DNA of 64,000 nt from NCBI RefSeq assembly GCF_003719195.1, contig NZ_CP024996.1, forward strand, positions 1,240,001 through 1,304,000. The letters run 5' to 3'. The notes under the pieces are model-generated. The model was not told the origin of the DNA, ran no database searches, and worked only from the letters and a program-made list of their open reading frames with translations. Below are positions 1-64,000 of this stretch, one piece after another (the stretch's first letter is position 1; each line of letters starts with the position of its first letter). Source of the stretch: Herbaspirillum rubrisubalbicans. GTDB lineage: Bacteria > Pseudomonadota > Gammaproteobacteria > Burkholderiales > Burkholderiaceae_D. The translations under genes and the position numbers were made by a program.

Positions 1-1148
1 TTGAGCCAGACGAGGGCGGCGAAGGCGGCCAGAGCGATGAGCAGGTCACGCCCATTGAAAATGGCACTGGTCCACACCGGCTGGTAGAGCGCAGCCAGCA
101 ACAAGCCCACCACCGCCGCATTGACTCCGGCCAGTGCCGCCTGCATGGCGCGCTGGCGGCGTACCTCATCCCAGAACGGCAGCAAGCCCGTCACCAGCAG
201 GAAGGATGGGGCGAAGATCGCCAGCAGGCACAGCACGCCCCCGGTCACTCCATTAGGCCAGGATGACATCACCACGCCCAGATAGGCGGCCAGCGTAAAG
301 AGCGGCCCCGGCACCGCCTGGGCGGCACCGTAGCCGGCCAGGAAGACATCCTTGTCGACCCAGCCGGTGGGCACCAGTTCGGCCTGCAGCAGCGGCAGCA
401 CCACGTGGCCGCCACCAAAGACCAGCGAGCCGACCCGGTAAAAGATATTGACCTGCTGCAGCCAGGGCGCCGGGTAGAGCGAGGCCAGCAAGGGAATGCC
501 GGCCAGCAAGACGAAGAACAGCAACAGGCAGGCCCGCCCCGCGCGGCGGCTGACCACCAGCGGCAGCTGTTCCTGCAGCGTCATCTGTGGTCCGTGCAGC
601 AGCAGGCGTCCGGCCAGCCCGGCCAGCACGATCACCCCCAACTGCACCAGGCTGCCATGCAGCAACCCTGTTGCCAGCGCCGCCAGTACCATGATGAGCA
701 GGCGCTGCGGCCCGCGGCAGAGGGTTTGCGCCATGCTCCACACCGCCTGCGCCACGATGGCCACGGCCACGATCTTCAGTCCATGCACTACCTCGCCGGA
801 GAGCCAGCGCGCATCGGACAGCACCGACAGCGCCACCACCATCAGCAGCACTGCCGAGGGCAGGGTAAAGCCCAGCCAGGCCGCCAGCGCACCGCGATAG
901 CCGCCCCGGATCAAGCCGATGGCCAGCCCCACCTGGCTGCTGGAGGGGCCCGGCAGGAACTGGCACATGGCCACCAGGTCGGCATAGGTCTGTTCCGACA
1001 ACCAGCGCCGGCGCGCCACGAATTCCTGGCGGAAATACCCCAGATGGGCAGCCGGGCCGCCAAAGGAAGTCAGGCCCAGGCGCAGGAAGACCAGGAACAG
1101 GGGCCAGATCGGCTCGCGCGGGGAGGGCGCGGTGGTAGTGGTAGACAT
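1..1148 (-). CDS. chrA: Chromate transporter of the CHR family, cut by window edge
   Basis: The minus strand from the ATG at 1148 stays open to the window edge and encodes about 382 residues of a very hydrophobic protein. It begins MSTTTTAPSPREPIW and soon shows the CHR signature FGGPAAHLGYF and then CQFLPGPSSSQ. A second half-repeat carries FGGGHVVLPLL and QAVPGPLFTLAAYLG, the matching motifs of the C-terminal CHR domain. Long bidomain CHR proteins export chromate from the cytoplasm across the inner membrane, probably driven by the proton gradient. The C-terminus lies outside the window. A role in chromate resistance follows from the family; no chrB regulator is visible here. Confidence 0.88.
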   Translation of the reverse strand, partial: MSTTTTAPSPREPIWPLFLVFLRLGLTSFGGPAAHLGYFRQEFVARRRWLSEQTYADLVAMCQFLPGPSSSQVGLAIGLIRGGYRGALAAWLGFTLPSAVLLMVVALSVLSDARWLSGEVVHGLKIVAVAIVAQAVWSMAQTLCRGPQRLLIMVLAALATGLLHGSLVQLGVIVLAGLAGRLLLHGPQMTLQEQLPLVVSRRAGRACLLLFFVLLAGIPLLASLYPAPWLQQVNIFYRVGSLVFGGGHVVLPLLQAELVPTGWVDKDVFLAGYGAAQAVPGPLFTLAAYLGVVMSSWPNGVTGGVLCLLAIFAPSFLLVTGLLPFWDEVRRQRAMQAALAGVNAAVVGLLLAALYQPVWTSAIFNGRDLLIALAAFAALVWL

Positions 1149-1395
1149 GTTGGAATAAGGGGCGCAATGGGCGTGGCGCTATCTTAGTGGCGCTGGACGG
1201 CGGCTTGGGGGCGAAATGAAGCTTTTTTCACATGGCAGCCGATTCATGCGGCTGCCAGCGGCCCGGCGCTGCCCGCAAGTGATAAAAAAGAGCGATTACC
1301 CCTTGATCTGCGGCGGCGCGTCCCGATTTGGCGGTTTAGCGCCTGCGCAGTGCTAGAATGCAGGGCTATTTTTCAATCAACATTTGGAGCCTCAC

Positions 1396-1728
1396 GTGTT
1401 TATTTCCGACGCATACGCGCAAACGGCCGCAGCAGCCCCTGGTGGCGCGATGGGCAACCTGGCCAGCTTCCTGCCGATCATCCTGATGTTCGTGGTCCTG
1501 TACTTCCTGATGATCCGCCCGCAGATGAAGCGTCAGAAAGAACAAAAGGCCATGATGGACGCCCTGGCCAAGGGCGACGAAGTGGTCACCTCGGGTGGCC
1601 TCTTGGGTCGCATCACCAAGGTGGCCGAGGGTTACATCACCATCGAAGTGTCTGAAGGCACCGAAGTCATCGTGCAAAAGGGCGCCATCACCACCCTGCT
1701 GCCCAAGGGCACCATCAAGGGTCTGTAA
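1396..1728 (+). CDS. yajC: Sec translocon accessory subunit YajC
   Basis: A 110-residue protein with one N-terminal membrane helix (ASFLPIILMFVVLYFLMIRP, about residues 22-41), followed by the conserved basic stretch QMKRQKEQKAMMDALAKGDEVVTSGGLLG. This is the classic YajC layout. I take GTG at 1396 as the start because GGAG lies six bases upstream, which gives MFISDAYAQTA. YajC sits in the inner membrane and associates with SecD and SecF, which assist protein export through SecYEG. It heads a yajC-secD-secF operon, with 161 bases to secD. Confidence 0.95.
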   Translation: MFISDAYAQTAAAAPGGAMGNLASFLPIILMFVVLYFLMIRPQMKRQKEQKAMMDALAKGDEVVTSGGLLGRITKVAEGYITIEVSEGTEVIVQKGAITTLLPKGTIKGL

Positions 1729-1889
1729 TCCCTGATCCGGCCTGACCGGTTTGGCCGGCCCTGTGCCGGCGAACCCCTGGGCGCATCGCTGATGCGCCCA
1801 TGTTGTTAGAACCCGGCGTTTTCGATGCCGGTTCTGAACAGGGCGGCAGGTTCCTGCCACCCCCTCCCGCAAGCAAGAAGCACAAGACC

Positions 1890-3794
1890 ATGAATCGTTA
1901 CTCTCTCTGGAAATACGCACTGATCGTCCTGGCCCTGCTGTTCGGCGTGATCTATACCGTCCCGAACTTCTTCGGCGAATCCCCCGCGGTGCAGATCAGC
2001 AGCGGCAAATCGACCTTGAAGGTGGAGCCTGCCCTGGCCGGCCGTGTCGATCAGATCCTGAAACAAGGCAATCTCGGCGCAGAGAGTGTGGCGTTCGACA
2101 ACAGCGGCGCGGCGCCCTCGGTGCGCGCCCGCTTTGCCAGCACCGACATCCAGTTCAAGGCCAAGGCCCTGCTGGAAAAGGAGCTCAACACCGACCCCAG
2201 CGACCCGACCTACATCGTCGCCTTCAACCTCTTGCCCAACACCCCGCAATGGCTGCAAAGCCTGCACGCCTTCCCGATGTACCTGGGCCTGGACTTGCGC
2301 GGTGGCGTGCACTTCCTGATGCAGGTCGATATCAAGGCGGTCCTGAACAAGCGCCTGCAAGGCCTGCAATCGAGCGTGCGCAGCCTGCTGCGTGACAAGA
2401 ACATCCGCCAAAGCGGCATCAACCGCGTGGGCGACAGCATCGAGATTTCCTTCCGCGATGCCGACACCCGCAACAAGGCCCGCGCCGCCTTGGGCGAGCT
2501 GCAGGAAATGCTGCTGACCGACGCCGGCAGCGGCGACGACCTGAAACTGATCGCCACCCTGCGCCCGGAAGCCCTGAAACAGACCCAGGAAGATGGCGTC
2601 AAGCAAAACATCAGCACCCTGTCCAAGCGCGTCAATGAGCTGGGCGTGGCCGAGCCGCTGATCCAGCGTCAGGGCGCCGACCGCATCGTGGTCGAACTGC
2701 CGGGCGTGCAGGACGTCTCGCGCGCCAAGGACATCATCGGCCGTACCGCCACCCTGGAAGTGCGCATGGTGGACGACAGCGTGGTGCGCGGCACCGAGGA
2801 AACCTCGGCCATTCCGTTCGGCTCCGAACTGTTCAAGGTCGGCAAGGGTGCGCCCGTGGTTCTGGTCAAGGAACCGGTGCTGACCGGCGACTACATCTCC
2901 AACGCTTCGGCCAGCTTCGATGAAAACCACCAACCGGCGGTCAGCATCGATTTGAACGGCGACGGCGGCCGCAAGATGCGCGAAGCCACCCGCGACAAGG
3001 TCGGCAAGGCCATGGCCATCGTCCTGTTCGAAAAGGGCAAGGGCGAAGTCCTGACCGTGGCCACCATCCGCTCCGAACTGGGTTCGCGCTTCCAGATCAC
3101 CGGCATGGGTTCGCCCGAAGCCGCCAGCGACCTGGCCCTGCTGCTGCGCGCCGGTTCCCTGGCGGCCCCCATGGAAATCATCGAAGAACGCACCATCGGC
3201 CCGCAACTGGGTGCCGACAACATCAAGAAGGGCTTTGACTCGGTGCTGTACGGCTTCGTGGCCATGGCCATCTTCATGGTGATCTACTACCAATTGTTCG
3301 GTTTCTTCAGTGCCCTGGCGCTGTCGGTGAACGTGCTGCTGCTGGTGGCGCTCTTGTCCACGCTGCAGGTCACGCTGACTCTGCCCGGTATTGCCGCTAT
3401 CGCCCTGGCGCTGGGTATGGCGATCGACTCCAACGTGCTGATCAACGAGCGCATCCGTGAAGAACTGCGCGCCGGCAATTCGCCGCAGGCAGCGATTGCC
3501 GCCGGTTTCGACCGCGCCTGGGCGACCATCCTGGACTCCAACGTGACCACCCTGATCGCCGGCCTGGCGCTGCTGATCTTCGGTTCCGGTGCGATTCGCG
3601 GCTTTGCCGTGGTGCACTGCCTGGGCATCCTGACCTCGATGTTCTCGGCCGTGTTCTTCTCGCGCGGCGTGGTCAACCTCTGGTATGGCCGCAAGAAGCG
3701 CCTCTCCAGCCTGGCCATCGGCCAGATCTGGAAGCCGCAAGGCGAGGTGCTCTCCACCTCCGGCAAGGCTTCGGCCAAGCGCGACGCCAAGTAA
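1890..3794 (+). CDS. secD: Protein translocase subunit SecD
   Basis: A 634-residue inner-membrane protein of the RND superfamily. An N-terminal helix (about 5-25) is followed by a large periplasmic domain containing YLGLDLRGGVHFLMQVD and, later, the base region RTATLEVRM. The C-terminal five-helix block holds LGMAIDSNVLINERIREELR, the conserved SecD motif with the membrane Asp linked to proton use. SecD works with SecF, pulling exported proteins through SecYEG with the proton gradient. The start is ATG at 1890 (MNRYSLWKYALIVLALL), where the first helix begins; an upstream in-frame start would add a low-complexity tail. Confidence 0.97.
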   Translation: MNRYSLWKYALIVLALLFGVIYTVPNFFGESPAVQISSGKSTLKVEPALAGRVDQILKQGNLGAESVAFDNSGAAPSVRARFASTDIQFKAKALLEKELNTDPSDPTYIVAFNLLPNTPQWLQSLHAFPMYLGLDLRGGVHFLMQVDIKAVLNKRLQGLQSSVRSLLRDKNIRQSGINRVGDSIEISFRDADTRNKARAALGELQEMLLTDAGSGDDLKLIATLRPEALKQTQEDGVKQNISTLSKRVNELGVAEPLIQRQGADRIVVELPGVQDVSRAKDIIGRTATLEVRMVDDSVVRGTEETSAIPFGSELFKVGKGAPVVLVKEPVLTGDYISNASASFDENHQPAVSIDLNGDGGRKMREATRDKVGKAMAIVLFEKGKGEVLTVATIRSELGSRFQITGMGSPEAASDLALLLRAGSLAAPMEIIEERTIGPQLGADNIKKGFDSVLYGFVAMAIFMVIYYQLFGFFSALALSVNVLLLVALLSTLQVTLTLPGIAAIALALGMAIDSNVLINERIREELRAGNSPQAAIAAGFDRAWATILDSNVTTLIAGLALLIFGSGAIRGFAVVHCLGILTSMFSAVFFSRGVVNLWYGRKKRLSSLAIGQIWKPQGEVLSTSGKASAKRDAK

Positions 3795-3880
3795 GCGCAG
3801 CGATACCACGACATAGCAGCACAGCCAGATTTTGAGCCGGTCGCCACGCTGACAGTGGGACCGGCACCGAAAGGATAGTG

Positions 3881-4825
3881 ATGGAATTTTTCCGCATCAA
3901 AAAAGACATTCCCTTCATGCGTCATGCCCTGATCTTCAATGCGATCTCGGCACTGACCTTTGTGGCCGCGGTGTTTTTCCTGTTCTCCAAGGGATTGCAC
4001 TTCTCCATCGAATTCACCGGTGGCACGGTCATGGAAGTGGCCTACAACAAACCGGCCGACCTGGAGAAGATCCGCAAGTCCATTGAAGGACTGGGTTACC
4101 GCGATACCCTGGTGCAAAGCTTCGGCACCGCCCAGGACGTGATGATCCGCCTGCCCGCGCAAGCCGGCGTGAACGCCAGCCAGCAAAGCGAAAAGGTCAA
4201 TGCCGCCCTGAAGGCCGATGACCCGGACGTGCGTCTGCAACGGGTGGAGTTCGTCGGCCCGCAGGTGGGTGACGAGCTGGCCCATGACGGCTTGCTGGCG
4301 CTGGCCATGGTGGTGGTCGGCATCGTGATCTACCTGGCCTTCCGCTTCGAATGGAAGTTCGCGGTGGCGGCGGTGATCGCCAACCTGCACGACGTGGTGA
4401 TCATCCTGGGTTTCTTTGCCTTCTTCCAGTGGGAATTCTCGCTCACCGTGCTGGCCGCGATCCTGGCGGTGCTGGGTTACTCGGTCAACGAATCGGTGGT
4501 GGTGTTCGACCGGGTGCGCGAAGCCTTCCGTGACCGCCGCTTCGGCAAGCTCTCCGCGCCCGAAGTGCTGAACCACGCCATCACCAGCACCATGTCGCGT
4601 ACCATCATCACCCACGGCAGCACTGAAATGATGGTGCTGGCGATGTTCTTCTTCGGTGGCCCGACGCTGCACTACTTCGCCCTGGCGCTGACCATCGGCA
4701 TTCTGTTCGGTATCTATTCCTCGGTGTTCGTGGCCGCGGCCCTGGCCATGTGGCTGGGCGTGAAGCGCGAAGACCTGATCAAGCCGGTCAAGGTCAAGGA
4801 CGAGAACGGCGGCGCGGTGGTCTGA
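3881..4825 (+). CDS. secF: Protein translocase subunit SecF
   Basis: A 314-residue partner of SecD. The first helix is followed by FSIEFTGGTVMEVAY, the SecF periplasmic signature. The C-terminal membrane block includes LAVLGYSVNESVVVFDRVRE, the SecF counterpart of the SecD proton-relay motif. The start is ATG at 3881, five bases after AAGGA; the preceding GTG is less well placed. It lies 86 bases after secD on the same strand and ends at a strong rho-independent terminator, so yajC-secD-secF is one transcription unit. Confidence 0.97.
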   Translation: MEFFRIKKDIPFMRHALIFNAISALTFVAAVFFLFSKGLHFSIEFTGGTVMEVAYNKPADLEKIRKSIEGLGYRDTLVQSFGTAQDVMIRLPAQAGVNASQQSEKVNAALKADDPDVRLQRVEFVGPQVGDELAHDGLLALAMVVVGIVIYLAFRFEWKFAVAAVIANLHDVVIILGFFAFFQWEFSLTVLAAILAVLGYSVNESVVVFDRVREAFRDRRFGKLSAPEVLNHAITSTMSRTIITHGSTEMMVLAMFFFGGPTLHYFALALTIGILFGIYSSVFVAAALAMWLGVKREDLIKPVKVKDENGGAVV

Positions 4826-4849
4826 TTCAAGGATTTCCGTACGACGCAA

Positions 4850-4882
4850 AAGGGCCGCCGCGTTGACGCTGCGGCCCTTTTT
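4850..4882 (+). terminator. Rho-independent terminator after secF
   Basis: A GC-rich stem (AGGGCCGC pairing with GCGGCCCT) with a short loop, followed by a run of T. It lies 25 bases past the secF stop and before tcdA. Confidence 0.85.
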
Positions 4883-4927
4883 CATGAGAGGCCATCCAGG
4901 CTGTTAACACTGCATTGAAGTTGGAAC

Positions 4928-5788
4928 ATGAGCACATCCATCGATCTGAACGATATCGACTATGAACGCCGCTTCGGCGGCGTGGCCCGCCTGTACGGCG
5001 CCGCCGCCCTGCAACGCTTTCGCCAGGCACGGGTGTGCGTGGTCGGGGTCGGGGGCGTGGGCTCGTGGATCGTCGAGGCGCTGGCGCGCAGCGCCATCGG
5101 CCACCTGACCCTGATCGACCTGGACAACCTGGCCGAATCCAACGTCAACCGCCAGATCCATGCCCTGACCGGGACGCTGGGCCAGGCTAAGGTCACGGCC
5201 CTGCATGAGCGCATCAGCCAGATCAATCCGACCTGCGTGGTGACCGAGGTGGAGGATTTCGTCGATCCAGAGAATGTGGAGCAGATGTTGGGCGGCGGCC
5301 GTTTCGATTACGTCATCGACGCCATCGACAATGTCCCGGCCAAGGTGGCCATGATCGCCTGGTGCCGCAAGAACGGCATGCCCATGGTCACCATCGGCAG
5401 CGCCGGTGGGCAGATCGACCCGACCCAGATCGAGATCCGCGACCTCTGCCGCACCGAGCAGGAACCGCTGCTGGCCAAGGTGCGCAAGCGCCTGCGTTCA
5501 CAGCATGGTTTCCCGCGCGGGACCAAGAATAAATTCCACATCGATGCCGTGTTTTCCACGGAACCGCTGCGCTTTCCTGAACTGGCCGAAGGCGAGGCAT
5601 GTGAAGTTGTTCCTGCTGAAGACATGGACGTCGGCGCGGATGCCGCCGACAGCACCCAGGCCGGCGTCACCGGCCTGAACTGCGCCGGCTTCGGCTCGGC
5701 CATGGTGGTCACGGCCACCTTCGGCCTGGTGGCCGCGGCGCACGTCTTGAAGAAACTGGCCGAGCAAGCCAACGCCCAGCCACAGTGA
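4928..5788 (+). CDS. tcdA: tRNA threonylcarbamoyladenosine dehydratase (TcdA/CsdL type)
   Basis: A 286-residue E1/ThiF-fold enzyme. The Rossmann nucleotide site VCVVGVGGVGSWIVEALARS lies at about residues 36-56, followed by the adenylate-binding DLDNLAESNVNRQ. Later come the TcdA-typical FDYVIDAIDNV and KRLRSQHGFPRG. The family uses ATP to cyclise t6A at position 37 of ANN-decoding tRNAs to ct6A. It is a separate gene after the secF terminator. E1-like activators of other pathways share the fold, but the KxKLR-like region and the length favour TcdA. Confidence 0.9.
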   Translation: MSTSIDLNDIDYERRFGGVARLYGAAALQRFRQARVCVVGVGGVGSWIVEALARSAIGHLTLIDLDNLAESNVNRQIHALTGTLGQAKVTALHERISQINPTCVVTEVEDFVDPENVEQMLGGGRFDYVIDAIDNVPAKVAMIAWCRKNGMPMVTIGSAGGQIDPTQIEIRDLCRTEQEPLLAKVRKRLRSQHGFPRGTKNKFHIDAVFSTEPLRFPELAEGEACEVVPAEDMDVGADAADSTQAGVTGLNCAGFGSAMVVTATFGLVAAAHVLKKLAEQANAQPQ

Positions 5789-5817
5789 GGGTAGTGTGAG
5801 GGCAGGGCGTCCGGGTG

Positions 5818-6756
5818 TCAGTGCCCACCGCCCTCATCGACCCGGTGCGCTGACACGCACAGCAGCACGCTACCGGTGACCAGCACCATGGCCGCGATCT
5901 CCAGCAGCGTCGGCCAGCGCTGTTCCCACAGGAAGCCGTAGAGCAGCGCAAAGAGCGTCTCGAAGAGGATCATCTGCCCGATCATGGTCAGCGGCAGCAG
6001 GCGTGTGGCCTTGTTCCAGCAGGCATTGCCGAACAGCGAGGCAAAGATCGCCACCCCCGCCGATACCACCACGAAGTGCAGCCATTGACTGCCCGGATGC
6101 GGCTGCAGCATCACAGTGAAGGCCGGCACCGCGATGAACAGCGACAACAGGCCCGTGACCACGCCGATCAAGAGGTTCCAGTCATGTGCAGAAACTTCAT
6201 GTAGGCGCGCCAGCCAACGACTGTTGCCCACCGCATAAGTGGTCCAGGAGGCCAGTGCCGCCAGGGCGCAGAAGAAGCCTATGACACTTTCCTTCATATC
6301 GCCTGTCGCCGACCCTGCCAGTGACTGCCACGCCACGCAGGCAATCCCGGCCAGGCCCAGGGCCAGCGAAGGGGCTAGCTTGCGCAGCGGGACGGCGCCG
6401 TGACCACGGCTGCCGATGATGCTCACCGCCACCGGCAGGAAGCCGATCACTAGCGAAGTCATGGCCATGCCGCCCAATTGCACGGCGCTGGCCAGGAACA
6501 CGTAATAGACCACATTGCCCAAGAGGCTCAACCACACCAGCGCGCGCCACTCGGCGCGGCCCAGGTGCGGCAGCAATTTCTTGATGCGCGGCGCGATCAG
6601 CAGCGCCGCGAACAGGCCATAGGCCAGGTAGCGCCCGGCGGTCAATTGCCAGGGCGAGAAGGCGCGGGTCAGTTCCGGGGCCAGGAACACCAGGCCCCAG
6701 GCGGCGCCGGCCAGGGCGCTATAGAACATGCCTTGCAGAATCGGGTTGGAACGCAT
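5818..6756 (-). CDS. EamA/DMT-family transporter
   Basis: A 312-residue protein with about ten predicted membrane helices arranged as two EamA repeats. It opens MRSNPILQGMFYSALAGAAWG and ends in a helix (LLEIAAMVLVTGSVLLCVSAH) with a short hydrophilic tail. Drug/metabolite superfamily members export small molecules across the inner membrane. The substrate cannot be read from sequence. It is convergent with tcdA with a gap of 29 bases. Confidence 0.88.
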   Translation of the reverse strand: MRSNPILQGMFYSALAGAAWGLVFLAPELTRAFSPWQLTAGRYLAYGLFAALLIAPRIKKLLPHLGRAEWRALVWLSLLGNVVYYVFLASAVQLGGMAMTSLVIGFLPVAVSIIGSRGHGAVPLRKLAPSLALGLAGIACVAWQSLAGSATGDMKESVIGFFCALAALASWTTYAVGNSRWLARLHEVSAHDWNLLIGVVTGLLSLFIAVPAFTVMLQPHPGSQWLHFVVVSAGVAIFASLFGNACWNKATRLLPLTMIGQMILFETLFALLYGFLWEQRWPTLLEIAAMVLVTGSVLLCVSAHRVDEGGGH

Positions 6757-6889
6757 CAGTCAAAGGTGGTCGATGCCACCGCAGCAACGGGAAAGGCTGG
6801 CAGTATGCAGCAGTGGAGCGGGGAAAGATTGTTGCAGGCTACGGTTTTATTGCGATGGACTGCGCTGTGACGCCAGGGGCTGTTCCAAT

Positions 6890-6916
6890 GAAAAACGCCG
6901 GCAGATAGCCGGCGTT
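6890..6916 (-). terminator. Terminator of the DUF4337 gene
   Basis: On the minus strand, AACGCCGGC pairs with GCCGGCGTT and is followed by TTTTTC. It lies about 35 bases after the stop of the DUF4337 gene. Confidence 0.8.
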
Positions 6917-6950
6917 GCATCATCGCTGCCGTCACCGGCAGCAGGGCCGG

Positions 6951-7511
6951 TCAGCTCACTGAGCCCAGCAGTCCGGCTCCCACGAAGGCCAGCGCCACCA
7001 CGCCGATGCCCATGGACAGGTAGGCCAGCACTGCCACGCCGGAGATGATGGTGGCCGAGGCCAGCACGATGGCCACTTGCAGCATCCCGGCCGCCATTTC
7101 CATCTTCTCGTACTTTTCCATGTAGGCATGGGCTTCATGTTCGGCTTCGCGCGCCTTGTGCGCCAGCTCCTTCTTGCCTTCGCCGGTCTTTTCGTCGCTG
7201 TCGTAGTGGGCGATGGCGTCATCAAGTTTGGAGATAGCCGCGCTTACTCGCTCATCCTTGGGATTGCCCAGCAGCGTCAATTGCTGCTTGGCCAGTTGCG
7301 CTGCATTGCCGCGCACCGACTTGGCTTGGAAGAAAGACCACAGATTGGCCGCTTCCTGATGCTTCAGGATGACCTCGGTCTGGTAGGACTTGGACAGGGT
7401 TTCGGTAATGGCCAGCACCAGCGCCAAGATGGCGATGAGCAGGGCGATCTTCTTGTTGCCGGAGGCGTGGGCGTGTTCGGCGTGTTCCAGGTTTTCGGTC
7501 GTTTCCGTCAT
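6951..7511 (-). CDS. DUF4337-type membrane protein
   Basis: A 186-residue protein of unknown function. Residues 1-20 are acidic and His-rich (ENLEHAEHAHASGNK), followed by a first helix (KKIALLIAILALVLAITETL). A soluble middle region contains NLWSFFQAKSVRG, typical of DUF4337, and a charged coiled-coil-like stretch (KKELAHKAREAEHEAHAYMEKYEKME). Two C-terminal helices follow. The start is ATG at 7511, just before the acidic segment; an upstream ATG adds a proline-rich tail without family support. It has its own terminator. Confidence 0.8.
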   Translation of the reverse strand: MTETTENLEHAEHAHASGNKKIALLIAILALVLAITETLSKSYQTEVILKHQEAANLWSFFQAKSVRGNAAQLAKQQLTLLGNPKDERVSAAISKLDDAIAHYDSDEKTGEGKKELAHKAREAEHEAHAYMEKYEKMEMAAGMLQVAIVLASATIISGVAVLAYLSMGIGVVALAFVGAGLLGSVS

Positions 7512-10352
<2,841 letters not shown>

Positions 10353-10391
10353 GGTCTGAACCCTGCCTCTGGGGGCAGTGAAGCGAGCGAG

Positions 10392-10420
10392 AACGGCGGG
10401 CCTACGGGTCCGCCGTTTTT
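10392..10420 (+). terminator. Terminator after katG
   Basis: AACGGCGG pairs with CCGCCGTT around the loop GCCTACGGGT and is followed by a T run, about 40 bases after the katG stop. Confidence 0.85.
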
Positions 10421-10447
10421 GCCTGTGCATGAGGCTGCACCAGCACG

Positions 10448-10465
10448 ATGTCATGCAGATGTCAT
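10448..10465 (+). promoter_or_regulatory. Pho box upstream of the phnZ-like gene
   Basis: ATGTCAT-GCAG-ATGTCAT is two identical 7-base half sites with a 4-base spacer, the exact geometry of PhoB boxes (CTGTCAT direct repeats, 11-base period). Six of seven bases match consensus in each half. A TATAGT -10-like element lies at 10487-10492, and the gene starts at 10529. Confidence 0.75.
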
Positions 10466-10528
10466 GGCCGCTGCATGGCCAGCGGCTATAGTGGCTGCTT
10501 GAATTTTTCTTCATGAGCGAGGCGCAAG

Positions 10529-11098
10529 ATGGCCCTGAGCCTGGATGATATCGCCCTGTTGTTCACACGACACGGCCACACGCAATATGCGGGCGAACCC
10601 GTCACGCAACTGGAGCACGCGCTGCAATCGGCCTTGCTGGCCGAGGAGGAGGGTGCCGCGCCCAGCCTGATCGTGGCCAGTCTGCTGCACGACCTGGGGC
10701 ATCTGCTGGAAGACCTGGGCGACACGCCCACTCTGTCCGGTGTGGATGACTTGCACCAGTACCGCGTGCTGCCTTTCCTGCGCGGACTGTTCGATGAAGC
10801 CGTGCTGGCGCCGATTGCCTTGCACGTCGATGCCAAGCGCTACCTGTGCGCCACCGATCCCGATTACTTCGCCCGTCTTTCGGCCGACTCGGTGCGCAGC
10901 CTGCAACTGCAGGGCGGCATCTTCGACATCGAACAGGCGGCCGCTTTCATCGACCGGCCCTATGCCCGGGATGCGCTGCGCCTGCGGCGCTGGGATGATT
11001 GCGCCAAGCTGGCCGGACTGCCCACGCCTGACTACGCCCATTTTGCCGGCTACTTCAGCCAGTGCCTGCATCAGCCAGGCCAAGCCGCCAGCGCTTAA
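10529..11098 (+). CDS. PhnZ-like HD-domain oxygenase, phosphonate catabolism family
   Basis: A 189-residue HD-domain protein. Near the N-terminus, QYAGEPVTQLEHALQSA matches the Tyr-x-x-Glu substrate-gating region of PhnZ. The metal-binding HD motif follows in ASLLHDLGHLLEDLG (about 50-65), and LHVDAKRYLCATDP supplies the next histidine and the usual K-R-Y element. PhnZ is a mixed-valence di-iron enzyme that splits hydroxylated phosphonates to release phosphate. No phnY dioxygenase is adjacent, so the partner must be elsewhere or the substrate differs. A strong Pho box upstream supports phosphate-starvation control. The stop overlaps that of the convergent araC-type gene by four bases. Confidence 0.8.
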   Translation: MALSLDDIALLFTRHGHTQYAGEPVTQLEHALQSALLAEEEGAAPSLIVASLLHDLGHLLEDLGDTPTLSGVDDLHQYRVLPFLRGLFDEAVLAPIALHVDAKRYLCATDPDYFARLSADSVRSLQLQGGIFDIEQAAAFIDRPYARDALRLRRWDDCAKLAGLPTPDYAHFAGYFSQCLHQPGQAASA

Positions 11099-11880
11099 GC
11101 CCGGTACTGCTTGCGGTAGGCCGACGGCGTGGTGCCGCGCAGCTTGCGCATGGCGTGCGTCATCGCACTCTGGTCGCCATAGCCGCAGCGCTGGGCGATG
11201 GCCGCCACCGGCAACTTGCTGGTGCGCAGCAACTGACAGGCTTGCGCCAGACGTACCTCAGCCAGCCAGGCGCGCGGTGACGTGCCCAGTTCCTGTTGGA
11301 ACCATTCATGCAGGCGGCTGGGGCTGATGGCGGCCAGCGCGGCCATGTCGGCCACCGTCCAGGGCTGGGCGGCTTGCGCCTCGACCCGGGCCAACATGCG
11401 GTGCAGGCGCGATTTGACCTGCGGTGGTTGCTGCGCCAGGGTGTCCAGCAGCAGCGGCACCCAGTGGTGCAGCGCATGGCCCGCGGCCGGTGCGGTAGAT
11501 TGCGCCAGCGACAGCGCCATGAATTCCACCAGCTTGCTGGCGGCCGCCGTCAGTGGCACGAAGGCGCGCCGGGCCAGGGCTTCCAGTTGCAGCGTGTCCA
11601 CGGCGTGCGGCGCCAGGTCCAGGACCAGCGCGCGATTGCTGCCACCGGCACGGGTCTCGTGCCAGGCGCCGGGTTCGACGAAGGCCGCCGTGAGGCTGTC
11701 GGCGTAGCCCTGGTGCCCGGCAATATCGAGCTCCAGCCGGCCCGCCAGGGGCAGCACCAGCTGAGAGAAATCATGGCGGTCGGCCAGGGTCTGCTCGCGA
11801 TAACTGCGCAGATGCAATTGCGGCAGCGGCAGCTCGCCTGGCGGCAGTGTCAGGGTCGGCATGGCACATCGGATGGACAA
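11095..11880 (-). CDS. AraC-family transcriptional regulator
   Basis: A 261-residue protein with an N-terminal cupin-like sensor (HDFSQLVLPLAGRLELDI, AFVEPGAWHETRAG) and a C-terminal double helix-turn-helix. The AraC signature is seen in WTVADMAALAAISPSRLHEWF and in IAQRCGYGDQSAMTHAMRKLRGTTP. Proteins of this layout often control neighbouring export or catabolic genes. No divergent partner is obvious: the gene upstream of it (bdhA) points the same way. The start could also be the inner ATG at 11862. Confidence 0.9.
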   Translation of the reverse strand: MSIRCAMPTLTLPPGELPLPQLHLRSYREQTLADRHDFSQLVLPLAGRLELDIAGHQGYADSLTAAFVEPGAWHETRAGGSNRALVLDLAPHAVDTLQLEALARRAFVPLTAAASKLVEFMALSLAQSTAPAAGHALHHWVPLLLDTLAQQPPQVKSRLHRMLARVEAQAAQPWTVADMAALAAISPSRLHEWFQQELGTSPRAWLAEVRLAQACQLLRTSKLPVAAIAQRCGYGDQSAMTHAMRKLRGTTPSAYRKQYRA

Positions 11881-11997
11881 TGAAGATCGCCCATCATAGC
11901 CGATTGGCGCCAGCTGGATTAAGGATGGGTTAATGCTGGCTCAAGGGGGGATTAAAGCCGGATTAAAGGTCGAAATGGCTCGGCCAGTGCGGGCCAG

Positions 11998-12030
11998 CAA
12001 AAAGCCGCCAGGTCTGCACCATGGCGGCTT
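11998..12030 (-). terminator. Terminator after bdhA
   Basis: On the minus strand AAGCCGCCA pairs with TGGCGGCTT and is followed by TTTTTG, about 20 bases past the bdhA stop. Confidence 0.82.
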
Positions 12031-12051
12031 GCCTGGAAGGGGCGTCAGTGC

Positions 12052-12834
12052 TTATTGCATGTGCCAGCCGTGGCTGACCACCACCGACTGACCGGTCAGG
12101 GCATTGGTCGGGAAGGCGGCCAGGAACACGGCGGTCTGGGCCACGTCCTGGGTGGTGGTGAATTCGCCGTCGACGGTGTCCTTCAGCATGATCTTCTTGA
12201 TGACGTCTTCTTCGCTGATGCCGAATTCCTTGGCCTGCTCGGGGATCTGCTTTTCCACCAGCGGGGTGCGCACGAAGCCGGGACAGATGACGTTGGTGCG
12301 GATGTGGTCCTTGGCGCCTTCCTTGGCCACCGTCTTGGCCAGGCCCAAGAGGCCATGCTTGGCCGTGACATAGGGCGCCTTCAAGGGCGAAGCCAGGTGC
12401 GAGTGGACCGAACCCATGTAGATGATGGAGCCGCCACGACCCTGCTTGATCATCGCCTTCATCGCTGCGCGCGTGGTCAGGAAGGCGCCGTCCAGGTGGA
12501 TGGCCAGCATCTTGCGCCAGTTCTCCAGCGACAACTCGGCCACCGGGCTGATGATCTGGATGCCGGCATTGCTGATCATGATGTCCAGGCCGCCATAGGT
12601 GTTCACGGCATCGGCCACGCCCTTGTCGACCTGAGTTTCATCGGTGACGTTCATGGCCACGGCCATGGCGGTGCCGCCATTCTTGACGATCTCTTCGGCG
12701 GTCGCCTTGGCCGCTTCCAGGGCCAGGTCGGCGATGACGACCTTGGCGCCCTGTTTGGCATATTCGACCGCGATTTCCTTGCCGATGCCGCTGGCCGAAC
12801 CGGTAATGAGAGCGACTTTATCCTTGAGTAGCAT
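12052..12834 (-). CDS. bdhA: 3-hydroxybutyrate dehydrogenase (SDR family)
   Basis: A 260-residue short-chain dehydrogenase. The NAD site [13 protein letters not shown] is at about residues 10-22, NAGIQ at about 91, and the catalytic Ser-Tyr-Lys set is in [22 protein letters not shown]. The loop [11 protein letters not shown] and the C-terminal SHGWHMQ are typical of bacterial D-3-hydroxybutyrate dehydrogenases, which interconvert 3-hydroxybutyrate and acetoacetate in polyhydroxybutyrate turnover. It stands alone with its own terminator. Confidence in the family is very high and in the substrate high. Confidence 0.9.
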
Positions 12835-13311
12835 GATCTTCCTTTATGTTTCGAGTTGACGGACATTGCAAAGCATAGCTGCCAACAGGCCCGGTGCCCT
12901 TGCGCACGATCACTGCCGGCGGCCATCGATCCATGGTTTCGATGAAGTGCGCATCGAAAGATTCCTCGGGTTTGCACCCTCTTTCCTTACCCTCGCGCGT
13001 GCATCTTGCAGTCTCCTGATGCCGCTTTGTCATGCCATTGTAACGCTGGGCGGATGGTTGTTGCTGCACTGCCAAAACGGCCGCAGAGGTCATGTGGGTG
13101 AAACAATCGCTGGGTAGTCTGTGCAACGTTATCCCGGGGACATCGGTTGTTTCTCGAAATTTTTGAATTGAAGTTTCGTTTTCTTTCGGAAACAACCGCA
13201 AATCTGAAGGGGTATCGGATTGTAGCCAGTTGAGGTCGCTTATGTTGGTGGATTTGACCTTGGCTCTGGCAGTCCAAGGTCCCCTTCACACATCACCATA
13301 AAGGACAATGC
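12835..13311. other. 477-base intergenic region with inverted repeat and weak Pho-like site
   Basis: No gene is supported. It holds an inverted repeat, GGTTGTTT (13145-13152) and AAACAACC (13190-13197), with matching TCGAAA/TTTCGG inside, and a poor Pho-like pair TTGTCAT-GCCA-TTGTAAC at 13027-13044. The downstream half of the region reads as the leader of the olsB-like gene. Confidence 0.5.
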
Positions 13312-14079
13312 ATGAGACTGCTTACCATTCCTGCCGATGCCAATCCGAGTTTTGCCAAGCTCAACCTGAGCCTGGCCAGCACCCCGGAAGAAGTGCGCGA
13401 AGTGCAGCGCCTGCGCTACAAGGTCTTCATCGAAGCGATGAACCTGTCGGCCCTGGCCAATCCCGAAGGCCTGGACAAGGATGAGTTCGACGACTACTGC
13501 GACCACCTCATCGTGCGCGACAGCAAGACCCTCTCGGTGGTGGGCACCTATCGCGTACTGAGCCCGCACGGCGCGCGCCGCATGGGCAAGTTCTACTCGG
13601 AACAGGAATTCGATCTCTCGCGCCTGGACAACATCCGCGGCGTCATCGCCGAAGCCGGTCGCGCCTGCATCCACCCGGACTACCGCAGCGGCGGCGTGAT
13701 CATGATGCTGTGGGCGGGCCTGGCCGCTTACATGCGCAAGGAACGCTGCGAATACCTGATGGGTTGCGCCAGCGTCAGCCTGGCCGATGGTGGCCACAAT
13801 GCCGCCGCGCTCTATCACGCCTTCCGCGAAAAGAACATGGCCCCGCCCGACTACCGCGTCGCGCCGCTGTTGCCCTTCCCGCTGGAAGACCGCCAGGCCG
13901 GCGTCGATCCGCAGATCCCGCCGCTGTTGCGCGGCTACCTGCGCAGCGGTGCCTGGGTGTGCGGCGAACCGGCCTGGGATCCTGATTTCCACTCGGCTGA
14001 TTTCTTCCTGCTGCTGCCGCTCTCCAAGCTCGACAGCCGCTACGCCCGTCATTACCTCAAAGAGTCGAGGACCGCATGA
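13312..14079 (+). CDS. OlsB-like N-acyltransferase (GNAT, ornithine-lipid type)
   Basis: A 255-residue acyltransferase of the COG3176/OlsB group. RLRYKVFIEAMNL (about 38-50) is the family entry motif, VVGTYRVLSP is the core strand, EAGRACIHPDYRSGGVIMMLW the acyl-carrier binding turn, and YLMGCASVSLADGG the late motif. Enzymes of this group transfer a 3-hydroxyacyl chain from acyl-ACP to ornithine, the first step of ornithine-lipid synthesis; some act on other amines. The stop overlaps the start of the next gene by four bases (ATGA), so they are co-translated. No OlsA O-acyltransferase is adjacent. The start has AAAGGA six bases upstream. Confidence 0.75.
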   Translation: MRLLTIPADANPSFAKLNLSLASTPEEVREVQRLRYKVFIEAMNLSALANPEGLDKDEFDDYCDHLIVRDSKTLSVVGTYRVLSPHGARRMGKFYSEQEFDLSRLDNIRGVIAEAGRACIHPDYRSGGVIMMLWAGLAAYMRKERCEYLMGCASVSLADGGHNAAALYHAFREKNMAPPDYRVAPLLPFPLEDRQAGVDPQIPPLLRGYLRSGAWVCGEPAWDPDFHSADFFLLLPLSKLDSRYARHYLKESRTA

Positions 14080-14966
14080 AGCCACGCGAACAGTTCATGG
14101 AAAAAGCCCAGGGGCTGTTCGCCGACCTGGGGGCCGAGGGCGACCAGCATGATGACGAATCCAAGCGCGATCCGCTGCGCTTTCGCACCATCTGGATTTC
14201 CGACATCCACCTGGGCACCACCGGCTGCCAGGCCGAGCGACTGTTGGAATTTCTGCGCGCCACCGAATCCGAGACGCTCTACCTGGTGGGCGACATCATC
14301 GACGGCTGGCAACTGAAGCGTCGCTGGTACTGGGACCAGAGCCACAACAACGTGGTGCAGACGGTCTTGAAGAAGGCCAAGAAGGGCACCAATGTCATCT
14401 TCGTGCCCGGCAACCACGATGAAGTGATCCGCCAGTTCATCGACCTCGATTTCGGCGGTATCAAGATCCGTGACGAACTGGTGCACGTCACCGCCGAAGG
14501 CAAGCGTATGCTGGTCTTGCATGGCGACCGTTTCGACGGCGTCATCGCCTGCGCCAAGTGGCTGGCCTATGTGGGTGACTCGCTCTACACCATGATCCTC
14601 AAGTTCAACCAGTGGTTCAACAGCTGGCGTGCCCGGGCCGGCCTGCCTTACTGGTCGCTGTCGCAGTACCTCAAGTCCAAGGTCAAGAACGCGGTGAACT
14701 ACATCACCTCTTTCGAAGATGCCCTGGCCGAGGAAGCCAAGAAGAAGGGCCTGGACGGCGTCATCTGCGGCCATATCCACAAGCCCGAGATCCGCGACAT
14801 CGGCGGCGTGGTCTACTGCAACGATGGCGACTGGGTCGAGAGCCTGTCGGCGCTGGTGGAAGAGCCCAATGGCGAACTGCGCCTGGTGTCCTGGCAGGAA
14901 ATCATGCAACTCAAACGCGCTGGCAAGGAAGCCCGCCAGGCTGCCCGGGAACTGGCGCCGGCTTGA
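14076..14966 (+). CDS. PlcP-like calcineurin-fold phosphoesterase (COG2908)
   Basis: A 296-residue metallophosphoesterase. The metal ligands are in WISDIHLGTTGCQ (about residue 45), LVGDIIDGWQLKRRWYW (about 71), VPGNHDEVIRQF (about 112), LVLHGDRFDGV (about 148) and ICGHIHKPEIRDIG (about 231). The family is annotated as UDP-2,3-diacylglucosamine diphosphatase, but this longer subgroup contains PlcP, which removes headgroups from phospholipids to give diacylglycerol during phosphate starvation. Position between an OlsB-like acyltransferase and a GT4 glycosyltransferase favours the PlcP role over LpxH in lipid A synthesis. That assignment is inference. Confidence 0.75.
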   Translation: MKPREQFMEKAQGLFADLGAEGDQHDDESKRDPLRFRTIWISDIHLGTTGCQAERLLEFLRATESETLYLVGDIIDGWQLKRRWYWDQSHNNVVQTVLKKAKKGTNVIFVPGNHDEVIRQFIDLDFGGIKIRDELVHVTAEGKRMLVLHGDRFDGVIACAKWLAYVGDSLYTMILKFNQWFNSWRARAGLPYWSLSQYLKSKVKNAVNYITSFEDALAEEAKKKGLDGVICGHIHKPEIRDIGGVVYCNDGDWVESLSALVEEPNGELRLVSWQEIMQLKRAGKEARQAARELAPA

Positions 14967-15032
14967 CCATTGTCAACCGCTGCCAACCTGGCATCCAGTC
15001 AGCCACCTCAAGACCTATTGTCGATACGATTT

Positions 15033-16085
15033 ATGCGCATTGCCATCATCAGCGACGCCGGAGAGCCGCAAGTCAACGGCGTCGTCAACACCTTGCGCTC
15101 CACCGTGCGCTGCCTGCGCGGTTTCGGCCACGAAGTGCTGCTGCTGTCACCGCGCGACTTCCGCACCTTCGCCTGTCCGACCTACCCGGAAATCCGGCTG
15201 GCCTACAAGCCCTACGCCCGCATCGCTGCCGCCCTCGAAGCGTTCCAGCCGGACTGCATCCACATCGCCACCGAAGGCCCGATGGGCTTGGCCGCGCGGC
15301 GCTACTGCCTGCGTCACAAGCTCAATTTCACGACTGCCTATCACACCCGCTTCCCGGAATACCTGGCCGCCCGCAAGCTCTTGCCCAAGGCCATCACCTA
15401 TCGTCTGCTGCGCTGGTTCCATGGCCGCTCCGAAGCCATCATGGTGCCCACCCCGGCGATGAAGACGGCGCTGGAAGAAGAGGGCTTCCGCAATGTCGTA
15501 CTGTGGGGCCGTGGCGTCGATACCAATCACTTCCGCCCGGCGGTGGAAGACCATGCCTGCATCGAACGTCCGCTGTTCCTCTACGTAGGGCGGGTGGCGG
15601 TGGAAAAGAATATCGAAGCCTTCCTCCAGCTCGACCTGCCCGGCACCAAGTGGGTGGTGGGCGACGGCCCGCAGTTCGAAGACCTGTCCACGCGCTATCC
15701 CGAAGTGCGCTTCCTGGGCGCCAAGGGGCATGACGAATTGCCGGCCTACTACAACTGCGCCGACGTCTTCGTCTTCCCCAGCAAGACCGATACCTTCGGC
15801 CTGGTGCTGCTGGAAGCCATGGCCTGTGGCATTCCGGTGGCCGCCTATCCGGTCGAGGGGCCCATCGATGTGGTCGACAATGGCGTCTCCGGCATCCTGC
15901 GCCAGGACCTCAAGCAAGCCTGCCTGCAAGCCCTGAAGCTGGACAATGAAGCCGTGCGCGCCCATGCCGCCACCCGCTCCTGGGAGTCGGCCACCCAGCA
16001 GTTCCTGCAGCATCTGCACCTGGCGCGTCACAAGCAGCCGGGCCAGGCCACTGCCATCAATCCGGTACGCGAAACGTCCAGGTAA
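15033..16085 (+). CDS. GT4 glycosyltransferase, Agt-like diacylglycerol glycosyltransferase
   Basis: A 350-residue retaining GT4 enzyme. The acceptor-side motif EPQVNGVVNTL (about 11-21) is the signature of the SqdX/Agt/MgtA-like group. The donor side has PLFLYVGRVAVEKNIEAFL and the EX7E element in FPSKTDTFGLVLLEAMACGIPVAAY. In lipid-remodelling bacteria Agt glycosylates the diacylglycerol released by PlcP. I start at ATG 15033 (MRIAIISDAGEP), where homology begins; an upstream TTG at 14970 is possible. It lies 66 bases after the PlcP-like gene, same strand, in what looks like one operon. Confidence 0.78.
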   Translation: MRIAIISDAGEPQVNGVVNTLRSTVRCLRGFGHEVLLLSPRDFRTFACPTYPEIRLAYKPYARIAAALEAFQPDCIHIATEGPMGLAARRYCLRHKLNFTTAYHTRFPEYLAARKLLPKAITYRLLRWFHGRSEAIMVPTPAMKTALEEEGFRNVVLWGRGVDTNHFRPAVEDHACIERPLFLYVGRVAVEKNIEAFLQLDLPGTKWVVGDGPQFEDLSTRYPEVRFLGAKGHDELPAYYNCADVFVFPSKTDTFGLVLLEAMACGIPVAAYPVEGPIDVVDNGVSGILRQDLKQACLQALKLDNEAVRAHAATRSWESATQQFLQHLHLARHKQPGQATAINPVRETSR

Positions 16086-16309
16086 AGCTTGCTGACGGGT
16101 AATTTGCTGTTACTGTTCAGGTGGCGAAAAGCCACAAGCGGGCTACCGCCGAGAGGATTTCTGACAAAAATCAGGACAGCTGGTTTTATTTGCACAATCG
16201 GCGCTAGTGTCCGTGGCATCATCTCCCCTGAGTGAAAATCAATGAGCGCCGCAACGGCGCCTGGTCGAGCCGTTCGGCCGACCATCTGCAACCTGGGGGA
16301 AAATCCATC

Positions 16310-18334
16310 ATGACAAGACTGCTTGCCAACCTGAAGCTATGGCAGAAATTCGCTTTGCTGGGCGTACTGGGACTGATTCTGTTCGGAGTGCCCACGGCCC
16401 TCTACTACGGCAGCACGTCCCACACCATCAAGCTCAAGCAAGATGAAATCGCCGGCGTGGAGCCGGTGCGCAGGCTCTTGCGCAGCGTACAACTGATGCA
16501 GCAGCATCGCGGCATGTCGGCCGTCATGCTCAACGGTGCCGCCGACATGGCCGGCCCGCGTCAGGCCAAGGCCGCCGAGGTCGACCAGGCCTTGCAGGCA
16601 TTGGGTGAGGGACTGGCCCCGATGGGGCGCGATGATCCCCAGGCCCTGGGTAGCTTCAACAAGCTGGTCGAGACCTGGAACAAGGTGCGCGACGCCGTGG
16701 CCGCCAAGGCAATCACCCCGCCGGAGAGCTTCGCCGCCCACAGCGCAGCCATCGCTGCCTTGTTCGACCTCAACGAGCGGATGCTGGACTATTACCACTA
16801 CACCGTGGACCCCGACTTCGACAGTACTCAACTCATCAATGCCGCCTTCATTTCCATGCCGGCGCTGACCGAAGACCTGGGCCGCGCGCGCGCCCGTGGC
16901 GCCAGTCTTCTGCTCAAGAAAGAATTGAAGATGGAAGATCGGCTGGAACTGGTGGCCATGCTGGAACGCGCCCAGGAGCGCCTCAATGCCGCCAAGAAAT
17001 CCTTCAGCAAGGGCGTGGCGGCCAACCCGCACCTGGGCACGCAATTGGGCAGCACTTTCCAGCAGGCCGACCGCATGGGCAATGAAGTGATCCAGCTCAC
17101 CCGCGAAAAGATCTTGCTGCCGCAGGAAATGAGCTTCTCTCCCGATGACTATTTCAAGCGCTTCACGGCGGCCATCGATGAACAGTTCAAGGCCACCCGT
17201 GCCGTCACCGAAGCCCTGGCCGCGCAGCTCGATGCGCAGAACGCCGACCTGCGCCGGCAGCAGTTGAGCGTGTTGGGTGCGGTGCTGCTGTTGGCGGCGC
17301 TGGTGGCCTGGCTGGGCGTGATGATCACGCGCTCGGTGAGCGTACCGGTGCAGGCCTCGGTGGCCATGGCCGGGCGCGTGGCCAACTACGACCTGACTGC
17401 GCGGGCCACCGTGCAGGGGCGCGATGAATCGGCCCAGTTGCTGGGGTCGCTCAATGACATGACGCACAGCCTGGGCGGTATCGTCGGTCGCGTGCGTACC
17501 AGCATCGAAGTGATCCAGCACGCCTCACGCGAGATCGCCACCGGCAATGCCGACCTCTCGCGGCGTACCGAATCCCAGGCGTCGAGCCTGGAAGAGACGG
17601 CCAGCGCCATGGAGCAACTGACCTCCACCGTGCAGAACAATGCCCACAGCGCGCGCCAGGCCGACCAGCTGGCCAGTTCGGCCTCGCAACTGGCCGAACG
17701 TGGTGGGCAAGTGGTGGGCAACGTGGTCGATACCATGGCGCAGATCCGGGATAGCTCGCGCCGCATCGTCGATATCATCAGCGTCATTGATGGCATCGCC
17801 TTCCAGACCAATATCCTGGCCTTGAATGCCGCAGTGGAAGCGGCCCGTGCCGGCGAGCAGGGGCGCGGTTTCGCCGTGGTGGCCTCCGAAGTGCGTTCGC
17901 TGGCCCAGCGCAGCGCCGGTGCCGCCAAGGAAATCAAACAACTCATCAGCGACTCGGTGGAGCGGGTGGAGACCGGTGGTCAACTGGTCGATGAAGCCGG
18001 CGCCACCATGCATGAGATCGTCGGCTCGGTGCGCCAGGTAGCCGGCATCATGAGCGAAATCACCCAGGCCAGTGAAGAACAGAGCAATGGCATCAGCCAG
18101 GTCAACGACGCCATCGCGCAGATGGAAGGCATCACCCAGCAGAATGCCGCCCTGGTCGAAGAAGCCGCCGCCGCCGCCGAGAGCCTGCAGCAGCAGGCCG
18201 AACTGCTGTGGGATGCGGTCAGCGTATTCCGCATCCAGGAGGACGCGGCCCACCAGCCGCGGCAGCCGCAGGCCGTCAGCCAGCCGCACGCCGCCGTCAG
18301 TGACACTCGGGAGGGGCGTCTGGCGTTGACTTGA
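16310..18334 (+). CDS. Methyl-accepting chemotaxis protein (1 of 4)
   Basis: A 674-residue chemoreceptor. One helix (about 15-37) leads to a long, mostly helical periplasmic domain of about 300 residues, longer than in its neighbours; [14 protein letters not shown] resembles the start of nitrate/nitrite-sensing type sensors, a weak hint. A second helix (about 338-358) is followed by HAMP and the signalling coil, whose tip reads [20 protein letters not shown]. It has no CheR-binding pentapeptide. The start is ATG at 16310 after a GGGGG stretch. A 225-base leader separates it from the GT4 gene. The ligand is unknown. Confidence 0.93.
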
Positions 18335-18506
18335 GCCCCGTCGTTGGCAGAAGGGCTGTGGCCTTTCTTTCAACTATGCAATACACACATGAAGACATGC
18401 TGACAAAGCATTGGATTGCCTGTGTGCATCTCTTCTAAGATGCGCCACCGCACGGCCCGTCGTCCCCCCTCAGGACGCGCCTTGGCGTGACAAGGAAGAC
18501 ACTCCC

Positions 18507-20171
18507 ATGATGCAACACTTGAAGATCGGCAGCCGCCTGGCGTTCGGATTTTTCCTCATCCTGACGCTGGCCACCGCGATCCTGGTCATCGGGCTGTGGC
18601 GCATGGCCGAGCTGGAAGCCAGCAACGAATACGTGATCGAAAAGAAGGTCACCGCCATGACCGCCGCCTTGAACATGCGCGAAGCCGGCAGCGCGCTGGC
18701 GCTGGCCTTGCGCAAGGTGGTCACGCCCACCGATGCGGCCGAAGGCAAGACCGAGGATGCGCACCTGGGTAAGATCCTGCAAGCCTATGCGGGCTATGAA
18801 AAGCAGCTCACCGACCTGTCCCCCGGCGGTCGCGGCAAGGAACTGCTGCTGGCCACCAGCGGCGAGGGCAAGAAGTTGTTCCCGCTGGTCGGGCAGATCC
18901 GCCAGCAGGTGGGCAGCAACAATTACTTCGATGCCGCCCAGCAGTTGAAGAGCGATTTCCTGCCGGCCCACGAAAAGTGGATGAGCAGCGTGGCCGCACT
19001 GGCCTCGTTCCAGCAGGAAGACATGCAGCAGGCCCACGCCCAGGCCAGGGACAGCTACCGCAAGGCGCAGATCGGCATGTTGGCCATGGGCGTGCTGACG
19101 CTGGGCCTGGGATGTTTCTTCACCTTCGTCATCACCCGCTCCATTGTCACGCCCCTGAAGCGCGCCGGCCAGATCGCCGAGACCATTTCGCGCGGCGACT
19201 TGACCCAGCACGCCCAGGCCCAGGGCCATGATGAAGCTGCGCACCTGGTCAATACGCTCGATGCCATGCAGGCCAACCTGGCGGCCACCCTCAACGAGGT
19301 CAAGCAAAGCGCCGCCGTCATCGCGGTGGCCTCGCATGAAATCGCGCGCGGCAACGTCGACTTGTCCAATCGCACCGAATCGCAAGCCTCCAGCCTGGAA
19401 GAAACCGCCAGTTCCATGGAGCAGCTCACCTCCACCGTGCAGCAGAACGCCGCCAATGCACAGCAGGCCAACCAGTTGGTGCTGTCGGCCTCGGACCACG
19501 CTACCAAGGGCGGACGCGTGGTGGGTGATGTGGTGACTACCATGGGCTCGATCAAGGAAAGCTCGGGCAAGATCGTCGACATCATCGGCGTGATCGATGG
19601 CATCGCTTTCCAGACCAACATCCTGGCCTTGAATGCCGCCGTGGAAGCGGCCCGTGCCGGCGAACAGGGGCGCGGCTTTGCGGTGGTGGCCTCTGAAGTG
19701 CGGGCACTGGCCCAGCGCAGCGCGGCTGCCGCCAAGGAAATCAAGCAACTCATCAGCGACTCGGTGGACAAGGTCGATACCGGTGGCAAGCTGGTCGACG
19801 AAGCCGGCGCCACCATGAGCGAGATCGTCGCCTCGGTCAAGCAGGTGGCCGACATCATGGGCGAGATCACCGCCGCCAGCCAGGAGCAGAGCGCCGGCAT
19901 CGCCGAGGTCAACCATGCGATCACCCAGATCGATGAGATCACCCAGCAGAACGCAGCCCTGGTGGAGCAAGCCGCGGCGGCCGCCGTGAGCCTGCAGGAG
20001 CAGGCCGATGTATTGGCCCAGGCGGTGGCGGTGTTCAAGCTCAAGACGGTGCTGCAGGTGCCGACGGTGTCGGTGCCGGTACCGCTTCGCAGCGTCAATG
20101 CGCCGCCTGCGGTGACGGCGGCAGCCAAGCCGGCCAGGCTGGCTCGGGATGAAGAGTTCGAGGAATTTTGA
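18507..20171 (+). CDS. Methyl-accepting chemotaxis protein (2 of 4)
   Basis: A 554-residue receptor of the Tar-like layout: helix (about 10-30), four-helix-bundle periplasmic sensor of roughly 155 residues (MCP_1 or TarH type, with [20 protein letters not shown]), second helix, HAMP ([17 protein letters not shown]) and signalling domain with [20 protein letters not shown]. The tail ends EEFEEF, only loosely like a methylation-enzyme tether. The start is ATG at 18507, eight bases after AAGGAAG. A terminator follows. Confidence 0.93.
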
Positions 20172-20244
20172 ATGGCCGGTCTGAGCTGCCAGCGCATTAA
20201 AGGTAACTTAAGTCAGAAATTAAATATAAAAAATAAATAATTCT

Positions 20245-20281
20245 TGAGCGCCGCGCCTTCCAGGTCGCGGCGCTCTTTTTT
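20245..20281 (+). terminator. Terminator after second chemoreceptor gene
   Basis: GAGCGCCGCG pairs with CGCGGCGCTC around CCTTCCAGGT and runs into TTTTTT. An A-rich stretch on the other side could let it work from both strands. Confidence 0.85.
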
Positions 20282-20543
20282 GAGGGGGGCAAGCACGTCT
20301 TGTGGGAATTCAAGATAATTGCAGGGTTGCCGTAAAGCGATATCAAGTGCAGCAGGCCACCGTTCCGGCAAGAGGTGGATGGTGACCTGTGCGGCCAGGG
20401 GGAAGAGTGGGGCGTTGCGACCGCATCCGGTCAGTCCGGTAGGCCGCCACGACCGCGCCAGTCGGACCAGTGTGTCGCCCCTGGGAATGAGTACATGAGT
20501 ATGAATGTGCGGTAACTTCCCTTCATCCACCGGAACCACTTCA

Positions 20544-22304
20544 ATGTCCTTCAAGAATCTTTCCATCAGGGCGCAACTCGCCATTGCCTTCCTTGTGCTG
20601 TCCATCCTGCTGCTGGCCCTGGGGGTATCGGGCCTGCTGGGCATGTCGGCAGCTGTGAGTATCAATCGTCAGTTGTCAGAGGAGCGTCTTCCCAAGACCG
20701 TGGCCGCCGACAACATGCTGATCTGGGTTGGCCGCCAGCGCACTTCGCTGGACCAAGCCGCCATGAGTCTGGATGCCGCCTGGACCGAACGCATGTATGG
20801 TATGGAAGCCAATGCCCGCAAGGAAGCCTTGCAGTGGTGGGACAAGTACACCGCCTTGCCACAGACCGAAGAGGGCAAGGTGCTGGTCAAGAAAGTCTCG
20901 GATGGTATTGCCAAGACCCAGGTGGAACTGGACAAATTCACCCAGGCCATCAAGTCCGGCGAGCGTCAGGCCATTGCCGACCAGGCCCGCAAAGTGGGGC
21001 AGGCCTACAGCGCCATGCAGCTCGACGGCCAGGCCTTGAACAAGTATGAAACCGAGCAGGCCGTGCAGAGCCTGGCGGCTTCTAATGCGCGTTACGAGGC
21101 CTCGCGCATTTTTTCCATCAGCGCCATCATCGTCGGCCTGCTGCTGGCCTGCTTCAGTTGGTGGTCACTGCGCCGCGCCATCGGTGAGCCGATGCAGCGC
21201 GCCCTGCGCCACTTCGACGCCATCGCCAGTGGTGACCTGACCCAGCCGGTGCACGTGCATTCCAGCAATGAAATGGGCCAGTTGCTGCAGGGGCTGGCGC
21301 GGATGCAGGAAAGCCTCTCGCGCACCGTGCGCGCCGTGCGGGGAGGCAGTGAGGCCATTGCCACGGCCACCCGCGAGATCGCCTCCGGCAACCTGGACCT
21401 GTCGGCCCGCACCGAACAGCAGGCGGCCTCGCTGGAAGAAACCGCCTCCAGCATGGAAGAGTTGACCAGCACCGTGAAGCACAACGCCGACAATGCCCGC
21501 CAGGCCACCACGCTGGCGGTCAATGCCTCCACCATCGCCGCCGATGGCAATGTCGTGGTGGGGCAGGTGGTGCAGACCATGGAACAGATCCGCGAGAGTT
21601 CGTCGCGCATCACCGATATCGTCAGCATCATCGATGGCATCGCCTTCCAGACCAATATCCTGGCCTTGAATGCCGCAGTCGAAGCGGCCCGCGCCGGCGA
21701 ACAGGGACGCGGCTTTGCGGTGGTCGCCACCGAGGTGCGGGCGCTGGCGCAGCGTTCTTCCAGTGCGGCCAAGGAGATCAAGGACTTGATCATGCATTCG
21801 GTGGAGCGGGTGCAGGCCGGTTCCGAACTGGTGGGCCAGGCTGGTGACACCATGAGCGATGTGATCCAGGCAGTGCAACGCGTGACCGACATCATGAGCG
21901 AGATTTCGGCCGCTTCCAACGAGCAGAGTGCCGGCATCGACCAGGTCTCGCGCGCGGTCACGCAGATGGATGAAGCTACCCAGCAGAATGCGGCCTTGGT
22001 GGAACAGGCCAGCGCGGCGGCCAAGTCGCTGCAACAACAGGCTCAGGCCCTGATGCAGGAAGTGGCGATCTTCCGCGTGGAGCCGGGTGCGGTCGAGGCG
22101 GCGCCCGTGCCGCCGCGGGCTGCAGCGCCGCGACCGGTGCCCAAGGCGGTGACGCCGGCCAAGCCCGTCACGCCCAAGGCCGCTCCGCTGACCAAGCGTG
22201 CGGCCCTGCCGGCAGCGCCTGTGACTCCCCCTGCTGCTCCTGCGGCCAAGCCAGCCTCGCGTGCCACGCCGGTTGGCGATGACGGCGACTGGGAGACCTT
22301 CTGA
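20544..22304 (+). CDS. Methyl-accepting chemotaxis protein (3 of 4), with WETF tether
   Basis: A 586-residue receptor: helix (about 10-32), a periplasmic four-helix sensor including [20 protein letters not shown], second helix, HAMP and signalling domain ([20 protein letters not shown]). After a long Ala/Pro-rich linker of about 60 residues it ends [13 protein letters not shown] matches the C-terminal NWETF-type pentapeptide that binds CheR and CheB. It is the only one of the four receptors here with that tether. The start is ATG at 20544. Confidence 0.93.
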
Positions 22305-22350
22305 GTGACTGGGCCACACTGGTAAGAAACTTCATCGGCTGCAATCAGCA

Positions 22351-22391
22351 AATCGCCGCAGCCCCCAGCAGGGGGCGCGGCGATTTTTTTC
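22351..22391 (+). terminator. Terminator after third chemoreceptor gene
   Basis: AATCGCCGC pairs with GCGGCGATT around CCCCC/GGGGG inner stems, followed by a T run. Confidence 0.85.
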
Positions 22392-22434
22392 CTTCATATA
22401 GAAGTCCGGCAGACCTGAGCCAGGGGGGCTGCCT

Positions 22435-22914
22435 TCAGCGTGGCGAGTGCTTGCCCGAGGTGGCCAGCAATTCCGGTGCGATCACGGCCTTGAGATAGTT
22501 GGTGGTCACATCGCCGCGATCACGCTGGGCGATCCACCAGACATTGGCCTTGCGCAGCGACCATTCCTGCGGCTGGCCGGCGATCAGTTGCGCGGCCACC
22601 TGGCCCAGGGTGGGCTGGTGCCCGACGATGAGCACCGGTTCGCGGCTGTCGGGCCAGTTGGCTGCGCGCAGCAAGTCCGCGGCGCTCATATTGGGCGCCA
22701 GGTCGGCCACCACCTTGTACTTGCGCTTCAAGGCTTCCACCGTCTGCAAGGTACGGGTGGCCGGGCTGACCAGGATGCGACAGCTTTCCGGCAGGTTGCG
22801 GTCCAGCCATTCGGCCATCTTGGCCGCCTGCTTGTGGCCCTTGGGGGTCAGGGCGCGACCCTCATCGGGCTCGCCCAGTTCGGCTTCGGCGTGGCGCCAT
22901 AGAATCAGGTCCAT
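22435..22914 (-). CDS. sixA: Phosphohistidine phosphatase SixA
   Basis: A 159-residue histidine phosphatase. The RHG-type motif LILWRHAEAELGEPDEGRALTP is at residues 3-24 with the catalytic His, and the second His is in PVLIVGHQPTLGQVA (about 93). SixA removes phosphate from histidine phosphotransfer proteins. It lies 66 bases downstream of ppk1 on the same strand, so the two are probably one operon under the Pho box at 25144. That pairing is common in proteobacteria. Confidence 0.92.
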   Translation of the reverse strand: MDLILWRHAEAELGEPDEGRALTPKGHKQAAKMAEWLDRNLPESCRILVSPATRTLQTVEALKRKYKVVADLAPNMSAADLLRAANWPDSREPVLIVGHQPTLGQVAAQLIAGQPQEWSLRKANVWWIAQRDRGDVTTNYLKAVIAPELLATSGKHSPR

Positions 22915-22980
22915 TTCAGCTCCTTGGGGAAATCAGCGTGGGGCTTGCTCCTGCTGTACGGCGCACTTGCCATCACCATC

Positions 22981-25095
22981 TCACTCTTCCGAGGGCGCCA
23001 CCGGAATGCCCAGCGTGCTCATCAGGTGTTGCTGGGCGTTGAAGCATTGCTGCTTGTTGCGCGGTTTCTTCAGGGTGTAGACGCCATTGACGTCGAGCAG
23101 CCAGGAATTGGTGTTGTCCTTCAGATAGGGATTGAGACCTTCCGAAATGACCCGTTTCTTGAGTGCCTTGTCCAGCACCGGGAAGGCCACCTCGATGCGG
23201 CGGAACAGGTTGCGGTTCATCCAGTCGGCACTGGCCAGGTAGACATCGTGGGCCAGGTCGTTGCGGAAGTAATAGATGCGCGAGTGTTCCAGATAGCGGC
23301 CGATGATGGAACGCACCTTGATGTTGTCTGACAGCCCCGGCACGCCCGGCCGCAGCGCGCAGGCGCCGCGCACGATCAGGTCGATCTTCACGCCATCGGC
23401 CGAGGCCGCGTAGAGCGCCCGGATCACCGATTCATCCAGCAGTGCATTCATCTTGGCGATGATGCGCGCCGGCCGCCCTTCTCGGGCGATCTGGCCCTCG
23501 TTGCGGATGGCGCGGATGATTTCCTTCTGCAGCGAGAACGGCGCCAGCCACAGCTGCGTGAGGTTGCGTGGCTTGGTCAGGCTGGTCAGGTGGATGAAGA
23601 CTTCGTTGACTTCGGCGGTGAGCTGCTGGTTGGATGTCAACAGGCCAAAGTCGGTATAGAACTTGGTGGTATTGGGGTGGTAGTTGCCGGTGCCCAAGTG
23701 CGCATAGAAGCGCAGCCCCTGGTCTTCATCGTGGCGGATCACCAGGGCCAGCTTGGCGTGCGTCTTCAGGCCCACCACGCCATAGACCACCTGGGCGCCG
23801 GCCTGCTCCAGCTTGACCGCCCAGTTGATGTTGGCTTCTTCATCGAAGCGCGCCATCAGTTCCACGATCACCGTGACTTCCTTGCCATGCTGGGCGGCGT
23901 AGATCAACGCTTCCATCAGGTCCGAATTCATGCCGGTGCGGTAGATGGTCTGCTTGATGGCCAGCACCCGCGGATCATGCGCGGCGGTGCGGATAAAGTC
24001 GACCACCGGTTGGAAGGACTGGAAGGGGTGGTGCAGCAGCACGTCCTTCTTGTCCAAGGCATCGAAGATGTTTTCGCTGGCCAGTTGCGGCGGCAGGGTG
24101 GGGGAGAAGGGCGGGAAGCGCAACTCGGGCTGGTTGACCAGGTTGACGATCTCGCCCAAGCGCACCATGTTGACCGGCCCTTGCACGGCATACAGGCGGT
24201 TGTGTTCGATGTTGAACTGGTTCAGCAGGAACTGCGAGAGGTGTTCGGGACAATTGGCCGCCACCTCCAGGCGCACCGCCACGCCGAACTGGCGGCTTTG
24301 CAATTCGGTCTCCAGCGCCTGGCGCAGGTTCTTGACCTCTTCTTCATCGACCCACAGGTCGCTGTTGCGGGTGACCCGGAATTGCGAATAGGCCATGATG
24401 TCGCGCCCCGGGAACAGGTCGGCGATATGCGCATGGATCACTGAAGAGAGCAGGCAGAACGAAGACTGGCCCTTGGCCGAGAGATGGTCCGGCAGCTTGA
24501 TCACGCGCGGCAGTACGCGCGGGGCCTTGATGATGACGATGCCCGTGCCGCGCCCGAAGGCATCCTTGCCGGAGAGCTCGATGATGAAGTTCAGGCTCTT
24601 GTTGTGGACCTGCGGGAAAGGATGGGCCGGGTCCAGGCCGATGGGCGTCAACAGCGGCCGCACATGCTGTTCGAAATACTGCTTGACCCAGGCCCGCTGG
24701 GCTTCGTTGCGGTCATCGTGGCGCAGCAGGTGGATGCCATTGGCGGCCAGTTGCGGCAGGATTTCCTCGTTGAGCAATTCATACTGGCGCGCCACGATGC
24801 GGTGGCATTCGGCGCTGGTGCGTTCCAGCGCGGCGCGCAGTTCGGGGGGATCGGTGTGCTCGCCTTCGATACGGTTGGCCAGCAGGCTGGCGATGCGCAC
24901 TTCAAAGAATTCGTCGAGATTGCTGCTGCAGATGCAGAGATAACGCAATCGTTCCAGCAGCGGCACACTATCGTCTTCGGCCTGGGCCAGCACGCGGCGG
25001 TTGAACGCCAGTTGCGACAATTCGCGGTTGAGGTAAATCGTATTGGCGGGAAGTTCAGGTTGGGTACTGCTTTCCGGCTTTGCTTTTCTGGTCAT
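22981..25095 (-). CDS. ppk1: Polyphosphate kinase PPK1
   Basis: A 704-residue enzyme that builds polyphosphate from ATP. The N domain opens NTIYLNRELSQLAFNRRVLAQA. The catalytic C domains contain VKIDLIVRG and LKTHAKLALVIRHDEDQGLRFYAHLGTGNYHPNTTKFYTDFG, which carries the His that becomes phosphorylated, and SADWMNRNLFRRIEVAFPV near the end. I place the start at 25095 (MTRKAKPESS), which has AGGGA eight bases upstream, rather than at the ATG seven codons earlier. A Pho box lies 49 bases upstream. Confidence 0.96.
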   Translation of the reverse strand: MTRKAKPESSTQPELPANTIYLNRELSQLAFNRRVLAQAEDDSVPLLERLRYLCICSSNLDEFFEVRIASLLANRIEGEHTDPPELRAALERTSAECHRIVARQYELLNEEILPQLAANGIHLLRHDDRNEAQRAWVKQYFEQHVRPLLTPIGLDPAHPFPQVHNKSLNFIIELSGKDAFGRGTGIVIIKAPRVLPRVIKLPDHLSAKGQSSFCLLSSVIHAHIADLFPGRDIMAYSQFRVTRNSDLWVDEEEVKNLRQALETELQSRQFGVAVRLEVAANCPEHLSQFLLNQFNIEHNRLYAVQGPVNMVRLGEIVNLVNQPELRFPPFSPTLPPQLASENIFDALDKKDVLLHHPFQSFQPVVDFIRTAAHDPRVLAIKQTIYRTGMNSDLMEALIYAAQHGKEVTVIVELMARFDEEANINWAVKLEQAGAQVVYGVVGLKTHAKLALVIRHDEDQGLRFYAHLGTGNYHPNTTKFYTDFGLLTSNQQLTAEVNEVFIHLTSLTKPRNLTQLWLAPFSLQKEIIRAIRNEGQIAREGRPARIIAKMNALLDESVIRALYAASADGVKIDLIVRGACALRPGVPGLSDNIKVRSIIGRYLEHSRIYYFRNDLAHDVYLASADWMNRNLFRRIEVAFPVLDKALKKRVISEGLNPYLKDNTNSWLLDVNGVYTLKKPRNKQQCFNAQQHLMSTLGIPVAPSEE

Positions 25096-25143
25096 CAATG
25101 GTCCCTGTCCATCCACTTTGAGCGGGCAGTGTATTTAGGAGGT

Positions 25144-25161
25144 ATGACGAGTTTATGACAA
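25144..25161 (-). promoter_or_regulatory. Pho box upstream of ppk1
   Basis: Read on the minus strand it is TTGTCAT-AAAC-TCGTCAT, two half sites with the 11-base PhoB period, with 6 and 5 of 7 bases matching consensus. The 15-base core GTCATAAACTCGTCA is identical to the one in front of pstS, which argues against chance. Confidence 0.75.
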
Positions 25162-25386
25162 CAGTTGTGTGGCTTTGTCACATTTAAGCAGTATAAGAGA
25201 AGTCTATGTGATAACAAAATCATATTTGTTTTACGGCAACCCTACCCCTGCATTCTCCCCGAAACACTGACATCAAATTGTCAGGAAAGCCGCACAGCGC
25301 CTGGCGGCGCGGGTTTTCGGGCGGCCTTGGGTGAGACGCTGCGGCTCGTCACGGGCGTTGCTGAGGCTGGTCTTGATGACAAGGCC

Positions 25387-25404
25387 GGGTCATAAACTCG
25401 TCAC
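25387..25404 (+). promoter_or_regulatory. Pho box upstream of pstS
   Basis: GGGTCAT-AAAC-TCGTCAC has PhoB geometry and shares the 15-base core GTCATAAACTCGTCA with the ppk1 site. It lies about 100 bases before the pstS start. Confidence 0.78.
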
Positions 25405-25502
25405 ATTAGCTGGTTAAAGTTCGCCCTGTCTCGAAAGTCATCCCTCCCGATGTGATGTTTCTCGGTGACGATCCTCTCTTCAAAATCATAGGAGTAGCAG
25501 AA

Positions 25503-26552
25503 ATGGGGTTTAACCATCTGATTAAGTCTGTTGCAATCGCAGTGGCTGGCGCTTTCGCTTTCAGCGCTGCCGTTCATGCAGCAGAAATCACCGGCGCTGG
25601 CGCCTCCTTCCCGTACCCGGTCTATGCCAAGTGGGCTGAGCAGTACAAGGCCGCTACCGGCAACAGCCTGAACTACCAATCCATCGGTTCGGGTGGTGGT
25701 ATCAAGCAGATCAAGGCCAAGACCGTCGATTTCGGCGCCTCCGACGCGCCGCTGCCGCAAAGCGAACTGGCTGAAGCCGGTCTGACCCAGTTCCCCGCCG
25801 TGGTCGGTGGCGTGGTCCCCGTGGTCAACCTGGATGGTGTGACCCCGGGTCAGATCAAGCTGTCGGGCCAAGTCCTGGGCGACATCTACGCTGGCAAGAT
25901 CACCAAGTGGAATGCACCGGAAATCACCGCCCTGAATCCGGGCGTGAAGCTGCCTAACGAAGACATCACCGTGGTCTACCGTTCGGACGCTTCGGGCACT
26001 TCCTACGTGTTCACCTCCTACCTGTCCAAGGCCAACGCTGACTTCAAGGCCAAGATCGGTGCCGGTACCGCCGTCAAGTGGCCCACCGGCGTGGGTGGCA
26101 AGGGTAACGAAGGCGTTGCCGCCAACGTGCAGAAGGTCAAGGGCGCCATCGGCTACGTCGAGTACGCCTACGTCAAGAAGAACAAGCTGAACTACACCCA
26201 GCTGAAGAACAAGGATGGCAACTTCGTCTCCCCGGACGACACCTCCTTCAAGGCCGCGACCGCCCACGGCGACTGGGCCAAGACCCCTGGTTTCGCTGTT
26301 GACTTCACCGACGCTGCCGGCAAGGAATCCTGGCCGATCTCCAGCGCCACCTTCATCCTGCTGCACAAGCAACAAGATGGCGACGGTGCCAAGGGCAAGG
26401 AAGTCCTGAAGTTCTTCGACTGGGCCTACAAGAACGGTGGCAAGACCGCTGCCGAGCTGGACTACGTGCCGCTGCCGGATTCAGTCACCAAGCTGGTGGA
26501 AGAGTCCTGGAAGAGCAACGTCAAGGACAGCAGCGGCAAGGCCATCTGGTAA
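25503..26552 (+). CDS. pstS: Phosphate-binding periplasmic protein PstS
   Basis: A 349-residue ABC solute-binding protein. A signal peptide (MGFNHLIKSVAIAVAGAFAF, cleavage after VHAA) precedes ITGAGASFPYPVYAKW, the phosphate-ligand start of PstS. SIGSGGGIKQIKAKTVDFGASDAPL and YRSDASGTSYVFTSYL supply further phosphate ligands. It captures phosphate in the periplasm for PstC and PstA. The start is ATG at 25503 after AGGAG; an upstream frame start would spoil the signal peptide. A stem-loop follows that may lower read-through into pstC. Confidence 0.97.
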   Translation: MGFNHLIKSVAIAVAGAFAFSAAVHAAEITGAGASFPYPVYAKWAEQYKAATGNSLNYQSIGSGGGIKQIKAKTVDFGASDAPLPQSELAEAGLTQFPAVVGGVVPVVNLDGVTPGQIKLSGQVLGDIYAGKITKWNAPEITALNPGVKLPNEDITVVYRSDASGTSYVFTSYLSKANADFKAKIGAGTAVKWPTGVGGKGNEGVAANVQKVKGAIGYVEYAYVKKNKLNYTQLKNKDGNFVSPDDTSFKAATAHGDWAKTPGFAVDFTDAAGKESWPISSATFILLHKQQDGDGAKGKEVLKFFDWAYKNGGKTAAELDYVPLPDSVTKLVEESWKSNVKDSSGKAIW

Positions 26553-26587
26553 TTCCAGGCCAAGCAAGCCTCTCCCCCCGGAGTATT

Positions 26588-26650
26588 CGGGCCATCGCAG
26601 CGAGAACGAGCAACTCTGATGACAGAGCATTCGCGGCGATGGCCCGTTTT
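26588..26650 (+). terminator. Attenuator-like stem-loop between pstS and pstC
   Basis: CGGGCCATCGC pairs perfectly with GCGATGGCCCG across about 37 bases and is followed by TTTTAAT. An inner hairpin CTCTG/CAGAG sits in the loop. A leaky terminator here would make PstS more abundant than the membrane subunits, as is usual for binding-protein operons. Confidence 0.7.
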
Positions 26651-26664
26651 AATGGTGAATTCAA

Positions 26665-27702
26665 ATGAGCGCTAATTATTCCACCACGGCAATGTCGAAT
26701 ACCGAAGTCAAAAAATCCCCGACAGAGACTGAAAGTGCGCAGGCTGCGCGCCAGAAGTTGATGGCCGTCATGCGCCGCCAGCGACTGCAGGATTTCTTTT
26801 TCCACAAGATCACCCTGATCTTCGCCCTGTCCGTGCTGCTGATGCTGGGTGGGATCATCGTTTCCCTCATCATCGGCGCTGCGCCCGCCTTCCAGGCCTT
26901 CGGCCCCGGCTTCATTACGCGCGTCGAATGGGATCCGACCAATAACGAATTCGGCGCCATGATCGCCATCGTCGGCACCCTGTCGACCTCCATCATCGCC
27001 TTGCTGATCGCCTTCCCGGTCAGCTTCGGCATCGCCCTGTTCCTGACCGAAATCTGCCCCGCCAAGCTGCGTCGCCCGCTGGGCACCTGTGTGGAACTGC
27101 TGGCCGGCGTGCCCTCCATCATCTACGGCATGTGGGGTCTGTTCGTGTTCGCGCCGCTGTTCTCCGAATACGGCCAGCCCTTCCTGAAGTCCACCCTGGG
27201 CCAGATCCCCGGCATCGGCGTGCTGTTCTCCGGCCCCACCATGGGCATCGGTATCCTCACCGCCGGCCTGATCCTGTCGGTGATGATCATCCCCTTCATC
27301 TCTTCGGTGATGCGCGACGTCTTCGAAGTCGTGCCTGCAGTGTTGAAGGAATCGGCCTACGGCCTGGGTTGCACCCGCTGGGAAGTGGTGCGCAAGGTGG
27401 TGCTGCCCTACACCAAGACCGGTGTGGTCGGTGGCGTCATGCTGGGCCTGGGGCGTGCACTGGGCGAGACCATGGCGGTGACCTTCGTGATCGGTAACTC
27501 GCACCGCCTGTCCTGGTCGCTGTTCTCGGCCGGTAACTCGATTGCCTCCACGCTGGCCAACGAAATCGCCGAAGCCTCCAGCAAGCTGCACGTCTCTTCG
27601 CTGTTTGCCCTGGGCCTGATCCTGTTCGTCATCACCTTCATCGTCCTGTCCGCCGCCAAGATCATGTTGATGGGCATGGCGCGCAAGGAAGGAGCCAAAT
27701 AA
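26665..27702 (+). CDS. pstC: Phosphate ABC transporter permease PstC
   Basis: A 345-residue permease with six predicted helices and an extra hydrophilic N-terminus of about 45 residues. The ABC-permease EAA-like loop is in [24 protein letters not shown], and [17 protein letters not shown] is the PstC-typical helix. It forms the inner-membrane channel with PstA. The stop overlaps the pstA start (TAATG). Confidence 0.96.
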
Positions 27703-28595
27703 TGAGCCAGACCGTACAACTGGTGGAAAAAGCTGCCACCGCACAAGTCGTCAATCCCGTCTATCGCCGCCGTCTGATGCAGCATCGCATGGGGATGCTG
27801 TTCTCCTTCCTGGCCATGGGCCTGGGCCTGTTCGTGCTGGCCTGGATCCTGCTGACCCTGGTGTTCAAGGGCGTGGCCGCCCTGAACCTGGGCCTGCTGA
27901 CCGAAAACACGCCCGGTCCGGGCGACGCCGGCGGCGGCCTGTTGAACCCCATCGTCGGTTCGCTGATGATGGTCGGTATCAGCACCCTCATCAGTACCCC
28001 CATCGGCATCCTGGCCGGTGTCTACCTGGCTGAATACGGCGAGGAAAGCAAGCTGGCCCAGGTCACCCGTTTCGTCACCGACATCATGCTGTCGGCACCC
28101 TCGATCGTGATCGGTCTGTTCATCTACGCCATCTACGTGGCCAACGTGAACCACTTCTCGGGTTGGGCTGGTACCTTCGCCATTTCGCTCATCGCCATTC
28201 CGGTGGTGGTGCGTACCACCGACAACATGTTGAAGCTGGTTCCCAGCGGTCTGCGCGAAGCGGCCTTCGCGCTGGGCGCACCGCGCTGGAAGGTGGCCAT
28301 CATCGTGCGTCTGCGTGCGGTCAAGGCGGGTGTGGTGACCGGTGTGCTGCTGGCGGTGGCGCGTATCTCGGGCGAGACCGCACCGCTGCTCTTTACCGCC
28401 CTGAACAACCAGTTCTTCAGCACCAACATGAACCGTCCGATTGCCAACCTGCCGGTGGTGATCAACCAGTTCGCCATGAGCCCGTATGACAACTGGGTCT
28501 CGCTGGCATGGGGCGGCGCCTTGCTGATCACTTTCAGCGTGCTGCTGCTCAACGTGCTCTCGCGTACCCTGTTCAAGCAACAAATCCCCGGCTAA
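27702..28595 (+). CDS. pstA: Phosphate ABC transporter permease PstA
   Basis: A 297-residue permease. The EAA-like loop [22 protein letters not shown] and the following [15 protein letters not shown] are standard for PstA. Six helices are predicted. It is translationally coupled to pstC and 17 bases from pstB. Confidence 0.96.
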
Positions 28596-28612
28596 TTCTC
28601 CAAGTGACCGAC

Positions 28613-29431
28613 ATGACTACTGCTCATCAAATGGCAAGCCACGCTTCGACCGCACCCCACAATGCCGCTGCGGCCCTGAAGGCCACGCTGGAAGTTTCGC
28701 AACTCAATTTCTACTACGGCGGATTCCAGGGCTTAAAGAACATCAACCTCAACATCTGGGAAGGCAAAGTGACCGCCTTCATCGGCCCGTCGGGTTGCGG
28801 CAAGTCCACGCTGCTGCGTACCTTCAACCGCATGTATGACCTCTATCCGGGGCAGCGCGCCGAAGGCAAGATCATCTATGCCGGCAACAACATCCTCGAA
28901 CCTGGCCAGGACTTGAACATGCTGCGCGCCAAGGTCGGCATGGTGTTCCAGAAGCCGACCCCGTTCCCGATGTCGGTCTACGACAACATCGCCTTCGGTA
29001 TCCGTCTGTATGAAAACCTGCCCAAGGGCGAGATGGATGAGCGCGTCGAATGGGCGCTCAACAAGGCCGCCCTGTGGGGTGAAGTCAAGGACAAGCTGCA
29101 CAAGAGCGGCCTGTCGCTCTCCGGCGGTCAGCAACAGCGTCTGTGTATCGCACGCGGCGTGGCGGTCAAGCCGGAAGTGCTGCTGCTGGATGAGCCGACC
29201 TCGGCGCTGGATCCGATCTCGACGGCCAAGGTGGAAGAACTGATCGGTGAGTTGAAGAACGACTACACCATCGCCATCGTGACCCACAACATGCAACAGG
29301 CGGCGCGTTGCTCGGATTACACCGCCTACATGTACCTGGGCGAGCTGGTGGAGTTTGGCGAGACTGACCAGATCTTCATGAATCCGGTGCGCAAGGAAAC
29401 CCAAGACTACATCACCGGCCGATTCGGCTGA
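28613..29431 (+). CDS. pstB: Phosphate ABC transporter ATPase PstB
   Basis: A 272-residue ABC ATPase. Walker A is [19 protein letters not shown], the Q-loop is in [18 protein letters not shown], the signature is [16 protein letters not shown], Walker B is [13 protein letters not shown], and the switch His is in [14 protein letters not shown]. It powers phosphate uptake through PstCA. The start is ATG at 28613 (MTTAHQMAS); the open frame extends upstream into pstA but without support. Confidence 0.97.
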
Positions 29432-29548
29432 ACCGTCGTCTCGGCTACTGCGCGCTCCGATTTCGCGTCTGCGATGCTCGCCGTACCCCAGTACGGCTGC
29501 GCTTCTCGACGCGAACTCGAAGCGCTCGCTACGCCGATACGACGATTC
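29431..29548. repeat. Long imperfect inverted repeat (REP/BIME-like) between pstB and phoU
   Basis: About 50 bases on each side fold onto one another: CCGTCGTCTCGGC... on the left and ...GCCGATACGACGATT on the right, with paired GCGCTCCGATTTCGCG / CGCGAACTCGAAGCGC and a core GTACCCCAGTACGG. It starts at the pstB stop codon. Its form, GC-rich and extragenic, is that of a dispersed repetitive element. It may act as a mRNA-stabilising stem or a barrier between pstB and phoU. Confidence 0.65.
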
Positions 29549-29607
29549 CACAGAGTAGTCATTGCACCGTATATATTATTTATAGAATTTCTTTTTAGGG
29601 GCGTCAC

Positions 29608-30315
29608 ATGACCGGCGATCATTCCTCCAAACAGTATGACCAGGATCTGGAGCAGATCCGCTCCAAGGTGCTTGCCATGGGCGGCATGGTGGAACACCAG
29701 TTCCAGGACGCGATTGCGGCTTTCCGTAACGGTAATCTCGATGTCGCCCATCGCGTGATGAAGGATGACGAAGCCGTCAATCGCCTGGAAGTCGAGCTCG
29801 ATGACGCTTGCAGCCACCTGATCGTGCGTCGCCAGCCGACCGCCAATGACCTGCGTACCGTCATGGCCACCATCAAGATCATCACCGACCTGGAACGCGT
29901 GGGCGATGAGGCGACCAAGATCGCGCGTACCGCGATCCACCTGCACAAGCGCGGTATCGGCCTGGTGTCGCACTACGAGACCGTGAGCCTGATCGCCGAG
30001 CAGGCCATGGACCAGTTGCGCAGCGCCCTGGATGCCTTCGCCCGCCTGGATGACCAGCAGGCGGCCGAGCTGATCAAGCAGGATGAACGCATTGATCATG
30101 GCTTCCGTTCCATCACCCGCAGCTTGATCACCTTCATGATGGAAGATGCGCGCACCATCTCCGGTTCCATCGATACCCTGTGGGTGGCCAAGGCCATCGA
30201 ACGCATCGGCGACCATGCCAAGAACATCGCCGAATACGTGGTCTACGTGGTCGGTGGCAAGGATATCCGCCATTCCGATTTCGCTGCGGCCAAGCCGGCC
30301 CAGGAAGAAGACTAA
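29608..30315 (+). CDS. phoU: Phosphate signalling protein PhoU
   Basis: A 235-residue all-helical protein with two PhoU repeats. The metal-binding motifs appear as ATIKIITDLERVGDEATKIART (first repeat) and LWVAKAIERIGDHAKNIAEYVVY (second). PhoU links the Pst transporter to the sensor PhoR and keeps the Pho regulon off when phosphate is plentiful. The start is ATG at 29608 with AGGGG nine bases upstream. An AT-rich stretch just before it (29555-29595) could hold an extra promoter beyond the pst promoter. Confidence 0.97.
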   Translation: MTGDHSSKQYDQDLEQIRSKVLAMGGMVEHQFQDAIAAFRNGNLDVAHRVMKDDEAVNRLEVELDDACSHLIVRRQPTANDLRTVMATIKIITDLERVGDEATKIARTAIHLHKRGIGLVSHYETVSLIAEQAMDQLRSALDAFARLDDQQAAELIKQDERIDHGFRSITRSLITFMMEDARTISGSIDTLWVAKAIERIGDHAKNIAEYVVYVVGGKDIRHSDFAAAKPAQEED

Positions 30316-30406
30316 GCACGACGGCACCGGTGGCGGCGGGGAAAGAGCCGCCTGTCACCGGATTGCGGAGGGGAGACCCGCGATACAGCTAAGAAGCCTC
30401 ACTATC

Positions 30407-31084
30407 ATGACTACTATCCTCATCGTCGAAGACGAACCCTCCATTGCCGAACTGATTGCCTTCACCTTGAAAGAGGCGGGCTGGTCCAGCTTCGTCGTCT
30501 CCAATGCCGCTGCCGCCTGGGACTTCGTGCAGCATCGGGCGCCCCAACTGGTGCTGCTGGACTGGATGCTACCCGACCGCAGCGGCCTGCACCTGCTCTC
30601 GCGCATCCGCGCCGATCGCCAGTTGCAGCAGCTTTCGGTGATCATGCTCACCGCCAAGAGCATGGAAGAAGACAAGATCGCGGGCCTCGACAACGGTGCC
30701 GACGACTACATCACCAAGCCGTTCTCGCCACGCGAACTGACCGCGCGCATCAAGGCGCTGTTGCGTCGCAAGAGCCCGGAACACGCGCAGGAAGTGATGT
30801 CGGCCGGCCCCATCACGCTGGATCCGGCCAGTTGCTCGGTGAGCCTGGATGGCGCCCGCATCGATATCGGTCATGCCGAATACAAGCTGCTCAAGTTCTT
30901 CCTCGCCCATCCCGACCGCGTGTTCTCGCGCAGCCAGTTGCTGGACCGCGTCTGGGGCGACCACGTGGTGATCGAAGAGCGTACCGTGGATGTCCATGTG
31001 CTGCGCCTGCGCAAGGCCCTGCGCGATGCCGAGTGCCTGATCAAGACGGTACGCAGCGTGGGCTACATGCTCTCCACCAAATAA
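30407..31084 (+). CDS. phoB: Phosphate response regulator PhoB
   Basis: A 225-residue OmpR-type regulator. The receiver domain has the acidic pair in VEDEPS, the phosphorylated Asp in VLLDWMLPDRSGLHLL (about residue 54) and the Lys of ITKPFSPREL. The winged-helix domain ends KALRDAECLIKTVRSVGYML. PhoB binds Pho boxes such as those at 10448, 25144 and 25387. The start is ATG at 30407 (MTTILIVEDEPS). Confidence 0.97.
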   Translation: MTTILIVEDEPSIAELIAFTLKEAGWSSFVVSNAAAAWDFVQHRAPQLVLLDWMLPDRSGLHLLSRIRADRQLQQLSVIMLTAKSMEEDKIAGLDNGADDYITKPFSPRELTARIKALLRRKSPEHAQEVMSAGPITLDPASCSVSLDGARIDIGHAEYKLLKFFLAHPDRVFSRSQLLDRVWGDHVVIEERTVDVHVLRLRKALRDAECLIKTVRSVGYMLSTK

Positions 31085-31194
31085 AACCGATAAGACCTCG
31101 CCCGCGTTAGGCAACACTGCCCATATCGTCCATAATCAGGCGACAATTACAAATACGCTTAAGCGGGTGTTTCCAAGATTTATCTGCCAAATCA

Positions 31195-32505
31195 ATGAGT
31201 CCACAACTATTGTTCTGGATTCCTGCTGTATTACGCCTGGTACTTTGCCTGGGCGGCGCAGGAGTCGTCGGTTTCTTCTTCGGTCCCATCGTCGGACTGG
31301 TGACGGCGGTGCTGGGGGTGGGGGCGATGATGATCGCCCACCTGCATTATCTGCTGCGGCTGTCGACCTGGCTGGATGATGCCGGCCAGTCGCGCCTGCC
31401 CGATGGCTGGGGCGCCTGGACCGATGTCTATGCGCGCTTGTACCGGATGCATCGCGACGATGAAAAGAACCAGGCCGAGCTGACCGAGTGGCTGGCGCGC
31501 TTCCGCCAGGCCATGAGCCTGCTGCCAGATGGCGTAGTGATCATGGATGACGTGCTGTTCCTGGAGTGGTGCAACCCCTCGGCGCAACAGCACCTGGGCC
31601 TGAAGCTGGACCGCGACAAGGGGATGCGCGTCACCAACCTGATCCGTAATCCCGCCTTCATCGACTACATCATCCTGGGCCGCTACGAGCAACCGCTGAC
31701 GCTGGCCCTGCATGAACGCAAGCTCATCATCCAGATCATCCCCTTCGAAAACCGGCGGCAGATCCTGGTCACCCATGATGTGACAGAGTCGCAACGTATC
31801 GACATGATGCGACGCGACTTCGTGGCCAATGCCTCGCATGAATTGCGCACTCCGCTCACCGTCATCAACGGCTTCCTCGAAATCGCCCTGGCCCAGCCCA
31901 ACCTCGATCATGCCACCCGCACCGCGCACCTCAAGCTGATGACCGAGCAGGGCCAGCGTATGCAAAACCTGATCGACGACATGTTGACGCTGACCCGCCT
32001 GGAGTCGATCGACTATCCGCTGCGCTCGGAGGTGCTGCGCGTGCGGCCCTTGCTGGAGCGCATCGCCGAGGAAGGGCGGGCGCTGTCGGCCGGCAAGCAC
32101 GACATCCGGCTCATCGTCGATGGCCCCGATCTGAAGGGCAGTGCCGACGAACTGCGTAGTGCCTTCACCAATCTGGTCACCAATGCCGTGCGCTATACCC
32201 CTGAAGGCGGCACCATCACGCTGCGTTGGGAAAGCGACGAAGAGGGCGCGCATTTCTCGGTGCAGGATACCGGCATCGGCATCAGCCCCGAACACATCTC
32301 GCGCCTGACCGAGCGCTTCTACCGTGTCGATAAGAGCCGCTCGCGCGAAACTCAGGGTACCGGCCTGGGCCTGGCCATTGTGCGCCATGTGCTGCTGCGC
32401 CACCATGCCACGCTGGACATCGCCTCCGTGCCCGATCATGGCAGCACCTTCACGGTGCATTTCCCGGCCACCCAGACCATCGCGGATTATGCCCCGCAGC
32501 AGTGA
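31195..32505 (+). CDS. phoR: Phosphate sensor histidine kinase PhoR
   Basis: A 436-residue inner-membrane kinase. Two N-terminal helices (about 5-45), a PAS-like region (LPDGVVIMDDVLFLEWCNPSA), the H-box DFVANASHELRTPLTVINGF, N-box NLVTNAVRYTPEGG, and G-boxes DTGIGIS and GTGLGLAI are all intact. It lacks a large periplasmic domain, as in other PhoR proteins, and phosphorylates PhoB when Pst-PhoU report low phosphate. It lies 110 bases after phoB and ends at a terminator. Confidence 0.96.
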   Translation: MSPQLLFWIPAVLRLVLCLGGAGVVGFFFGPIVGLVTAVLGVGAMMIAHLHYLLRLSTWLDDAGQSRLPDGWGAWTDVYARLYRMHRDDEKNQAELTEWLARFRQAMSLLPDGVVIMDDVLFLEWCNPSAQQHLGLKLDRDKGMRVTNLIRNPAFIDYIILGRYEQPLTLALHERKLIIQIIPFENRRQILVTHDVTESQRIDMMRRDFVANASHELRTPLTVINGFLEIALAQPNLDHATRTAHLKLMTEQGQRMQNLIDDMLTLTRLESIDYPLRSEVLRVRPLLERIAEEGRALSAGKHDIRLIVDGPDLKGSADELRSAFTNLVTNAVRYTPEGGTITLRWESDEEGAHFSVQDTGIGISPEHISRLTERFYRVDKSRSRETQGTGLGLAIVRHVLLRHHATLDIASVPDHGSTFTVHFPATQTIADYAPQQ

Positions 32506-32546
32506 TGTCCTCATTCCCCGTGAGCAAACACGGCTAAACCAATTGG

Positions 32547-32571
32547 AAAGGATGCTTCGGCATCCTTTTTT
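32547..32571 (+). terminator. Terminator after phoR
   Basis: AAAGGATGC pairs with GCATCCTTT around TTCG, followed by more T: a compact UUCG tetraloop terminator. Confidence 0.88.
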
Positions 32572-32991
32572 CATGTTTGAACCGGCCACATCGGCGTACC
32601 ATGGCGGCAATAGCGCAAAGCTGACTTGCTGTCAGTAAGTACAAATACGAATGCCAGCTCATCTGGCTTGTTGGCAACAATAGCGCCTCGCCAGCGGTCT
32701 GGACTTTTGGCTGCAGATGCCAAGCCTGCCGTGACGCGAGCCGTAGGCCAACCGCAGCGGATTTTTAGCAATAAGAGCGCGCCATCTTGCCTATGGATAA
32801 GTGGCGATATGTGTGGTGTACCAATGCGCGAGGTCGAGCCTCGCAGGGACAGGGACGACAGCCTGGCCTTCAGGAAAAGCCTGATCGCGCCGGGAACCTT
32901 TGCACTGCACTATGCGAACTAAGCGCCGAATGCCCGGCTATTGCTGCCCAACCGGGTTGGTCAACCCCACCTACTGCGCAAAGAGAATCCA
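32572..32991. other. 420-base intergenic region, no gene supported
   Basis: Short open frames on both strands have no recognisable domains or start signals. This is the leader of the fourth chemoreceptor gene; I could not find a convincing flagellar-sigma promoter in it. Confidence 0.4.
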
Positions 32992-34638
32992 ATGAGCTAT
33001 TTAGCCAATATGAAGATAGGTCGTCGTCTGGCCCTGGGCTTTGCCGTCATCCTGGCTGCGGCCAGCGTCGTGGTCGCGCTGTCGATCTGGCGCCTGCAAG
33101 GCATTGCCCAAGCCACCGATGAAATGATGCACGAGCCGCTGACCAAGGAGCGCCTGGTCTCGGACTGGTACCGCACCATCCATACCAGCGTGCGTCGCAC
33201 CACGGCCATTGCCAAGAGTGCCGATCCCAGCCTGGCGGCCTACTTTGCCGAGGATGCCGCCGCTGCCAGCCGCATGTCCACCGCGCAACAGAAAGCCATC
33301 GAAGCCCTGATCGAATCGGATGAAGAGAAGACCGCCTTCGCCAAGCTGGGCCAGGTACGCAAGGACTACATCAAATATCGCGATGCCATTTCCAAGGCCA
33401 AGGCCGATGGTCAGCCCGAGGAGGCTGCGCGGATTCTGGCCGGGCCCTTTGATGTGGCGGCCAAGGGTTACCTGGATCTGCTGCAGCAATTACTGGATCT
33501 GCAGCGGGCCAACATCGACCAGGTGGCCGCCAATATTCAGCAGGTCTATCACGAAAGCCGCAACATGATGCTGGCACTGGCCGTGCTGCAGGTGGTACTG
33601 GGCTGGCTGTTTGCCCGCAGCCTGGCGCTGGGCATCACGCGTCCGCTGGAGCAGGCGGTCGACGTGGCCCAAGCGGTGGCTGCGGGCGACCTCACCACGC
33701 GTATCGATGAAAAGCTGGCGGCGCGCTCCGATGAAACCGGCAAGCTCATGCATGCCCTGCATACCATGACCGGCAACCTGGCACGCATCGTCGGCCAGGT
33801 GCGCAGCGGCACGGATGCCATCACTACCGCTTCCAGCGAGATTGCCACTGGCAACCTCGACCTCTCGGCCCGTACCGAACGCCAGGCCGGTGCCTTGGAA
33901 GAAACCGCCTCGGCCATGGAAGAGCTGACCTCGACCGTCTCCCAGAACGCCAGTAACGCGCGCCAGGCCAATCAATTGGCGGCCTCGGCGTCGTCGGTGG
34001 CGCAGCAGGGTGGGGACGTGGTCTCGCAGGTCATTTCCACCATGGGCTCCATCAATGCATCCTCGCGCAAGATCGTCGATATCATCAGCGTCATTGACGG
34101 TATCGCCTTCCAGACCAATATCCTGGCCTTGAATGCCGCTGTGGAAGCGGCCCGTGCCGGCGAGCAGGGCCGGGGCTTTGCGGTGGTGGCCTCCGAAGTG
34201 CGTTCGCTGGCCCAGCGTTCGGCCTCGGCGGCCAAGGAAATCAAGATCCTGATCGACGATTCGGTGAGCAAGGTCGGCACCGGCAGCGAGCTGGTCACGC
34301 GTGCCGGCAGCACCATGGATGAAGTGGTCGCCAGCGTGCGTCAGGTGGCCCAGATCGTGGCCGAGATCAGCGCGGCCAGCAGCGAGCAAAGCGATGGCAT
34401 CAGCCAGGTCAACCTGGCCATCAACGACATGGACCAGACCACCCAGCAAAACGCCGCCCTGGTCGAACAGGCTGCTGCTGCTGCCGAATCCATGCAGGAG
34501 CAGGCGGCGCGCTTGTCGCAGGTGGTCAGCCAGTTCAAGCTGCTGGCACACAACGAGTTGGCCGAGCTGGGCGTCGGTGCCGCCCCGGCAGGGCGTGCCG
34601 AGGTGGATATCACACCGCCCCGGCAAGCCTTGCGCTGA
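32992..34638 (+). CDS. Methyl-accepting chemotaxis protein (4 of 4)
   Basis: A 548-residue receptor: helix (about 10-30), a four-helix-bundle periplasmic sensor ([20 protein letters not shown]), second helix, HAMP, and a signalling domain with [20 protein letters not shown]. There is no pentapeptide tail. The start is ATG at 32992 ([12 protein letters not shown]). It follows the pho genes and has its own terminator. Its signalling-domain DNA is close to identical in stretches to that of the three receptors at 16-22 kb. Confidence 0.93.
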
Positions 34639-34671
34639 ACCTGGTACTGAACCAGACGTGCAACAAGGAAG

Positions 34672-34699
34672 AACCCGCCGCATTGTCGGCGGGTTTTTT
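34672..34699 (+). terminator. Terminator after fourth chemoreceptor gene
   Basis: AACCCGCCG pairs with CGGCGGGTT around CATTGT, followed by TTTT. Confidence 0.88.
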
Positions 34700-34792
34700 A
34701 CTGGCTGCTGATAGAGGTGGGTGGCTAAGGGCTTTTAGGCAATGATATGAAGTATTTTTCCCGTGCTGCCAACTGCGGCTCGCTGTGCCGCA

Positions 34793-35545
34793 TCAGTAGG
34801 TCGCGCGGCCACCCGAGAGATCGAACACGGAAGCCGTGGTGAAGGAATTTTCCTCCGACACCAGCCAGGCCACCATCGCCGCCAGCTCTTCCACCTTGAC
34901 GAAGCGCGCACGCGGGATCTTCGAGAGCATGTAGTCGATGTGCGCCTGGGTGCATTGTTCCAGGATGCGGGTCTGGGCAGCGGCCGGGGTGATGGCATTG
35001 ACTGCGATGTTGCGGGTCGCGGTTTCCTTGCCCAGGCTCTTGGTCAGCGCAATCATGCCGGCCTTGGCGGCACTGTAGGCCGAAGCGGTCGGGTTGCCTT
35101 CCTTGCCGGCGATGGAGGCGATATTGACGATGCGCCCGTAGTTCTGCGCGATCATGCGTTGCACCACTACCTGGTTGACGTAGAAAGCACCGTTCAAGTC
35201 GATGTCGATCACGCGGCGCCATTCCTCCGGTGAATACTCGGCCACCGGGTTATTTTGTCCGGCAATACCGGCGCTATGCACCAGGATGTCGATGGACTGG
35301 GTCAGTTTCTCGGTGGCTTCGATGGCCTGCTGGACCTCGGACTGGCTGGCGATATCGACCCGCACGGTCTCCACATTGCCCAGCGGCTCCAGCTTGGCGC
35401 GAGCGGCGGCCAGCGCCTTTTCATCCATGTCCCACAGCACCACCTTGGCTTTGCCCTGCAACAGTCGTTCCGCCACGGCATAGCCGAAGCCTTGCGCACC
35501 GCCGGTGATGATGGCGCTGCGGCCCTGGAAATCGTAATGGTTCAT
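34793..35545 (-). CDS. SDR-family dehydrogenase, probably of a sugar-acid pathway
   Basis: A 250-residue short-chain dehydrogenase. The cofactor loop IITGGAQGFGYAVAERL is at residues 13-29, WDMDEKAL marks an NAD-preferring second strand, HSAGIAGQN replaces the usual NAG turn, and the catalytic set is SIAGKEGNPTASAYSAAKAG. With the FAH-family hydrolase upstream on the same strand (134-base gap), it fits the non-phosphorylative L-fucose/L-rhamnose route, where an SDR oxidises 2-keto-3-deoxy-L-fuconate or -rhamnonate at C4. That substrate is inference; the dehydratase is not in the window. Confidence 0.8.
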   Translation of the reverse strand: MNHYDFQGRSAIITGGAQGFGYAVAERLLQGKAKVVLWDMDEKALAAARAKLEPLGNVETVRVDIASQSEVQQAIEATEKLTQSIDILVHSAGIAGQNNPVAEYSPEEWRRVIDIDLNGAFYVNQVVVQRMIAQNYGRIVNIASIAGKEGNPTASAYSAAKAGMIALTKSLGKETATRNIAVNAITPAAAQTRILEQCTQAHIDYMLSKIPRARFVKVEELAAMVAWLVSEENSFTTASVFDLSGGRATY

Positions 35546-35679
35546 GTTGTCTCCTCGCCTGGTTTGGTCATTGGATAGCGCAAAGCGCAGGCCGGGCTGG
35601 CCTGCGTTGCCTCGTTATTCTTATTGGAGTCAATGCGACGGCGCTGCGGCAGCACCGGTAGTACGTCGAGCAGCCTCGA

Positions 35680-36525
35680 TCAGGCGTCGATGGTCTTCTG
35701 CTGTTGCTCGCCCAGGCCGTCGATGCCCAGACGCATGGTCTGGCCGGCGCGCAGGTAGACCGCTTCCGGCTTGACGCCCATGCCCACGCCCGGCGGCGTG
35801 CCGGTGGAGATGACATCGCCCGGCTGCAGGCTCATGAAGCGCGACAGGTAGGACACGATATGCGCCACGCCGAAGATCATGGTGCTGGTGTTGCCGTTCT
35901 GGTAGCGCTTGCCATCCACTTCCAGCCACATGCCCAGCTTTTGCGGATCGGCCACTTCGTCGCGGGTGACCAGCCAGGGGCCGATGGGGCCGAAGGTATC
36001 GCAGCCCTTGCCCTTGTCCCAGGTACCGCCGCGCTCGATCTGGTATTCGCGCTCGGAGACGTCGTTGACCACGCAATAGCCGGCCACGTGCGACATGGCA
36101 TCCTTCTCATCGATATAGCTGCCACCCTTGCCGATGACCACGCCCAGTTCCACTTCCCAGTCGGTCTTCTTGGAGCCGCGCGGGATCTTCACATCGTCGT
36201 TGGGACCGACCACGGCCGAGGTCCACTTGTTGAACACCACCGGCTCGGCCGGGATGGGCAGGTTGGATTCGGCGGCGTGGTCGGCGTAGTTCAGGCCGAT
36301 GCAGATGAACTTGCCGATATTGCCGACGCAGGCGCCGATGCGCGGCGCACCCTCGACGGCCGGCAGGCTGTTCAGGTCCAGCTTGCGGATCTTGTCCAGC
36401 GATGCGTCATCCAGTACGGCACCGTTGACATCCTTGATGTAGGCGGACAGATCGCGGATCTTGCCGGATTGGTCGAGGATACCGGGCTTTTCCTGCCCAA
36501 CCGGGCCGTAACGCAGTAATTTCAT
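35680..36525 (-). CDS. Fumarylacetoacetate-hydrolase-family enzyme, diketo-deoxy sugar-acid hydrolase type
   Basis: A 281-residue FAH-superfamily enzyme. The N-terminal cap starts MKLLRYGPVGQEKPGILDQ. The metal-binding core holds FICIGLNYADHAAESN, DWEVELGVVIGKGG (two acidic ligands), VVNDVSEREYQ and GDVISTGTPPGVGMG. The family splits 1,3-diketo acids using Mg or Mn. With the SDR downstream it resembles the 2,4-diketo-3-deoxy-L-fuconate (or rhamnonate) hydrolase that yields pyruvate and lactate. Upstream is a FadR-type operator. Confidence 0.82.
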   Translation of the reverse strand: MKLLRYGPVGQEKPGILDQSGKIRDLSAYIKDVNGAVLDDASLDKIRKLDLNSLPAVEGAPRIGACVGNIGKFICIGLNYADHAAESNLPIPAEPVVFNKWTSAVVGPNDDVKIPRGSKKTDWEVELGVVIGKGGSYIDEKDAMSHVAGYCVVNDVSEREYQIERGGTWDKGKGCDTFGPIGPWLVTRDEVADPQKLGMWLEVDGKRYQNGNTSTMIFGVAHIVSYLSRFMSLQPGDVISTGTPPGVGMGVKPEAVYLRAGQTMRLGIDGLGEQQQKTIDA

Positions 36526-36603
36526 CGTGTTTCCTTTGAGGAAGAGTTGTCTCGGGAACGGCGCAGGGGCGCCTGTCGTTGGGGAAATGGGATATTACCA
36601 GTT

Positions 36604-36620
36604 TATTGGTAAGACCAATA
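36604..36620. promoter_or_regulatory. GntR/FadR-type operator before the FAH gene
   Basis: TATTGGT-AAG-ACCAATA is a perfect 7-base palindrome with a 3-base centre, the form bound by FadR-subfamily GntR regulators (TTGGTnnnACCAA). It lies about 80 bases upstream of the FAH gene start. The regulator gene is not in the window. Confidence 0.65.
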
Positions 36621-36901
36621 GGGTGTGCCGCGTGCGAGGTGGCGGTCAGTGCGCGTGTGCTTGATGTCCTTTTTAATTCGTTTTGAAAGTTTGTAATTCA
36701 ATTTGAAAAAGTAGAGCGATAAATCAACTGCTTATGAAGCTTTGCCAAACTCATTTTGAAAAGTGAAATTTCAGCGTGTGATCGCTTCATTTTCCGTCTG
36801 CGACATGTAATTTCATCTAAATTTGATACATAAGAGGTTGATTGTGTAACGAGAGTCGCTTAATCTGAGACATCTTAAGTATTTAATAGAACAGTTTGAT
36901 C

Positions 36902-38080
36902 ATGGAGTTCATGTCTGAGGTGCTCAAGATAATTGAGGGAGCACTCAAAGCTAACGGTAGTTTGGCGGCGAACTATGCGGGTTTGCTCGCCGATAAGCTG
37001 GCATCGGCAGGAGAATTTCATCAAGCTCGTTTGATACGCGATCAGCTAGCTCGGGCGCCGAAAGCACTGGCCTTTGCGCAAGATGCATCTAAAGGTGTGA
37101 GCTTGGGACACGTGCCGGTAGACGGCGATAGCCGTCTAAATACCGTCGATGTGAGTCTTCCTAGCCTTGATGGGCTTTCACTTTTTCTTCCAAGCGCTAT
37201 TCAGTTCCGAGTTGATGAGTTCTTGGAAAGTATTCGGCATCACGATATTTTGGCTAGGGCAGGTGCAGCGTTACCTGCACGACTGCTAGTGTATGGCGCG
37301 CCAGGAACAGGTAAGACAATGATGGCGCGTTGGATTGCCGCTCACCTTAACTATCCTCTTCTAACGGTGCGCTGCGATACGCTCGTGAGCAGCATGTTAG
37401 GGCAGACGAGCCGGAATTTGAGGCGTGTTTTTGACTATGCTCAACAGGCCCCTTCAGTTCTTTTCTTGGATGAATTTGATGCATTGGCTTCAGCTCGTGG
37501 CAATGAACGAGATGTAGGAGAGTTGCAGCGAGTTGTGATTGCTTTGCTTCAAAATATGGACGCGCTGCCAGATAGCGCTATTCTCGTAGCAGCGACCAAT
37601 CACGAGCAATTACTTGATCCTGCAATTTGGAGAAGATTCAGCTTCCGTATTCCAATGCCCCTCCCAGATGGCGAGCTGCGCTTGAGACTTTGGAAGGAAA
37701 TGCTTGGGATCTATGCGCCCAAGAGAACTAACTGGGGAGAATTGACTGAACTTTCTAACGGATCGACTGGGGCGGTAATTCAACAAGTTTGTTTAGATGC
37801 AAAGAGAAGCGCGATTCTGCAGGGCGAAAAGGTAATTGAGGCACCAGCTTTATTCCGTCGTTTGGGACTGATGATGCGCTTGTCTGAAGGGAAGCAATTT
37901 TCAAATCAGGACGAGGAGATTCGTTGGCTTCGAGAGTGGATGCCTAAGCGATTTTCCTTGCGAGTTCTGGCGAAGTTGTATGGGACAACTGTGCGCCAAA
38001 TTATGACTATAACAGGGGAGATTTCGGAGGATGGCGACGAAGAAGGGCGGGGCTCAAGCAACTCACAGTTGGCAAGTTAA
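36902..38080 (+). CDS. AAA+ ATPase of an ATPase/subtilase pair
   Basis: A 392-residue protein. A helical N-terminus of about 85 residues precedes an AAA+ core: Walker A LLVYGAPGTGKTMMARWIA (about 128-146), Walker B SVLFLDEFDALASARG (about 186-201), sensor 1 ILVAATNHEQLLDPAIWRRFSFRIP with the arginine finger. The C-terminus (LREWMPKRFSLRVLAKLYGTTVRQIMTI) looks like a helix-turn-helix. It overlaps the protease gene by 50 bases, so the two are co-expressed. Such pairs are found in bacterial accessory islands and are predicted conflict or defence modules; mechanism unknown. The start could also be ATG 36911, which has GGAG in front. Confidence 0.85.
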   Translation: MEFMSEVLKIIEGALKANGSLAANYAGLLADKLASAGEFHQARLIRDQLARAPKALAFAQDASKGVSLGHVPVDGDSRLNTVDVSLPSLDGLSLFLPSAIQFRVDEFLESIRHHDILARAGAALPARLLVYGAPGTGKTMMARWIAAHLNYPLLTVRCDTLVSSMLGQTSRNLRRVFDYAQQAPSVLFLDEFDALASARGNERDVGELQRVVIALLQNMDALPDSAILVAATNHEQLLDPAIWRRFSFRIPMPLPDGELRLRLWKEMLGIYAPKRTNWGELTELSNGSTGAVIQQVCLDAKRSAILQGEKVIEAPALFRRLGLMMRLSEGKQFSNQDEEIRWLREWMPKRFSLRVLAKLYGTTVRQIMTITGEISEDGDEEGRGSSNSQLAS

Positions 38081-40316
38081 ATTTTCTAAAGCGCAAAATC
38101 CATTTCAGCATATTCCCTTTGTAGCAGGGGACTTAAGCGGTTACAAAGCAGGTGGTGGCAGCAGCAAGATTTTCGTCGAGATCGATACGGTGTACCGAGA
38201 GAACCTCATAAGTTCTCTGGGTGCCGCTCGTCGATCCTCTTCTGGAGATGGACATAGATATCCGAATTTGCTGACAAATTTGGTATTCAAGCTTCGGAGC
38301 GAAGCGATTGCAATGACTCATCGACCGCTCACTTTGGTCAAGGAGTCTGGACTCATTTCTGCTGGCCACGCAGAGCTGGACGAGATGATTGTCGGGGAGA
38401 TTCCGAGTAGTCAGTTACTGGATCGCATCATTCGAACAAGAAATACGAGGCAGATTAAAGCAAATTTGAGTGCGATTCTACGGATTGAGCCGTGGACTAG
38501 GGAGCGGCGAAATCCCGAAGGCTCGCAATTACTGCGAGACAGGGGGACTGCTCTTGTACGGATATTCCGATACTTTTCTGATGTGGCAACCCAAAATAAC
38601 CTTCAGAGTGTCCAAAACGCTCTTCAGTTTGTGGGCGCTGAATTTCAAATTATTGCTCAGCGTCGCTCGCTGCCGCTACTGCATCTAATGAACCTCGATT
38701 CGCTTAGTGATGAGAAATTGGATTTCATTCTGGATCATCCTGGAATCCGAACGGTTTTTGCTGAGCCTATGTATTTTGCTCCAGCACAAGCTTTCAACCC
38801 GATTGAGCGTAGTTCTAAATTTTCCTTCCCATCTCCGGTAGCCCCTATACCAACCGTCGGCGTATTTGACTCAGGTTGTGATGCCGGCGAAATGATATCT
38901 CCATGGATTGATGGGCGAGACGTATTTATTCTTCCGCCCGAAACTGATCATGTACATGGAACGGCGGTCTGCTCCTTAGTCGCTGGAGCGAGAGCGCTAA
39001 ATGATGATCACGAGTGGTTCCCCGCAACCGGTTGCAAAGTTCATGACGTGGCCGCTCTTGAGAGCGGCGGTAGCAGCTTTTCGCATTTGGAGTTCCGACT
39101 TCGTTCGGCACTTGAAAGTAGGCCAGATATACGAGTCTGGAATTTGTCTCTAGGGGCACCTATGCCGTGTGGCGAGCAATTCAGCGCCTTCGGGCAAAAG
39201 TTGGATGACCTGAGTGATGAGCACAATGTGCTTTTCGTGGTGGCCGCAGGGAACTACGTCCAGACGCCACGCAGAGGATGGCCTGATGGAGCGATTCTGC
39301 ACGATCAGGTTAGCGAGCCAGCAGATTCTATGAGGGCACTGACCGTAGGAGCAATGACCCATATTGGGTCAGAACTGACGCTGGTGAAAGAAGGTTCGCC
39401 TGCGCCATATTCGCGACGCGGGCCTGGCCCAGTTTTTACGCCTAAGCCAGATGTTGTCCATCTTGGAGGCGGTGTTCATGCACCTTGGGAGGCAGGTGTC
39501 GCGAGCACGAAAGTAATTTTCCCTGGTGACCAGCTCGGCACGTCCTTTGGAACAAGTTTTGCTGCTCCGATCGTTGCCGGCATGGCCGCTCATGTATGGA
39601 AATCATTGGAGGGGCACAAGCAATTAGAGCCAAGTCCGTCAATGGTTAAAGCCTTAATAATTCACGCTGCTCAACTTTCAAGTCCAGCATATACGCCTTA
39701 TGAACGCCGGTATTTTGGAGCAGGGCTGCCTCAGGACGTGATGTCAGCACTTTATGACCGAGATGATAGCTTTACTCTAATTTTTGAAGCGCAGGTAATT
39801 CAAGGCGCTTTTCGCTGGCGGAAGGCTCCTTATCCAATACCAGATTGTTTGATGAAGGACGGAAAATTCTCTGGGGAGGTCATCATCACAGCCGCATATG
39901 CACCGCCGCTCATGCCGGATGCAGGCTCTGAATATGTTCGGGCGAATGTCGATATTAGTTTCGGCGTTCTCAATGGCGACAATATTCAAGGGAAGGTGCC
40001 GATGCAAAAGGAGCCAGGCGCAGATACGGTGGAGAAGGCGCAGATCAAGCATGGAGGAAAATGGGCTCCTGTTAAAGTTCATCGGAAGAGTTTTCCAGAA
40101 GGGGTTTCTGGAAGAAATTGGGCTTTACAGGCTGAGTGTTCGTTGAGGGCTTTTGAGACTCCACTTGCAGCGCCCATTAATGTGGTAATTGCGGTCACTT
40201 TACGGTCTCTAGATGGAGACAATACAGTGCATGCAAGGGGAATAAGTGCCCTCAATGCATCCAACTGGATATCGCATCAGTTGCCCATTACCGTTCCGGT
40301 TATTGTTGGAACTTAG
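38031..40316 (+). CDS. S8 subtilisin-like protease of the ATPase/subtilase pair
   Basis: A 761-residue protein with no signal peptide, so probably cytoplasmic. About 270 N-terminal residues have no known domain. The S8 core is intact: Asp in VGVFDSGCD (about 282), His in HVHGTAVCSLVAG (about 308), oxyanion Asn in VLFVVAAGN (about 404), Ser in GTSFGTSFAAPIVAGMA (about 515). About 200 C-terminal residues form a beta-rich region of unknown role. It starts inside the ATPase gene at ATG 38031 with GGAGG directly upstream. An ATPase partner suggests that ATP-driven sensing or unfolding controls the proteolysis. Confidence 0.87.
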   Translation: MATKKGGAQATHSWQVKFSKAQNPFQHIPFVAGDLSGYKAGGGSSKIFVEIDTVYRENLISSLGAARRSSSGDGHRYPNLLTNLVFKLRSEAIAMTHRPLTLVKESGLISAGHAELDEMIVGEIPSSQLLDRIIRTRNTRQIKANLSAILRIEPWTRERRNPEGSQLLRDRGTALVRIFRYFSDVATQNNLQSVQNALQFVGAEFQIIAQRRSLPLLHLMNLDSLSDEKLDFILDHPGIRTVFAEPMYFAPAQAFNPIERSSKFSFPSPVAPIPTVGVFDSGCDAGEMISPWIDGRDVFILPPETDHVHGTAVCSLVAGARALNDDHEWFPATGCKVHDVAALESGGSSFSHLEFRLRSALESRPDIRVWNLSLGAPMPCGEQFSAFGQKLDDLSDEHNVLFVVAAGNYVQTPRRGWPDGAILHDQVSEPADSMRALTVGAMTHIGSELTLVKEGSPAPYSRRGPGPVFTPKPDVVHLGGGVHAPWEAGVASTKVIFPGDQLGTSFGTSFAAPIVAGMAAHVWKSLEGHKQLEPSPSMVKALIIHAAQLSSPAYTPYERRYFGAGLPQDVMSALYDRDDSFTLIFEAQVIQGAFRWRKAPYPIPDCLMKDGKFSGEVIITAAYAPPLMPDAGSEYVRANVDISFGVLNGDNIQGKVPMQKEPGADTVEKAQIKHGGKWAPVKVHRKSFPEGVSGRNWALQAECSLRAFETPLAAPINVVIAVTLRSLDGDNTVHARGISALNASNWISHQLPITVPVIVGT

Positions 40317-40356
40317 TAATTTTTTACCTTGATAACATCGGAAAGAAGGGAGGGCG

Positions 40357-40548
40357 ATGGAAATCATCAGTAGTCAAAAAATATGGACGTTCACGGGCAT
40401 ATCAAAGGACATCAAGTCGATGATATCTGGCGCCATCCGTAAGGAGCCCGCGTATCTGGTCCGCTCCTACATGGAACTTGCTACGAAAGTAGCGGAGCTT
40501 CAGTTCCGGAATCGTGATACAGCAACGACTATGGAGCGGTCACGGTAG
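40357..40548 (+). pseudogene. Truncated start of an FRG-domain-like gene
   Basis: A 63-codon frame with an excellent ribosome site (GGGAGGGCG then ATG), 40 bases after the protease gene. Its sequence, ending SYMELATKVAELQFRNRD, looks like the lead-in to the FRG motif (usually ...NRD followed by V-L-x-F/Y-R-G-Q). After NRD, at about 40519, the likeness stops and the frame ends nine codons on. I read it as the 5' end of a third gene of the ATPase/protease unit, cut off by a rearrangement. The FRG assignment is from memory of the family and moderate. Confidence 0.45.
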
Positions 40549-40930
40549 AATAAATTTGCGTCTCCCTTCACCGCCTCATCACAATGCAGAAGACTGGCGC
40601 ATATTTCGGTCCCTTCTGGACACCTGGTTCGTTCTGAACTGGACACTCAAAACGGAAGCCTGGACATGTCTCCGGCAACACGAGCACTGAAACGGTTACA
40701 TGGACGTCGGTGGCCATGTATTTCCATGTGCACATCGCTCAATAGGTCGGCGCCTGCGAATCAGATTGACTCGGGGCTCATCGAGGCGCTGATGGCCATG
40801 TGATGGCCTGCGAAGGCTGGCTACGCTCATAAATAAATGGGGGCCATCGAACGATGTTTGGTGCCGCCAGTTACAGCTGCAAAGTGGCTCCTTTGCGAAG
40901 AATATTCACTTGATCACACTTCGCCATGAA
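40549..40930. other. Non-coding scar region between truncated FRG-like gene and SEFIR gene
   Basis: About 380 bases with no supported gene in any frame. The composition jumps within it and it directly follows the break in the FRG-like frame, so it is probably debris of a rearrangement. Confidence 0.45.
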
Positions 40931-40971
40931 AAACACCCCAAAGATTGGATCAATGTCCAACTTTTGGGGTG
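40931..40971 (-). terminator. Terminator of the SEFIR gene
   Basis: On the minus strand CACCCCAAAAGTTGG pairs, with two mismatches, with CCAATCTTTGGGGTG and is followed by TTTTTC. It lies about 45 bases past the SEFIR gene stop. CACCCCAAAAGTTGG also resembles ends of some IS3-family elements, so it may be a recruited insertion-sequence remnant. Confidence 0.65.
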
Positions 40972-41015
40972 CAGTTCATCCGCGATCTTTTTTGCCCGCG
41001 CCAATCCCCCGCCCC

Positions 41016-41939
41016 TTAGAACGGGCGAGGTCCGAGCGGAGGCAAAGGAATCGAAACATCGTGCAATTCCCGAACCAGACTCATGAAGTTGTGCTGTTGA
41101 TCAGGGCCATCGGAGAGATCGACATACAACCGCCCTGCCAATTCATCCGGCAGCCGGCGAGGATAGCCTGTCTGCCGGATCACTGGAACAAACTTTGCCG
41201 TACCGACTTCTCTCATTATTTGAGCAGTCACCAGCATCTGCTCATATCCCACTCCACCTTGTCGCTGCTGGGCTTTTTCCACGTATGCCTCGGTACAGAT
41301 CATCAGCACCCGGTCGCTCTCCCTTACGCTTCGCGCCATGAAGTGGCCCAAATCCTCTCCCATACGGGTATTCCATTGATCCAGGATCACTTCGATGCCG
41401 TTTGCGCGCAATGACATGGCGAGCTGAGTTACCCATGTACGGTGCTCTGTTGAATCCCATGAATACGAAATGAAAACCTGTGGCGGCCGCTGCAAAGGCT
41501 GTAGTGCACTGCTTGGAAGCAAACCGGCCTGATGCAGGACCCTCGCCAGGTCGATATTCTTGACGGCCCAATGGGTGCGATTCACTTCCCACCTGGGTTC
41601 GATATCCAGATCGGGCAGCAACTGGAGAAAGCTCTCATGGGAAATCGGTGCCACCGTGCCATCAAAGCTAAACGTAAAAGCGAACTCCTTTTGCCTTCGT
41701 GTGATGCCGGTGATTCGCCCGACGCGGGCCGCAGCGTGCGCATATTTTTCATAGGCGAAGAGTGTTGGTAGCGCCATGAGGGCCGTTAGAGACGCGTCGT
41801 CCAACGCCGCAAACCGCCGCTTGACATGATCATTGGTGTATTCGAACACACGGTCGTATTCCATGGTCCACGAAGTCCCAGTCCACGCGCTTTCGTTTCC
41901 CGACATCAGCAAATTGTAGAAATGATTCTGCACGCTCAT
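41016..41939 (-). CDS. SEFIR/TIR-domain protein
   Basis: A 307-residue protein. The N-terminal ~150 residues have no family I recognise. The C-terminal half is a SEFIR/TIR-like domain: PQVFISYSWDSTEHRTWVTQ (box 1), then LRANGIEVILDQWNTRMGEDL, ARSVRESDRVLMICTEAYVEKA and GGVGYEQML. Bacterial TIR and SEFIR domains act in anti-phage immunity, often as NAD-consuming enzymes or signalling modules. A catalytic Glu cannot be assigned surely here. It is alone, with its own terminator, between the ATPase/subtilase pair and the transposition module. Confidence 0.8.
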   Translation of the reverse strand: MSVQNHFYNLLMSGNESAWTGTSWTMEYDRVFEYTNDHVKRRFAALDDASLTALMALPTLFAYEKYAHAAARVGRITGITRRQKEFAFTFSFDGTVAPISHESFLQLLPDLDIEPRWEVNRTHWAVKNIDLARVLHQAGLLPSSALQPLQRPPQVFISYSWDSTEHRTWVTQLAMSLRANGIEVILDQWNTRMGEDLGHFMARSVRESDRVLMICTEAYVEKAQQRQGGVGYEQMLVTAQIMREVGTAKFVPVIRQTGYPRRLPDELAGRLYVDLSDGPDQQHNFMSLVRELHDVSIPLPPLGPRPF

Positions 41940-42031
41940 GATTTGAAATAGTTGAGGTGATGGGACAGACCAGGCACAACGCTTGGCCTACTCGTCATGA
42001 TGCTTGAGGCAAAGACATCCTCTCTTGCAAT

Positions 42032-42058
42032 AAAAAATGCCTTCCATTTGGAAGGCAT
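42032..42058 (-). terminator. Minus-strand terminator
   Basis: ATGCCTTCC pairs perfectly with GGAAGGCAT around a 4-base loop, and on the minus strand is followed by TTTTTTATT. It would end the small minus-strand gene at 42090-42287. Confidence 0.8.
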
Positions 42059-42089
42059 CTGTAGCGCTGATCTTGTCTTGCGTCGCCGC

Positions 42090-42287
42090 TCAGATCTGCT
42101 CAATCTTCGAGGATGAACCAGTCGTTGAGTCATTTTCAGACTTCGCCCGCAGGCGATCCAACTCTAAATTCTTTACGAAATTTCCGGTAAAAAGACGATT
42201 CCAGTCGGCCACCGTTGCTCCCAAAATTTGGGTTTCGGGAGTCATCGTGCGAACATTTGTGAAATCAAATCTCTTCCGTTTTAACAT
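42090..42287 (-). CDS. Small hypothetical protein
   Basis: A 65-codon minus-strand frame beginning MLKRKRFDFTNVRT with a hydrophilic, Ser/Asn-rich C-terminus. No family is recognised and no clear ribosome site is seen. The strong terminator 32 bases past its stop is the main support. Confidence 0.35.
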   Translation of the reverse strand: MLKRKRFDFTNVRTMTPETQILGATVADWNRLFTGNFVKNLELDRLRAKSENDSTTGSSSKIEQI

Positions 42288-42581
42288 ATCTAGGCGGAAA
42301 CCATCAGTTGAGGTTCTTTACTATTGTACGCGGTAATAGACGCTTCAGGCGTCAGTTTGCTCGGAAAAGACTAACCGCTCCGGAATTCATAGTGTCCAAC
42401 CTTGCAGATGGTGGGGCGTTTGACATGCAACTCAGTGGTGTAGTGAGTACAAATATTCACCCGTCGAGCCGCATCTGGCCGCCGGCGCTCTAGAGGGCCA
42501 AGCTCTGCAATAATTGCTCCCATTCAAATTTATTGCTTCAGAACGGGGGGCAGTGATGGCGCGAGCGATAGAGCTTGATGA

Positions 42582-43228
42582 CGATGTAAACATGGTTCTA
42601 ACAGACGGCTTGGCATTCGGATCGCTGCCAGGCCGGCTGAGTATACTCCACCTAAATCCGGGCGATGTACTGGTTTGGTATTCGTCCAGTTCCGGACGCA
42701 TCGGCGCGTTTACCGATAGCTAATTGAACGGGAGTCTATATCAGCTTTTGTATTGTCGTTCATACCGTGCATTGCTGTGTAAAGACCTTCTTTGTATTTT
42801 TACTCAACGGGGAGTTGTGCGAAATCAAGTCTCAGCGAGATATGATCAAGTTTGCCGATGAACTCACCCCCAAATTTGCAGCAGCGGAAGAGTTTTCTCG
42901 AGATCAAGAATATCGGTTTAGGACTGTCACAAGTCTTGAAATGAGCGCGGAGCGTGTTGCCAATGCAAATGACCTTTATCAGGATTTACTTCGGCCGCGA
43001 GAGGAACAGTTTGAGAACTCGGTACGTTTTTTAATTAAAAACGTTTGCGGAGGAAACGCAACAGGGCATCAGATTTTCGAAAAATTCGGTCATCACGACG
43101 ACTTCATTGTGAAGTTCCGATTGCTCATCGCGCTAGGACTGTTGACTACCGACTGGGACAAAATCATATCGTTAGACTCTGTGTTTGAGTGGGGGCCCGG
43201 GGAATTGGCATGGGATCGGTCGCTATGA
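42582..43228 (+). pseudogene. Decayed TnsA-type transposon endonuclease
   Basis: The 3' part (frame from 42767) encodes LCEIKSQRDMIKFADEL, KFAAAEEFSRDQEYRFRTVT, the core-to-C-terminal passage of TnsA with the E-I-K catalytic end, then a winged-helix-like tail. The expected N-terminal half is in another frame at 42582-42780: PPKSGRCTGLVFVQF, then RRVYR-stop-LIERES, which looks like the ESLLERDF motif with its catalytic Glu. A TAG at 42717-42719, a frameshift near 42767 and loss of the Asp-bearing strand imply the enzyme is dead. Its stop overlaps the tnsB start as ATGA, so the operon layout is retained. Confidence 0.6.
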
Positions 43229-45192
43229 CTACCGCGAACAACACGTCCAAAGTATTACGCCTTGTCGAAGGTGCGATGGTTGGGCATGAGGGAGGCGCTT
43301 GGGTAATTGTAAAGATCAATGATCTTGAGAAGGTAACCATCCGTCGAGTTGATGGTTTCGACCAGGATGCCAAATTAGTCAGCGTGGCTAGCCTTGATGT
43401 CTATTTCCCTCCTGGGGGGAAAGAGCTTGTCGAGCCTGATGTACTACTCACAGAAGTTTCCAATGATGACTGGGAGGAAGCCAAGCGTCGATTCGACTTA
43501 TTGCAGCCGTTACTTCAACACGTCCCCAATCGTACTGCGGCGGTAAAAGCGATGGCTTCTCAAGCGGGTGTGAGTGTGGCGACGATATATAACTGGCATA
43601 AACGCTGGCTGCATTCGGAGAAGCTATCGTCGCTTTTGCCTACGAAACGACTGGGTGGAAAAGGAAAAGGTCGTCTTCCAGAGAGCGTGGAAGCACTTAT
43701 CGAAGAAGCGATCAGTGGGATTGCAGAATATCCTTCTCAACCCACGATTACTAGTGCCTATGAAAGCCTAATGGTTTCGTGCAAACAGGCAGGGGTAAGT
43801 GTACCAAACATGCTTACTTTTAAGTTACGCATCCGCTGGCGTGATCAAGTCTCTTACCTGAAGAATCGGATGGGGGCGAAATACGCCCAGGAGAAATTTG
43901 ACCCAGTTAAAGAAAACACCATCAGAGCAGACTATCCGTGGCACATGGTTCAGATTGACCACGCCATCCTTGATGTCATTGTCGTTCATGAGAAAACGCA
44001 TCAACCAATTTGCCGGCCTTTGTTGACTATAGCTATTGATGTCAATACTCGCGTTGTTGTGGGCATATATATCAGTCTTGAGCACCCGTCTGCAACGTCA
44101 GTAGGGGCGTGCTTGGCACATACGATTTTACCCAAAGAGCCTTATATCAAACAGTTAGAGCTCGACACTCTGGTTACTTGGCCAGTGTGGGGAGTGATGC
44201 GCACCCTCCATATGGACAACGGTAAAGATTTTCGGGGTGAGCGGCTAATGCCATCGTTCGTGCAATATCTTATCGAACGCCATTTTAGGCCAGGCAGAAC
44301 ACCGCGATATGGAGCATATATTGAACGGCTCATCGGGACCTTCTCGCGACGTATGAAGGTCGTGCCCGGCGCAACTGCTGGCAAGATTCCAGACAATCCG
44401 GATTACAAGCCGGAGGAAAAAGCGAGACTCACTGTTTCGCAAATCGAAAAGTGGTTCGTGCTCGAGGTATTCAAATATCACCGTACGCCCCATAGAGGCT
44501 TGAATGATCAAAAGCCGATCGAGGTTTATCAACAAGCGTTCCTTAAACCTGGTAAAGGATTACCAAGAGCCCTTCCACCACGCAGAACTGACATCGAAGA
44601 CGTAAAGCGAGATTTTCTGCCCGAAGAGGAGCGAGCAATTACGACGGAAGGCGTTCAGATCAAAGCCCGAAAGTACTGGGACCCTGTGCTGCAAGCTTTT
44701 CTTCATTACCAGCGCCCTGACGAAAATGTGCGAACTACCAAATTCAAATTCAAGGTCGACGATCGTGACGTCAGTTTTATTTGGTTCTTTGACGAGATTC
44801 GTAGCAAGTGGGTAAAGATTCCATCGGCGGCTGTCAATGCGGTCGACGTCAGTCGCTCAGAATGGCGGAAAACTAAGAAAAAACTGAAAGAGGACGGGGC
44901 GTTAGATCCAAGCGACCAGGAAATTTATAGTGCTGTTCTGATGCAGCGGAAAATTACGGAAGAGCACATTGAGGAGGTCGCTCATTCCCAGGTGCGTACT
45001 TCTCGCGGACGGCTCAAAAAACCAGCTGTCCCGAAGGCTGAGGCCAAAGACGATCAAAAGCGCCGCGAGCGGAAAGCCCGCAATGACGCGCAAGATAACG
45101 CGAACCCAGAGCAGCCAGTGACTTCTTCATCTCCTCCTAGTCAGGGGCGTCCATCATTGGATGATCTTCCTAATTTGGATGGAGACTTCTGA
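43225..45192 (+). CDS. tnsB: TnsB/TniA-type DDE transposase
   Basis: A 655-residue rve-superfamily transposase with a C-terminal Mu-type beta-barrel. An N-terminal helix-turn-helix (AAVKAMASQAGVSVATIYNWHKRW) precedes the catalytic core: Asp in WHMVQIDHAILD, Asp in LHMDNGKDF and Glu in YGAYIERLIGTF. The C-terminus is a long basic, low-complexity tail used by TnsB to contact TnsC. The start is ATG at 43225, overlapping the tnsA remnant. It joins the 3' transposon ends to target DNA. Confidence 0.92.
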   Translation: MTTANNTSKVLRLVEGAMVGHEGGAWVIVKINDLEKVTIRRVDGFDQDAKLVSVASLDVYFPPGGKELVEPDVLLTEVSNDDWEEAKRRFDLLQPLLQHVPNRTAAVKAMASQAGVSVATIYNWHKRWLHSEKLSSLLPTKRLGGKGKGRLPESVEALIEEAISGIAEYPSQPTITSAYESLMVSCKQAGVSVPNMLTFKLRIRWRDQVSYLKNRMGAKYAQEKFDPVKENTIRADYPWHMVQIDHAILDVIVVHEKTHQPICRPLLTIAIDVNTRVVVGIYISLEHPSATSVGACLAHTILPKEPYIKQLELDTLVTWPVWGVMRTLHMDNGKDFRGERLMPSFVQYLIERHFRPGRTPRYGAYIERLIGTFSRRMKVVPGATAGKIPDNPDYKPEEKARLTVSQIEKWFVLEVFKYHRTPHRGLNDQKPIEVYQQAFLKPGKGLPRALPPRRTDIEDVKRDFLPEEERAITTEGVQIKARKYWDPVLQAFLHYQRPDENVRTTKFKFKVDDRDVSFIWFFDEIRSKWVKIPSAAVNAVDVSRSEWRKTKKKLKEDGALDPSDQEIYSAVLMQRKITEEHIEEVAHSQVRTSRGRLKKPAVPKAEAKDDQKRRERKARNDAQDNANPEQPVTSSSPPSQGRPSLDDLPNLDGDF

Positions 45193-46067
45193 TGGATATC
45201 TCACATTTGACGACTGACAAGGCACGGCAGGACGCATTACTTTCAGTTCCAGAGCGGCGGAGAATTATTCTGGCCGATAAATGGTTCAACTACGATGGGG
45301 CTAGGGAATTGATGGCGCACATGGAGTGGTTGTACGAGCATCCGACTGTGGACCGCCCTCCCAATATGTTGCTTACCGGGGATAGTAATTCTGGCAAGAG
45401 TGCCCTCCTAAAACGTTTAATGAGCAAATACCCATCCAGATACGATCCGAACGATTCTGCGGATTATGTGCCGATACTGAGAATTGATATGCCGACCTCA
45501 TGTCCGCCGGTGAAGCTTTTTTTGGCAGAGTTCATTTCGGCGCTACGTCTGCCATTGCTGTCGAATGCTACGGCAGTAACCATGAAGGCGCAGATGGATC
45601 GAGTACTGCCGAAATTGGGTACTAAGATAATCATAATTGACGAATTTCAGACCATTCTGAATGGATCGCCGAAAGCGGCAATCAACATCCGTGATGAGTT
45701 GACGTTGTTAAGCAATCGATACAGGCTTCCAATTATCTTGACTGGCATGGATTCCGCTCGCACCGTGATGCGGGGTGATCCGCAACTAGATAACAGGTTC
45801 GAGAAGTTTCAAATCAAACGCATAACCGATCAAAAGACTGCCGGTGCGATAGTGAAGAAATGGCTGGGAGAGTGTCCACTTCAAAAGCGATCAACGATTG
45901 ATTTCTGGTTGTTGACTGATCATGTGATCCGAAATTCTGGAGGTTTAATTGGCCATATGATGGCCTTCCTCCAGAGGGCGTCTGAGTTTGCGATTGATAG
46001 CGGAGAGGAATCTTTCACAGAGAATACGCTTCGGAAGATGCGGTGGAGTATGCCCAAGTCAATTTGA
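45192..46067 (+). CDS. tnsC: TnsC/TniB-type AAA+ ATPase
   Basis: A 291-residue AAA+ regulator. Walker A is MLLTGDSNSGKSALLKRLM (about 59-77), Walker B KIIIIDEFQTIL (about 145-156), and ILTGMDSARTVMRGDPQLDNRFE the sensor/arginine region. The short length is that of TniB rather than the long TnsC of classical Tn7. It starts on the tnsB stop (ATGA). In this family it forms filaments on target DNA and activates TnsB. Confidence 0.92.
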   Translation: MDISHLTTDKARQDALLSVPERRRIILADKWFNYDGARELMAHMEWLYEHPTVDRPPNMLLTGDSNSGKSALLKRLMSKYPSRYDPNDSADYVPILRIDMPTSCPPVKLFLAEFISALRLPLLSNATAVTMKAQMDRVLPKLGTKIIIIDEFQTILNGSPKAAINIRDELTLLSNRYRLPIILTGMDSARTVMRGDPQLDNRFEKFQIKRITDQKTAGAIVKKWLGECPLQKRSTIDFWLLTDHVIRNSGGLIGHMMAFLQRASEFAIDSGEESFTENTLRKMRWSMPKSI

Positions 46068-46965
46068 TGAACGGGAGAAGTCGATCTGGCCGATTAGACA
46101 GATACTTCAGGAAGATGAGCTTCTGTCGACGTGGTTGGCTCGTTCGGCTTATCACTTGCAGGTCCCGGTTCGGTCGTTAGTGGATATGAATATTCGTGGT
46201 CGGCCAAACAGTCGTTGGTATAACGACATAGACGTCTGCATCGATAGCGAAGTTGCCTTCCATCTGAGCGAACAATCTGGTGTGCCAATTCAAAGAATTA
46301 TTAGAGCATCGCTTCTTCGATATGAAGGAACAGCTCTTGAGATGGCGCCTAGGTCCTCTGATACTTGCTGGGTTCTAGGATCTAACTTAAGTCCGATTGG
46401 TGGGCGCATCGGTTACGCCATATGCTCAAAATGCCTTGCTAGTGATGACGTTCCATATTTCCGCCCACATTGGCGCCTAGCGACGACTTGTACTTGTGAG
46501 AGGCACGGGACATTACTTCGTGATCGTTGCGCGGAATGTGGTGCCTTTATTTTTCCGTGGAGAGGTAAGCAGGTCTCCACTGATCCACTTGATTACTGCA
46601 CCTGTTATAAGTGTGGTGCAGATATTATCCATCAAGTCGACGGGACAATCCCCGCTGATTGCTACACGAAGGGCGTAGCCTTATTTTCGCAAATAACTAG
46701 GCAGCTAGATCACGGCATAATCAGGCTTCCTTGTGGTAGCTCCGATCAGTACTTAATTTTAGTTTTGCGCGGCATCCATAGCTTGGTTCAGTCTTTAGCC
46801 ATGTTAAGAGGCGAAAATTCGCTCATGCGGTCGCTGGATCGGGTGTGCAATTATCAATTCGGCTTTTTGGATTGGGGCACGCTAGGGAGAAGATTATCGA
46901 GAGTAGCGCCTGGAACGGTAGCAAGTTTCTCGCTGCAGTATGGCGTTAGATACTCTGCAAACTGA
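45988..46965 (+). CDS. tniQ: TniQ/TnsD-family target-site protein
   Basis: TniQ homology starts at WPIRQILQEDELLSTWLARSAYHL (about 46081 onward). Zinc-finger motifs follow: ICSKCLASDDVPYFRPHWRL, CERHGTLLRDRCAECG and CTCYKCGADI. TniQ proteins choose the insertion site and hand it to TnsC. No in-frame ATG or GTG lies near the expected start; the frame opens at a TTG at 45988, 80 bases inside tnsC. Either a rare start, or a small frameshift at the tnsC end (an ATG at 46067-46069 is in another frame), is possible. At 325 residues or fewer it is a short TniQ, not full TnsD. Confidence 0.85.
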   Translation: MRLIAERNLSQRIRFGRCGGVCPSQFDEREKSIWPIRQILQEDELLSTWLARSAYHLQVPVRSLVDMNIRGRPNSRWYNDIDVCIDSEVAFHLSEQSGVPIQRIIRASLLRYEGTALEMAPRSSDTCWVLGSNLSPIGGRIGYAICSKCLASDDVPYFRPHWRLATTCTCERHGTLLRDRCAECGAFIFPWRGKQVSTDPLDYCTCYKCGADIIHQVDGTIPADCYTKGVALFSQITRQLDHGIIRLPCGSSDQYLILVLRGIHSLVQSLAMLRGENSLMRSLDRVCNYQFGFLDWGTLGRRLSRVAPGTVASFSLQYGVRYSAN

Positions 46966-47144
46966 CGGCAAACGTCAAACCTCTCGATGAGCTCGGAGTC
47001 GGTCCAACCTTCTCGGTATCGGCCTTGGGCCTGCCGCAGTGTCAATTTAGGCTGAGCCCCCCCAATTGCGTAAAGATGACGACATCTGGGGAAATCCTCG
47101 GGTACATCCGATAGTGTGAGAGAGCCCATTGTGTAACGCCCCAC
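46854..47144 (-). CDS. Possible small protein convergent with tniQ
   Basis: A 96-codon minus-strand frame whose sequence looks protein-like (REGWTDSELIERFDVC, QFAEYLTPYCSEKLATVPG). It overlaps the last 112 bases of tniQ on the opposite strand. No family is recognised. Kept at low confidence since a shadow frame cannot be excluded. Confidence 0.25.
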   Translation of the reverse strand: MGRYTMGSLTLSDVPEDFPRCRHLYAIGGAQPKLTLRQAQGRYREGWTDSELIERFDVCRQFAEYLTPYCSEKLATVPGATLDNLLPSVPQSKKPN

Positions 47145-47462
47145 GATTTTGCCAACGACTGGACGGACAACGCCGCCGAACGCTCTGAAGGCGGCTCTCT
47201 TTGAGCGGTTTGAAGAAATGTAACAGAGGATATTTTAGATTTTCTTCGCTGGAAACCAACACGAACGTTGCCATCGCCCGCTAAAGCTGAACCATCATCC
47301 ATCTCCCTGAAATAGAAGCTATCAATTTAGCCCTAATTAGCACTTTGACGTGGCGAAAAATGTTTCGGAAAATGAAAACATCCGCGCACTGCCGCCCCTC
47401 CAGCTCAAATTCAAATTGAGTTTGCGAGCAGTGGATGAGTTGCGCCCGAGTAAATCATTGGG
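46966..47462. other. Region after tniQ, probable transposon interior or end
   Basis: Apart from the doubtful minus-strand frame at 46854-47144 no gene is seen. I searched for a terminal repeat matching the sequence before the tnsA remnant (42300-42580) and found none by eye. Confidence 0.35.
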
Positions 47463-47672
47463 TCATCGATAACTCGCCAGCGCTCGAATCCTTTCCAGCT
47501 TCATCTCCGCCGAGAGAGATCGAACTCGATAATAATCAGCTTCTTTCACTAATTCCGCGATTTTTTCCCAATAGCGCGCGCCAAGATCGCCGCCTTCTAG
47601 TTGAAGTCGGTCGAAGGTCTTCAATGCTTCGTCCAAGTCTGGCGGGGGATACGACGATTCCGGTGTCTTCAT
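47463..47672 (-). CDS. Small hypothetical protein
   Basis: A 69-residue protein (MKTPESSYPPPDLDEALKTF...), helical and charged in its second half. The start at 47672 has GAGGGGAGAG just upstream, a strong ribosome site; the ATG 15 codons further up is less likely. It lies between the Tn7-like module and the istA fragment and is probably cargo. Function unknown. Confidence 0.5.
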   Translation of the reverse strand: MKTPESSYPPPDLDEALKTFDRLQLEGGDLGARYWEKIAELVKEADYYRVRSLSAEMKLERIRALASYR

Positions 47673-47782
47673 TACTCTCCCCTCTGGCCGCCCATGACAT
47701 AAATTCAGTATAGCCATGGGAAAGCGCTCATCAAGTTGACCTGACCTGGAAAAACTGATCTGACTCTCCTTTTCAATAGCAT

Positions 47783-48079
47783 ATGAAATTTCAAGTCGGA
47801 CCAGTTTTTCAGGTCAATATCTCAATCCGGGAAATCGCCCGCCGCCTGGACATCTCCCGCAATACGATTCGCCGTTATATTCGGTCAGACGCGATCGAAC
47901 CAGCATACCCAGCAAGGCATTCGCCTAGTTCTCTTGATGAGTTTTCTCCCAGGCTCTCCGCTTGGATGAGCGCTGAATCCGTTAAGTTTCGCAAGCAACG
48001 AAGAACCCTGAAACAGATGTTCCTGGATCTGAGAGAACTGGGATATGAGGGGTCGTACGACCATGGCCGCCTTTGGTAG
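47783..48079 (+). pseudogene. IS21-family istA fragment
   Basis: An N-terminal piece of IstA: helix-turn-helix VNISIREIARRLDISRNTIRRYIRS, then FRKQRRTLKQMFLDLRELGYEGSYD. In intact IstA the next residues are RVAAFVRRW-like; here the same bases occur one frame off (MAAFGRRW) and the rest, including the DDE core and istB, is absent. It is a frameshifted, truncated relic. Confidence 0.75.
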
Positions 48080-48165
48080 ACGGTGGGAGGTGGGGCAAAT
48101 GGAGATGGTCAAATCCGCGAGCAAATCAACACGTTAAGTTTTGTCTCACAAAATAGGCAGAGTAT

Positions 48166-49551
48166 TCACTTATTGCCGCAATCTCCTTGGAGCTTGGCAT
48201 TCCAATAGGTCGCTGACAGCGAAATTCCTGTTACCACCAAAATGGCAAAAGAAAACCCAGTCGGCGACAGAAGGGAATTTCCGGAGAACATGCGTGAAAC
48301 ATTTAATGAAATGCTTGCTACGCATATCCCAATAGACAACATTACCTGCTGAAATGTCCCAAAGAAGCTGTTCGCAGCGGCTGTACGCGATGATGGGATA
48401 TCCTCGAAGCAAATGATGTTGTACCCGGTAATTTGCAAGGAAAGTGATAACCCCGCCAGAAAAAGTATCAAAAGAATAAGCCAATGTGGCCATCCTATGC
48501 GGAATCCCGAACATATCGCGCAAAGCACACTGGAGAGTACGCTGTTATAAATTAAAGTCGACCTTATTGAAAATTTTCCTAGAATGAGCGAGGCTAAAGG
48601 TTTCATGGCCACGAAGCCGCAAGCCATCGAAAAGGTCAGGAATCCGCTCTCGGCAGGAGCGAGACCCAATCCACTTTGCATCATCAAGGGTAGAAGAAAG
48701 GGAAGGGCACCTTGGGTAATTCTCGTCAGCGAACCAGCGACGATAGCTAGTCGAAAAGTTGAAATACGCATGAGCGTAAGATCCAGTAGCGGCGGCCGAT
48801 CAGTGAGCCGGCCACTATGACATACGTAACCTAAGCCACAGGTTGCTCCGATCAGCAAGAGTAGAAGTGGTAACAAGCGTGTCTCATGGCCTCGTCCAAT
48901 GGTCTCAAAGCCGAATAAAAGACAGCTGAGTGCTGTGCCACACAGAGCAAAGCCCTTCAGGTCGAATGGCCCGACTAATTGCCTCGGCCTGTCCACGATG
49001 AAACGGTAGGTCAGGATCAGCGCGGCTGCACCGATAGGAAAATTGAGATAGAAGATCCACCGCCAGTTCAAATAGGTGACGATCAAACCTCCCACAGTTG
49101 GCCCTAGAATTTGCCCGGTAAGCCCTGGAGTCAACAGCCACCCCATTGCTGCAATAATGTCCTTCTTCGAAATGTTATATAAAAGAAGGAGCCGTCCGAC
49201 AGGAAGCATCGTCGCACCTCCAGCACCCTGAATAAGACGAGCAAAAACCAAAGTTGGGAGCGTTGACGCTTGTGCGCAAAGACCTGATCCACACAAAAAA
49301 GTGAACATACCCACCAGGTAAACTCGACGCGGCCCCAATCGATCAGCAATATAGCCGCTGGCAGGAATGAACACCGCTAAACTTAAGAGGTATGCGGTTA
49401 AGGCGATACTAAGATCAGCAGGCGACACACCGAACGTAGGTGCCATGCTGGGCAAGGCGGTGCTAAGTACTGTGGCGTCAAGCTGCTCCATGAACATGCC
49501 TGCTGCGATGATGCTTGCGGTCAGGCGGAAGTCGCTATTTTCTCTAGACAT
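48166..49551 (-). CDS. MFS multidrug exporter, DHA2 (EmrB/QacA) type
   Basis: A 461-residue transporter with about 13-14 predicted helices. The N-terminal MEQLDATVLSTALPSMA is motif D1 of the DHA2 family, and YIADRLGPRRVYLVG is motif A. LIQGAGGATMLPVGR and TPGLTGQILGPTVGGLIV (motif C of antiporters) follow. It exports toxic compounds in exchange for protons; the substrate is unknown. Composition is that of the island. It is alone, with no TetR regulator adjacent. Confidence 0.88.
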   Translation of the reverse strand: MSRENSDFRLTASIIAAGMFMEQLDATVLSTALPSMAPTFGVSPADLSIALTAYLLSLAVFIPASGYIADRLGPRRVYLVGMFTFLCGSGLCAQASTLPTLVFARLIQGAGGATMLPVGRLLLLYNISKKDIIAAMGWLLTPGLTGQILGPTVGGLIVTYLNWRWIFYLNFPIGAAALILTYRFIVDRPRQLVGPFDLKGFALCGTALSCLLFGFETIGRGHETRLLPLLLLLIGATCGLGYVCHSGRLTDRPPLLDLTLMRISTFRLAIVAGSLTRITQGALPFLLPLMMQSGLGLAPAESGFLTFSMACGFVAMKPLASLILGKFSIRSTLIYNSVLSSVLCAICSGFRIGWPHWLILLILFLAGLSLSLQITGYNIICFEDIPSSRTAAANSFFGTFQQVMLSIGICVASISLNVSRMFSGNSLLSPTGFSFAILVVTGISLSATYWNAKLQGDCGNK

Positions 49552-49957
49552 GGAACACCGTACATTGAATCCAGACTTTCGGGTGAAATTGGATGCTAAA
49601 AATGCGGCAATGCTGGAGGGGAAAGTCCGACGAAAAAAGGTTCTCCCCCATAACTACAAAAAAGATACGTTGCAGGGACCTTCGTGCTCAGCGTCGAAAG
49701 CTAGTTGACAACCAGATTCGTTTGCGCAGTGCACTCGCTGGTGGCATCTGTCGTGCTCTCAGAGATCGAATGGGGCAAGCGCTCATTGCTCGCAATGGCT
49801 GCCTGGTGCCTGTAATGGTGCCATTTCAAGCCGCTACTGCACCCCTATCTATGATCCTGCTCGCTGTCAGATTGTGGTCTAAACATGGAACAACTTAGGA
49901 TGCAAATTTCCGGGGAAGGGGCAGTTTTTAGTGCAATTCAACAGTGCGGGGGAAACT
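49552..49957. other. Intergenic region, no gene supported
   Basis: About 400 bases upstream of the MFS gene and downstream of the VOC gene. Short frames on the plus strand have no recognisable domain. Confidence 0.4.
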
Positions 49958-50347
49958 CTATCTATACAAATAACCTTGACCATTTTTTGATCTACCCCAT
50001 ATTTCGTCATCAGATAATTTGGTTTGTATTAATTCTATGGGGACGCCGCGATCATTAATTACTGCCACATAATAATCATCAATTGGCTCATAAGGGCCGA
50101 GAATAACTTCTTCACCTTCAATGGCTGCATTTAAATCGTCAACCTTAAATGCTACATGAGGAAGAGTTTTAATGAGAGGGTGTAGCGGTGAGTCATCCGT
50201 GAAGCGGTGCCATTGAATTCGAAAACTTCCGGGATTGTCGCTAGTGTACATCCCTGCTTTAGCAGAAAACTTTTCTTCTTTCTTGATTTCAGTTGTTGGA
50301 ATTCCGGCGTGATGGAATTCGTATTTAATATTGGATTTCATATTCAA
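49958..50347 (-). CDS. VOC/glyoxalase-fold protein
   Basis: A 129-residue single-domain protein of the vicinal oxygen chelate superfamily. KYEFHHAGIPT starts the first beta-alpha unit, LPHVAFKVDDLNAAIEG the second, and the end PIELIQTKL carries the usual Glu metal ligand. The His of FHHAGI and the His of PHVAF complete a plausible metal site. The substrate is unknown; members include lyases, dioxygenases and antibiotic-binding proteins. Confidence 0.75.
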   Translation of the reverse strand: MNMKSNIKYEFHHAGIPTTEIKKEEKFSAKAGMYTSDNPGSFRIQWHRFTDDSPLHPLIKTLPHVAFKVDDLNAAIEGEEVILGPYEPIDDYYVAVINDRGVPIELIQTKLSDDEIWGRSKNGQGYLYR

Positions 50348-50499
50348 AAATTATGTCAATTAAGAGTTGAGAATTTTTTCTTTTTCGTCTCTGTTGACGG
50401 TTTTGGGAGTTAAATTATCGTTGTTTTACGGTGACAATGTGTATCTAAGTTGCCGATCTTGACCTGCGTCGGTAATTTGTAGCCAGATGCAAGAAGAAA

Positions 50500-52404
50500 T
50501 CATAGAAGATGAATGAGGCTATCTTTCCCGAACTCACCAACTTGTGGCTGGAAGCAAAGTGCTGCTTGGGCCGTCATTGGTCGCCCAAAGTAATATCCTT
50601 GGGCAATTTTGCAATTGAGCTTCCTCAGCATATTCAAGTCATCCTGATTTTCAACTCCCTCGCCGATCACTTCAAATTTAAAGGCTTCGCTTAGATTGAG
50701 AACTGCCTTGACTAAAGCTTGATTCTCCTTGGATGATGCAAGACCGATTATAAAGCTACGATCAATCTTCACTCGAGAAGCATGTAAGAGGCGGAGGGAA
50801 CCAAGGGAGGAGTAACCGGCACCGAAATCGTCGATAGAAATTCCGATACCTAATTCAGCTAGTTTGGCTAGCTTTTGAGTAACTGCTTGCACGTTCATTG
50901 CAGTTTCCTCCGTGATTTCGATTTCCAACATTGATGCGGGGAAATGGAAGCGATCTAATTTTTCTTTGATCAGAGCATCCACTTTAAGACGTTCCATCTC
51001 TTTGGGCGAAACGTTCATCGCAATCCGTAGATGCGTCTGACCACTCGCTTGGAATTGGTTGATGAGGCTTGCCACGTTTCGGATAACAAAGCGCAATAAA
51101 ACCTCCGAAAGACCGGTATTGCCTGCCGCAGAGATAATATCTGGTGGCGCAATCCAGCCATGCTTCGAGTGCTGCCAACGCAAGAGGGCTTCGAAACCTT
51201 CGAGTGCGTTGTCGTGGATGTTGATAATCGGCTGAAACCAGACTTCTATCTCCTCTGCCGCTAGCGCATGTACAAGATCTCGTTGAACATGCCTTTGTAT
51301 TTGTAGTCGCTGACTGAGACTTTCATCAAAGAAGCGGAACTGGTTTCTACCCTGATTCTTCGCATCGTATAAGGCAGTATCGGCGCATGTCAGCATCTCA
51401 TTGATATCTGACTCGTGAGAAATGTATATGCCTATTGAAACGCCTACATGCACCGAAGCGGGGACAGTGAAAGAGGGCGCAAGGCTGTTGATGATCCGGG
51501 AAGACAGTACCTCAGGCAAAATACTTGTTGGGGAGAGTCGATACAAAATAACAAACTCGTCTCCGCCAAGTCTGGCTAGCGCATAGGATGCCGGGACGCT
51601 CGTTCGTAGTCGTTTTGCGACTTCTTTGAGAAGCTGGTCACCGGACCTGTGCCCGAAAGTGTCGTTGATGGCCTTGAAGCCGTCCAGGTCCAGAAACATC
51701 ATGCACAACGGCACTGTTCTCTCAGGTTTTAGGAGTTCTGCTTTTTCGATAAATCCTTTGCGACTAAGTAATCCAGTGAGGCTGTCATACGTCACCTGTT
51801 CCTGCATTTCTGCAGCGTATGCAATCACCTGTTCATGAGCGATCTTGAGCGCTTGTTGAGACGTAGTCGCTTTATATTTCAGGATGATGCTTTCTCTTAC
51901 CAATAATTCGCTGACGTGTGCGCCACGAATAAGTGCAACCCAATAGAGAAGCACAGCGGCGGCAAGCGCCTCAGATTCGAACTGTCCAGAAAATATCAGG
52001 CAGATCACGATAGAGCCTAAAGGTGGTGTGATGAAACAGATTGGGATGGCGGCATAGGCGAATCCATAGACAGCCGAGCCGGCCGTGATGCCACATACAC
52101 AAGTGAGATAAAACAGCGTCTCTGGAGAAGAATAGGCGTCGCAAAGAAAAGCGACACACGCCCAGACCAAGCCAGCGCAGAGAGCCAGAAAAGCATGGAG
52201 GCGCAGACTAATTTCTATTCCGGAACGAACGCTACCAAGTAATAAAATAGGGAAATGAGAGAATCGGTCCAATTTCGAGGACGGCGTTCGACACAATATG
52301 ACGCGCGCGACATTAAGTGCGGCATAAGTGCAGAACCAGACGGCGGCGATGGTGATTTTTCCAGAATAGCTAGCGACCAAAGCACAGATGATCGTTAGAA
52401 GCAT
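50500..52404 (-). CDS. GGDEF-EAL c-di-GMP protein, 5' end removed by an IS3 insertion
   Basis: 634 residues remain. About five N-terminal helices form a membrane sensor of the MASE type, then a GGDEF domain with intact RLGGDEFVIL, then an EAL domain with FEALLRW, MNVSPKEM, EITEETA, IDDFGAGYSS, VKIDRS and QGYYFGRP, all canonical. It may therefore both make and break c-di-GMP. The frame is open upstream of the ATG at 52404 into the end of the IS at 52430, and continues without a stop beyond the IS (53752-53843). The intact protein would have had about 672 residues. Translation now needs the inner ATG, which lies at the very start of the first helix and lacks a clear ribosome site. Confidence 0.88.
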   Translation of the reverse strand: MLLTIICALVASYSGKITIAAVWFCTYAALNVARVILCRTPSSKLDRFSHFPILLLGSVRSGIEISLRLHAFLALCAGLVWACVAFLCDAYSSPETLFYLTCVCGITAGSAVYGFAYAAIPICFITPPLGSIVICLIFSGQFESEALAAAVLLYWVALIRGAHVSELLVRESIILKYKATTSQQALKIAHEQVIAYAAEMQEQVTYDSLTGLLSRKGFIEKAELLKPERTVPLCMMFLDLDGFKAINDTFGHRSGDQLLKEVAKRLRTSVPASYALARLGGDEFVILYRLSPTSILPEVLSSRIINSLAPSFTVPASVHVGVSIGIYISHESDINEMLTCADTALYDAKNQGRNQFRFFDESLSQRLQIQRHVQRDLVHALAAEEIEVWFQPIINIHDNALEGFEALLRWQHSKHGWIAPPDIISAAGNTGLSEVLLRFVIRNVASLINQFQASGQTHLRIAMNVSPKEMERLKVDALIKEKLDRFHFPASMLEIEITEETAMNVQAVTQKLAKLAELGIGISIDDFGAGYSSLGSLRLLHASRVKIDRSFIIGLASSKENQALVKAVLNLSEAFKFEVIGEGVENQDDLNMLRKLNCKIAQGYYFGRPMTAQAALCFQPQVGEFGKDSLIHLL

Positions 52405-52426
52405 CGTTACTGGGATCGAATTTAAG

Positions 52427-52430
52427 GTTG
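52427..52430. repeat. Target-site duplication GTTG, left copy
   Basis: GTTG flanks the IS at 52427-52430 and again at 53752-53755. A 3-4 base duplication is normal for IS3-family elements. Confidence 0.8.
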
Positions 52431-52469
52431 TGAACCGCCCCGACTTTCGCGGAGGCTATTTGGTTTAAG

Positions 52470-53318
52470 TTATGCCGACACTGCAGTATTGCTGGCGAAC
52501 CGGCTGTAGTAGTTTGCCTCAGCTTCTGCCGGAGGGATATAGCCGATGGATTCCAGCAGTCGATGATGGTTGAACCAAGCCACCCATTCGAGCGTGGCCA
52601 GTTCGACGGATTCCCTGGTTTTCCAAGGGGCACGGCGATGAATTAATTCAGCTTTGTACAGGCCATTGATGGTTTCGGCCAAGGCGTTATCGTAACTGTC
52701 GCCACGGCTTCCGACCGATGGCGCAATGCCCGCCTCGGCCAGGCGTTCACTGTAGCGAATCCCGACGTATTGCGATCCCCTGTCGGAATGATGGATCAAG
52801 CCGCCGTTGCCTTCGGGCTGGCGAGCATAGAGCGCCTGCTCCAGCGCATCTAGCACGAAGTCCGTCGTCATACTGTTGCTGACACGCCAGCCAACGATGC
52901 GACGGGCAAACACGTCGATGACGAAGGCCACATACAGCCAGCCTTGCCAGGTCGATACGTAGGTAAAGTCGGACACCCAAAGCTGGTTGGGACGATCAGC
53001 CTTGAACTGACGATTGACCCGGTCCAACGGGCAGGCTGCCTTGGGATCAGAACGCGTGGTGCGAAGTTGCTTACCACGCCGGGCTCCCTGAAGCCCTTGC
53101 TTTCGCATCAACCGCTCTACCGTACAACGTGCGATAGATACGCCCTCGCGATTCAGCTGTCGCCACACCTTGTCAGCACCGTACACACGCATGTTGGCGT
53201 GCCACACCCGGCTGATTTCAACTCGCAGTACCGCATCACGCTTGCTACGAGCACAGCACAATTGAGGATTGCGCTGCCTCGCTGCATAACGCCGATATGC
53301 TGACGGGGCAACCTGCAA
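52470..53318 (-). CDS. IS3-family transposase OrfB (DDE catalytic part)
   Basis: A 282-residue rve-fold transposase. An HTH_21 segment (HANMRVYGADKVWRQLNREG) precedes the core: Asp in LWVSDFTYVSTW, Asp in LIHHSDRGSQYVGIRYS, Glu in DNALAETINGLYKAE. The product is normally made as an OrfAB fusion by -1 frameshifting; the open frame upstream of the listed start (TYIDRYRDIHGVEPICKVL) supports this. Confidence 0.93.
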   Translation of the reverse strand: MQVAPSAYRRYAARQRNPQLCCARSKRDAVLRVEISRVWHANMRVYGADKVWRQLNREGVSIARCTVERLMRKQGLQGARRGKQLRTTRSDPKAACPLDRVNRQFKADRPNQLWVSDFTYVSTWQGWLYVAFVIDVFARRIVGWRVSNSMTTDFVLDALEQALYARQPEGNGGLIHHSDRGSQYVGIRYSERLAEAGIAPSVGSRGDSYDNALAETINGLYKAELIHRRAPWKTRESVELATLEWVAWFNHHRLLESIGYIPPAEAEANYYSRFASNTAVSA

Positions 53319-53374
53319 TACCTTGCAGATCGGCTCGACCCCGTGGATATCCCGATAGCGATCGATATAGGTAT

Positions 53375-53701
53375 TTACGACTTCAGTTTGCGGTCGAGCT
53401 CCGCCTGCGCGAAAAAAGCGCTCGCGGTCTTGAGAATCTCGTTAGCACGGCGCAATTCCTTGACCTCGCGCTCCAGTGCCTTGATACGCTCACGCTCGGC
53501 CGTGCTGACGCCATCCCGCTCGCCGCTATCGACCTCGGCGCGTTTGACCCAGTCCAGCAGCGTCTGAGGCGTACAGCCGATCATCGGCGCAATCGATTGG
53601 ACCGCAGACCACGTGGAGGAATGCTCATCCCGCTGCTCACGCACCAAGCGCACCGCACGCTCTCGTACCTCAGGGGAAAACTTGCTTGATTTCTTGTTCA
53701 T
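53375..53701 (-). CDS. IS3-family transposase OrfA
   Basis: A 108-residue protein with an N-terminal helix-turn-helix ([33 protein letters not shown]) that binds the IS ends, and a leucine-zipper-like helix ([20 protein letters not shown]). Near its end the coding strand has a T-TTT-TTC heptamer. Confidence 0.92.
53411..53417 (-). promoter_or_regulatory. Probable programmed -1 frameshift site joining OrfA and OrfB
   Basis: The coding strand reads GC-T-TTT-TTC in the OrfA frame, a slippery X-XXY-YYZ heptamer. A -1 slip here enters a stop-free frame that runs straight into OrfB, past the OrfA stop. Confidence 0.65.
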
Positions 53702-53751
53702 GGCTCTATTCTCTCAAGAGTTAGAGCCTCCTCAAAATCCGGGGCGGTTCA

Positions 53752-53843
53752 GTTGTTCTGCGCACTACCTGCAACTGATCTGCACGGATCAGACGTAGAA
53801 GGGCAGCGTTCTCGGTTGGAGATATATGCTTAGCGGTATTCAA
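53752..53843 (-). pseudogene. Detached 5' end of the GGDEF-EAL gene
   Basis: Joining 53843-53752 to 52426 (removing the IS and one GTTG copy) gives an unbroken frame of 38 codons before the ATG at 52404. It reads from a TTG: LNTAKHISPTENAALLRL, then IRADQLQVVRRTTLNSIPVT. This is a normal hydrophilic lead into the first membrane helix. The TTG start is the only candidate I see. Confidence 0.6.
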
Positions 53844-53946
53844 GGTGAATGTTCCGTGTGCCGAAGAAAATATTAAAGTTGAGCCTGAACCAAGCTAGGC
53901 TAACTGGCCCACAAGAACGGGGCCGTGGGTAAGTCCGCAAGAGTTA

Positions 53947-54594
53947 CTAAGGCACGGCTGCTTTAGCTTTGCCTAGTGATATTGGTGTCGCATCATCGAT
54001 GCATGTGGGCGCCGCTTCATTTTGTCTGCAGCCATTCTGCGCAACCGATGCGAGATGTCTTTTCAATGTGATGGGATGAACACCGAGATGGGCCGCCACG
54101 TCACAATGACGCCAACTTTCTTCTTCCAATAACTTACGCGCTTGCATAACTTGCGCTCGAGATAGTCTTGGTCGTCTTCCAACCTTCTTTCCTTCGGCTT
54201 TGGCTGCTGCCAAGCCAGCACGCGTGCGCTCGCTGATGAGTGCGCGCTCAAATTCGGCCAGTGCGGCCATCATGTGAAAAACCAGGCGTCCTCCTGAAGA
54301 TCGAGTATCGATATGTTCGCTGATGGAGTGAAAAGAGATACCTCGCCGCTCAAGGTTTTCGAGTATGCGAATGAGATGGGAAAGAGAGCGGCCCAGACGA
54401 TCAAGTCGCCAGACAGCCAAGGTGTCTCCTGAGCGGAGACGCTTGAGTAATTTGAGTAATCCAGGGCGGTCGGTCGACGCGCCTGACATCCCTCGATCCT
54501 CATAAATGAAATCGCACCCAATTTTCCGGAGGGCAAGAATCTGCATATCAAGATTCTGGTCCTCTGTAGAGACGCGTGCGTAGCCAATGATCAT
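53947..54594 (-). CDS. Serine recombinase (resolvase/invertase family)
   Basis: A 215-residue small serine recombinase. The catalytic Ser is in MIIGYARVSTEDQNLDMQ (residue 9). GDTLAVWRLDRLGRSLSHLI holds the conserved Arg pair, EFERALISERTRAGLAAAKAEGKKVGRRP the E helix, and a DNA-binding Hin-like helix-turn-helix (CDVAAHLGVHPITLKRHL) follows. The C-terminal 25 residues are an unusual extension. It could resolve cointegrates or invert DNA; a palindrome lies about 90 bases upstream. Confidence 0.92.
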   Translation of the reverse strand: MIIGYARVSTEDQNLDMQILALRKIGCDFIYEDRGMSGASTDRPGLLKLLKRLRSGDTLAVWRLDRLGRSLSHLIRILENLERRGISFHSISEHIDTRSSGGRLVFHMMAALAEFERALISERTRAGLAAAKAEGKKVGRRPRLSRAQVMQARKLLEEESWRHCDVAAHLGVHPITLKRHLASVAQNGCRQNEAAPTCIDDATPISLGKAKAAVP

Positions 54595-54682
54595 GTTTTA
54601 CCTCGAATTCGAAGCTGCACGCCGATAAAAATTGCCGCATGGAAATGTGACAATTTTGCGAATTCGGTATGCCAGCTTCGTT

Positions 54683-54704
54683 GACAAAAAGGGTCCTTTT
54701 TGTC
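54683..54704. repeat. 22-base near-perfect palindrome between recombinase and EAL gene
   Basis: GACAAAAAGG and its inverse CCTTTTTGTC flank the two central bases. It lies between the divergent recombinase and EAL genes and could be an operator or part of a recombination site. Confidence 0.55.
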
Positions 54705-54842
54705 GGAGAGGAAAATTGATTTTTCATCGGGCTGAAAGCCCCTCTGGATGCGCCCCTTTGACTTGCATGAATAGCATCACACAAAGGACCCCTATTGTAC
54801 GAGAGTTTTTTGCTCAACGGAAATATCGCTGAAGGGGTAGTT

Positions 54843-55952
54843 ATGGGGATGGGATCGCTATTGCTCGTGTGTATCGAGAACTACGAGCAGTTGTTGGCCA
54901 GTAAGGGGGCTGAGGCTATTGACGAAATCCAGGCGCAGGTACTACTGCGGGTGGCCAACATATGTGGCACCAAGGGTGGGCTCGTCGGTGTGCTGAGTCC
55001 CGGGCGTCTCGGCGTGTGCTGGGATATGGGGCAGCGGGGTGAATTCATTCAGCAGGACGACATGCATCGCCAGGCACTGGCGAAGGAGATTTCTTGCGAT
55101 CTGCAGTCGCTTTTTGGTGGTGGCGCAGAGTGGAATATCAGCGTCGCATGGGGCGGTGACGGCGCGCTGAGCTCACAGTTGGAGTCAACTGAGTACTTGT
55201 GGCCGCCTAGTCATGATGAGTCCGACGTGCGCATCGCTGAATCGGTATACGCCGCGCTCAAAGAGGATCGGGTGATGCTTGATTTTGAGCCTGTTTGCTG
55301 TGTTTTCGAGTCCTCTTCGAGTTTGTACTTTGAATCGCTGGTGCGCTTGCTCAGCGCCACGGGCGAGCGACTTCTTCCTGGTGAATTTATTCCTGCGCTT
55401 GAGCGCCTGGGACTGATGCGATGTCTTGATCGATATGTGGTGCGCAGCGTTTTCAAGACGCTGGAGCAGCACCCGGACATTCGACTGGGCGTGAATATCT
55501 CTGCGCAGAGTGCCATTAACGACGTTTGGTGGCGTTCGACATTTGCCGATTTGATGTCGCGCCCTGACATTGCGCGTCGCTTGGTCGTGGAAATCACTGA
55601 AACGGCAAAGCTGAAAGCCGGTACCGGGCGGCGCTTCAGTCAATACCTCCAACGTTTGGGATGCCAAGTAGCTATTGATGACTTTGGTGCTGGCTTCGCC
55701 AAGGAGGCTGCGCGCGAGGTGCAGGTCCCGGATGTCATCAAAATTGATCGAGGCATCTTGCGCAGAACAAGAGAGGCTGGTCAGGAAGGGCTTCTCGAGG
55801 AGGTGCTGAGTGCCGCGCATCGGCAATGCTCCTTGGTCATCGTTGAAGGCGTTGAGACTGATCATGATCGACTGACGGTGGCGAGATCGGGTGGAAGGTG
55901 GGCTCAAGGGCGATATTTCCATCGAGCTGCAGGGCAGATCGCTTTCGGCTAG
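54843..55952 (+). CDS. EAL-domain protein with degenerate GGDEF half
   Basis: A 369-residue cytoplasmic protein. The N-terminal 130 residues have the size and fold pattern of a GGDEF domain, but the motif position reads SPGRLGVCW, so it cannot be a cyclase. The EAL domain has YFESLVRLL in place of EAL (Glu kept), NISAQS, EITETA, IDDFGAGFAKE, IKIDRG, VEGVETDHD and QGRYF: all metal and catalytic positions are present, so phosphodiesterase activity is possible. I start at ATG 54843, five bases after GAAGGGG, not at the upstream TTG. It heads the adhesin locus and may tie it to c-di-GMP. Confidence 0.85.
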   Translation: MGMGSLLLVCIENYEQLLASKGAEAIDEIQAQVLLRVANICGTKGGLVGVLSPGRLGVCWDMGQRGEFIQQDDMHRQALAKEISCDLQSLFGGGAEWNISVAWGGDGALSSQLESTEYLWPPSHDESDVRIAESVYAALKEDRVMLDFEPVCCVFESSSSLYFESLVRLLSATGERLLPGEFIPALERLGLMRCLDRYVVRSVFKTLEQHPDIRLGVNISAQSAINDVWWRSTFADLMSRPDIARRLVVEITETAKLKAGTGRRFSQYLQRLGCQVAIDDFGAGFAKEAAREVQVPDVIKIDRGILRRTREAGQEGLLEEVLSAAHRQCSLVIVEGVETDHDRLTVARSGGRWAQGRYFHRAAGQIAFG

Positions 55953-55987
55953 CAAAAAAGAAATCCATGAATGGAAGAGGAATGAAC

Positions 55988-56389
55988 ATGGCTGGCATTG
56001 AATTGTTGAATGTGTGGGGTGCGATGGACAGCGTCATGCAGGGAGTATTAGTGCCCGACAGTGTCATTCACCCGCATGGAAAAAATCGCGCGGAGGTTTT
56101 TTCTGAGGAGAGATTGGAGCTCCTGCGTGATGGCGTCCGTTTGATGGTGCAGCAGTTCGCAGATGGTCCGGAGTATGAGGATGTTGTTGAAGCCTATGAC
56201 GCCGGGCTGAGTACAGGCTTCTATACAAAGCCGTCTGCCATCGCTCAAGGATTCAGAACCGTCACTGCTCGGCGTTTTTTGGATATGCGTCGTGAACATC
56301 GACGTGCCTACGCGATATCGCTCCGAAAGATCTATGCGATCGGCTTTCACCAAGGTCGACTTCTCGCCACTGGTCTCTGGAATGAGTGA
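55988..56389 (+). CDS. Hypothetical protein of the adhesin locus
   Basis: A 133-residue soluble protein (MAGIELLNVWGAMDSVMQG...) with no family I recognise. LRDGVRLMVQQFADGPEYEDVVEAYDAGLSTGFY and the basic stretch ARRFLDMRREHRRAYAISLRK suggest a helical, possibly DNA- or protein-binding fold. The start at 55988 has AGAGG eight bases upstream; an ATG two codons earlier is also possible. It lies between the EAL gene and the H-NS-like gene on the same strand. Confidence 0.6.
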   Translation: MAGIELLNVWGAMDSVMQGVLVPDSVIHPHGKNRAEVFSEERLELLRDGVRLMVQQFADGPEYEDVVEAYDAGLSTGFYTKPSAIAQGFRTVTARRFLDMRREHRRAYAISLRKIYAIGFHQGRLLATGLWNE

Positions 56390-56406
56390 TCTTGGGGCAG
56401 GTCGAT

Positions 56407-56694
56407 ATGCAAATTACCCAAAAGATGAAAACGTATTTTGAACTATTGGCTGAGCGAGAAAGCTTGGATAAAGAGCTGACACAGGCGCGCGCAAGGGAAG
56501 CTGAGTCCGTTCTCAAAGATATTGCCGAAAAGATGTGGCTATTCGAGTTCACTCCAAGGGACGTGGAAAAGGCATATCGGAAGCACGAACTTTTATATGG
56601 CAATCCGAGGACTTTACCCGATAGGCGAGCGAGACGTTTCGAAGATGATCGCTCGAAAGAATCAGAAGCAAACAGCTCGACAAGTAATAAGTAA
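56407..56694 (+). CDS. H-NS-like protein without the DNA-binding tail
   Basis: A 95-residue protein. MKTYFELLAERESLDKELTQARAREAESVLKDIAEKMWLFEFTPRDVEKAY has the pattern of the N-terminal oligomerisation coil of betaproteobacterial H-NS proteins (Y-x-E-L-L start, charged coil, then a D-V/L turn). The usual C-terminal motif (Y-x-x-P-x-T-G-x-T-W-x-G-R-G) is missing; the tail is only charged. Such truncated relatives can modify full H-NS. The start is ATG at 56407, five bases after GGCAGG. The family call is moderate. Confidence 0.5.
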   Translation: MQITQKMKTYFELLAERESLDKELTQARAREAESVLKDIAEKMWLFEFTPRDVEKAYRKHELLYGNPRTLPDRRARRFEDDRSKESEANSSTSNK

Positions 56695-56720
56695 AAAACA
56701 TGAGATTGAATAGGAATTCC

Positions 56721-58493
56721 ATGCACATCAACTCCAAGAAATTGAGTAAGCCAAACCGTCTGACTCTCGCTCTGATGATGAGCGCCTTGCTCGCTCCCTG
56801 CGCGATGGCGCAGACCGTTGCGCCTTCCATGGGAGGCGCATCCGTGGATGAGCTGCAGCGTGGCGTAAACCCTCGCCAAGTCGGTGGAATCTCCAGTGGT
56901 CCTGTCGTGACGGTACCGGCGATCTCGGATCAGGAGAATTTCGACAAGGCCGATACAACCATCCTTCCTATCGCGGGATTTCGTGTTGTCGGGCAAACCG
57001 TTTTCGGCGAAAAACAGTTACTGGAAGTAGCACAAGCCAAAGCAGGTGAGTATCGGTTTTCACAGTTGCAGGCAATGGCGCTGGCTATTACCGGTCTTTA
57101 CCGGGACCATGGCTATCTAGTGGCCCAAGCGGTGATTCCTGCTCAAGAGGTGAAGGATGGCATTGTCCAGATCCGCATCATTGAGGGCAAGTTGGAGCCT
57201 GCAGTGACAGTGGTGACCGAAAACAAGGACGCTGAAGAGGCGATTCAGAAAATCTACCATGCCGTGGTCTGTCCGAAGTCGGTCACCGCGGCACCAGGTG
57301 ACCAGTGTCTCGGTAGTATCGCCACCGATACTTTGATCGACCGCATCGTCCTGCTGGCACGTGAAAATACTGCGATGAAGGTCTTCGGGAGCCTATCAGC
57401 CGGCAGCGAATCTGGTTACACCCGACTCACGCTCAATGCGCAACCTGAGCGTCGCGTCATGGGTGAGGTGTCGGTGGACAATTCTGGCGGTGCCAGCACC
57501 GGTCGTTGGCATGCGCAGGGCCACATCGTTGCCAACTCCTTGCTCAAGCAGGGAGATACTCTCGATCTGCTGGCTGGTTTGTCCAACAAGCCTAGTAGCT
57601 TCAAATTCTTCCAGGCGGATTACAGCACCCCAGTCGGTGCTGAGGGTTGGCGGTTGGGAGCTAACGTCGCCCAGACACAATACTCCCTAGGTGACGCCTT
57701 CTCCTCATTGCAGCAAAGCGGCGTCTCGCGTTCGCTGGCGTTCTATGCACGCTATCCCTTGCTGCTCAAAGCGAACGCCCGCACTGACCTGACCTTGTCG
57801 GTAAAAGGTGGCCAACTTCGAGACGATAACCTGGCCTTCAGTAACCCGCGCACCTATTGGGAAAGTATCGCCGATGTGTCTGGTCGCCTTGAGGACAGTT
57901 GGTTGGGTAGGCCCGCCATCAACCTGTGGGGTGCCCGCTGGGAGTATGGCTCTGTTCGCATCAACGATGCGGTGCCACAACTCATCGACTCAAACGGCCT
58001 GCATACCGCTGGCGCATTCAATCGCCTGACGTTGCGCGGCTCGCGTGAACAAGGCCTGGGCGGGCAATGGTCGCTCTTTGGTGCATTGAGTGGCATGGCC
58101 GGAGACAAGAACCTCGACCCGTATTTCAAATTTAGCCTGGGCGGCCCATACGGCGTACGTGCTTATGCCTCAGGAGAGGCCTCTGGCGACGAGGGAGCGC
58201 TGGGTACGGTCGAATTGCGCTACGCGTTCACGCCGCTGAATGTCTTCTCTCGGACCTTGTCCACGCGCGTGGCCGTGTTCTATGACCGTGGCTGGGTTAA
58301 GAACAGCCGCTATCCCCTGAATAATCTTGTTTCCAATACCGAGGTGCGCGCTGGTACAGGGGTGCAGCTGGAAATCAGTGACAACAACCAACTCGGTTTG
58401 CGCGTGTTCTGGGCTACCCAGGCGGGAACCGGAGCTTCCCGTAGCGACGGCGCCAATTCGCGTGTAGGCATTTTGGCCAACGCGGCTTTCTGA
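56721..58493 (+). CDS. TpsB two-partner secretion transporter (ShlB/FhaC/HMW1B family)
   Basis: A 590-residue outer-membrane protein. A signal peptide (RLTLALMMSALLAPCAMAQ) is followed by a short linker, POTRA 1 (PIAGFRVVGQTVFGEKQLLEVA, with YRDHGYLVAQAVIPAQEVKDG), POTRA 2 and a 16-strand barrel. LGGPYGVRAYASGEASGDEG is the conserved L6-loop VRGY-like motif, and the protein ends in an aromatic strand (NSRVGILANAAF). It exports the TpsA adhesin encoded downstream. The start at ATG 56721 has AGGA six bases upstream; ATG 56700 is in frame. POTRA 2 contains an extra Cys pair (VVCPKS...DQCLGS). Confidence 0.93.
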   Translation: MHINSKKLSKPNRLTLALMMSALLAPCAMAQTVAPSMGGASVDELQRGVNPRQVGGISSGPVVTVPAISDQENFDKADTTILPIAGFRVVGQTVFGEKQLLEVAQAKAGEYRFSQLQAMALAITGLYRDHGYLVAQAVIPAQEVKDGIVQIRIIEGKLEPAVTVVTENKDAEEAIQKIYHAVVCPKSVTAAPGDQCLGSIATDTLIDRIVLLARENTAMKVFGSLSAGSESGYTRLTLNAQPERRVMGEVSVDNSGGASTGRWHAQGHIVANSLLKQGDTLDLLAGLSNKPSSFKFFQADYSTPVGAEGWRLGANVAQTQYSLGDAFSSLQQSGVSRSLAFYARYPLLLKANARTDLTLSVKGGQLRDDNLAFSNPRTYWESIADVSGRLEDSWLGRPAINLWGARWEYGSVRINDAVPQLIDSNGLHTAGAFNRLTLRGSREQGLGGQWSLFGALSGMAGDKNLDPYFKFSLGGPYGVRAYASGEASGDEGALGTVELRYAFTPLNVFSRTLSTRVAVFYDRGWVKNSRYPLNNLVSNTEVRAGTGVQLEISDNNQLGLRVFWATQAGTGASRSDGANSRVGILANAAF

Positions 58494-58518
58494 CGATAAA
58501 GACGGGGTAGGAGGAATC

Positions 58519-60405
58519 ATGGAGTTTTCACTCGAAAAATTTGAGGCGTTTGCTTATGGTCGCGACATCGAAATGGCCACGCGTGAACTGGTGGCACTGC
58601 TGTCGCATCTGGATGCACACTATGGTGGCCTGGGGCAGCAGTTCAAGGCACAGCCGCTGGGTAGTGTGACCCAAGAGGACGTGCACACGCACGTCTGGAC
58701 CCGGGCCGCAGCCGCAGCCTCAAGCCTGTTGGCCGATAAGACGCTGTTTTTCAGTCCCGAGTGGCAGCTCAAAATCTTGACCTTGCACCGCTGGCTGTCC
58801 GCACTGTTCGCGGCCACCCCGTTCCACAATACCGATCACATCATGCGTGCGCTCAACCGCAACGATGAAAGTGACAATCTGCAGAACGTCAGCGTGGCTC
58901 CAGAAGACATGCTCAAGTTCTGCTTCCTCTATTCGGCGGACTCGGAAGTACCGCTCAATCTGGACGCACTGTGGGAGCACAACCCGGTGTTGGCAGCTTC
59001 GCTGGCCATGTTGCTGCTTTCTCCCCGCTTTCTCGGCAGTCCAGCAGCACATGGCAAGCGGGAGGCGATTTTGCCCTGGTTGACCCAGCGCCTGCCCCAG
59101 ATCGCTGATCTTGAGCTATTGCCAACGGGCGTCATGCACGACGTCTACATGCATTGTAGCTATGCCGATCGTGCTGACAAGCATCAGGTCAAGGCCGCGA
59201 TCAATACCCTTATCCGTCGCAAGTTGTCGGCTCACGCCTTGCTCGATGGTGACTTCTCCACGGCAGTCTCGCCGCAGACAGACGACGGCAGCAAGCCGGT
59301 GTTGCTGGTCGTCCTGGAATGGTTCAGTAAAGCTCACTCGATCTATCGCACCCATTCGCGCACCATCGAAGCGGCAAGGCGACATTTCTATGTCGTCGGC
59401 ATGGCCTATGAAGGCTGCGTCGATGAGGTGACCAAGCAGGTGTTTGATGAATTTGTGGCACTGCATCAGGATCACTCGATCATCGACCAATTACGCGCCA
59501 TTCAGCAGCAAGCGCGTAAGAACCAGGCTCAGGTGCTCTACATGCCAAGCGTGGGCATGTTCCCATTGACCATGTGGCTCGCCAATCTGCGAGTAGCGCC
59601 CTTGCAGATGATGGCGTTGGGTCATCCCGCCACGACACATGCACACGCCATCGATTATGTGGTGGTCGAGGAAGATTACGTGGGTGACCCAGCGTGCTTC
59701 AGCGAAAAATTACTGACCTTGCCCGCAGACGGGATGCCATATCGTGCCTCTGGCGCATTACCAGCTGAATTGCCTGTGCACGTACCGAGGCTGTCCCCTG
59801 AAACTGTTCAGATCGTCGTCTGCGCTACCACCATGAAGCTCAACCCTGGGTTCCTTGAGGCATGCGCCCAGATCGTGCGCAAATCGGGAACGCCAGTGCA
59901 TTTCCGCATGTTGATCGGTCAGGCACAAGGGCTCATCTATCCCGCCGTCAAACGTTTGGTGGCGCGTTACCTGGGCAATGCAGCAACGGTCTACCCCCAT
60001 CAAAACTACGACGAATACATGCGGATCATCATCGGTTGCGACATGTTCATCAATCCCTTCCCGTTCGGTAATACCAACGGAATCATCGATACCGTGACTG
60101 CCGGCTTGGTCGGTGTATGCAAGACCGGCCGCGAGGTGCATGAGCACATCGATGAAGGACTGTTTGGGCGGCTGGGTTTCCCCGACTGGCTGGTCACAGA
60201 CAGCACCGAGGCCTATGTGCGCGCTGCGGTGCGTCTGGCCAATGAACACGCCCTTCGCGTCGATTTGGCGAACACGCTGACAGGTCCAGGACGGGTCCAA
60301 AAGATATTTCAGGGGCATCCCGAGATCATGGGGGGCAAGTTCATCGAATTGGTGAACAAGGTCAACAGCACCAGTTCGGCACAAGCCGAATTGGCACTCC
60401 CTTGA
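58519..60405 (+). CDS. HMW1C-type N-glycosyltransferase (GT41) for the adhesin
   Basis: A 628-residue cytoplasmic enzyme, the length of Haemophilus HMW1C (about 620). The N-terminal all-helical domain is followed by a GT-B fold with MPSVGMFPLTMWLANLRVAPLQMMALGHPATTHAHAIDYVV and the nucleotide-sugar end MFINPFPFGNTNGIIDTVTAGLVGVCKTGREVHEHIDEGLF. HMW1C links hexoses to Asn in N-X-S/T of its adhesin partner before secretion. Gene order TpsB-HMW1C-TpsA and the many sequons in the TpsA product support the same job here. The start has GTAGGAGGAATC directly upstream. Confidence 0.93.
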   Translation: MEFSLEKFEAFAYGRDIEMATRELVALLSHLDAHYGGLGQQFKAQPLGSVTQEDVHTHVWTRAAAAASSLLADKTLFFSPEWQLKILTLHRWLSALFAATPFHNTDHIMRALNRNDESDNLQNVSVAPEDMLKFCFLYSADSEVPLNLDALWEHNPVLAASLAMLLLSPRFLGSPAAHGKREAILPWLTQRLPQIADLELLPTGVMHDVYMHCSYADRADKHQVKAAINTLIRRKLSAHALLDGDFSTAVSPQTDDGSKPVLLVVLEWFSKAHSIYRTHSRTIEAARRHFYVVGMAYEGCVDEVTKQVFDEFVALHQDHSIIDQLRAIQQQARKNQAQVLYMPSVGMFPLTMWLANLRVAPLQMMALGHPATTHAHAIDYVVVEEDYVGDPACFSEKLLTLPADGMPYRASGALPAELPVHVPRLSPETVQIVVCATTMKLNPGFLEACAQIVRKSGTPVHFRMLIGQAQGLIYPAVKRLVARYLGNAATVYPHQNYDEYMRIIIGCDMFINPFPFGNTNGIIDTVTAGLVGVCKTGREVHEHIDEGLFGRLGFPDWLVTDSTEAYVRAAVRLANEHALRVDLANTLTGPGRVQKIFQGHPEIMGGKFIELVNKVNSTSSAQAELALP

Positions 60406-60440
60406 GTGTGTAAAGAAAAAAGACCGTATTGAAAAACAGC

Positions 60441-63400
60441 ATGAATAAAATCTATCGTCTGGTATTTTCCAAGCGCCTGGGCATGATGGTGGCCGTGGCA
60501 GAGACCACTAATAGCCGAGGTAAGGGATCTGGTGGCGTAATCGGGAGCGTTGAAGGCAATGAGCGCCGTCCGGTGGTGTTGCGCCGCCTGTCGATGGCGA
60601 TGATGGCGGCTTTCTCCCTGAATACCATGTTGCCAAGCTGGGCCGCCTCTCCGTTGCCTACGGGCGCTGCGGTTACCCATGGTGTCGGCTCGGTCTCGAC
60701 CAGTGGCCAGACGATGACGATTCAGCAGTCCTCGCAAATGCTGGGGCTGAACTGGAACAGTTTCAATATCGGTGCCGGCAATACGGTCAACTTCGTGCAA
60801 CCTGGCAGCCAGGCGGTAGCGGTCAACCGTGTGATTGGCAACGAAGCCACACAGATCTACGGCAACCTCAATGCCAATGGTCGGGTGTATTTGATCAACC
60901 CCAACGGCATCGTCTTTGGGGCTACGTCACAGGTCAACGTAGGCGCATTGCTGGCCTCGACGGCGACTAATGTGACGATCGCCAATGGCAGCATCGCCTT
61001 GAGCGGGCAAAGTGGTGCGTCTATTGTGAACCAGGGCAACATCAAAGCAGCCGACGGTGGCTTTGTGGTGCTGACGGGGCAACAGGTGACCAACACCGGC
61101 ACGATTGAAGCCAAGGGCGGTTATGTTGCACTGACCGCCGGCGACAAGGTGAGTCTGCAGCTGGACAATGGTGCATTGTTGAGTGTGAATGTGGACGCTG
61201 CCGCGATCCAAGCCTTAGTCGATAACAAGGGGCTCATCCTGGCCGATGGCGGCAAGGTGTATCTGACGGCGTCGGGTAAGAATACATTGTTGAGCACGGT
61301 GGTGAACAACGAAGGCGTGATTCGCGCTCAAGGTTATGGCACGACCTCCGGCGGGACAGTGGTATTGCTGGGCCAGGGCGGTGATACCTTGAGCAATGGC
61401 GCGATCAACGTGTCCGGACAAGGTGCTGGTCAGAAGGGCGGCACTGTTGTATTGGGAGGAGATCGCGTTGCGGTGTATGGCAATGCAAGTATTGATGCCA
61501 GTGGCGTAGCGAGTGGCGGTGCAGTCGTCATCGGTGGTGACAGCTTGCACAAGGCAACGAGCGCTGCAAATATCGGCTTTGCGAATCAGACGGTGATTGG
61601 CAGTGGTGCGCAGATTTATATCGGAAGTGGCCAGGGCGATGGCGGCTTTGTGGAGACCTCGGGCAAGCAGCTCAGCATGCAGGGGCAGGTCCACGGCAAG
61701 AGCGCGGGCAAGGCAGGTCAATGGTTGATTGATCCAACGGACATCACTATCAACACAGGCAGCAGCACGGCGACGAACAGTAGCAATGTCTGGTCGGGCT
61801 CGGGTAGCAGCTCGGTGGTGAACAATGCATCGATCGAGACTGCGCTCAACAATGGCGCGAACGTCATCATCACGACGAATTCTTCCGGCGCGGCGGGCGG
61901 AAACATCACGGTGGCGGCCAACATTGCCAAGACCAGCGGTGGTAATGCAAATCTGACGCTGGTAGCTAATCAGACTATCGCGCTTAATAGTGGGGTCGGT
62001 ATCACATCCACGATGAACGCGCTCGGTATCACGATGGCCGCGGCGCAATCGGGAGGAGAGGGTGCGGTATCGCTGACAAATAATGTATTTAATACTAATG
62101 GCGGTAATTTGAGCATCAGTGGCGGTAGCGTGAATGCCACTAGCGCCGGTGTGACGATGAGCGGGGTGACGTTTAATCTAGGCGCGGGCACTGGCACGGT
62201 GACGGGTACGGTGATGAACGGCACCGGCGTGAACATATACTCAACCACCGTGAACGGCACTCTCACAGTCCAAGGCATTGCGAGCAATGGCACGGGGCTG
62301 TATTCCGCAGCTGGTAACGGTGTCGTGACGCTTATCCAGACTGGCACGGGCGCGCTGACAATTAACGGCACATCGACGAGCGGCACTGGCATCCTGCTTG
62401 GGGTCAACTGGGGTAACAGCCGCTTCGATACGAACGGCAACGTCTCGTTCAACGGCGTCAGCACGTCCGGTTCCGGTCTTCAGTTCATCAACAACGGCAA
62501 TAGCTACCCGTCGGGTTTTAACGCGGCGAACGGTACGACACTGAACGTTACCGGCACGTCTACGAGCGGCGCTGGGATTTACTTCGGTAGCAGGAGTGGC
62601 CCGACATCGACCGGAGCGGGTAATGTCACGATTCAGGGTAATACCCAGTCAGGCCAGGGCCTGTATTTTGGCGTCTTTAACGACGGTCAGACGTTGGGCG
62701 TCACGGGTGCAGGTGCGATGGTGTTGAACGGAATCGCGACGGGCAACGGCACCGGTGTGCTGTTCGGCGACACGGGGGGCGGGCATTCGTTTACGGTGAA
62801 TGGCAATGTCGCCGTCAACGGAGTGTCAGCGAACGGAACGGGGCTGAGCTGGGGCTCCTACAGTAACGGATACAACGGCGGAATCAACGTCACGTCTAAC
62901 GCCACGTTGACAATGACAGGCGTGTCGTCCAATGCCTCCGGTTTTGCTTTCAACACGGTGAATGCCGTGAATACGGGTACGGGAAACCTGACCATCGCGG
63001 GTACGTCGAACGCGGCCAGTGGGGGGTATGCCGGGACCTGGATCGGTGGTAGCTTCAACGGAGGGATGACCTTAGGTGCGACCGGTGGCGGAACGATGAC
63101 TGTTAATGGCACAGCCACCAACGTCACTGGCCTGCAATTTGGCGATAGCGCTAGTGGACATTCATTCACTGTGGCAGGAAATATGGCCGCCAGCGGAGTG
63201 TCAGCGAACGGAACGGGGCTGAGCTGGGGCTCCTACAGTAACGGATACAACGGCGGAATCAACGTCACGTCTAACGCCACGTTGACAATGACAGGCGTGT
63301 CGTCCAATGCCTCCGGTTTTGCTTTCAACACGGTGAATGCCGTGAATACGGGTACGGGAAACCTGACCATCGCGGGTACGTCGAACGCGGCCAGTGGGGG

Positions 63401-64000
63401 GTATGCCGGGACCTGGATCGGTGGTAGCTTCAACGGAGGGATGACCTTAGGTGCGACCGGTGGCGGAACGATGACTGTTAATGGCACAGCCACCAACGTC
63501 ACTGGCCTGCAATTTGGCGATAGCGCTAGTGGACATTCATTCACTGTGGCAGGAAATATGGCCGCCAGCGGAGTGTCAGCGAACGGAACGGGGCTGAGCT
63601 GGGGCTCCTACAGTAACGGATACAACGGCGGAATCAACGTCACGTCTAACGCCACGTTGACAATGACAGGCGTGTCGTCCAATGCCTCCGGTTTTGCTTT
63701 CAACACGGTGAATGCCGTGAATACGGGTACGGGAAACCTGACCATCGCGGGTACGTCGAACGCGGCCAGTGGGGGGTATGCCGGGACCTGGATCGGTGGT
63801 AGCTTCAACGGAGGGATGACCTTAGGTGCGACCGGTGGCGGAACGATGACTGTTAATGGCACAGCCACCAACGTCACTGGCCTGCAATTTGGCGATAGCG
63901 CTAGTGGACATTCATTCACTGTGGCAGGAAATATGGCCGCCAGCGGAGTGTCAGCGAACGGAACGGGGCTGAGCTGGGGCTCCTACAGTAACGGATACAA
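60441..64000 (+). CDS. Giant TpsA filamentous adhesin, runs off the right edge
   Basis: At least 1186 residues with no stop in the window. It starts with an extended signal peptide (MNKIYRLVFSKRLGMMVAVA, then a basic stretch, then a hydrophobic core ending SWAASPLP). The TPS domain follows with LGLNWNSFNIGAGNTVNFVQ, VIGNEATQIYGNLNANGRVY and LINPNGIVFG (NPNG motif). The rest is Gly/Ser/Thr/Asn-rich beta-helix with very many N-G-T, N-V-T and N-A-T sequons. From 62819 a 125-residue unit repeats perfectly. It is secreted by the TpsB protein and probably glycosylated by the HMW1C-type enzyme. Confidence 0.95.
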   Translation, partial: MNKIYRLVFSKRLGMMVAVAETTNSRGKGSGGVIGSVEGNERRPVVLRRLSMAMMAAFSLNTMLPSWAASPLPTGAAVTHGVGSVSTSGQTMTIQQSSQMLGLNWNSFNIGAGNTVNFVQPGSQAVAVNRVIGNEATQIYGNLNANGRVYLINPNGIVFGATSQVNVGALLASTATNVTIANGSIALSGQSGASIVNQGNIKAADGGFVVLTGQQVTNTGTIEAKGGYVALTAGDKVSLQLDNGALLSVNVDAAAIQALVDNKGLILADGGKVYLTASGKNTLLSTVVNNEGVIRAQGYGTTSGGTVVLLGQGGDTLSNGAINVSGQGAGQKGGTVVLGGDRVAVYGNASIDASGVASGGAVVIGGDSLHKATSAANIGFANQTVIGSGAQIYIGSGQGDGGFVETSGKQLSMQGQVHGKSAGKAGQWLIDPTDITINTGSSTATNSSNVWSGSGSSSVVNNASIETALNNGANVIITTNSSGAAGGNITVAANIAKTSGGNANLTLVANQTIALNSGVGITSTMNALGITMAAAQSGGEGAVSLTNNVFNTNGGNLSISGGSVNATSAGVTMSGVTFNLGAGTGTVTGTVMNGTGVNIYSTTVNGTLTVQGIASNGTGLYSAAGNGVVTLIQTGTGALTINGTSTSGTGILLGVNWGNSRFDTNGNVSFNGVSTSGSGLQFINNGNSYPSGFNAANGTTLNVTGTSTSGAGIYFGSRSGPTSTGAGNVTIQGNTQSGQGLYFGVFNDGQTLGVTGAGAMVLNGIATGNGTGVLFGDTGGGHSFTVNGNVAVNGVSANGTGLSWGSYSNGYNGGINVTSNATLTMTGVSSNASGFAFNTVNAVNTGTGNLTIAGTSNAASGGYAGTWIGGSFNGGMTLGATGGGTMTVNGTATNVTGLQFGDSASGHSFTVAGNMAASGVSANGTGLSWGSYSNGYNGGINVTSNATLTMTGVSSNASGFAFNTVNAVNTGTGNLTIAGTSNAASGGYAGTWIGGSFNGGMTLGATGGGTMTVNGTATNVTGLQFGDSASGHSFTVAGNMAASGVSANGTGLSWGSYSNGYNGGINVTSNATLTMTGVSSNASGFAFNTVNAVNTGTGNLTIAGTSNAASGGYAGTWIGGSFNGGMTLGATGGGTMTVNGTATNVTGLQFGDSASGHSFTVAGNMAASGVSANGTGLSWGSYSNGY
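62819..64000 (+). repeat. Perfect 375-bp tandem repeats in the adhesin gene
   Basis: Copies at 62819-63193, 63194-63568 and 63569-63943, plus the first 57 bases of a fourth to the window edge. I see no base differences between copies. Each encodes 125 residues in frame (GVSANGTGLSWGSYSNGYNG...) with seven N-X-S/T sequons. The unit is itself a relative of the less regular repeats upstream (62100-62818). Confidence 0.93.

Follow-up and report, generated by a model that had tools for sequence, protein, structure and literature searches.

An IetAS-type AAA+ ATPase and subtilase pair just inside a Tn7-like transposon end in Herbaspirillum rubrisubalbicans, a putative anti-phage toxin-antitoxin module

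Organisation of the gene pair

The window, by which we mean the whole 64,000-nucleotide stretch of H. rubrisubalbicans DNA analysed (NZ_CP024996.1, positions 1,240,001 to 1,304,000), encodes an AAA+ ATPase and, directly after it on the same strand, a subtilase. The pair comprises the following features.

36902..38080, + strand: ietA, classical AAA+ ATPase, 392 aa, putative antitoxin/regulator (PADLOC, NCBIfam, AF2 model)
37295..37318, + strand: IetA Walker A, residues 132-139, GAPGTGKT (alignment)
38031..40316, + strand: ietS, cytoplasmic subtilase (S8), 761 aa, putative toxin/effector (PADLOC, NCBIfam, Pfam)
38262..38519, + strand: IetS N-terminal unit 1, residues 78-163 (conserved motif)
38535..38816, + strand: IetS N-terminal unit 2, residues ~169-262, predicted propeptide (I9)-like fold (structure model)
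38868..38870, + strand: IetS catalytic Asp280 (invariant, 15/15)
38955..38957, + strand: IetS catalytic His309 (invariant, 15/15)
39555..39557, + strand: IetS catalytic Ser509 (invariant, 15/15)

Both reading frames are intact, and the 3' end of ietA overlaps the 5' end of ietS by 50 bases (38031-38080), as the first-pass annotation had described. The ietA start is placed at the ATG at 36902 on the basis that near IetA homologues open with MxHLSEVLK or similar; the alternative TTG at 36896 in the ORF list would add two residues. Overlaps of 29-53 bases occur in seven near homologues (L035, L037-L040, L046 and L016) and of only 4-11 bases in L018, L042, L043 and L045. The L017 overlap is 26 bases by longest ORF and absent by annotated start, and in L041 the two genes are separated by a 12-base gap. 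GC content is 0.489 compared with 0.62 in the left flank. A promoter scan returned a single match, below the number found in shuffled sequence.

Membership of the IetAS system

Both proteins match the PADLOC IetA (PDLC02196, 5e-140) and IetS (PDLC02197, 9.8e-277) profiles nearly end to end, and both exceed the curated NCBIfam cut-offs, with 532.8 bits against 510 for IetA (NF042959) and 982.9 bits against 900 for IetS (NF042956). These profiles place the pair in IetAS (IteA/IteS at NCBI), a catalogued anti-phage system, with which it shares proteins, gene order and motifs and from which no distinguishing feature was found. The possibility of a new ATPase-protease system was rejected on the curated cut-offs, and none is claimed here: IetAS is catalogued among defence systems, it already has a name and a toxin-antitoxin description, and this member of it is ordinary. 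The initial guess of a defence or conflict system was right in kind, although it missed the name and the toxin-antitoxin description.

Three related systems can be likened to the window pair by description. The founding pair, ietAS of pTiC58 (Yamamoto 2009), combines an AAA-ATPase with a serine protease and serves plasmid stability, as related in the available parts of PMC5006074 and PMC8562856. SgiAT (S026-S025), a tested toxin-antitoxin pair from Salmonella Genomic Island 1, which is an integrative mobilizable island, also places an AAA-ATPase antitoxin gene before a subtilase toxin gene in one operon (PMC5006074, in part). In the same account the homologous protease lowers E. coli transformation 100- to 1000-fold and the effect is gone with the ATPase in trans; as this protease is toxic alone, the ATPase is not needed for toxicity. 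The mycoplasma pairs are likewise working toxins and antitoxins, T133/A132 having the same gene order, a subtilase that is toxic and an ATPase that is protective in tests, and being chromosomal in mycoplasmas (PMC8562856, in part). A toxic protease restrained by an ATPase in homologues agrees with the original proposal that the ATPase controls a cytoplasmic protease. The anti-phage mechanism of IetAS is called unknown in the available portions of PMC11878078 and PMC9958689.

IetA resembles remodelling ATPases

The alignments hold 14 IetA and 15 IetS proteins, not all of them independent because the pairs of L042 and L045 are near-identical. The Walker A motif reads GxPGTGK in 13 of the 14 IetA proteins and GPPGCGK in the other, and the motifs LDEFD and WRRF are invariant. 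The AF2 model of IetA (pLDDT 82) is closest in a structure search to PAN, proteasome Rpt subunits, FtsH-like motors, Vps4 and p97. These are substrate-remodelling motors, and the likeness lends itself to a reading in which IetA is an unfoldase feeding IetS in the style of Clp or FtsH, such that the two would form an ATP-dependent machine degrading phage proteins rather than an antitoxin and a toxin. A pore-loop position that is hydrophobic throughout the 14 proteins is consistent with this. However, the aromatic residue expected at an AAA+ unfoldase pore loop is replaced by Leu or Met in nine of them, the window's IetA included (SSMLG), and is Phe or Tyr in five. A protease that in the tested homologue is toxic without its ATPase, and whose toxicity the ATPase relieves (PMC5006074, in part), also argues against an unfoldase, which we regard as unlikely. 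The helix-turn-helix-like tail noted initially is weak: the model has short helices at residues 353-360 and 364-371 followed by a disordered end, but Pfam HTH_28 matches at E=0.16, below the cut-off.

IetS is a cytoplasmic subtilase with a predicted propeptide-like fold

IetS matches Pfam PF00082 (3.3e-29), and its Asp280, His309 and Ser509 are invariant in all 15 aligned proteins, as is Asn408. The protein begins MATKKGGAQATHSWQ, the Kyte-Doolittle mean of its most hydrophobic 19-residue segment is 1.22, and neither a signal peptide nor a membrane helix is visible from the N-terminal sequence and this profile. Two features recognised at the outset, an intact Asp-His-Ser triad and a protease free of an export signal, are thus upheld.

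The N-terminal part of IetS divides into two units. Unit 1 carries the motif [AG]xA[KM][ST][HY]RP, which is AIAMTHRP in the window and AK[ST][HY]RP in 14 of 14 homologues; the window's unit 1 fragment has no Pfam match at E<=10. Unit 2 is modelled with the topology strand-helix-strand-strand-helix-strand. Subtilisin precursors align with the IetS model from residue ~155-173 to ~575, judged by end points only, and for 3whi, 3wiv, 2e1p and 3t41 the alignments start at 166-169 and are 326-336 residues long. Mature subtilisins, in contrast, align over only about 236-243 residues. The propeptide likeness is at fold level only, in a model built from 12 sequences: residues ~169-262 match no Pfam family, and the propeptide-like fragments of nine proteins found no Inhibitor_I9 match either at E<=10, where search filters drop most hits above 0.1, or in a PDB profile search. 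The structure-match list (VIA) is dominated by the S8 domain and says very little about the folds of unit 1 and of the C-terminal part. Residues ~169-262 of the model nevertheless suggest a propeptide-like domain that may be a built-in brake on the protease. Of the first-pass reading of the N-terminal ~270 residues, an inhibitor is supported by fold and finds no match by sequence.

The pair lies just inside a Tn7-like transposon end

The surrounding island contains the following features.

36656..36762, + strand: Tn7-like transposon end, TGTGCTTGA then three TnsB-site-like repeats at 36670, 36690 and 36743 (sequence comparison)
41016..41939, - strand: bSEFIR-like TIR/SEFIR gene, neighbouring cargo (PADLOC, Pfam)
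42767..43228, + strand: possible TnsA-like endonuclease remnant (PF08722 E=0.0013, 19.6 bits, below the cut-off of 26.5)
43189..45192, + strand: TnsB-like transposase (PADLOC TnsB 4.6e-28; Mu-transpos_C just above cut-off)
45192..46067, + strand: TniB/TnsC-like ATPase (PF05621 9.3e-44)
45988..46965, + strand: TniQ (PF06527 3.7e-18; PADLOC TniQ 1.1e-18)

The start of ietA is 246 bases inside the transposon end at 36656, which lies upstream of an FAA-hydrolase gene. At the same site, a genome of the same genus (L032) has TGTGCTTGA and three repeats with spacings of 20 and 67, followed by TnsA-like (just below cut-off), TniB and TniQ genes. Tn7-like elements seem to have inserted repeatedly in this genus at the position in front of the FAA-hydrolase gene. 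A literature search on this site as a Tn7-like target found nothing relevant among the records listed. PMC8649781 makes no mention of 'iet', 'subtil' or 'fumarylacetoacetate', and PMC10293859 none of 'fumarylacetoacetate'. The best candidate for the opposite end, at 47408, is one weak site of 13.1 bits compared with 22-24 for the sites that built the matrix. The right island boundary was not found by comparison with three same-genus stretches, which match the window only to ~36625, repeats and an IS-like stretch aside.

Of the Tn7-like module named in the first-pass annotation, TnsB, TniB and TniQ are confirmed and the upstream TnsA-like ORF is weak. The SEFIR/TIR neighbour is substantiated by PADLOC bSEFIR (7.5e-66, residues 142-306 on profile positions 28-195 of 412) and by Pfam TIR_2 and SEFIR above cut-off. 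A supposed truncated FRG-like gene, ORF 40357-40545 (62 aa), has no match in Pfam (E<=5), PADLOC (E<=1) or tblastn of plasmids (E<=0.01), and that identity finds no support. The weak, partial TnsA-like match, this matchless ORF and the split second IetS of a relative could together be taken to mean that the pair is a decayed remnant without present function, but with both frames intact and the catalytic residues kept this is highly improbable.

Homologues and their neighbourhoods

The nearest homologues compared (L016 and L017) show ~49-52% identity for IetS and 59-61% for IetA, ~61% being the most that any homologue compared reaches. Homologues ~50% identical in IetS are carried by a plasmid of Acidovorax and by an E. 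coli phage; the latter, the nearest phage-borne pair, sits between replication and antitermination/lysis genes, in a record with Rac-named genes, and also occurs among E. coli genomes (77 of 5426). Further homologues are plasmid-borne, one adjoining a Shedu gene, and two chromosomal ones lie at most ~1.3 kb from PD-Lambda-3_B genes. One relative genome (G170) carries a second IetS, which is split. A single-sequence scan of genome contigs confirmed no relative.

The first-pass annotation had proposed surveying such neighbourhoods for defence genes. Cases were 108 mechanical ORFs of at least 150 aa, other than IetAS itself, from the surroundings of 10 IetS loci, left after exclusion of L036 (split IetS), of L046 (on a contig of 4.3 kb) and of the loci on plasmids and phage; controls were 127 ORFs on 9 of 18 stretches from nine of the ten case genomes, the L045 genome being without a control and one control row of 2,202 aa being left out of the scan. 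At PADLOC E<=1e-20, defence families are seen near IetS loci, but with 27 families in 108 ORFs compared with 40 in 127 control ORFs, IetAS loci are not ahead by raw count, and enrichment was set aside as proof. Among the best 25 of the 27 case families are PD-Lambda-3 A and B, type I REase, SoFic, KwaB, LmuA, Avs1a, PD-T7-1, PD-T7-5 and PDC-S48, along with look-alikes such as Cas12f (L045), DEDDh and RTasMBL. Among the best 25 of the 40 control families, 18 are PD-T4-6 models and the rest are DinG, mad6, mad3, kinase, WYL and MkoA. That the kinds of family differ between the two sets is only a reading.

A model for restraint and release of the protease

Taken with the tested homologues, the pair is probably an IetAS anti-phage or toxin-antitoxin module in which the subtilase IetS is restrained by the AAA+ protein IetA and freed by infection or loss of the locus. 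Unrestrained in the cytoplasm, IetS would cut cell proteins, and IetA, the product of the overlapping upstream gene, would hold it in check. Infection or locus loss would upset IetA, and the IetS so freed may halt the cell or kill it ahead of phage production. Co-transcription of ietA and ietS in the host, the phage trigger and the targets of IetS are elements that we infer, as is a second brake within IetS provided by the propeptide-like fold.

The main role could instead be the stabilisation of the carrier mobile element by addiction, with phage protection secondary. The founding examples, pTiC58 ietAS and SgiAT, are described as plasmid and island stabilisers (PMC5006074 and PMC8562856, both in part), and the window pair is just inside a transposon end. 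However, the native SgiAT promoter gave no post-segregational killing in the part of PMC5006074 available, and the proteins carry an anti-phage name at NCBI and figure among the defence proteins of PADLOC. Addiction as the main role is on these grounds somewhat unlikely, although it and defence are not mutually exclusive.

A more elaborate form of the restraint model treats IetS as a toxin of zymogen type held by two brakes: a propeptide-like domain, comparable to the propeptide by which secreted subtilisins inhibit themselves, would cover the active site, and IetA would stabilise or reset this closed state. Infection that drains or blocks IetA might then lead to self-processing and activation of IetS, and the unit 1 motif may form the face that IetA or a phage product recognises. 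We advance this tentatively and consider it rather unlikely as a whole. The built-in brake cannot suffice, since in homologues the protease is toxic by itself. Subtilisin precursors such as Pro-Tk-SP are secreted enzymes and are not known to have an ATPase partner; Pro-Tk-SP (3afg) and the others share ~20% identity with IetS and have no sequence match in the propeptide-like part. A search of a viral fold library returned mostly subtilases, among them three Tupanvirus proteins named Peptidase inhibitor I9. A propeptide-like domain within a toxin would offer a concrete, testable model for protease silencing.

Identity of the gene pair

The first-pass annotation described an AAA+ ATPase and a cytoplasmic subtilase encoded as an overlapping pair, which is what the window contains:

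36902-38080, + strand: IetA (ATPase), read from the ATG at 36902
38031-40316, + strand: IetS (subtilase), overlapping IetA by 50 bases

The mechanical open reading frame of IetA starts at TTG 36896, two codons too early as judged from homologues. GC content is 48.9% in the DNA holding the pair versus about 62% in the flank to its left. PADLOC matches both proteins (IetA 5e-140, IetS 9.8e-277), and both exceed curated NCBIfam equivalog cut-offs, IetA as 'anti-phage ATPase IteA' (532.8 bits, cut-off 510) and IetS as 'S8 family anti-phage peptidase IteS' (982.9 bits, cut-off 900). Pfam finds AAA and Peptidase_S8 domains, and among the matches listed (60 of 272 in one search) sequence similarity to solved structures was confined to these S8 and AAA domains. 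By sequence, therefore, the pair is a member of an already known system; the earlier guess of a defence or conflict function had the kind right, but the PADLOC and NCBIfam matches mean that the system is already named and not new. It was reportedly the subject of an anti-phage report by Gao in 2020. Passages of PMC5006074 and PMC8562856 cite ietAS on plasmid pTiC58 (Yamamoto 2009) as the system's founding pair.

Protein anatomy and a model of control

IetS Asp280, His309, Asn408 and Ser509 are kept in all 15 aligned proteins. In IetA, LDEFD and WRRF are kept in 14 of 14 proteins and GxPGTGK in 13, the remaining one having GPPGCGK. The IetA model (11 sequences, pLDDT 82) is closest to PAN, Rpt, FtsH-like, Vps4 and p97 motors. 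The AAA+ pore-loop position is usually aromatic; here it is Leu or Met in 9/14 proteins, the window's included, and Phe or Tyr in 5/14. The C-terminal tail, previously called helix-turn-helix-like, does form two short helices in the model, but its helix-turn-helix match is sub-threshold.

The simplest model is that IetS would be a protease toxin held back by the AAA+ antitoxin IetA. Infection or loss of the locus would then free IetS, where we infer both the trigger and the targets. A second, propeptide-like brake, proposed here from structure prediction, may lie inside IetS itself (residues about 169-262). In the passages of PMC5006074 on the homologous SgiAT pair, the protease cut E. coli transformation 100- to 1000-fold in an inducer-dependent manner and acted within <30 minutes, the ATPase in trans counteracted it, and no post-segregational killing was observed from the native promoter. 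Parts of PMC8562856 describe mycoplasmas with functional ATPase/subtilase toxin-antitoxin pairs; its authors regard the E. coli and B. subtilis data overall as rather inconclusive, yet consider this particular pair confirmed in E. coli. The anti-phage mechanism of IetAS is described as unknown in passages of PMC11878078 and PMC9958689, and in the former the link between IetAS and resistance is correlative because the IetAS-carrying Pf phage yielded no lysogen. The present finding is of modest value, which comes from the predicted propeptide-like fold and from the insertion site.

Insertion site and Tn7-like end

The pair lies beside the following features:

35680-36525: FAA hydrolase gene (Pfam 9.6e-71)
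36600-36660: TATTGGTAAGACCAATA, an operator-like palindrome on the upstream side of the FAA-hydrolase gene
36656: TGTGCTTGA of the Tn7-like end
36670, 36690 and 36743: repeats of the Tn7-like end

The palindrome is kept in 11/11 other same-genus loci examined (L020-L030, the best of 33 other genomes matched), and the sequence beyond it diverges among them. In three of the 11 (L020, L021 and, as a close variant, L025) the palindrome is followed by a TGTGCTTGAG end. L032, a longer stretch of the L020 locus, has three repeats at this site with spacings of 20 and 67. Beyond them lie a TnsA-like gene, which at 26.2 bits falls just short of its 26.5-bit cut-off, and a 733-aa gene that Pfam leaves unmatched but that weakly matches the TnsB of the window. 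TniB and TniQ genes are there as well, each above its cut-off. TGTGCTTGA with its repeats in the window, and this counterpart in L032, mark a Tn7-like end at the island border. The IetA start is 246 bases inside this end, and the site upstream of the FAA-hydrolase gene is likely an insertion hotspot for Tn7-like elements. The window's tns genes (42767-46965) are distant kin of those in L032 (best 29% over 72 residues), and no convincing opposite transposon end was found for the window's element, so one intact transposon carrying the pair remains a candidate reading only.

Distribution and neighbours of relatives

Counting the window's genome each time, IetS occurs in 8/294 genomes of the family and, by the NCBI model (E<=1e-50), in 4/399 of the order and 2/398 of the phylum. 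The seven other family proteins show 29-47% identity at their best match, six aligning nearly full length. One relative genome (G170) has, besides its intact IetS, a second, broken one in two pieces about 1 kb apart. With IetS as tblastn query, 334 of 72,556 plasmid records match, just four covering at least 80% of the query, and 13 of 50,697 phage records, two with such coverage. The best plasmid match (50% identity) is on an Acidovorax plasmid and adjoins Shedu; the best phage match (49%) is E. coli phage 683R6. Among 5426 E. coli genomes, 77 have the pair of this phage, in every case on a chromosome.

Clear PD-Lambda-3 proteins account for three of ten selected neighbours from six relative loci. 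In a wider PADLOC survey (E<=1e-20), 108 open reading frames around ten IetS loci matched 27 families and 127 around nine control stretches matched 40, a raw count that does not favour the IetAS loci. In L037 (12029-13451) and L040 (11909-12727), PD-Lambda-3_B is encoded downstream of IetAS at a distance of up to about 1.3 kb, and L037 also has PD-Lambda-3_A. By Pfam, the genes upstream of IetAS in L038 (12292-14443) and L040 (3782-5908) include one of the phage-integrase family and one for a DNA-binding protein of the KfrA_N type, and in the Acidovorax plasmid locus L016 (6476-8764) genes annotated as integrase and DNA-binding protein occupy the corresponding position; these upstream genes are possibly a recurring mobile cassette.

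Other features of the window

52470-53318: transposase gene (domains rve and HTH_21)
53304-53420: ALIL pseudoknot (Rfam RF01497, 105.2 bits), at the start of the transposase gene
41016-41939: bSEFIR-like gene
47783-48132: IS-like open reading frame with a helix-turn-helix part

In the bSEFIR-like gene, the match of the SEFIR half to the PADLOC profile is limited to profile positions 28-195 of 412, and the N-terminal 140 residues are without assignment. Positions 47820-48132 recur in L033, a locus from the same genus, with about 78% identity.
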